A stretch of DNA of 34,291 nucleotides from Thermodesulfovibrio sp. (lineage in GTDB: Bacteria; Nitrospirota; Thermodesulfovibrionia; Thermodesulfovibrionales; Dissulfurispiraceae). Within the stretch, counting starts at the first letter, position 1. Each line of letters begins with the position of its first letter. The position numbers and the translations under genes are program-made. Location: the NCBI GenBank assembly GCA_013824325.1, contig PNNP01000005.1:1-34291 (forward strand), given 5' to 3'. Under the pieces are notes generated by a model. The model saw only the letters and a program-made list of their open reading frames with translations, did not search any database and was not told the DNA's origin. Positions 1 to 34,291 of the stretch are shown here, one piece after another.

Positions 1-2998
1 GGGAGAGGACTCTTCCTTTTCTATCTTTCAACCACTTCTCACAAACCTGATAACCGCCGATTTGGTATTCCCAAACTTCTTGAGGAATTCCTTCAAAATA
101 CTGGACATCGTTTATATAAAGATTGCCCCTTTCGTTTTTTAGCTTTTCAACTTTATCACTTCCTTCGCCCTGAAATTTGGCAATTGGTTTATCAAGCTCT
201 GATGATTTAAGAAGATGAAGCTCTACAAGCTTCTCGCCATATTCAGCCATTTTCTTGAAAAGCTTATAATCATTTGTGAATGGAATCCTCGGAAAATCTA
301 TCTTCAAAAACTCGGCATATTTTTTCCTGTAGATATTCGAGTAAAGCACTGCGTAAATGTAATAAAAAATATCTTCAGGAGATGGCGTCTTCTTGAACTC
401 CGCTGTTAATTTTTCAACAAACGCAAGTGATAGATTCGGTTTCTTTACGCCATACTCTGCCTGTTCCTCAAAAAGCATCATAACGCTGCTTAGAGATTTC
501 TTTTTAGGGTTATCTTTTTGTTTGTAAATGTAAAGTGGGAAAAGAAAGGGCGCCCCACCATAATCAGGAAGCACCCTAACATCTATGATAGCATCAGAAA
601 TAAAAATGTGGTTGAAAGGTATATTGTTTGATGTTGTACGGTTTGCAATTATCCCCAAATTATTTTTAATAAAATTCTTCATTACATCATATCGGTCTCT
701 ATCAATCAGTTCTGTTCTATAGCAGATAAATCTATTATCGAAGGGGCGATACGAGTATGACACTATTGATTCTTTCCAGTCTTCCTTTTTCAGCTTTGTT
801 CTGACTTCTTTTAGTTTGAAATCATGTGTGTCTTTCAAGTCCAATGCCTGTCTTACTAATTCGTCTGGCAAATTGCTGGTGAATGTTCTCATCTTTTGTA
901 TGATATCTTCTTTGGTGAAGCCAACCACGAAGTGATCGCGATGAGTTTTTACTCCGCTTGATGACTGAATAAATATATCCTGAATCGACAGAAATTGTTC
1001 ATATCCTGCCTGCTCTGCAAAATCTTTTTCCACAAAGAAATAATACGGTTCGGATGGTTGTAATTTTATCCATTTTGTTGAGGTAATGTCGTATTTGTTG
1101 AGATACGAATATTTCTTTTCATGAAGACCATAGACATCCTGATAAAATACCCGCCCTAATCCTTTGTGCTTTTTGTCTTTGACAAATATAGCTATCGATA
1201 CGCCTTGCTGAATGTCAAAGACATTTTCGTCCTTGCTTCCGTCATGGCACTTTTCTCCAATACGGCTGTTTCCATGAAGATTGAGAATACGAATCTCATT
1301 AAAACTTTCCATTAAACTTTTACGCATCCCGCGGTGAATCAAGCCAGATAGATAAGAGTTATTGGTAATCATCCCGATAATGCCTTTGCCTGCTTTGTCT
1401 ATCTTCCAGTGTGCAAATCGGATAAACTTGATGTAGTCATCAGACAAGGGCTGAATGTTCTTTTCATTACGAACATCTTCTTTATATACGTCCATCTCAT
1501 TTTCTATGAAATCAGATTTATTTGCAGAGCTTTTAGAATATGGTGGATTGCCGAGGACGATAAGAATTGGCTGTTCTTTTTTAACTTTACCCGCCAAATG
1601 TGATTCCTCTGAAAGTGACACCATGCCAGGAAGCTCGGTCTGATCAAGTTCATCCATCTCAAGAGTGTTAGTAAGATAAAGCTTGAACCTGTCGTCAGCC
1701 TGAAGTTTATAGCCAAGCTCTTCCAGAAGGAAAGACATCTTCAGATGACCTATTGCATAAGGCGCCATCATAAGCTCAAAGGCATAAAAGTTTTTGAGAA
1801 CATGTTCTTTAATAAACATCTCTTTTGCACCTTTTCCATATTTTGATGTGAACTCCTCCACTGCTAATTTGGCTGCCTCTGCCAAAAAGGTAAGAGTTCC
1901 TGCTGCGGGGTCTAAGACAGTGACTGATTGGCTCGCAAAACCATCTTTTTTGTCGAAGTGTTCTTTGAGGATATGGTGCAGAGAGCGGACAATATAAGAG
2001 ACAACCGGCTCAGGCGTATAATAAACGCCTCTTTTTTCGCGCATCTTCGGGTCATATTCGGCAAGGAAGGTTTCATAGAAATGGACAATAGGGTCTTTGC
2101 CCTTATGTTTATTAAAATACTCATCGAGTATTTTATAAACATCGGTGGTAGCCAGAACCTCTGATATATCATCAATTATCCATTCCATCTGTTGAGGCAA
2201 GTCTCCTAATGAAATGAATTTGAAGACATCCCTTAATATCCCGATTGTCCGAGGAATTCTGTCATAAGCAAGTTTTCTGTTAAAGCCATTTTTTGTACGG
2301 GTTCGAGCAGCAAAAAGTCCGTATGTGATAGTTTGTGAATAAAGGTCGGCAAATTCTTCTTTTGTAAGCCCGCTTATGAGATGCTTTTTGAAGACTTTAT
2401 AAAAACCGAGAATGTTTCCTTTCCCTTTTCTTTCTTCTTCTTCCAATTCCTGAGCAACCACTTCATCCTTTAAAAAGCGTGTTCTTTTTGCAAGTTCTAT
2501 TGCCAGAGCTTTAGCATCATAGACTTTCGGTAAAGAGAAGGAGAAAAATTTCTCAAAAAGTTTAAGAAAATTGGATTCTTTTTCTACAGGGGGTATTGCT
2601 TTTAGCTTATGCACAACAAATGGTCTGCCGATGAGAACCTTATCTATTAAAGCGCCGTTACGGTATAGCCTGAATTCAAGGAAGTTGGTTAATATCAAGT
2701 TTGGAAAAGTATGAAGATAGCGTTTTAGCTGTTCAGTTTCCTCTATCTGGTCTAAGTTTTCGACTGTTGGAGTTTTGGCTTCAATATACCCGACAATTTG
2801 CTGCTTTCCGTCCCAGATTCTAAAATCTGGATTCCCTGCTTCAGTCTTTTTAGGAAGAGTCGTTATAAAAATATTCTTTTTACTTGTTGATTCTACATAA
2901 TCTTCAATCAATCCCTCAAGGGCAGAGTAATAGCTTTCCTCTCTCGCATCTCCACGATTAGTAATCTCATAAATTTTTTTAAGATAAGATTTCAGCAT
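1..2998 (-). CDS. Type ISP-like restriction-modification enzyme (fused nuclease / N6-adenine methyltransferase / specificity), C-terminus cut by window start
   Basis: Reverse-strand translation from ATG at 2998 begins MLKSYLKKIYEITNRGDAREESYYSALEGLIEDYV. I read one continuous frame through MREKRGVYYTPEPVVSYIVRS, LDPAAGTLTFL (motif I), VLGNPPYSK (motif IV, ~1549) and EVWEYQIGGYQVCEKWLKDRKGR near position 1. No stop before the window edge, so it is absent from the ORF track. Confidence 0.88.
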   Translation of the reverse strand, partial: MLKSYLKKIYEITNRGDAREESYYSALEGLIEDYVESTSKKNIFITTLPKKTEAGNPDFRIWDGKQQIVGYIEAKTPTVENLDQIEETEQLKRYLHTFPNLILTNFLEFRLYRNGALIDKVLIGRPFVVHKLKAIPPVEKESNFLKLFEKFFSFSLPKVYDAKALAIELAKRTRFLKDEVVAQELEEEERKGKGNILGFYKVFKKHLISGLTKEEFADLYSQTITYGLFAARTRTKNGFNRKLAYDRIPRTIGILRDVFKFISLGDLPQQMEWIIDDISEVLATTDVYKILDEYFNKHKGKDPIVHFYETFLAEYDPKMREKRGVYYTPEPVVSYIVRSLHHILKEHFDKKDGFASQSVTVLDPAAGTLTFLAEAAKLAVEEFTSKYGKGAKEMFIKEHVLKNFYAFELMMAPYAIGHLKMSFLLEELGYKLQADDRFKLYLTNTLEMDELDQTELPGMVSLSEESHLAGKVKKEQPILIVLGNPPYSKSSANKSDFIENEMDVYKEDVRNEKNIQPLSDDYIKFIRFAHWKIDKAGKGIIGMITNNSYLSGLIHRGMRKSLMESFNEIRILNLHGNSRIGEKCHDGSKDENVFDIQQGVSIAIFVKDKKHKGLGRVFYQDVYGLHEKKYSYLNKYDITSTKWIKLQPSEPYYFFVEKDFAEQAGYEQFLSIQDIFIQSSSGVKTHRDHFVVGFTKEDIIQKMRTFTSNLPDELVRQALDLKDTHDFKLKEVRTKLKKEDWKESIVSYSYRPFDNRFICYRTELIDRDRYDVMKNFIKNNLGIIANRTTSNNIPFNHIFISDAIIDVRVLPDYGGAPFLFPLYIYKQKDNPKKKSLSSVMMLFEEQAEYGVKKPNLSLAFVEKLTAEFKKTPSPEDIFYYIYAVLYSNIYRKKYAEFLKIDFPRIPFTNDYKLFKKMAEYGEKLVELHLLKSSELDKPIAKFQGEGSDKVEKLKNERGNLYINDVQYFEGIPQEVWEYQIGGYQVCEKWLKDRKGRVLS

Positions 2999-3859
2999 TT
3001 ATAACAATAATGCCCCCAGCGTAAATGCGAACACCGTAATACTTATATAACCGTTCATATTGAAAAAAGCCATGTTCAGCTTGCTCAGGTCATCCGGCTT
3101 TACAAGAGAATGTTCATAAAGCAATAGTCCCGTAACTACAGTAATTCCTATCCAATAGATAAAATTTAAATTAAAAATAACACCTGTGATAGCGAGCATA
3201 CATATAGTTATAAAATGAAATATTCTTGAAAAGACTATCGCCTTTTTTATGCCGAATCTTTGTGGTATGGAATAAAGTCTGTGACTTTTGTCAAATTCGA
3301 TGTCCTGCAAGGCATAAAGTGTATCAAAGCCGGCAAGCCAGAATACTACTCCGATACATAAAGGTATTATTTCAATATCGATTGTCCCTTTTACTGCAAT
3401 CCATGCACCAAGAGGCGCACTTGAAATTGCGAGACCCAGAACAAAATGTGATGCCCATGTAAATCTTTTGGTATATGAATATATGATTACAATCAGAATC
3501 GCCATTGGTGCAAGTTTGAAACAGAGAGGGTTTAGATTATAAGCAGCAAAAATAAGAACAGCGAAGGATATCAAAACAAAAATTGCTGCATCCCGCATCT
3601 TTATCTTGCCTGCGGGCAGCTCGCGTTGCTTTGTCCTCGGATTCTCTGCATCAATCTCCTTGTCTATTATCCTGTTCATTCCCATCGCTCCTGACCGCGC
3701 CCCGACCATGGCTGCCGCAATCCAGAATATCTGTTTAATGGGAGGGATTCCAGAAGCTGCCAGAATCGCGCTTGTGAAGGCAAAAGGCAGTGCGAATACC
3801 GAATGGGAAAATTTTATCATCTTAAGGTAGAGAATCGCCCTGTTTTTAACCATTTCCAT
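2999..3859 (-). CDS. ubiA: UbiA-family polyprenyltransferase (4-hydroxybenzoate or MqnP-like)
   Basis: 286 aa, multi-TM, GMNRIIDKEIDAENPRTKQRELPAG (NxxxDxxxD motif) and second Asp-rich motif DTLYALQDIEFDKSHRLYSIPQRFG. Its stop is directly followed by the ATG of the RM gene. Confidence 0.9.
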   Translation of the reverse strand: MEMVKNRAILYLKMIKFSHSVFALPFAFTSAILAASGIPPIKQIFWIAAAMVGARSGAMGMNRIIDKEIDAENPRTKQRELPAGKIKMRDAAIFVLISFAVLIFAAYNLNPLCFKLAPMAILIVIIYSYTKRFTWASHFVLGLAISSAPLGAWIAVKGTIDIEIIPLCIGVVFWLAGFDTLYALQDIEFDKSHRLYSIPQRFGIKKAIVFSRIFHFITICMLAITGVIFNLNFIYWIGITVVTGLLLYEHSLVKPDDLSKLNMAFFNMNGYISITVFAFTLGALLL

Positions 3860-4012
3860 GTGGGTTATGATAACATATTAAAACTTATCTCTCAAAAATC
3901 CCCGTGAGAATTTTTGGAAATCAATCTTATTCATTTTTTTCCTTGACTAAAGAATGAAAACTATGTTTATTTTAATCCAAAATAGACAATAAAATAAGAC
4001 GGGAGGGATAAT

Positions 4013-4399
4013 ATGAATCCGGAAGATTTGAAATATCACAAAGAACACACATGGGTTAGAGTATCAGGCAAAAAAGCAACGATGGGAATAACACATTATG
4101 CACAGGACGCGCTGGGTGATATAGTGTACATAGATATTCCCGAACCGGATATCCACGTTGAAATAGGCACTGAAATGTCAGAGATTGAATCTACAAAGGC
4201 AACGTCATCGGTCATAGCTCCTGTCAGCGGTACGATTATAGAGGTCAACGAGAAGCTTGCTGACTCACCGGAGATTATAAACGAAGACCCGTACAACAAG
4301 GGCTGGATAGCAGTTATAGAAATGGATGACGTGTCAGAGCTGGATGAACTTATGGATGCAGATGAGTACGAAAGATATACAGAGGAAGAAGGCAAATGA
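4013..4399 (+). CDS. gcvH: Glycine cleavage system H protein / lipoyl carrier
   Basis: HTWVRVSGKKATMGITHYAQDALGDIVYIDIP and lipoylation motif IESTKATSSVIAPVSGTIIEVNE; GGGAGG upstream of ATG. Confidence 0.92.
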   Translation: MNPEDLKYHKEHTWVRVSGKKATMGITHYAQDALGDIVYIDIPEPDIHVEIGTEMSEIESTKATSSVIAPVSGTIIEVNEKLADSPEIINEDPYNKGWIAVIEMDDVSELDELMDADEYERYTEEEGK

Positions 4400-5781
4400 G
4401 ACTGACAATAATTGGAGCAGGACCCGGCGGATATGTAGCCGCATTAAAGGCGGTACAGCTTGGCGCACAGGTAACAGTCATAGAAAATACAGAAGTGGGG
4501 GGCACGTGCCTGAACAGAGGATGCATTCCGACCAAAGCACTGGTCGCCTCAATCGAAGCCATACATAAAGCTAAAAATTTTGAGGATCTCGGTATAGATG
4601 TCCCGGAACAGATTGTCCCGAATCTCTCAAGAATAATGGAGAGGAAAAATAAGGTCGTTTCTACTCAGGTTAAAGGCATTAGAGCCTTATTCAAAAGCTG
4701 GGGAGTAAACCTCATAGAAGGCAGGGGAATGATGCTTACACCCCAAAAAGTGGAAGTGCAAAAAAAAGACGGTTCCACGGAAATAATAGAAACAGACAAG
4801 ATAATAATAGCTACTGGCTCAAGACCTGCCCAGATACCCATATTCCCGTTTGACGGTGAACACATCATGTCAAGTGATGATGCTTTGAATATCAAATCCA
4901 TACCGAAGAGTCTGATAATAATAGGGGCAGGAGTAATTGGATGCGAATTTGCGTGCATATTCAAAGAGCTTGGCGCCGAGGTTACAATGGTGGAAATGAT
5001 GCCGAGGGCTGTTTCCACCGAAGACCCTGAAATATCAGAAGTGCTGGAAAAGGAATTAAAAAAGAAAAAAATAAAGCTGCTGACCGGCGTAAAAGTAGAA
5101 AAAGCCGAAAGTCAGCATGACGGCATCCATGTGTATCTTGGAGACGGTAAAGAAATCGTTGCGGAAAAACTGCTCGTGTCCATAGGCAGGGCATTGAATA
5201 CAGAGAGCATAGGACTTGAGACATTGGGAATTAAAAAGGGGCAAAGAGGAGAAATAGCAGTCAACGAAACGATGGAAACAAACATAGACGGAATTTATGC
5301 TGTAGGAGATGTTGTTGGAGGAATTCTCCTTGCACATGTTGCTTCAAAAGAAGGGATTGTAGCAGCATATAACGCCTGCGGCATCGAAAAGAAAATAGAT
5401 TATTCGGTGATTCCGGCCGGGATATTCACCTTACCTGAAATAGGGTCGGTCGGACTGAGACAACATCAGGCAGAAGAAAAAGGCATAAAGATAAGAACAG
5501 GTCATTTCCAGTTCAGGTCATCAGGCAAAGCCCATGCAATGGGGGAAATAGCAGGTATGATAAAAATAGTTGCCGATGCAGATACAGACAAGATTCTTGG
5601 AGTTCACATAATCGGGCCTCATGCGTCCGATCTCGTTCATGAAGGTGCATTGGCAATCAAGGCGGGGCTTACGGCAAGAGATGTCGCAGATATGATTCAT
5701 TCACATCCGACACTCGCTGAAGGCATTATGGAGGCTGCAGAGGATGTGCACGGCGAAGCAATACATGCACCAAAGAAATAA
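4396..5781 (+). CDS. lpdA: Dihydrolipoyl dehydrogenase
   Basis: GAGPGGYVAALKAVQLGAQVTVIE, redox-active GGTCLNRGCIPTKAL, C-terminal HSHPTLAEGIMEAAEDVHGEAIH; ATGA overlap with gcvH. Confidence 0.95.
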   Translation: MRLTIIGAGPGGYVAALKAVQLGAQVTVIENTEVGGTCLNRGCIPTKALVASIEAIHKAKNFEDLGIDVPEQIVPNLSRIMERKNKVVSTQVKGIRALFKSWGVNLIEGRGMMLTPQKVEVQKKDGSTEIIETDKIIIATGSRPAQIPIFPFDGEHIMSSDDALNIKSIPKSLIIIGAGVIGCEFACIFKELGAEVTMVEMMPRAVSTEDPEISEVLEKELKKKKIKLLTGVKVEKAESQHDGIHVYLGDGKEIVAEKLLVSIGRALNTESIGLETLGIKKGQRGEIAVNETMETNIDGIYAVGDVVGGILLAHVASKEGIVAAYNACGIEKKIDYSVIPAGIFTLPEIGSVGLRQHQAEEKGIKIRTGHFQFRSSGKAHAMGEIAGMIKIVADADTDKILGVHIIGPHASDLVHEGALAIKAGLTARDVADMIHSHPTLAEGIMEAAEDVHGEAIHAPKK

Positions 5782-5784
5782 TCA

Positions 5785-7153
<1,369 letters not shown>

Positions 7154-7176
7154 AATAAAATTCGGACATATAATTT

Positions 7177-7518
7177 ATGAGTGGCGTAATAAAACCCAAA
7201 AACCTCAGGCAACAGGTAACCACCGAGAAAAGAAGGCGTAATATAATATTTTTCACATTAATCATTCTCGCCTTTGTCTACCTTTCAGTAACATTGCTCA
7301 TCGGGGATATGGGGCTGCCAAAATACTTTCATCTGCAGAAAAACAAAAAGAAAATAGAGACAGAGCTAAAAATCATGGAAAAAGAAAATAAAATGTTAAA
7401 GACCGAGGTGGAAGCATTAAAAAAAGACCCTTACTATATAGAAAAATCTGCAAGGGAGGAATTCGGGCTTGCAAAGCCCGACGAATTTATTTTTCAATTC
7501 CAGAAAAATGACAAATAA
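7177..7518 (+). CDS. Septum formation initiator family protein (FtsB/DivIC-like)
   Basis: 113 aa with one TM segment then coiled coil and DPYYIEKSAREEFGLAKPDEFIFQF, typical of FtsB/DivIC; downstream of eno as commonly seen. Confidence 0.85.
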   Translation: MSGVIKPKNLRQQVTTEKRRRNIIFFTLIILAFVYLSVTLLIGDMGLPKYFHLQKNKKKIETELKIMEKENKMLKTEVEALKKDPYYIEKSAREEFGLAKPDEFIFQFQKNDK

Positions 7519-9727
7519 CCCGCTTTACATCGCATTCTTCTGGCACATGCATCAGCCCTATTATAAAGACCCATTTACAGGTGTCTATATGCTTCCATGG
7601 GTGAGGCTTCACGGCACAAAAGACTATCTTGACATGGTAAAAATACTCGAAGAATTTCCTGATATCCATCAGACATTCAATCTTGTCCCCTCTCTTCTTG
7701 AACAGCTCAACGATTATACAGAAAACAGCGTCAAAGACAGATACCTTGAACTGACGCTCCTGAACCCTTCTGACCTGACAGAGGAAGACAGGCAATTCAT
7801 CATAGAAAATTTTTTCCTTGCCAACTGGGACAATATGATTAAACCTTTTCCGAGATATTACAAACTTCTTTTAAAAAGAGGGGTGAGGTTTACAAAAAGC
7901 GATATTGTAAGGGTATCCAAATACTTTACAGACAGCGATATAAGAGATCTTCAGGTTCTTTTCAATTTAAGCTGGATTGACCCGATGTTCAGAAACAGCG
8001 ACCCCTTTTTAAAAGACCTCTTTGAGAAGGAAAAAGATTTTACAGAGGAAGACAAACAACTCCTCATGAAGAAACAGTTTGAGATACTAAAAGAAATCAT
8101 ACCCGAGTATAAAAAAATGGCGCAGACAGGACAGGTAGAATATTCTGTTACTCCTTTTTATCACCCCATTCTTCCGTTACTATGGGATACTGATATTGCA
8201 AGGATAGCAACGCCTGATATAAAACTGCCGAAAAAGAGATTTTCACATCCTGAAGATGCCGTAAAACAGATTAAAATGGCGGTCGAGTATTTTGAAAAAA
8301 TCTTTGGCTATAAGCCTGCAGGAATGTGGCCCTCAGAAGGTTCTGTAAGCGAGGATGTCGTAAGAGCCATAGGCGCTGAAGGAATCAAATGGATAGCAAC
8401 TGACGAAGAGGTGCTGTCGAGAACCCTCGGCAGACCCCTCAGAAGTCCTGAAGGACATTTGATTGACGCTCCAAGCCTTTATAAGCCTCATCAGTTCAGC
8501 AATGTATCCATATTCTTCAGAGACCATAAACTTTCAGACCTTATAGGTTTTGTCTATTCGGGGTGGAAAACCCAAAAGGCGGTTGATGACTTTATGGACA
8601 GACTTCTGCAAATACGGAACACACTGCCTGATGATAGAGCTTATGTAGTTCCTGTAATACTCGATGGAGAAAATGCATGGGAATATTATCAAAATGACGG
8701 CCAGGATTTTCTGAGGGGTTTATATGGAGCACTGAGCAATGACAGCAGATTTAAAACTGTAACCATGTCTGAATTTATCGGGAAGCATGGTTATGGAGAC
8801 CCTCTTTTAGGGCTGCATGCAGGCTCCTGGATAAATGCGAACTTCAAAATATGGATTGGTCATGAAGAAGACAATCTTGCATGGGATTATCTCGCACAAA
8901 CAAGAGATGACCTTGAGACATTCGAAAAGGCTAATCCTGACAGGGACACCTCAGAGGCATGGAAGGCTATCTATGCTGCTGAGGGGAGTGACTGGAACTG
9001 GTGGTATGGCGATGAACATTCAACCGAAACGCAGGAAGACTTTGACGAGCTTTTCAGGGGCTATCTCATGAAGGTTTACAGGGTGATCGGCAAAGACATA
9101 CCTAATAATCTCTTTATACCTATACTGCTCGAAGACAGGAAGGTTATACCTGAGATGCAGATTCGCGGATTTATTTACCCTAAGATAGACGGACAGGTAA
9201 CAACTTATTTTGAATGGTTTCAGGCTGCACATATTGATGTAAAAATGTCCGGCGGGAGCATGCACAGATCTGAAAGCCTTGTTTCAACAATTCATTACGG
9301 TTTCAACAAAGATAACCTTTATATAAGAATTGACCCCGTGACACCGTTCATAGATTTGGAAGAACAGATTTTCATACACGTAAATATATTCCATCCCTGT
9401 ACTCGCAGGATTGTCTTTGACTCACAGGAAACCCCTCCAAAAGCAACTCTCTATGAAAAGTCTCTTGAGGAATGGGTTATTGTAAAATCCATTCAAAATG
9501 TTGCAATAAAAGATATATTCGAGATAGAGATTCCGTTTCCCGATATCAATGCAAAAGAAAACGATGAGATACATTTCTCTGTAGACATATTGAGAAACGG
9601 CAAACTCGCCGGCGCTCCAAAAGAACAGGGCATCTTTGCGGGTGAGAGCATGGAGAGATGCCCCTGCAGGGGGCATATAACTGTGATTGTCCCCTCACCC
9701 GACTATGAAAAGCTTATGTGGTACTGA
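7508..9727 (+). CDS. Glycoside hydrolase family 57 (alpha-amylase/alpha-mannosidase type)
   Basis: LYIAFFWHMHQPYYKDPFTGVYMLPWVRLHGTKDY, GMWPSEGSVSED, ILDGENAWEYY, WNWWYGDEHST. Start placed at MTNNPL (7508), overlapping the FtsB-like stop, rather than the track start 7469. Confidence 0.92.
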   Translation: MTNNPLYIAFFWHMHQPYYKDPFTGVYMLPWVRLHGTKDYLDMVKILEEFPDIHQTFNLVPSLLEQLNDYTENSVKDRYLELTLLNPSDLTEEDRQFIIENFFLANWDNMIKPFPRYYKLLLKRGVRFTKSDIVRVSKYFTDSDIRDLQVLFNLSWIDPMFRNSDPFLKDLFEKEKDFTEEDKQLLMKKQFEILKEIIPEYKKMAQTGQVEYSVTPFYHPILPLLWDTDIARIATPDIKLPKKRFSHPEDAVKQIKMAVEYFEKIFGYKPAGMWPSEGSVSEDVVRAIGAEGIKWIATDEEVLSRTLGRPLRSPEGHLIDAPSLYKPHQFSNVSIFFRDHKLSDLIGFVYSGWKTQKAVDDFMDRLLQIRNTLPDDRAYVVPVILDGENAWEYYQNDGQDFLRGLYGALSNDSRFKTVTMSEFIGKHGYGDPLLGLHAGSWINANFKIWIGHEEDNLAWDYLAQTRDDLETFEKANPDRDTSEAWKAIYAAEGSDWNWWYGDEHSTETQEDFDELFRGYLMKVYRVIGKDIPNNLFIPILLEDRKVIPEMQIRGFIYPKIDGQVTTYFEWFQAAHIDVKMSGGSMHRSESLVSTIHYGFNKDNLYIRIDPVTPFIDLEEQIFIHVNIFHPCTRRIVFDSQETPPKATLYEKSLEEWVIVKSIQNVAIKDIFEIEIPFPDINAKENDEIHFSVDILRNGKLAGAPKEQGIFAGESMERCPCRGHITVIVPSPDYEKLMWY

Positions 9728-9748
9728 AAAGTAAAGCTGCTTATAAGT

Positions 9749-10165
9749 TTAATAAGTAATACATGCGGCATTTAAAATGCCGACAGCAAGCGAAACAACG
9801 CCAAGAAATAATCCTTTTGAAACCTGGTTAGAAGGAATATCCGAAACAATTGACGGGAAGATTGTCTTTACTACAAAAAACGTAATAATCTGCACAAACA
9901 TGGCAATCATTCCCCATATAATCATATCAATTAACCCCACACTGTGGGCAACAGCACTCGCAAGAGGAATTGCAAAACCGAGCAGCGCACCGCTGAAGCT
10001 GTACGCTGCTGCAAGGTTTCCTTCGGAGATTAATTTAAACTCTCTGTAAGGCGTAACTCTGACGTAAACCGCCAGAAATAAAATTACGAGAATCACAGAT
10101 GAGCCGAAATATAATGCAAAATCTAAAAGACCTGAAACAGATGTAATAAATTTTTCTGCAATCAT
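9749..10165 (-). CDS. DUF350 family membrane protein (YjfL-like)
   Basis: 138 aa, four hydrophobic segments, EGNLAAAYSFSGALLGFAIPLASAVAHS pattern. Confidence 0.82.
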   Translation of the reverse strand: MIAEKFITSVSGLLDFALYFGSSVILVILFLAVYVRVTPYREFKLISEGNLAAAYSFSGALLGFAIPLASAVAHSVGLIDMIIWGMIAMFVQIITFFVVKTIFPSIVSDIPSNQVSKGLFLGVVSLAVGILNAACITY

Positions 10166-10192
10166 TTTTAGTTCTCCTGTAATCTTTTGAAG

Positions 10193-11329
10193 TCAAGGTT
10201 TAAAATAATGCGGCACGAACTTGCTTGTATTTTTCGTTATCGGGGTAGCATCCTCGCGGATACAGATTCCTGCAGCAAGTCCGTTTACAATCCATGAGCC
10301 GACCAATGCATAACTTCCCTCAAAACAGGGAAGCTCCTTTGCCTCCTGATAGATATATCCTTCTGTTCCGTAACTTCCACCTGTATTCTCCACAGAGTAA
10401 GAGCCGTTATAAAAAGTTATATTCGCACCCTCTCTTGAAAACAGAGGTTTTTTAATGTATTTATTTTTCAATTTAGAAGGCTCAAAATAACTCGGCAGCA
10501 GATTCGGGTGCCCGGGATACATGTCCCATAAAATCGGGAGGATGCCCTTATTTGACAATACCATTTTCCACGGAGGTTCAAAAACCTTTACTGTTTCAAA
10601 TAAAACATACTTGCCGAACTGGTCGCTGATAATCCACTCCCACGGATACAATTTGAACAGAAATTCTATTTCATTATTATCAAGGTCGTAAAACATGTAT
10701 GTTTCAGAACTGTAACCGATATCTTCGATGAAGATATGCCTTGCCTCCAAGCCTGCCTGAACAGCAACATCCCGCATATATTCAACAGTAACAAAGTCTT
10801 CCTCGTGGTCTTTTACGCATGAAAAATAAACGGGCTTGAAAGGCGGCATGCTGCGATGCACCTGTTTAAAAGCATCTGTTAGTTTTTCATGAATGGAATT
10901 GAACTGATCGTAATCAGGAAACACATCTTCCAGCCAGACCCACTGGGCAATGCTCGATTCAAAAACCGATGTGGGAGTATCGGCATTATATTCGAGAAGT
11001 TTGGGTTCGCCCCGTCCGTCATACGAGAAATCGAAACGTCCGTAGATTGACGGGTCATGCCTTGCCCATGATTTTTTAATCAGGTTTCCGAATGCATCCG
11101 GGATTCCCAGCTTTGAAAAAAGATTATTATCAATAACGTAGCTTGCAGATTTAAGGCACATTTCGTGAAGTTCATCGGTAACTTCCTCAAGGTGGTCAAT
11201 TTCGTCGCTCGAAAATTCATAACAAACACCTTCATTCCAGTACAAGCCATCCATGGAATGATATGTAAAACCGAGCTTTTCAAAATTTTCAGCCCACTTA
11301 TCACGCTGTTTGACAGTTAACCGTTTCAT
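10193..11329 (-). CDS. Glutathionylspermidine synthase-like pre-ATP-grasp protein (YgiC/YjfC family)
   Basis: WNEGVCYEFSSDEIDHLE, GRFDFSYDGRGEPKLLEYNADTPTSVFESSIAQWVW, SREGANITFYNG, ALVGSWIVNGLAAGICIREDATPITKNTSKFVPHYF. Confidence 0.9.
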   Translation of the reverse strand: MKRLTVKQRDKWAENFEKLGFTYHSMDGLYWNEGVCYEFSSDEIDHLEEVTDELHEMCLKSASYVIDNNLFSKLGIPDAFGNLIKKSWARHDPSIYGRFDFSYDGRGEPKLLEYNADTPTSVFESSIAQWVWLEDVFPDYDQFNSIHEKLTDAFKQVHRSMPPFKPVYFSCVKDHEEDFVTVEYMRDVAVQAGLEARHIFIEDIGYSSETYMFYDLDNNEIEFLFKLYPWEWIISDQFGKYVLFETVKVFEPPWKMVLSNKGILPILWDMYPGHPNLLPSYFEPSKLKNKYIKKPLFSREGANITFYNGSYSVENTGGSYGTEGYIYQEAKELPCFEGSYALVGSWIVNGLAAGICIREDATPITKNTSKFVPHYFKP

Positions 11330-11341
11330 TAAGCAGTAAGC

Positions 11342-11722
11342 TTACGAACCTCCTCCGTGAAAAGCTGAGGATTTTCCGAAACCGCCGCGGCTGACATGTG
11401 TCACAGCAAAAGAACCTATTGAATGAGGCGACCTCATCCCTGGTTTTACGTTTGAAAAATTAGCGTCTTTGCTGACAGGAACAAGCTCTGTGCCCCCTGA
11501 GCGGTAATAGTGAGGATAACCACCATAAAAAAAATAACGCGGTCCAAAATAACGGTTGCTGCTTACATCCCTTTCGCATTCGTCACCAGCGCTCCAATCC
11601 CGAACGCATTGCTCCTTTGTAGCATAAATTTCACGCTGTGTCTGCTGTTCCTCGGAGCAGCTAAAAGCCGCTATGGAAACTGATGCCATCAGGGTTAATG
11701 CTATCTTCTTTGAACGCTTCAC
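11342..11722 (-). CDS. DUF1190-family lipoprotein-like protein (YgiB/YjfM-like)
   Basis: 126 aa; KKIALTLMASVSIAAFSC lipobox-like start, YATKEQCVRDWSAGDECE, Ser/Gly-rich C-terminus RGGFGKSSAFHGGGS; next to ATP-grasp and DUF350 as in ygiBC/yjfLMC loci. Confidence 0.78.
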   Translation of the reverse strand: MKRSKKIALTLMASVSIAAFSCSEEQQTQREIYATKEQCVRDWSAGDECERDVSSNRYFGPRYFFYGGYPHYYRSGGTELVPVSKDANFSNVKPGMRSPHSIGSFAVTHVSRGGFGKSSAFHGGGS

Positions 11723-11760
11723 GAATTCCTTCTTTTAAAAGTTTCTGAATTATATCATAA

Positions 11761-12993
11761 TTATGGATTGTAATATTTCTTCTTCTTTTGCAGATAATCC
11801 TGTTCCACATGCCCGCCATAATCATGAGGATATTTATAACCCTCACCATGTCCAAGCTTCTCGGCGCCGGGATAATGGCTGTCCTTCAGATGGTCAGGGA
11901 CTTCCATAGTCTGCTCCTTTTCAATATCTGCCATAGCAGATTCAATGGCACGGTAACAGGCATTGCTTTTCGGCGCTTTTGCTATATAAATGGCGGCTTG
12001 TGCAAGAGGTATTCTCGCTTCGGGCATTCCCACGAATTCAACTGCCTTTAATGCAGATATGGCGATGACAAGCGCCATAGGGTCTGCATTGCCGACATCC
12101 TCTGATGCGCAGATTACAATCCTTCTTGCTATAAAACGCGGGTCTTCTCCTGCATAAAGCATCTTTGCAAGATAATATATTGCTGCGTCAGGGTCTGAAC
12201 CCCTCATGCTTTTTATAAAAGCTGAAATTGTATCGTAGTGCTGGTCTCCCTTTTTATCATAGACTATGACTTTTTTCTGAATGGATTCCTCTGCTATTTG
12301 AAGATTTATTTTTATATTGCTGTTTTCATCAGGCGGGGTTGTGAGTACTGCTATTTCGAGTGCTGACAGCGCCCTCCTTGCGTCACCGTCGGACATTCTG
12401 GCAAGATGTGCTAAAGCATCTCCATCAGCGATAATTTTCAGACTGCCAAAACCGCGCTCTTTGTCCTGCAGTGCATTATTCAAAACCCTGAGTATATCTG
12501 CCTCTGTCAGGGGTTTTAATTCAAATACCTGGCTCCTTGAAAGGAGCGCCGAGTTAACATAAAAAAAAGGGTTTTCCACGGTGGCGGCAATTAAAATTAT
12601 ATTGCCCTCCTCAACATCGGGCAATAAAGCATCCTGCTGGAGTTTGTTAAATCTGTGTATCTCATCAAGAAACAGGATAGTACGGATGCCCTTTGCCTTT
12701 CGCAAGTTTGCAGAACGGATTATTTTCCTCAATTCATCAATGCCTGCGGTAGCTGCATTCAACCATTCAAAGTGTGCTTGTGTTTTTGATGCGATTACCC
12801 TTGCAAGTGCAGTTTTGCCTGTGCCCGGAGGTCCATACAATATCAAAGAGGCAACCCTGTCAGACTCGATTGCCCTTCTGAGAAGCTTGCCCTCGCCGAG
12901 GATATGTTCCTGCCCTACATATTCATCAAGCGTCTGCGGACACAGCCTGTAAGCAAGCGGTTCTTTTAATGTCTCTGATTTAAAAAGGTCCAT
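11761..12993 (-). CDS. rarA: Replication-associated recombination ATPase RarA/MgsA
   Basis: Walker A LYGPPGTGKTALAR, Walker B TILFLDEIHRFNKLQQDALLP, MRGSDPDAAIYYLAKMLYAGEDPRFIARRIVICASEDVG. Confidence 0.95.
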   Translation of the reverse strand: MDLFKSETLKEPLAYRLCPQTLDEYVGQEHILGEGKLLRRAIESDRVASLILYGPPGTGKTALARVIASKTQAHFEWLNAATAGIDELRKIIRSANLRKAKGIRTILFLDEIHRFNKLQQDALLPDVEEGNIILIAATVENPFFYVNSALLSRSQVFELKPLTEADILRVLNNALQDKERGFGSLKIIADGDALAHLARMSDGDARRALSALEIAVLTTPPDENSNIKINLQIAEESIQKKVIVYDKKGDQHYDTISAFIKSMRGSDPDAAIYYLAKMLYAGEDPRFIARRIVICASEDVGNADPMALVIAISALKAVEFVGMPEARIPLAQAAIYIAKAPKSNACYRAIESAMADIEKEQTMEVPDHLKDSHYPGAEKLGHGEGYKYPHDYGGHVEQDYLQKKKKYYNP

Positions 12994-12995
12994 GG

Positions 12996-15900
12996 TTATT
13001 CAGGTTTCCCTGTCATCACAAATGCGCCCCAGTAAAATGGGTTTGATTTCTTTTTCATCATATTTAGTTTAGCCTCTCTTAACGCATCACTTTTGGATCT
13101 GCCTTCAGATATAAGTGTATAGAACTCTGTCATCAGCTCTGTTGTCTCTGCGCTCGGCACACTCCATAAACTCATTACCAATGTCTTTGCACCTGAGAGT
13201 ATAAATGCCCTTTTCAATCCAAATACCCCTTCTCCGTTTTTCACATCGCCAACACCTGTTTCGCATGCAGACAATACAACAAGGTCTGTGCCTTTCAGGT
13301 TCAGTCCGAGTATTTTTTCAGCGCTTACCATACCTTCATCCCTTCCCGCTTTCAAAGAGGCATTTACCCCTGCAAACACAATCCCTGAGCGGAGCATCGG
13401 GTTTTCAATATTGATTGTCTCATCTCTTATTTCAAAGCCTTCTTTCAGCTTTATTGTAATTCCTCTTGTCTCTTTGCTGCCTTTGAGTTCTTCGTCATTC
13501 AGGAAATATCCGTGTGTTGCAAGATGGAGTATTTTGGGCGTCTCTGTGGAGAACATCACTTCTTCAATCGCTTTTTTGTTCTGATAGTTCTTTACCTTGA
13601 ATTTCTTTTTTAAGACCTTCTCTATGGCGTCTGCCTCCAGCTTTGTGTCAGGTAGTCTTTCAAAGCTGAGGGTTGAAGCGTCCCTTGATACGCTGCCCCT
13701 TAGTGTCTGTGTTGTATTGATTGCCTGTGCAACTTGGGTTCTTTCGGTTAATCCCATGTCATAGTCAGGGTCTGCAATGATAAGGGCATCACCCTTGGCT
13801 GTGTTTGTATCGGTAAACCTGATTATGTCCCTTCCTGCGGCGATGTAATTAATTGTATGGTTCTCAATGAAGTACTTGTTATCAGGCGTTACCAACGCTT
13901 CAAAGGGTATGAGGTTGAGGTTCCCGTCAGGGCTTATAAATAACTGTTTCTTCCCTGCGATGTACTTCTCCAATGGTTTAATCGCAATATCATATATGGT
14001 GCGGGCGGCTTTGTCTAAAACAATTTTATTGGGAGTTTCGCCTGATGTCTTTATTTTGTTCATCTCCTGAAGATATGCCCTGACGTGTTTTTCTATCTCT
14101 TCGGCATCGGCTATTTCGATTAGTTTTACTTCAGGTATTTTGTGCGGTATCAGGACAAAAGCAAGGTATTTTGGTTTATCCCATTTGTTTGTCTTGAAGT
14201 TATAAAACTTAATCCTTGCAAAGTCTATATATGTTGAATCCTTTGGCAGTATCTCTGATATGTTTTTAACATCAGCCCTGCCGATTGTTTTTTCAAGGGC
14301 AAAGTCTTTGCTCAATCTGCTTAACTCGGCTTCGAGGGTTTCCTTTTGTTTTTGAAGTTCGGCAATCCTGTTTCTGTAATCTTCAAAACTCCCCTTATCT
14401 GGTTTTGATAACTGCATCTTTGCTATTTCCCTGCGGATGTTGGTGAGTTCATCAAACTTATTTTTTATTTCAGGGTCGCCGGATTGCATTGCCGCATCCA
14501 TATATCTACCCTGCGCCTCTGCAACAGCACCTTTCCATTTGAGCCATGCATTAAAGGTGTCGGTTATTGATTGAGATGATGATTGCATATGTTTAACTGT
14601 ATGAGACATAAAACCGTGAATAGTGCCTTCTTTCTGATTTATATAAGTGATTTTCTGCTTTTCATTGAGGAGCAGAAAAGTATTTTCTTTCACTATATCG
14701 TCAACAGTAATACCTCTTTTAAAAAAATAATGGCTTTCAGAATGTTTATCCATTCTCGCATAGAGCACTGCCAGATTGTTAAGACTTGCTGCTACAGAAG
14801 GCTGTTCATTGCCAAGTGCTTTCTCATATATCTCAAGCGACCTTTTAAACAATGGTTCGGCCTCTGCATACCTACCTGTGGATTCATAAAGCAATGCCAG
14901 ATTATTAAGGCTTCCTGCTGTATAAGGATGTTCTTTGCCAAGCGCTTTTTCCATTATCGCAAGTGACCTCTTATACAATGGTTCAGCCTCTGAATACCGA
15001 CCTGTTACTCTATAAAGCTCCGCCAGATTATTCAGACTTGTCGCTACATCAGGATGTTCTTTGCCAAGTGCTTTTTCCCTTATCCCAAACGATTTTTTAT
15101 AAAGAGATTCAGCTTCCGCATACATGCCTGTGGAATCATAGAGAAGTGCCAGATTATTAAGGCTTGTTGCTACAGAAGGATGTTCCATGCCAAGTGCTTT
15201 CTCCATTATCTCAAGTGACCTCTTATAAAGAGGGTCTGCTTCTGCATACCTGCCTGTGTTTCTATAAAGTTCTGCCAGATTATTCAGACTTGTTGCCACA
15301 TCAGGATGGTCTTTACCAAGTGCTTTCTCTTTTATCGCAAGTGACCTTTTATAAAGCGGCTCTGCCTCTGAATACCTGCCTGTTGATTCATAAAGCAATG
15401 CCAGATTATTAAGGCTTGTTGCTACATCAGGATGCTCGCTTCCAAGTATTTTCTCTATCATTCCAAGTGATCTTTTATACAATGGCTCTGCCTCTGAATA
15501 CCGACCTGTTACTCTGTAAAGCTCTGCCAGATTGTTAATGCTTGTTGCCACATCAAAATGGTCTTTACTAAGGGCTTTTTCCCTTATCTCAAGTGCCCTC
15601 TTATGCAATGGTTCAGCCTCTGCATACTTGCCGGTAGAGGCGTAAAGCAATGCCAGATTATTAAGGCTTGTTGCTACATCAGGATGCTCTCTGCCAAGTG
15701 TCTTCTCCCTTATCACAAGCGACCTCTTATGCAATGGCTCTGCCTCTGCATACCTGCCGGTAATTCTATAAAGCTCTGCCAGATTATTCAGACTTGTTGC
15801 CACATCAGGATGGTCTTTGCCAAGTGTTTTCTCGTATATCTCAAGTGACCTCTTATGCAATGGCTCTGCCTCTGAATATCTGCTCGTTAATCTATAAAGC

Positions 15901-16151
15901 ACTGCCAGATTGTGAAGACTTTCTGCTACATCAGGATGCTCTATGCCAAGTGCTTTCTCCACTATATCAAGCGACATTTTTATGTAATTTATTGCTTCAT
16001 TGTATCTTCCTTGGCTATACAGTTTTTCTGCTTTCTGATTGAGTTTGCGGGCTTCATCAAGCTCTTTCTTTATAACATCCTCTCCAAAAACAATTTGAGA
16101 CAATAATATTGCCACAAGAAAACAGATTGCTATTGTTATGACTTTTCTCAT
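12996..16151 (-). CDS. Secreted/periplasmic TPR-CHAT protein (caspase-like peptidase domain)
   Basis: 1051 aa; N-terminal signal-peptide-like MRKVITIAICFLVAILLSQIVFGE, ~10 kinesin-light-chain-type 42-aa TPRs, CHAT dyad regions KILHLATHGYF (His) and DLVVLSACETGVGDVKNGEGVFGLKRAFILSGA (Cys), terminal NPFYWGAFVMTG. Confidence 0.93.
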   Translation of the reverse strand: MRKVITIAICFLVAILLSQIVFGEDVIKKELDEARKLNQKAEKLYSQGRYNEAINYIKMSLDIVEKALGIEHPDVAESLHNLAVLYRLTSRYSEAEPLHKRSLEIYEKTLGKDHPDVATSLNNLAELYRITGRYAEAEPLHKRSLVIREKTLGREHPDVATSLNNLALLYASTGKYAEAEPLHKRALEIREKALSKDHFDVATSINNLAELYRVTGRYSEAEPLYKRSLGMIEKILGSEHPDVATSLNNLALLYESTGRYSEAEPLYKRSLAIKEKALGKDHPDVATSLNNLAELYRNTGRYAEADPLYKRSLEIMEKALGMEHPSVATSLNNLALLYDSTGMYAEAESLYKKSFGIREKALGKEHPDVATSLNNLAELYRVTGRYSEAEPLYKRSLAIMEKALGKEHPYTAGSLNNLALLYESTGRYAEAEPLFKRSLEIYEKALGNEQPSVAASLNNLAVLYARMDKHSESHYFFKRGITVDDIVKENTFLLLNEKQKITYINQKEGTIHGFMSHTVKHMQSSSQSITDTFNAWLKWKGAVAEAQGRYMDAAMQSGDPEIKNKFDELTNIRREIAKMQLSKPDKGSFEDYRNRIAELQKQKETLEAELSRLSKDFALEKTIGRADVKNISEILPKDSTYIDFARIKFYNFKTNKWDKPKYLAFVLIPHKIPEVKLIEIADAEEIEKHVRAYLQEMNKIKTSGETPNKIVLDKAARTIYDIAIKPLEKYIAGKKQLFISPDGNLNLIPFEALVTPDNKYFIENHTINYIAAGRDIIRFTDTNTAKGDALIIADPDYDMGLTERTQVAQAINTTQTLRGSVSRDASTLSFERLPDTKLEADAIEKVLKKKFKVKNYQNKKAIEEVMFSTETPKILHLATHGYFLNDEELKGSKETRGITIKLKEGFEIRDETINIENPMLRSGIVFAGVNASLKAGRDEGMVSAEKILGLNLKGTDLVVLSACETGVGDVKNGEGVFGLKRAFILSGAKTLVMSLWSVPSAETTELMTEFYTLISEGRSKSDALREAKLNMMKKKSNPFYWGAFVMTGKPE

Positions 16152-16300
16152 AGTGTGCCTCTCAGAATTAATTATATCATTTAAATCAAACTTTATAACG
16201 ATTCTGGAGAAAGCTTGGTAGTGGGTCAGTTTGAATATATATCAGGCATTATTTTTGCTGTTGAAATTTGGACATCTGAATAAATACGCAAAAAAAATAC

Positions 16301-16327
16301 TTGACAAACGTATTATTATGCTATAAT
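16301..16327 (+). promoter_or_regulatory. Sigma70-like promoter with extended -10 driving the cargo genes
   Basis: TTGACA (16301-16306), 15-nt spacer, TGCTATAAT (TATAAT at 16322-16327). Confidence 0.6.
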
Positions 16328-16392
16328 GAAACTATGATAACATCCCAGAATAAGAGGAAGGGTGTTGTTCCTGCCTGAAAAGCAAAAGAATT

Positions 16393-16836
16393 ATGAGTAC
16401 AATTACATTAGATGAATATAAAGCTCTTACGGCAAAGATATCTGCTGATAGTGATGTAGTAGCTTCTTTGGGCAAATCAGTTGCCGTATCTATGTCTTTT
16501 TCGAGTGTATTCATTCGTTCTCTATTTCTCGTTATTTTGAGTCACAGATTATTAAAAAGCATGAATCGAATGGAATCAGCCTGTTTTACATGTAATATAA
16601 ACTGTAACATTACTTTTGATTTTAAAAACAAATTAGAAGAAATTGTTACAACGTGGGATGAAGTAATTAAAAATAAAGAGCAAATTAATTTTCCTAAGCT
16701 AATTTTACGATGGGAAAATGATCTTTTAGAACAATTTGAAAATAAACTTGAAAATTATTGGATTGCTTCTGATAAGGAGATAAAAGATTTTGCTCATTCA
16801 ATATCTGACAAACTAAATAAGCATGCCCTTCAATGA
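16393..16836 (+). CDS. Unknown 147-aa protein, putative partner of the downstream RelE/ParE-like toxin
   Basis: ORF MSTITLDEYKALTAKISADSDVV...; hydrophobic stretch VSMSFSSVFIRSLFLVILSH; overlaps the toxin start by 14 nt. No family recognised. Confidence 0.55.
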   Translation: MSTITLDEYKALTAKISADSDVVASLGKSVAVSMSFSSVFIRSLFLVILSHRLLKSMNRMESACFTCNINCNITFDFKNKLEEIVTTWDEVIKNKEQINFPKLILRWENDLLEQFENKLENYWIASDKEIKDFAHSISDKLNKHALQ

Positions 16837-17218
16837 ACCCTTCCGGGCGACTTGTTTCACTAAACAATACGATTACCTTTTTAATAGCAAATTCCCAAAA
16901 TCTAAGAATAGCGTCAAAGCAATAATAGATGGTATCATCATTAACCCGCTTCAGGGTGATAGATTCCCCGGATTTGGTCAGAATACTCATATCAGAAAAT
17001 TAAGAATCGGATTAAAGGAATACCACATAAGCAAAAGAGATGGGCTTCGATTAATTTGGTTATTAAATGAAGATAAAAAGTGGATTTTAATGGTTTCGTT
17101 GTATCATGAGCGTGAATATAAGCGTGAACAAATAATTCAAGAGATGATTAGAGATAATTTAAGATCAATTATTTCATACATAGAGACAAGATATCCTCAA
17201 TCTCCCACAAGCGAGTAA
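16823..17218 (+). CDS. RelE/ParE-superfamily toxin-like protein
   Basis: INPLQGDRFPGFGQNTHIRKLRIGLKEYHISKRDGLRLIWLLNEDKKWILMVSLYHEREYKREQI matches the RKLR-x-G...Y-x-I-x-KR-x-G-x-R-x-I pattern of RelE/ParE folds. Confidence 0.65.
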   Translation: MPFNEPFRATCFTKQYDYLFNSKFPKSKNSVKAIIDGIIINPLQGDRFPGFGQNTHIRKLRIGLKEYHISKRDGLRLIWLLNEDKKWILMVSLYHEREYKREQIIQEMIRDNLRSIISYIETRYPQSPTSE

Positions 17219-17303
17219 CCCCAGCCGCCATTGCCGGAGTAATTCTTCCCTCTACTAAGGCCGCTATTATTTGCGCTTGTTTCTTTATGTCTAACTTGTT
17301 CAT
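17169..17303 (-). pseudogene. Internally deleted transposase remnant (IS1-like N- and C-termini joined in frame)
   Basis: Reverse-strand ORF MNKLDIKKQAQIIAALVEGRITPAMAAGVTRLWEIEDILSLCMK*. The first part resembles IS1-like transposase N-termini (MNKLxxxKRAQIxxxLVEG), the second resembles their C-termini (LRVTPAMAAGVxxxLW). Only 44 aa, just inside the right TIR. Confidence 0.65.
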
Positions 17304-17376
17304 GATTATATTATACTTGACAGCTCAAGCATGGCAATATCAGGAAAAATCAAACTGACCCACTACCGAAAGCTTT

Positions 17377-17445
17377 AAATCCTTGACAATATTTGAAATT
17401 TATATGATAGTAAATTAAGGTTTAATTCTGATTCCTACAATTTTT
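17377..17445 (+). repeat. 69-bp direct repeat, copy 1
   Basis: aaatccttgacaatatttgaaatttatatgatagtaaattaaggtttaattctgattcctacaattttt; two differences from 18441-18509. Confidence 0.92.
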
Positions 17446-17562
17446 CCGGTTCTCATTTAATTATCCCCCCACAGAGACTTATAGCAATCTATTTATTTCA
17501 GCGTGAACTGTCAAACGATAGTTATATAAAATTCAAAACCATCTCTCCGCTATATTCCTTAC

Positions 17563-17590
17563 AAAAAGCGTGCAAAGACTTTTTTCAGTC
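17563..17590 (+). repeat. 28-bp direct repeat, copy 1
   Basis: aaaaagcgtgcaaagacttttttcagtc, identical to 18074-18101. Confidence 0.92.
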
Positions 17591-17704
17591 GTCTTTTACC
17601 CTTGAAAATTCATAATGTTATCGCGATTTTATGATACTGATTTTGTGCTATAATGTGAACAGAGAGGCTCAAAGCAAGAAATAAAAAGTTAACGGAGGTG
17701 TTTT

Positions 17705-17938
17705 ATGATTGATAGAATAACTGTAAATCCAGCAATTCTCGGCGGAAAACCCATTGTAAAAGGCACAAGGATATCGGTAGAGTTTATTCTTGAGCTGCTT
17801 GCATCCGGCGTTACCGAGGATGAAATACTCAGGGATTATACACATCTTAAAAAAGAAGATATTCACGCCTGTCTTGAGTATGCTGCCCGTGCATTGAAAA
17901 ATGAGATAATTGTTGAACTGGAACCCGCTGCTGCATGA
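17705..17938 (+). CDS. DUF433 antitoxin (VapB-like)
   Basis: 77 aa; ITVNPAILGGKPIVKGTRISVEFILELLASGVTEDEILRDYTHLKKEDIHACLEYAA; GGAGGTG SD; extended -10 TGCTATAAT at ~17646-17654. Confidence 0.92.
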   Translation: MIDRITVNPAILGGKPIVKGTRISVEFILELLASGVTEDEILRDYTHLKKEDIHACLEYAARALKNEIIVELEPAAA

Positions 17939-18108
17939 AATTTGCATCTCTTAAAATCCTCGTAGATGAAAATATCTCACCCCGTGTTGTATCTTTTCTT
18001 AGGCAGAGAGGAATAGATACCATTGATGTTAAAGAAGAGGGATGGCAGGGCAAGGATGATGAGCACCTCTTAAAAAAAGCGTGCAAAGACTTTTTTCAGT
18101 CTTTATGA
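17935..18108 (+). pseudogene. Truncated DUF5615 (PIN-like) toxin
   Basis: Overlapping ATGA start; MKFASLKILVDENISPRVVSFLRQRGIDTIDVKEEGWQGKDDEHLLKKA then CKDFFQSL*. Only 57 aa; family members are about twice that and continue with a ...VTxDxDF motif. Divergence coincides with the 28-bp repeat. Confidence 0.75.
18074..18101 (+). repeat. 28-bp direct repeat, copy 2 (at truncation point of the DUF5615 gene)
   Basis: Identical to 17563-17590. Confidence 0.92.
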
Positions 18109-18167
18109 CACTTTCACCTATAATTCACAAACTCCATATGTATCCCCAAACCTTACTTATGCAACTC

Positions 18168-18310
18168 TTAAGCTGCTTTTGTCTTTTTCTGGATTTTAAT
18201 AACCAGTTTTGCGTCAAGGGCACTGGCTATTTTCTTCAATGTCTCTACTGTCGCCTTACTGAGTCCGCCCCGCTCCTGCCTTGAAATAACAGACTGTTTA
18301 GTTCCGATTT
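18168..18310 (-). pseudogene. C-terminal remnant of an XRE/HigA-type HTH antitoxin
   Basis: Reverse translation IGTKQSVISRQERGGLSKATVETLKKIASALDAKLVIKIQKKTKAA is the second half of an HTH_3 domain; the expected first half is replaced by repeat-derived sequence. Confidence 0.7.
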
Positions 18311-18339
18311 TCCGGGGACAAAATGGTTTTTGGCAACCT

Positions 18340-18369
18340 CCCCTCAATCCCCTCCTTGTTAATGAGGGG
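18340..18369. repeat. Small palindromic dispersed-repeat-like sequence (CCCCTC...GAGGGG)
   Basis: cccctcaatcccctccttgttaatgagggg; arms CCCCTC 18340-18345 and GAGGGG 18364-18369; lies where the HTH gene N-terminus should be. Confidence 0.55.
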
Positions 18370-18440
18370 AATATAAAATTCTCCCAATTGCAAGTGATGT
18401 GAGCTTGAGAGTGTTTCACATTAATAATGAAGAATGTCTG

Positions 18441-18509
18441 AAATCCTTGACAATATTTGAAATATATATGATAGTAAATTAAGGTTTAATTCTGATTCCT
18501 GCAATTTTT
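18441..18509 (+). repeat. 69-bp direct repeat, copy 2 (upstream of the EamA gene)
   Basis: 67/69 identity by eye with 17377-17445. Confidence 0.92.
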
Positions 18510-18525
18510 TATTAAGATCGAATAA

Positions 18526-19380
18526 ATGTTCTACATATTAACTGCAATATTTCTCTGGAGCTCGCTCGGCATAATAATAAGGATATCCGGCGTGCCGATT
18601 CATTTATTGATATTCTTTGCCAGTGTTATATCAGTTTCAATAATATGGCTGTTTTTTTTGAAAAAAGAATACAGACAGCAGATTCCAAAAAGCAAACTCG
18701 TTTTTTGTATTCTGACCATTACACCGGTGGGACTTCTCAATACCTTCTCATTTTTTTATGCGTATGAGAATACCACCATAGCCAATGCCGTGTTGACACA
18801 TTACACCGCACCTATTGTTGTCGCCTTTCTTGCACCGATTTTTTTGAAAGAAAAATTTACGCTAAGATTGCTTCTTGCAATTGCTGTTGCAACCGCAGGG
18901 TTATGGATTATGCTTGATATTTCTGCAAGCCAGTTTATAAATTTAATGATCGCAGGAGACAAAAACACTGCGGGTATTTTAGCAGGGCTTCTTTCAGGAC
19001 TTGCCTATGCAATGCTGATAATACTTATAAGAATATTCGTCAAGGACCTAAATCCTGTAGTCATTACATTTTTCCAGAATCTGCTTATCGCCTTAATATT
19101 ACTGCCTTTCATTAAAATACCTGATAATTTCGGCTCTGTCTTATGGGCGTTTGCAATTATGGGCATACTCCACTGGACAATAGCCCCTATCCTATATCTA
19201 AAGGGGATGAAAAAGGTAACAGCGAGCAAAACAGCGATACTCGGGTATCTGGAGCCTGTCTGCGCAATCTTGCTGGGTGTGATATTTTTGAGTGAAAGCA
19301 TAAATTACCAGACAATAATCGGCGGACTAATGATACTCCTTTCGGGATACCTCACAATTTTTAGCTCAGATGTATCATGA
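18526..19380 (+). CDS. EamA/DMT-family transporter
   Basis: 284 aa, ~10 hydrophobic segments, duplicated EamA pattern (NTTIANAVLTHYTAPIVVAFLAPIFLKEK; ASKTAILGYLEPVCAILLGVIFLSE). Confidence 0.88.
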   Translation: MFYILTAIFLWSSLGIIIRISGVPIHLLIFFASVISVSIIWLFFLKKEYRQQIPKSKLVFCILTITPVGLLNTFSFFYAYENTTIANAVLTHYTAPIVVAFLAPIFLKEKFTLRLLLAIAVATAGLWIMLDISASQFINLMIAGDKNTAGILAGLLSGLAYAMLIILIRIFVKDLNPVVITFFQNLLIALILLPFIKIPDNFGSVLWAFAIMGILHWTIAPILYLKGMKKVTASKTAILGYLEPVCAILLGVIFLSESINYQTIIGGLMILLSGYLTIFSSDVS

Positions 19381-19469
19381 CCTTATAACATTAACAGGCT
19401 GTATTGCGGTTGCCTTTAGGGAATAAAAAAAACTAAAAATAAAATTTCTAAAAAGTTAATAATAACCTC

Positions 19470-19498
19470 TTGACAAAATATTTAAAAATATATAAGAT
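19470..19498 (+). promoter_or_regulatory. Sigma70-like promoter for the nuo operon
   Basis: TTGACA (19470-19475), 17-nt spacer, TAAGAT (19493-19498), upstream of nuoA. Confidence 0.55.
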
Positions 19499-19522
19499 AG
19501 CGCTTGAAATTTTTTTAGAAGG

Positions 19523-19909
19523 GTGTTTAACAAAATTATGACACCAGGAAGTTACATACCGAGCGAATACCTGCCAGTTTTAATCATGATGATAGTTGCT
19601 TTTATTTTTGGCGCAGGTATAATCCTTTTCGGAAGCCTCGTAAGAATCAGAAGACCCTATAAAGATAAATTAACCCCTTATGAATCAGGAAACCCGCCTG
19701 TCGGAGAGCCGAGGGAAAGATTCAGCGTCAAATTCTATATTATTGCAATGCTTTTTGTGATATTCGATGTTGAAGCAGTTTTCTTATATCCATGGGCACT
19801 TGTGTATGACAAAATAGGGCTCTATGCCCTCGTTGAGATGATGCTATTCATTATTATATTGCTGGTTGGATATGTATACGCATGGAGAAAGGACGCATTT
19901 AAATGGTAA
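19523..19909 (+). CDS. nuoA: NADH-quinone oxidoreductase subunit A
   Basis: [41 protein letters not shown]. Start may be the internal MTPGSY at 19538. Confidence 0.95.
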
Positions 19910-19925
19910 CAAACAGGAGAAGTTT

Positions 19926-20450
19926 ATGATGATTATAGACGGCACAACAACAGTGATTGAATTAGAAGAGAGAGTAAAAGTAATTCCGGGCGCCAACACC
20001 ATAATAGCCGGCATTGATAAGCTGGTGAACTGGGGTAGATTATCTTCCTTATGGCCCATGACATTCGGGCTGGCATGTTGTGCTATAGAAATGATGGCAA
20101 CCGGTGCCTCACATTATGACCTTGACAGGTTCGGAATTGTGTTTAGAGGCTCGCCGAGGCAGTCAGACGCTATTATAGTTGCCGGAACGTTGACCAAGAA
20201 AATGGCACCTGTACTCAGGACAGTATATGACCAGACGCCTGAGCCAAGATATGTAATAGCCATGGGAAGCTGTGCATGCACAGGAGGCATTTACAATACT
20301 TACAGCACTGTTCAGGGAGTTGACAGCATTCTGCCTGTAGATGTTTATATTCCGGGCTGTCCCCCCAGACCCGAGGCACTACTGGAAGGGTTAATGAAAT
20401 TACAGGAAAAGATAAGGAAAGAACATTTCAAATGGAGCAGATGGAGATAG
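19926..20450 (+). CDS. nuoB: NADH-quinone oxidoreductase subunit B
   Basis: [58 protein letters not shown]. Start placed at MMIIDG (19926), not the track start 19866. Confidence 0.96.
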
Positions 20451-20451
20451 A

Positions 20452-20988
20452 ATGACACCGCAAGAGATAGCTCAATTAATCAACGAAAAATTTCCCTCTG
20501 AAGTAATAGACATAAAAGAATTCCGCGATCAGGTATCCGTAACCGTTAAAAAAGAAAAAATAATAGAACTAATAAAGTATCTTCACGATACCCCTGAGTT
20601 ATATTTTGACCATCTGGCAGACTTGTGCGGTGCTGACTATCACGGCAAAAAAGATATAAGGTTTGAAGTTGTCTATAATTTATTTTCCATAAAGCACGGA
20701 CACATGATAAGGATAAAGGCTCAGGTGTCTGAAGATGACTGTAAAATAGACAGTGTTGTATCTATCTGGGCCGGAGCCAACTGGCATGAAAGGGAATGCT
20801 ATGACATGTACGGAATATCATTCACCGGACATCCTGATTTAAGAAGAATACTTATGCCGGAGGACTGGGAAGGATATCCTTTGAGAAAAGACTATCCATT
20901 AAAGAGCGACCTTGGCGAAAAGGAATGGAAGGGATACAAACAGGTTGTGGAAGTTTCTGAAAAGAACAAAGCATATGAGGTTCGATAG
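20452..20988 (+). CDS. nuoC: NADH-quinone oxidoreductase subunit C
   Basis: [49 protein letters not shown]. Confidence 0.95.
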
Positions 20989-22206
20989 ATGGCTGTCATA
21001 AAAGACCTGAAAACAAAAGAAATAACCATAAACATGGGTCCCCAGCATCCCGCCACTCACGGTGTTTTAAGATTAATGCTGGAACTGGACGGCGAGACAG
21101 TGGTCAAGTGCACACCGTATATCGGCTATCTGCATAGGGGCACAGAGAAACTCGGAGAAAACAAAACTTATGCAACCGCCCTGCCCCTTACTGACAGATT
21201 AGACTATGTGTCAAGCATGTCAAATAATATCGGTTTCTGCGTGGCAGTCGAAAAACTCCTCAGCATAAAGGTTCCTGAAAGAGCCCAATATATAAGGACT
21301 ATCATGGCAGAACTCACAAGAATAGCTAACCATATAGTATGGATTGCCACACATGCCCTTGATATTGGTGCAATGACAGTATTCCTGTATTCCATGAGAG
21401 ACAGGGAGTGGATACTTGATTTATATGAAATGACATGCGGGGCAAGACTCACTGTAAGTTATCCGAGAATAGGCGGGGTAAGATGTGACGTAACACGGGA
21501 ATTCATGGAGAGCTGCTATCAATTCACTGAGGAGTTCCCTGAAAAAATACTGCAGTATGAAACCCTTATTGACAAAAACAGAATCTGGCTTCAGAGAACC
21601 GTAGGGATAGGAATTATAAGTCCGGAAGATGCAATAAACTGGGGTCTTACAGGTCCTACTTTGAGAGGTTCGGGTGTTCCTTATGATGTCAGAAAATTTG
21701 CGCCGTACGATGCTTATGACAAAGTGGACTTTGAAGTTCCGATAGGAAAGAACTGCGATGTGTATGACAGGTATCGCTGCAGGATGGATGAGTTCAGACA
21801 GTCTGTTAAAATTATCAGACAATGTCTTGAGAAGATGCCTGAAGGTCTTGTTCTGGCTCCTGAAGCACCGGGTTACGATATGCCGGCAGTACCTCCTAAG
21901 AAGCCGGCAGCTCCGCCGCCCAAAACAGCAGAGGGCGAAGCTCCGCCACCACCGCCGCCACCGCCGCCGCCCGAAGAAACAGGACCGGTTTTTAATGAGC
22001 TTTATGTTGCCACAGAAGTTCCCAAGGGAGAACTGGGATTTTACTTTATAAGTGACGGAACAGGAAAGCCATACAGAATGAGGTTAAGAGCACCTTCATT
22101 TGTTCATGCCGGGGTATTGCCGAAATTGTGTGAAGGCTCTCTTGTAGCAGACGTAATTGCAAATATAGGAACAATTGATATTGTTCTTGGTGAATGTGAC
22201 AGATAA
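20989..22206 (+). CDS. nuoD: NADH-quinone oxidoreductase subunit D, with Pro-rich insertion
   Basis: [67 protein letters not shown]; internal P10 tract. Confidence 0.96.
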
Positions 22207-22221
22207 ATCAGGTGGGGTATA

Positions 22222-23268
22222 ATGGATTTTAATGGATTTTACGGATTTTTAGGTTGTCCACAAAACACAAGTCTTTGTGTCCAGATAATTATAATTCTTA
22301 TCAAAATAGCAGTTGTCATAGCCGTTACCATGCTCCATGTTGCGTATGCCACTTACTTTGAAAGGAAAGTAATAGGCCACATGCAGGTAAGGCTCGGACC
22401 TATGAGAGTAGGTCCTCATGGATTACTTCAGCCGATAGCCGATGGCGTCAAGCTCTTCTTCAAAGAAGATGTGATACCGCAGGCAGGAGATAAATGGGTA
22501 TTTCAGTTAGCACCTATTATAGCCGTTTTCGCCACATTAAGTGCCCTTGCCGTGATACCGATTTTTGAAGGCTTCATGATTGCCAATATAAATGTAGGGC
22601 TTCTCTATATCCTCGCTATGTCTTCATTGAGTGCTTACGGCATCATAATGGCAGGATGGTCATCCAACTCCAAATATGCCTTCCTTGGGGGACTTAGGTC
22701 ATCAGCACAGGTAATCAGTTATGAAATAGCCCTGGGCTTAAGCCTTGTCGGGGTTATGCTTATGTCTGGCTCTTTAAATCTTTATGAAATAGTCAAAGGG
22801 CAGCAGGAATACTGGTATGGAATGTATCTGATACCGCAGTTCCTGGGATATTTTATATTTCTGGTAGCAGCTTTTGCAGAAACAAACAGAACACCTTTTG
22901 ATTTACCAGAGGCTGAGAGCGAGCTGGTAGCAGGGTACTTTACTGAGTACAGCGGCATGAGATTTGCCCTGTTCTTCCTCGGCGAATATATAGCCATGAT
23001 AGTAATGGCATGCGTTGCAGTGATATGTTTCTGGGGTGGCTGGACTGCGCCGCCGATACTATTAAAATGGTTTCCTTTCCTTGCGGTTGTCCCGGGAATT
23101 GTCTGGTTCTTTATAAAGGTATATTTCCATATCTTCCTTTTTTACTGGGTGAGAGCAACAGTCCCCAGATACAGGTATGACTTTTTGATGAGACTGGGGT
23201 GGAAAGTGCTGATTCCGCTCGCATTACTGAATATCGTAGCAACTTCAATAATAAAGTATGCGTTCTGA
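22222..23268 (+). CDS. nuoH: NADH-quinone oxidoreductase subunit H
   Basis: ERKVIGHMQVRLGPMRVGPHGLLQPIADGVKLFFKED, FVAAFAETNRTPFDLPEAESELVAGYFTEYSGM-like motif. Confidence 0.96.
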   Translation: MDFNGFYGFLGCPQNTSLCVQIIIILIKIAVVIAVTMLHVAYATYFERKVIGHMQVRLGPMRVGPHGLLQPIADGVKLFFKEDVIPQAGDKWVFQLAPIIAVFATLSALAVIPIFEGFMIANINVGLLYILAMSSLSAYGIIMAGWSSNSKYAFLGGLRSSAQVISYEIALGLSLVGVMLMSGSLNLYEIVKGQQEYWYGMYLIPQFLGYFIFLVAAFAETNRTPFDLPEAESELVAGYFTEYSGMRFALFFLGEYIAMIVMACVAVICFWGGWTAPPILLKWFPFLAVVPGIVWFFIKVYFHIFLFYWVRATVPRYRYDFLMRLGWKVLIPLALLNIVATSIIKYAF

Positions 23269-23286
23269 TAAAGGGGTGCATAAGCA

Positions 23287-23931
23287 GTGACACTGAAAGA
23301 CATAGTAAACAGATTTTTTCTAATCGAGATATTAAAGGGCATGGCTCTTACATTCAAGATGATGTGCACCCGTGCCGTTACCATACAGTACCCGAAACAG
23401 AGAAGAAAAATATTCCCCGGTTTCAGGGGAAAGCATGCGTTCGTTCGGGATGCTAAAACAGGCAAAGAGAAATGCATCGGCTGCATGAAATGCGCAAATA
23501 TGTGCCCTGCACAGTGTATTTATATAACCAAGACAAAGATAGAGAATAAAATGGTTGTTGAAAAGTATGATATAGAAGCGCTCAGGTGTATCTACTGCGG
23601 CTATTGCGTTGAAGTATGCCCGACATGCGCCCTTGTTCTTACTGAGGCATATGAATATTCTGCCTATACAAAAGACGAGATTTATTTCAATAAGGCAAAA
23701 CTGCTTCAGAACTGGGATGACTTTGCATCTACGTATCCTGCAGATGAATATTTCAACAAGTTCTGGAGACCTGACGGTATAGATACATCAAAGATGGTAA
23801 AGGCTAAAAAAGAACAGGGACCTGTACCGACAAGGCCAGTTCCTCAGCCGGCAGAACCTCAACCTGAAACACCTGCTGAAAAACCTCCGGAAAAGCCTGC
23901 TGAAAAGACTGAAACCAAGGAGACGGAATGA
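23287..23931 (+). CDS. nuoI: NADH-quinone oxidoreductase subunit I (2x4Fe-4S) with Pro/Glu-rich C-terminal tail
   Basis: CIGCMKCANMCPAQCIYI and CIYCGYCVEVCPTCAL; tail PVPTRPVPQPAEPQPETPAEKPPEKPAEKTETKETE. Confidence 0.95.
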   Translation: MTLKDIVNRFFLIEILKGMALTFKMMCTRAVTIQYPKQRRKIFPGFRGKHAFVRDAKTGKEKCIGCMKCANMCPAQCIYITKTKIENKMVVEKYDIEALRCIYCGYCVEVCPTCALVLTEAYEYSAYTKDEIYFNKAKLLQNWDDFASTYPADEYFNKFWRPDGIDTSKMVKAKKEQGPVPTRPVPQPAEPQPETPAEKPPEKPAEKTETKETE

Positions 23932-23932
23932 T

Positions 23933-24439
23933 ATGCTGCCTGTGATATTTTTCATTTATTTTGCCGTAGCAATGACAGCTTTGTCGATATTAATAATAAC
24001 GAGGAAAAATCCTGTGCACAGCGTGCTGTGGATGCTGGCAATGTTTTTCCACATAGCAGCATTATATCTGTTCCTGAATGCTGAATTTTTAGCCGCCGTG
24101 CAGCTTATATTATATGCCGGTGCAATACTGGTGCTCTTCCTGTTCGTCATTATGATGCTCAATCTTAGAGAGGAGCTTTCGATTGAAAGGTTCATAGATG
24201 AATGGCCTATCGGAGTTGCACTTGCTGTGTCTATACTGCTTCTCATTTATTTTACGCTGGCAAAATTTGTACAGGGACCTTTGGGTCAATACAGCATAGA
24301 AGCTGTTAAGTCTGAAACACATACAAAAGCTCTCGGGAAGGTTTTATATACAGATTATCTGTTCCCGTTTGAAATTGCGTCCCTGGTGTTATTGATAGCA
24401 ATAGTGGGAGCCATAGTGCTCGCTAAAAAGAGGTCGTAG
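23933..24439 (+). CDS. nuoJ: NADH-quinone oxidoreductase subunit J
   Basis: [52 protein letters not shown]. Confidence 0.94.
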
Positions 24440-24447
24440 GGGGACAA

Positions 24448-24750
24448 ATGGTACCATTAGAATGTTATATAGGACTGAGCGCAATAATATTCATGATTGG
24501 AGTGGCAGGGTTTTTAATCAGGAGAAATATTATCATAATGCTCATGTCCATTGAACTTATGCTTAATGCTGTAAATATAAGCCTTGTGGCATTCAGCCAT
24601 TATTTACAGGACTTGAGGGGGCAGGTGTTCGTCTTTTTTATAATAACTGTTGCAGCAGCAGAAGCAGCGATAGGACTGGCAATACTTGTTTCATTGTTTA
24701 AGAACAAAGCAGCAGTGCATACAGACGAAATCACGGAGATGAAGGGATAA
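24448..24750 (+). CDS. nuoK: NADH-quinone oxidoreductase subunit K
   Basis: [28 protein letters not shown]...[24 protein letters not shown]. Confidence 0.95.
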
Positions 24751-24753
24751 CCA

Positions 24754-26682
24754 ATGGAAAAATATGTTGTTTTAATCCCGTTATTACCTTTAATAGGATT
24801 TTTCATAAACATCTTATTAGGCAGGGCTGTAACTAAAGACAAGGCTCATTCAGTAGCTATTCTCGCTGTCTTTGGCTCGTTCCTTTTTTCATTGATGGCT
24901 TTTTATGAAGTTGCACAGGGTAATACTTTAAACTATGATGTTTATAGCTGGGTAGTATGCGGAAACTTTAAGGTAACTATCGGCTTTTTGATAGACCAGC
25001 TTACAGTCATAATGCTTATAGTGGTCACAACCGTAAGCCTCCTTGTCCATATTTATTCAGTTGGTTACATGCACGGAGACCCGGGATATTACAGGTTTTT
25101 CTCATATCTGAATCTGTTCACATTTTCAATGTTAATGCTCGTAACGAGCAATAATCTCCTGCAGTTATACTTAGGATGGGAAGCTGTCGGATTATGCTCA
25201 TATTTTCTTATCGGCTACTGGTATCAGAAGAAGACCGCTGCCGATGCCGGAAAGAAGGCATTTATAGTCAACCGTTTCGGTGATTTTGGATTCGGAATAG
25301 GCGTTATAGTGATATTCCTGACTATCGGCAGTATCCAGTATTCAGATCTATTCAGCAAGGTAGGCATGTTACAGGGGCAGACCGTATATATAATGGGATA
25401 TAATGTTGACCTGATAACACTGATTGCTTTGCTGCTCTTCTGCGGCGCTGTTGGAAAATCAGCGCAGATACCGTTGCATGTATGGCTCCCCGATGCAATG
25501 GAAGGTCCCACTCCTGTCAGCGCATTGATACACGCAGCGACAATGGTTACAGCCGGCGTATTCATGGTAGCCAGATTTAATCCGTTATTTAACCTGTCAG
25601 AAGTTGCAATGAATGTCGTTGCAATTACAGGGGCTCTTACTGCCCTCTTTGCAGCCACAATAGCTTTAGTTCAAAACGATATCAAGAGAATAATCGCTTA
25701 CTCTACATGCAGCCAGCTTGGATATATGTTTTTAGCCTGCGGCGTAGGTGCTTATGGAGCAGGTATTTTCCACTTATATACACATGCTTTCTTTAAAGCC
25801 TTATTATTCCTTGGTGCCGGTAGCGTAATGCATGCAATGGCTGGAGAACTTAATATACAAAAAATGGGCGGATTAAGGAAATATATGCCTGTAACATACT
25901 GGACATTTTTAATTGCATCTTTAAGTATAGCCGGCATACCGGGCCTTGCAGGTTTTTTCAGCAAGGATGAAATACTCTGGCTGGCTTATAACGGCGGAAC
26001 AACAGGCAAGATTGTCTGGATTATGGGCACAATCGTTGCAGGATTAACAGCATTTTACAGCTTCAGGATAATATGGCTTACATTCTTTGGTAAATTCAGG
26101 GGCACCCATGAACAGGAACATCACCTTCATGAATCACCAAAGGTGATGACAATTCCATTAATACTTCTTGCAATCGGCGCTGTAGCAGCAGGCTGGATTG
26201 GAATTCCAACCGTGCTTGGCGGCGGCAACTGGATTGGTCATTTCTTTGAGCCTGTCCTTGGTCATCCGCATGTACACGCCGGTCATGATGAGGAATGGAT
26301 GGTAATGGGCATCTCCGTTGCAGTAGCACTTACCGGCATATTTGTCTCAATATTATTCTATGTATGGAAACCCGATATACCCAAAACTCTCGGAGCAAAA
26401 TATAAAGCTATATATACAACGCTCTGGAATAAATACTACATTGATGAGCTGTATGACTTCATCATTGTAAGACCTGTTAAGTGGACAGCCTCCTGCCTGC
26501 TGGTCGATATAACAGATACCAAAATCATAGAAGGCATAGTCAACGGAATACCCAAAGGTATAGCAGCATTTGGAGAAAAGATAAGAAAGTTGCAGACCGG
26601 CTATTTACAGCATTACGCCATCAGCATGGCAATAGGTCTGTTTGTGATACTAACTTTAGTATTGATAGCGGCAGGGAAATAA
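24754..26682 (+). CDS. nuoL: NADH-quinone oxidoreductase subunit L
   Basis: GWEAVGLCSYFLIGYWYQ, KSAQIPLHVWLPDAMEGPTPVSALIHAATMVTAGVFMVAR. Confidence 0.96.
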   Translation: MEKYVVLIPLLPLIGFFINILLGRAVTKDKAHSVAILAVFGSFLFSLMAFYEVAQGNTLNYDVYSWVVCGNFKVTIGFLIDQLTVIMLIVVTTVSLLVHIYSVGYMHGDPGYYRFFSYLNLFTFSMLMLVTSNNLLQLYLGWEAVGLCSYFLIGYWYQKKTAADAGKKAFIVNRFGDFGFGIGVIVIFLTIGSIQYSDLFSKVGMLQGQTVYIMGYNVDLITLIALLLFCGAVGKSAQIPLHVWLPDAMEGPTPVSALIHAATMVTAGVFMVARFNPLFNLSEVAMNVVAITGALTALFAATIALVQNDIKRIIAYSTCSQLGYMFLACGVGAYGAGIFHLYTHAFFKALLFLGAGSVMHAMAGELNIQKMGGLRKYMPVTYWTFLIASLSIAGIPGLAGFFSKDEILWLAYNGGTTGKIVWIMGTIVAGLTAFYSFRIIWLTFFGKFRGTHEQEHHLHESPKVMTIPLILLAIGAVAAGWIGIPTVLGGGNWIGHFFEPVLGHPHVHAGHDEEWMVMGISVAVALTGIFVSILFYVWKPDIPKTLGAKYKAIYTTLWNKYYIDELYDFIIVRPVKWTASCLLVDITDTKIIEGIVNGIPKGIAAFGEKIRKLQTGYLQHYAISMAIGLFVILTLVLIAAGK

Positions 26683-26685
26683 GAT

Positions 26686-28344
26686 ATGCACGACAACGGA
26701 CATAATTCAACGGAACATACAGTAGAGAACGGCAAGAAGGGACAGTCCTGCTATCAGGTATTAACAGCAGTATTTATAATACCTACGCTTGCTATACTGT
26801 TCTTTTTAGGGATCTTAAGCACAGAGCAGATAAAATATCCTGTTCTCAGCACGGTAATATTTTTACCAATAGCCGGGGCATTATTCATATTCCTGCTGAA
26901 CAGACAGAATGAATCACTGATAAAATGGTCATGTTTAGTGATAAGCATTGCTAATTTCATACTGAGCATGCCTTTGTATACCAGATTTGATAAAACCACA
27001 GCAAATATGCAGTTTGTTGAACGCCATGACTGGATACCGTCATGGGGAGTCAAATATGCATTGGGAGTTGATGGCATCAGCGTATTATTTGTATTGCTTT
27101 CAGCATTGCTAACGATCCTCTGCGTAACAGTGTCATGGACAAGCATCAAAGACAAGATAAAAGAATTCTATGCAGCCCTGCTCCTTATAGAAGGCTCAAT
27201 GATTGGCGTATTCTGCAGCCTTGACCTCTTCCTGTTCTATATATTATGGGAGGCAATGCTCATTCCGATGTACCTTTTGATAGGCGTTTGGGGAGGTCCG
27301 AACAGAATATATGCTGCAATAAAATTTTTCCTGTTCACACTGGTTGGAAGCTTACTGATGCTTGTTGGAATCATCGTCTTATACTTCAATACAGGCAATT
27401 CATTTGACATCCTGCAGATGATGAAGACCAACTATCCTTACAACATGCAGATATTACTGTTCTGGGCATTCTTTGCCGCATTTGCAGTCAAGGTGCCGAT
27501 GTTCCCTGTACATACATGGTTGCCTGATGCCCACACAGAAGCGCCGACAGCAGGCAGTGTAATCCTTGCCGGCATCCTTATCAAAATGGGAGCATACGGT
27601 TTTCTCAGATTCAATATGCCTTTATTCCCTGAGGCAACAAAGGCTCTTGCGCCTGCGATGATGGTATTATCAGTCGTTGCAATAATTTACGGCGCTGTGA
27701 TTTGTCTCGGACAGACTGATTTGAAGCGGCTTATAGCATACAGTTCTGTAAGCCATATGGGATTTGTAACATTAGGCTTATTCGCACTCAACCCGCAGGG
27801 AATACAGGGCGGGATACTCCAGATGGTAAATCATGGTATCGTAACAGGCGCACTGTTCTTGTGCGTAGGAATCATATATGAAAGAACCCATACGAGGCAG
27901 ATTGCTGATTATGGTGGTGCTGCAACGGTTTTCCCGATTTACTCCGCCTTTTTCATGGTATTTACCCTGGCATCTGTAGGATTGCCCGGAACAAACGGAT
28001 TCATCGGCGAATTCCTTATAATCCTCGGTGGCTTTACAGCATCAAATTTAATGGGTGTCCTTGCAGCAACAGGAGTGATTATAGGCGCAGCATATATGCT
28101 GTGGCTCTATCAGAACGTGTTCTTTGTTGAAACCAACCCCAAACTACTGGGACACGGATATGGAGATATGGACTCAAGGGAAATTCTTACACTTTTGCCG
28201 TTACTGATATTGGTATTCTGGATAGGGGTGTATCCGAATACATTCCTCAGCTTTATGGATGCATCCGTGCAGAACCTTATTGAAAGGGTAAATACCGCAG
28301 GCCAGCCTCAGGTAGCACAACAAATAATTGAGGTGATAAAATGA
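26686..28344 (+). CDS. nuoM: NADH-quinone oxidoreductase subunit M
   Basis: WEAMLIPMYLLIGVWGGPNRIYAAIKFFLFTLVGSLLML, KVPMFPVHTWLPDAHTEAPTAGSVILAGILIKMG. Confidence 0.96.
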   Translation: MHDNGHNSTEHTVENGKKGQSCYQVLTAVFIIPTLAILFFLGILSTEQIKYPVLSTVIFLPIAGALFIFLLNRQNESLIKWSCLVISIANFILSMPLYTRFDKTTANMQFVERHDWIPSWGVKYALGVDGISVLFVLLSALLTILCVTVSWTSIKDKIKEFYAALLLIEGSMIGVFCSLDLFLFYILWEAMLIPMYLLIGVWGGPNRIYAAIKFFLFTLVGSLLMLVGIIVLYFNTGNSFDILQMMKTNYPYNMQILLFWAFFAAFAVKVPMFPVHTWLPDAHTEAPTAGSVILAGILIKMGAYGFLRFNMPLFPEATKALAPAMMVLSVVAIIYGAVICLGQTDLKRLIAYSSVSHMGFVTLGLFALNPQGIQGGILQMVNHGIVTGALFLCVGIIYERTHTRQIADYGGAATVFPIYSAFFMVFTLASVGLPGTNGFIGEFLIILGGFTASNLMGVLAATGVIIGAAYMLWLYQNVFFVETNPKLLGHGYGDMDSREILTLLPLLILVFWIGVYPNTFLSFMDASVQNLIERVNTAGQPQVAQQIIEVIK

Positions 28345-29723
28345 ACATACCCTTCCCTGATTTAACTCCTGCTATTCCAGAGATAATCATCTCCATGGTA
28401 GCTACATTCCTGCTTATTGCAGAACTTGTAGCAAAAAACAAGAGCCCTCTTGGATATATAGGAATCGCCACAGCAGCAATTGTGATGTATCTGCTTCCTG
28501 TAAGCCGCGGGGAAACCTTTGGGGGCATGTTCATAAGCGACAGTTACAGCACATATTTTAAACTCATATTCCTGATAAACCTCATACTGACCATTCTTAT
28601 ATCACTAAAATACATACACAAGGAAAAGGCGGATTACGGCGAATATTACAGCCTTTTATTGTTTGCCACTGCCGGCATGATGCTTATGGCATCAGCAAAA
28701 GACCTGATAATCCTGTATCTTGGATTGGAATTGATGGCTTTAAGCACATATATCCTCGCCGGTATAAAAAGACATGATATAAAATCAAACGAAGCTGCCA
28801 TAAAATATTTTCTGCTTGGAGGATTCTCATCTGCATTACTTTTGTATGGAATGTCCCTGTTATACGGTATCACGACCACAACAGATATTTATAAAATAGC
28901 ACAATACCTGCAGCAAAAAGAGACTACGCCGGTATTACTGCTGAGCATGTCATTAATAGCTGTAGCCTTTGCATTCAAGATAGCAGCAGCACCGTTCCAC
29001 ATGTGGGCACCGGATGTCTATGAAGGCGCACCCACATCAGTAACCGCCTTTATGTCAGTGGGACCAAAGGCAGCAGGTTTTGCAGTCATAGGCAGGGTAT
29101 TTTATGTAGCATTTTACAACTTGCAGACAGACTGGACAGCAGTATTTATAGCAATAGCCATACTCACAATGGCAGTAGGGAATATCCTTGCCATAGTTCA
29201 GACAAACATCAAGAGAATGCTCGCTTACTCATCCATAGCACATGCTGGATATGCCCTGCTTGGAGTAATAGCAGGGACAAACGAAGGCTTGAATGCAATG
29301 ATGACATATCTTTTAATCTATGCATTCATGAACATAGGTGCATTTGCCATAGTGATACTCCTCCACAAAGGAGAGGAGATAAAGGACTATGACGGACTCG
29401 CAAAGAGCCATCCATTAGTAGCAGCTATAATGCTCGTTTTTATGTTCTCACTTACAGGCATTCCGCCTACAGCCGGATTCATCGGCAAATTCAACGTCTT
29501 CATGGCTGCCATAAACGCAGGTTACACATGGCTGGTTGTAATAGCGGTTATATTCAGCGCCATATCAGCCTACTATTACCTGAGAATAGTGATGAATATG
29601 TATATGAAAAATATGACAGAGGAAGTAAAAATAATTTCATCGCTTGCCCTTTCCGGTGCAATCTTTATTACAGTAATAGCAGTGCTCGTTATCGGAATCA
29701 TTCCCTCATTGGTGATAATTTAA
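28341..29723 (+). CDS. nuoN: NADH-quinone oxidoreductase subunit N
   Basis: LGLELMALSTYILAG, AAPFHMWAPDVYEGAPTSVTAFMSVGPKAAGF; ATGA overlap with nuoM. Confidence 0.96.
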   Translation: MNIPFPDLTPAIPEIIISMVATFLLIAELVAKNKSPLGYIGIATAAIVMYLLPVSRGETFGGMFISDSYSTYFKLIFLINLILTILISLKYIHKEKADYGEYYSLLLFATAGMMLMASAKDLIILYLGLELMALSTYILAGIKRHDIKSNEAAIKYFLLGGFSSALLLYGMSLLYGITTTTDIYKIAQYLQQKETTPVLLLSMSLIAVAFAFKIAAAPFHMWAPDVYEGAPTSVTAFMSVGPKAAGFAVIGRVFYVAFYNLQTDWTAVFIAIAILTMAVGNILAIVQTNIKRMLAYSSIAHAGYALLGVIAGTNEGLNAMMTYLLIYAFMNIGAFAIVILLHKGEEIKDYDGLAKSHPLVAAIMLVFMFSLTGIPPTAGFIGKFNVFMAAINAGYTWLVVIAVIFSAISAYYYLRIVMNMYMKNMTEEVKIISSLALSGAIFITVIAVLVIGIIPSLVII

Positions 29724-29743
29724 TACGAATCGCTTTAATACAC

Positions 29744-29779
29744 AAAAGAGGGCCGGGTTATGAAACCCGGCCCTCTTTT
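29744..29779 (+). terminator. Rho-independent terminator of the nuo operon
   Basis: 16-bp perfect stem AAAAGAGGGCCGGGTT / AACCCGGCCCTCTTTT with 4-nt loop ATGA, T-rich 3' side. Confidence 0.93.
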
Positions 29780-29843
29780 ATTTCACTTAAATTTTTGTTG
29801 CTTATATTTTGTGATTTCTGTTATAAATATATAAGAAAATTTG

Positions 29844-30012
29844 CCTACCCTGTCCGTGATTAAGTGGAAAAATTGATCCGGACAAATTAGATTGCAAGGG
29901 GGCCGGGTAAGGTTAACGGTGTGCATGTCTCTGAGAGGAGAAAGCCTAAGTCCCTTCAAGGCGCCCGAATTTTAAAAATGCGGATCTAATTTTCGCTACA
30001 CGACAGGGTGGG
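29844..30012 (+). ncRNA. Structured RNA candidate, possibly 6S RNA (ssrS)
   Basis: 14-bp closing stem (CCTACCCTGTC/GACAGGGTGGG plus GTG/CAC across a 1-nt bulge: 29844-29858 with 29999-30012); inner stems AAATTAGAT 29884-29892 / ATCTAATTT 29984-29992 and GGGGGCC 29898-29904 / GGCGCCC 29960-29966 (one mismatch). ~170-nt rod upstream of rny, no ORF. Confidence 0.5.
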
Positions 30013-30358
30013 TTAACAATAGGAATTACCGGTAAAGAATAATATCCTTATTCTCTGGCGGTAACTGCTATATGGTGACGTGGATGGTTGTAATCAACTG
30101 ATGAAAGATATAAAGGAGTTAAGGACTTGAAAAAAGTTTTTGATAATAATTGCAAAATGGACGGGTTTAACAGCCTTTTATATAAAAATAAACTCAACAT
30201 TTATGCTAACAATGTCCGGCTCCATATAAACTCTTCAAGGTCTTAAACCATCTATCTTTTTGCCTTCCACTGTCATCATTAGCGGTAAAATGTAATGGGA
30301 TTTTTTTGCCGGAATTATACCCATTGCATTACATCATGCAACAGGAGGAGATTAAGCC

Positions 30359-31924
30359 ATGAATGATACTCTGATGTATATTCTGATTGCCGTTGCTGCT
30401 GGAATTGCAAGCGGACTGGCTTTTTTCTTGATATTTAAGAAGACCCTTGAATCTCAAAAGAGCAGCATCCAGAAAGAACGGGAGCATTTATTACAGGAAG
30501 CAAAGAGAGAAGCGGATACCATCAAAAAAGAAGTTGCAATTTCTGCCAAAGATGCAGCTTATCAGGCAAAAGTTGAAGCTGAAAAAGAAATCCGGGAAAG
30601 AACAAAAGAGCTTAATCAGCTTGATAAGAGATTAAGGCAGAAGGAAGAAGTGTTCGAAAAGAAATTAGACCAGCTTGAAAGAAAGGAACATGAATTAAAC
30701 AGGAAAGAGAGGGAATACAGCTCAAGGGATAGGGTATTACAGGAAAAAGAGAACCAGTATTCACATCTCATAAAGGAACAGATGCTGACATTGGAACGGA
30801 TATCAGGGATGCGTGCAGAAGAGGCAAAGCAGGAACTCTTCAAAAAGGTTGAAGAAGATGCAAAATTCGAGGCTGCTAAACTTTCAAAAAAGATTGAGGA
30901 TGAGACAAGGGAAAATGCTGAAAAAAAAGCAAAGGAGATTATAAGCTTTGCAATTCAGCGATACGCAAGCGAGTATGTGGCAGACGCTACAATCTCTGCT
31001 GTGAGTCTTCCCAGTGACGAGATGAAAGGAAGAATCATCGGAAGGGAAGGAAGAAACATAAGGACATTCGAATCAGTTACAGGAGTTGATATCATTGTAG
31101 ATGACACACCCGAACTTGTAACCCTTTCTGCCCATGACCCCGTAAGGAGAGAGATTGCAAAAATATCACTTGAAAGACTTGTATCTGACGGAAGGATACA
31201 TCCAGCAAGAATCGAGGAAATCGTTGAAAAGGTCAAAAAAGAAGTTGAAGCAATAATAAGGGAAGAAGGGGAAAAGGCTGTATTCGACCTCGGTATCTCG
31301 GGCATACACCCTGAGCTTATAAGAACAATCGGGAGATTAAAATACAGAACCTCTTACGGTCAGAATATACTGCAGCACTCAAAAGAGGTAGCCTATTTTG
31401 CCGGAATGATGGCAGGAGAACTGGGTGTTGATATAAAACTTGCAAAACGGTCAGGACTGCTTCATGACATTGGCAAGGCTGTAGACCATGAAATGGAGGG
31501 TTCACATCAGGAGATAGGAGCAGTGCTTGCAAAAAAATACGGTGAACATGATGAAGTTATAAATGCCATCCTTGCCCACCACGGCGAGGTTGACCCGATA
31601 TGTGTTGAATCAGCCCTTGTAACAGCAAGCGATGCACTGTCTGCGGCAAGGCCCGGCGTAAGAAAGGAAAGTATAGAAAATTATCTGAAACGCCTTGAGA
31701 AACTGGAAGAACTGGCAATGTCCTTTGAAGGTGTCGAAAAATGCTATGCAATCCAGGCAGGCAGAGAAATAAGAATCATTGTAAAGCCTGAAAATGTAAA
31801 CGATGAGATGAGCGCAATGATTGCGAGGGACCTCGGGAGGAAGATTGAAACGGAATTAACATATCCGGGTCAGATAAAGGTTATGGTTATACGCGAGTCC
31901 AGATATGTTGATTATGCAAAATAA
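30359..31924 (+). CDS. rny: Ribonuclease Y
   Basis: N-terminal TM and coiled coil, KH motif [31 protein letters not shown] motif [23 protein letters not shown]; 521 aa. Confidence 0.97.
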
Positions 31925-31926
31925 AT

Positions 31927-32709
31927 ATGAAAGTTTTATTCATAGGTGACATAGTAGGCAAAATCGGAAGGCAGGCTGTCAAAAATCTTCTGCCCAATCT
32001 TGTGAGCAGGTACAAGATAGATATTGTCATTGCAAATGGAGAAAATGCAGCAGGCGGTTTTGGCATAAACGAAAAAACAGCATCGGAACTTTTTAGTTAC
32101 GGCATTCACATTATAACCACAGGCAATCACGTATGGGATAAAAAAGAGGTTATTCCATATCTTGCAAAAGAGAATAGAATATTAAGGCCCCTCAATTATC
32201 CTGCAGGCATTCCCGGCGTAGGAAGCATTATATTCAACACCTCCAATAATAAAAAATTTGCTGTAATGAATGTATCGGGCAGGATATTCATGAATACTCT
32301 TGACTGCCCCTTCAGAACCAGCAGGGCTGAACTGGAAAAACTCAGGGGGTCTGCAAAGATAATAATTATAGATTTCCACGCAGAAGCCACATCAGAAAAA
32401 ATTGCATTCGGTTATTACATGGACGGACAGGTGAGTGCAGTCATCGGAACCCATACCCATGTTCAGACCGCAGATGAAAAAATACTGCCGGGCGGTACAG
32501 CCTATATTACCGATGTTGGCATGACAGGCCCTTCTGTTTCAATTATCGGAATAGAAAAAGAACAGATAATAGAAAGATTTCTTTCTCATATGCCAAGAAA
32601 GTTTGAAGTAGCAGGCGGAAAAGGCATGCTTTCTGCTGTTGTTATAGAAATAGACGAAGACAGTGGCAAAGCCACTGCAATACAAAGACTGCAATTAACT
32701 AACCCTTAG
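31927..32709 (+). CDS. ymdB: YmdB-type metallophosphoesterase (TIGR00282)
   Basis: MKVLFIGDIVGKIGRQAV, NGENAAGGFGI, TGNHVWDKKE, IDFHAEATSEKIAFGYYMDGQVSAVIGTHTHVQTADE; adjacent to rny. Confidence 0.95.
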   Translation: MKVLFIGDIVGKIGRQAVKNLLPNLVSRYKIDIVIANGENAAGGFGINEKTASELFSYGIHIITTGNHVWDKKEVIPYLAKENRILRPLNYPAGIPGVGSIIFNTSNNKKFAVMNVSGRIFMNTLDCPFRTSRAELEKLRGSAKIIIIDFHAEATSEKIAFGYYMDGQVSAVIGTHTHVQTADEKILPGGTAYITDVGMTGPSVSIIGIEKEQIIERFLSHMPRKFEVAGGKGMLSAVVIEIDEDSGKATAIQRLQLTNP

Positions 32710-32718
32710 GAGGTAAAA

Positions 32719-33141
32719 ATGGCTCTGAATGCAAAAGTAAAATGGATTGAAGGTCTTCAGTTTGTTGGCGAGTCAGGGACAGGTCACGCAATTATTATGG
32801 ACGGCGATGCCCAATTCGGTGGTCAGGATACCGGAATGAGACCGATGGAGCTGCTTCTTGTCGGTGTAGGCGGCTGCTCAGGGATGGATGTAATATCAAT
32901 CCTGAAGAAAAAGAAACAGAACGTAACAAGTATTGAAATAAATGTAAAAGGCGAAAAGGCTGAATCTTATCCTAAAAAGTTTACAGAGATAAATATTGAA
33001 TATATAATTAGCGGCAAAGACCTCTCAGAAGATGCTGTGAAAAGAGCGATTGAACTCTCAATGGACAAATATTGCTCTGTTAAAGCTACGATTGAAGGTG
33101 CTGCAAAAATAAATTATAGCTATAAAATCATAAACAGTTAG
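32719..33141 (+). CDS. OsmC family protein
   Basis: GMRPMELLLVGVGGCSGMDVISILKKKKQNVTSIEINVKGEKAESYPKKFTEINIEYIISG; GGAGG SD. Confidence 0.92.
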   Translation: MALNAKVKWIEGLQFVGESGTGHAIIMDGDAQFGGQDTGMRPMELLLVGVGGCSGMDVISILKKKKQNVTSIEINVKGEKAESYPKKFTEINIEYIISGKDLSEDAVKRAIELSMDKYCSVKATIEGAAKINYSYKIINS

Positions 33142-33241
33142 ATGCCTAAGCAGTCACGATTCAGATCAAGGTTAAGCCAAGTTCTTTTCTGTAGACAGCA
33201 TATTTAAAGCTTGATATACTTACTTTAAGGAGGTGTCGGAT

Positions 33242-33655
33242 ATGGCGAACGTTGTCAAAAAGGTTGCATATTTTGCGATGGATATCCCCAACAAACCGGG
33301 AGAGGGAGCACGGGTATTGGGGGCATTGGCTGATGCAGGAGTAAACTTGTTGGCATTCACTGGCTTCCCAAGCGGTAGGAAGTCGCAGATCGACCTAATA
33401 CCTGAGGATGTGGCAGTGTTTAAAAAAGCTGTCAGGGCAGTGAAGATAAAGACACGCCCGCAGAAATTTGGATTCTTGGTCCAGGGCGATGACCGGAAAG
33501 GTGCTGTTGCAGACCTGCTCAAAATACTCGCGAAGAAGAAAATCAACATTACAGCTATTAATGCCGTGTCAGCCGGTGCAGGTCGATATGCTGCTATTCT
33601 CTGGGTTGATTCGAAGAATGTGAGCAAGGCCGCGCAGGCGCTAGGTGCGAGTTAG
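33242..33655 (+). CDS. ACT-domain protein (tandem ACT)
   Basis: MDIPNKPGEGARVLGALADAGVNLLAFTGFP and DDRKGAVADLLKILAKKKINITAINAVSAGAGRYAAILWV; AGGAGG spaced for ATG at 33242 rather than the GTG at 33233. Confidence 0.85.
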   Translation: MANVVKKVAYFAMDIPNKPGEGARVLGALADAGVNLLAFTGFPSGRKSQIDLIPEDVAVFKKAVRAVKIKTRPQKFGFLVQGDDRKGAVADLLKILAKKKINITAINAVSAGAGRYAAILWVDSKNVSKAAQALGAS

Positions 33656-33697
33656 ACTCACTATTTGTCAACAACTCCTAAGTTTTCCGATTATGAC

Positions 33698-33727
33698 GAA
33701 GGGCTTGTCAACTTAGACAAGCCCTTC
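33698..33727. terminator. Terminator-like hairpin after the ACT-domain gene
   Basis: 12-bp perfect stem GAAGGGCTTGTC-aactta-GACAAGCCCTTC, no following U-tract. Confidence 0.5.
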
Positions 33728-34093
33728 CCATGAGTAAGGATGAAAGCAGCAATATCAGACTTTTGCCTGCTTGGCCCTCGCCTCTTTCTTCCTATAATCA
33801 AGCGTCTACAAGCCCTCCAAAATTCTGTATATTTCAAATGGTAATTGCTATCATTAATTAAACTTTGCATGAGGGTAGACGAACAGGTGTCAATACTATT
33901 AACCGCGTTATTTAGTCTGGTCAGCTTTCATAAAAAGAAACTGGATGCATGAAGGATTAGGTATCCATTATGACATCCGAGTCACTCAAGCATAATTAGT
34001 CTTTAAATTATACGATTGCAATATAATATTTTAATTTTAATTATGGAACTCTGATGTTGTCAAAATTAACCCTAATTTTCAGGCAAACTAAGC

Positions 34094-34122
34094 TTGACAA
34101 AGACTTATATTTGCCGTATTAT
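34094..34122 (+). promoter_or_regulatory. Sigma70-like promoter upstream of the last partial gene
   Basis: TTGACA (34094-34099), 17-nt spacer, TATTAT (34117-34122). Confidence 0.6.
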
Positions 34123-34175
34123 GACAATTAAATACAATAGTATAAAAATAAATGTTAGACCCATAAGGTTACGTT

Positions 34176-34291
34176 ATGAAAAGATTTATTCAATCGACAA
34201 TCAGGTTTTTATTCGTAACAGCAGTGCTGATGTTTGGAGGCATTCTTCCATCATTTGCTGCTGATTTGCAAATGTTTTCCAATGCAAGATT
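34176..34291 (+). CDS. Partial CDS with N-terminal signal peptide (exported protein), truncated by window end
   Basis: ATG at 34176: MKRFIQSTIRFLFVTAVLMFGGILPSFAADLQMFSNAR..., Sec signal peptide pattern with FA-AD cleavage. Confidence 0.7.
   Translation, partial: MKRFIQSTIRFLFVTAVLMFGGILPSFAADLQMFSNAR

Follow-up and report, generated by a model that had tools for sequence, protein, structure and literature searches.

Insertion sequences (IS) are commonly portrayed as holding no more than their movement needs, and the locus examined here raises the question of how a unit bounded by the ends of such an element comes to hold two overlapping genes of toxin-antitoxin (TA) appearance in the place of a transposase. 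The unit (1,151 bp) lies within a 34,291-nucleotide stretch of a Thermodesulfovibrio sp. genome, called the window below. With a probability of roughly 80%, we read it as a cargo transposon of the IS1 family that deletion has left non-autonomous and that carries a TA-like operon of the mRNA-interferase kind. Its features, and the evidence on which each was called, are as follows.

16209-16216: left copy of the target-site duplication (TSD), GAAAGCTT (sequence)
16217-16234, plus strand: left terminal inverted repeat (TIR), GGTAGTGGGTCAGTTTGA (arm complementarity, shuffles; same end known in many phyla)
16301-16327, plus strand: possible ORF1-ORF2 promoter, TTGACA at 16301-16306 and TATAAT at 16322-16327 (sequence)
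16393-16836, plus strand: ORF1, 147 aa, all-helical by prediction, probable antitoxin partner (position, co-conservation with ORF2)
16823-17218, plus strand: ORF2, 131 aa, RelE/HigB-superfamily toxin-like (profile, fold, phrog_5869)
17169-17303, minus strand: 44-aa transposase remnant (alignment to intact transposases)
17310-17337, minus strand: promoter-like site TTGCCA-16-TATAAT, directly before the transposase remnant (scan; 11/12 match)
17350-17367, minus strand: right TIR (arm complementarity, shuffles)
17368-17375: right copy of the TSD, GAAAGCTT (sequence)

The two 18-bp arms are 100% complementary and the 8-bp GAAAGCTT is flush against both outer edges, in agreement with the perfect TIRs and direct repeats described in a sequence-only reading of this DNA. 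IS1-family elements start with GG and make duplications of about 8-9 bp, and both traits are present, in the first letters of GGTAGTGGGTCAGTTTGA and in the 8-bp length of the TSD. As in mobile insertion cassettes, intact ends and a TSD enclose other genes without a functional transposase. Coincidental repeats were rejected as exceedingly improbable: with three mismatches allowed, the 18-mer was observed twice in the window against 0.01 matches expected from shuffles, the same ends, flanked by duplications, recur in 60 elements, and a remnant of the transposase gene was found between the ends. A perfect 8-mer match arose by chance in 4 of 12,000 draws of random positions in the loci examined.

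That remnant qualifies the earlier claim that no functional transposase is encoded, which stands in that none is intact and falls short in having overlooked the in-frame-deleted ORF on the minus strand. Its 44 codons read MNKLDIKKQAQIIAALVEG followed directly by RITPAMAAGVTRLWEIEDILSL, and in alignment with intact transposases they correspond to residues 1-19 of an IS1-family transposase and, fused in the same frame, its residues 250-272. Because the remnant aligns to the two ends of the transposase, the unit can be described as an internally deleted IS whose lost gene is the transposase itself. The IS1-family origin proposed earlier is thus borne out by the remnant, the ends and the duplication length, and the non-autonomous state is supported as well. 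The consensus-like promoter reported ahead of ORF1 fared less well, since its 15-nt spacer makes it a weak candidate, one that was missed by a scan for spacers of 16-18 nt. A segment similar to the 17310-17337 site (TTGxCxxTGCTTxAGCGG...) precedes the first gene of the long relatives.

Many other sequences have these TIRs. The exact 18-mer was found in at least 120 stretches of the genome collection, the matches listed including Acidobacteria, Proteobacteria, Planctomycetota, Nitrospirota, Actinobacteria, Chloroflexi, Bacteroidetes and other phyla, and within a phylum sample it occurred with at most one mismatch in 65 of 396 genomes, against three occurrences in all for a reversed control pattern. 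Calling elements by paired ends and an 8- or 9-bp duplication (at most one mismatch) returned 60 distinct elements of 66 bp to 4.4 kb from many phyla (23 below 400 bp, 5 at 400-1,900 bp and 32 longer), and among their TSDs, preselected in this way, 47 match perfectly over 8 bp and 4 over 9 bp. In the long elements the transposase belongs to a single clade and is usually accompanied by one small basic protein, with cargo that varies. In most of them this protein (L151:980-1207 and equivalents) is encoded close to one of the ends; it bears the motif KNPAAVALGRLGGLKGGKARA..LS..KR.EIAKKAA.ARW, common to the N-terminus of P63C proteins; 29 ORFs match, some of them being those N-termini, and the small basic protein itself matched no Pfam or NCBIfam family.

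A full-length copy with the same TIRs and an intact transposase, for which the sequence-only reading had suggested a search, was found in the Nitrospirota MAG FK_Sedi_B_Bin.60 (JAMCWJ010000024.1, G075:C102:37914-41387). This 3,474-bp element, L151, has the window's ends, is flanked on both sides by its own 8-bp TSD GGCTTTCC, and encodes the small basic protein (75 aa), a P63C-domain protein (366 aa) and a transposase (274 aa). On its opposite strand lie homologues of ORF2 (62% identical) and ORF1 (67%), placing both ORFs inside a complete TIR- and TSD-bounded element elsewhere; copies with the same and, in sister elements, with other cargo thus both exist. DNA alignment of the window with L151 recovered the operon (72% over 857 columns), the transposase start (80%) and the terminal 46 bp (83%), three blocks arranged as two deletions (~1.4 and 0.7 kb) would leave them, which would be the simplest history of the window element relative to L151. 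The L151 transposase was matched by NCBIfam transpos_IS1 (E 1.9e-13, against 1.2e-4 for transpos_IS1595) and by Pfam DDE_Tnp_IS1 (E 1.1e-4), none of them reaching its curated cut-off, and its plasmid homologues are annotated 'IS1 family transposase'. Because it scores below the curated IS1 cut-offs, it is, as judged by these profiles, a divergent single-ORF subgroup of IS1 type.

The two overlapping ORFs noted earlier (147 and 131 aa) are present, with an overlap of 14 nt, and several lines of evidence bear on what they encode. An ORF2 profile built from five relatives matched HigB-2 toxins of the PDB (E 8e-6), and the ORF2 model (pLDDT 75) has the element order H-H-E-E-E-E-H, which is that of RelE; the best structural match of this model was Vibrio cholerae HigB2 (probability 1.00, TM 0.44/0.51, E 2e-3), lending modest support to a predicted RelE fold. 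ORF2 has conserved basic residues (K59, K65, R76) and also matches phrog_5869; its window sequence alone matched no Pfam or NCBIfam family, no match to it was detected in the plasmid and phage collections, and searches of Pfam, NCBIfam and PADLOC with either ORF returned nothing above cut-off. For ORF1, no PDB or HigA profile match and no HTH were found, nor any recognised antitoxin or DNA-binding domain of the sort seen in type II TA partners, and a pattern search of viral contigs gave no occurrence. Its model is all-helical, at low confidence (pLDDT 53), and part of it is hydrophobic, the 19-residue hydropathy peaking at 1.95 (residue 30).

As in a type II TA operon, the two genes are small, overlapping and co-conserved. 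The adjacent pair is kept in L151 (within an IS), in L152 (on a chromosomal contig, with no TIR nearby), in L194 (on an IMG/VR contig, among neighbours that by inspection are terminase-, portal- and protease-like) and, distantly, in L167. Estimates of dN/dS, made with synonymous sites near saturation, are ~0.18 for ORF1 and ~0.08 for ORF2, and both look to be under purifying selection. ORF1 is, from its conserved pairing, probably the antitoxin partner of ORF2, and the profile, the model, the conservation of the pair and the purifying selection together make a TA function likely, with putative toxin and antitoxin activities. The earlier proposal of a TA-like cargo is upheld to this extent: profile and fold place ORF2 among toxin-like proteins of the RelE superfamily, and its partner gene is conserved with it. 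It is unlikely, in our judgement, that the pair is no addiction module, with ORF2 a RelE-fold protein in some other role (for example phage-related or regulatory) and ORF1 a protein unrelated to it that is helical or membrane-associated. The weak single-sequence similarity of ORF2 to known toxins, a relative on a viral contig, and the hydrophobic stretch of ORF1 together with its want of an antitoxin domain point that way, but profile and fold both indicate HigB2, the overlapping two-gene order is kept in four contexts, and recognised TA modules occupy the equivalent cargo position in sister elements.

In the reading favoured here, the element would have descended from an ancestor ordered as TIR, small basic gene, P63C gene, transposase gene and, on the opposite strand, ORF2 and ORF1 before the second TIR, an ancestor that entered GAAAGCTT through DDE transposition of the usual IS1 type. 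Two deletions, before or after insertion, one of ~1.4 kb (accessory genes) and one of ~0.7 kb (transposase codons 20-249), would have left the ends and cargo only. ORF2 would act as a HigB/RelE-type mRNA interferase restrained by ORF1 in a type II-like operon, and once the element is lost the toxin, being longer-lived, would be released, such that the module would penalise loss and may persist after the ability to transpose is gone. The window element could then be moved solely by a transposase from another copy.

Whether it was so moved is a separate matter. That the deleted form itself reached this site as a mobile insertion cassette, with the transposase of another IS1-type copy acting in trans, is plausible, with the odds somewhat against it. 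The ends and duplication are intact, and other cargo elements with no transposase or a remnant only exist (L153, L162, L213). Genome G421 holds one full-length transposase match alongside 55 forward and 51 reverse end matches, that is, some 50 short elements with the same ends; the four loci inspected there (L220, L222, L223 and L224) are elements of 139-141 bp that share the TIRs and contain a GGGACACGTCCC hairpin internally, a pattern that appears as expected for mobilisation in trans. Against this, the window's own genome (67% complete) yielded no other copy of the element and no full transposase, none was detected in most members of the family either, where one genome, G004, has a transposase, and decay in place needs no second step. 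Given the single copy, the 67%-complete genome and the lack of a detectable transposase, deletion in place after self-driven insertion fits equally well, and the window copy may have decayed where it stands.

For another member of the group, L201 in genome G285, 28 further genomes of the genus were searched, and in these the flanks adjoin with only a variable stretch of ~30 bp between them, which supports insertion at the G285 site. No empty site of the window copy was found in the family searched, where its flanks match only separately. Within the window, the segment from the insertion border (17376-17457) is repeated downstream at 18436-18509 with ~91% identity and contains a promoter-like TTGACA; the 82-bp right-flank repeat at 18428-18509 was rejected as an internal empty site, the similarity ending at the insertion border. 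Beside the element is a second TA-like pair (17705-18108), in which a DUF433 gene stands ahead of a DUF5615/PIN-like gene shortened to 57 aa. The pair is bracketed by a 26-bp direct repeat, AAAGCGTGCAAAGACTTTTTTCAGTC (17565-17590 and 18076-18101), which ends the DUF5615 gene and whose core has only two occurrences in its own genome. On the other side, a 1051-aa protein (12996-16151, minus strand) with tandem TPR-like repeats and, by inspection, a CHAT-like C-terminus is encoded up to a point 57 bp short of the insertion site, and matches to its repeats occur in related genomes.

TA or restriction-modification signatures were borne by 13 of the 39 elements longer than 700 bp, three of the 39 being without a verified duplication. 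Because the window's TIR served to find the elements, these counts describe a biased sample in which this IS group alone was surveyed. The modules concerned are the following.

HigB toxin, alone or together with an HTH-M78 antitoxin: L127, L202, L206
HTH-M78 protein: L067, L199
HicA or HicAB: L154, L203
Gp49 toxin and HTH: L210
SocA/Panacea: L155
MqsA-like protein and DUF4258: L116 (MqsA by count and inspection)
MvaI/BcnI restriction-modification: L162
ORF1-ORF2: L151 and the window

In addition, L058 and L153 carry GNAT proteins, which may be toxins, and the remaining elements hold P63C proteins or genes without known role. L162 (L162:1180-3042, 1863 bp, same ends) encodes a DNA methylase along with a restriction enzyme of MvaI/BcnI type and retains only a C-terminal transposase remnant. 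At a little short of even odds, we tentatively propose a phylum-spanning IS1-family clade that combines one transposase and a small basic protein with interchangeable addiction or defence modules, in which IS survival would depend on post-segregational killing, ORF1-ORF2 would be one such module, with an antitoxin of a new family, and elements would repeatedly end up as cargo that has outlasted its transposase. An IS1-type clade across many phyla with interchangeable cargo, in which TA and restriction-modification genes are frequent, would, if addiction cargo protects the element, offer a direct route for the spread of TA genes through chromosomes and explain the persistence of IS remnants after transposase loss. 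The ORF1-ORF2 pair may add a new family of antitoxins.

IS1 elements, mobile insertion cassettes and TA-carrying transposons are each known already, and our literature search, with ISfinder and the main IS reviews outside its scope, found no paper linking IS1-family elements to TA cargo, a weak negative. With the IS1 family, the intact relatives share GG-starting TIRs and 8-9-bp duplications, and the best profile matches of their DDE transposase are of IS1 type; they differ in that the transposase is a single ORF of ~275 aa scoring below curated IS1 cut-offs and in that full elements reach 2-4.4 kb with passenger genes, the window copy having lost its transposase. Like mobile insertion cassettes, a term in use (PMC3913671, PMC7157771), and MITEs, the window element is TIR-bounded, duplication-flanked and transposase-less, and like the cassettes it carries other genes, although its cargo is TA-like rather than an antibiotic resistance or plant-pathogen gene. 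The HigB2 toxin of the HigB2-HigA2 system of Vibrio cholerae (PDB 5ja8, 8a0x) is matched by ORF2 in profile and fold, whereas ORF1 gave no HigA profile match, no HTH was found in it, and its gene precedes that of the toxin. The Tn3-family transposons are likewise of DDE type and recurrently carry varied TA pairs (Lima-Mendez et al. 2020, PMC7157771); the clade described here is instead of IS1 type, with no resolvase seen and cargo untied to a res site, and its modules are of the HigB, HicA, MqsA and SocA types, together with restriction-modification.
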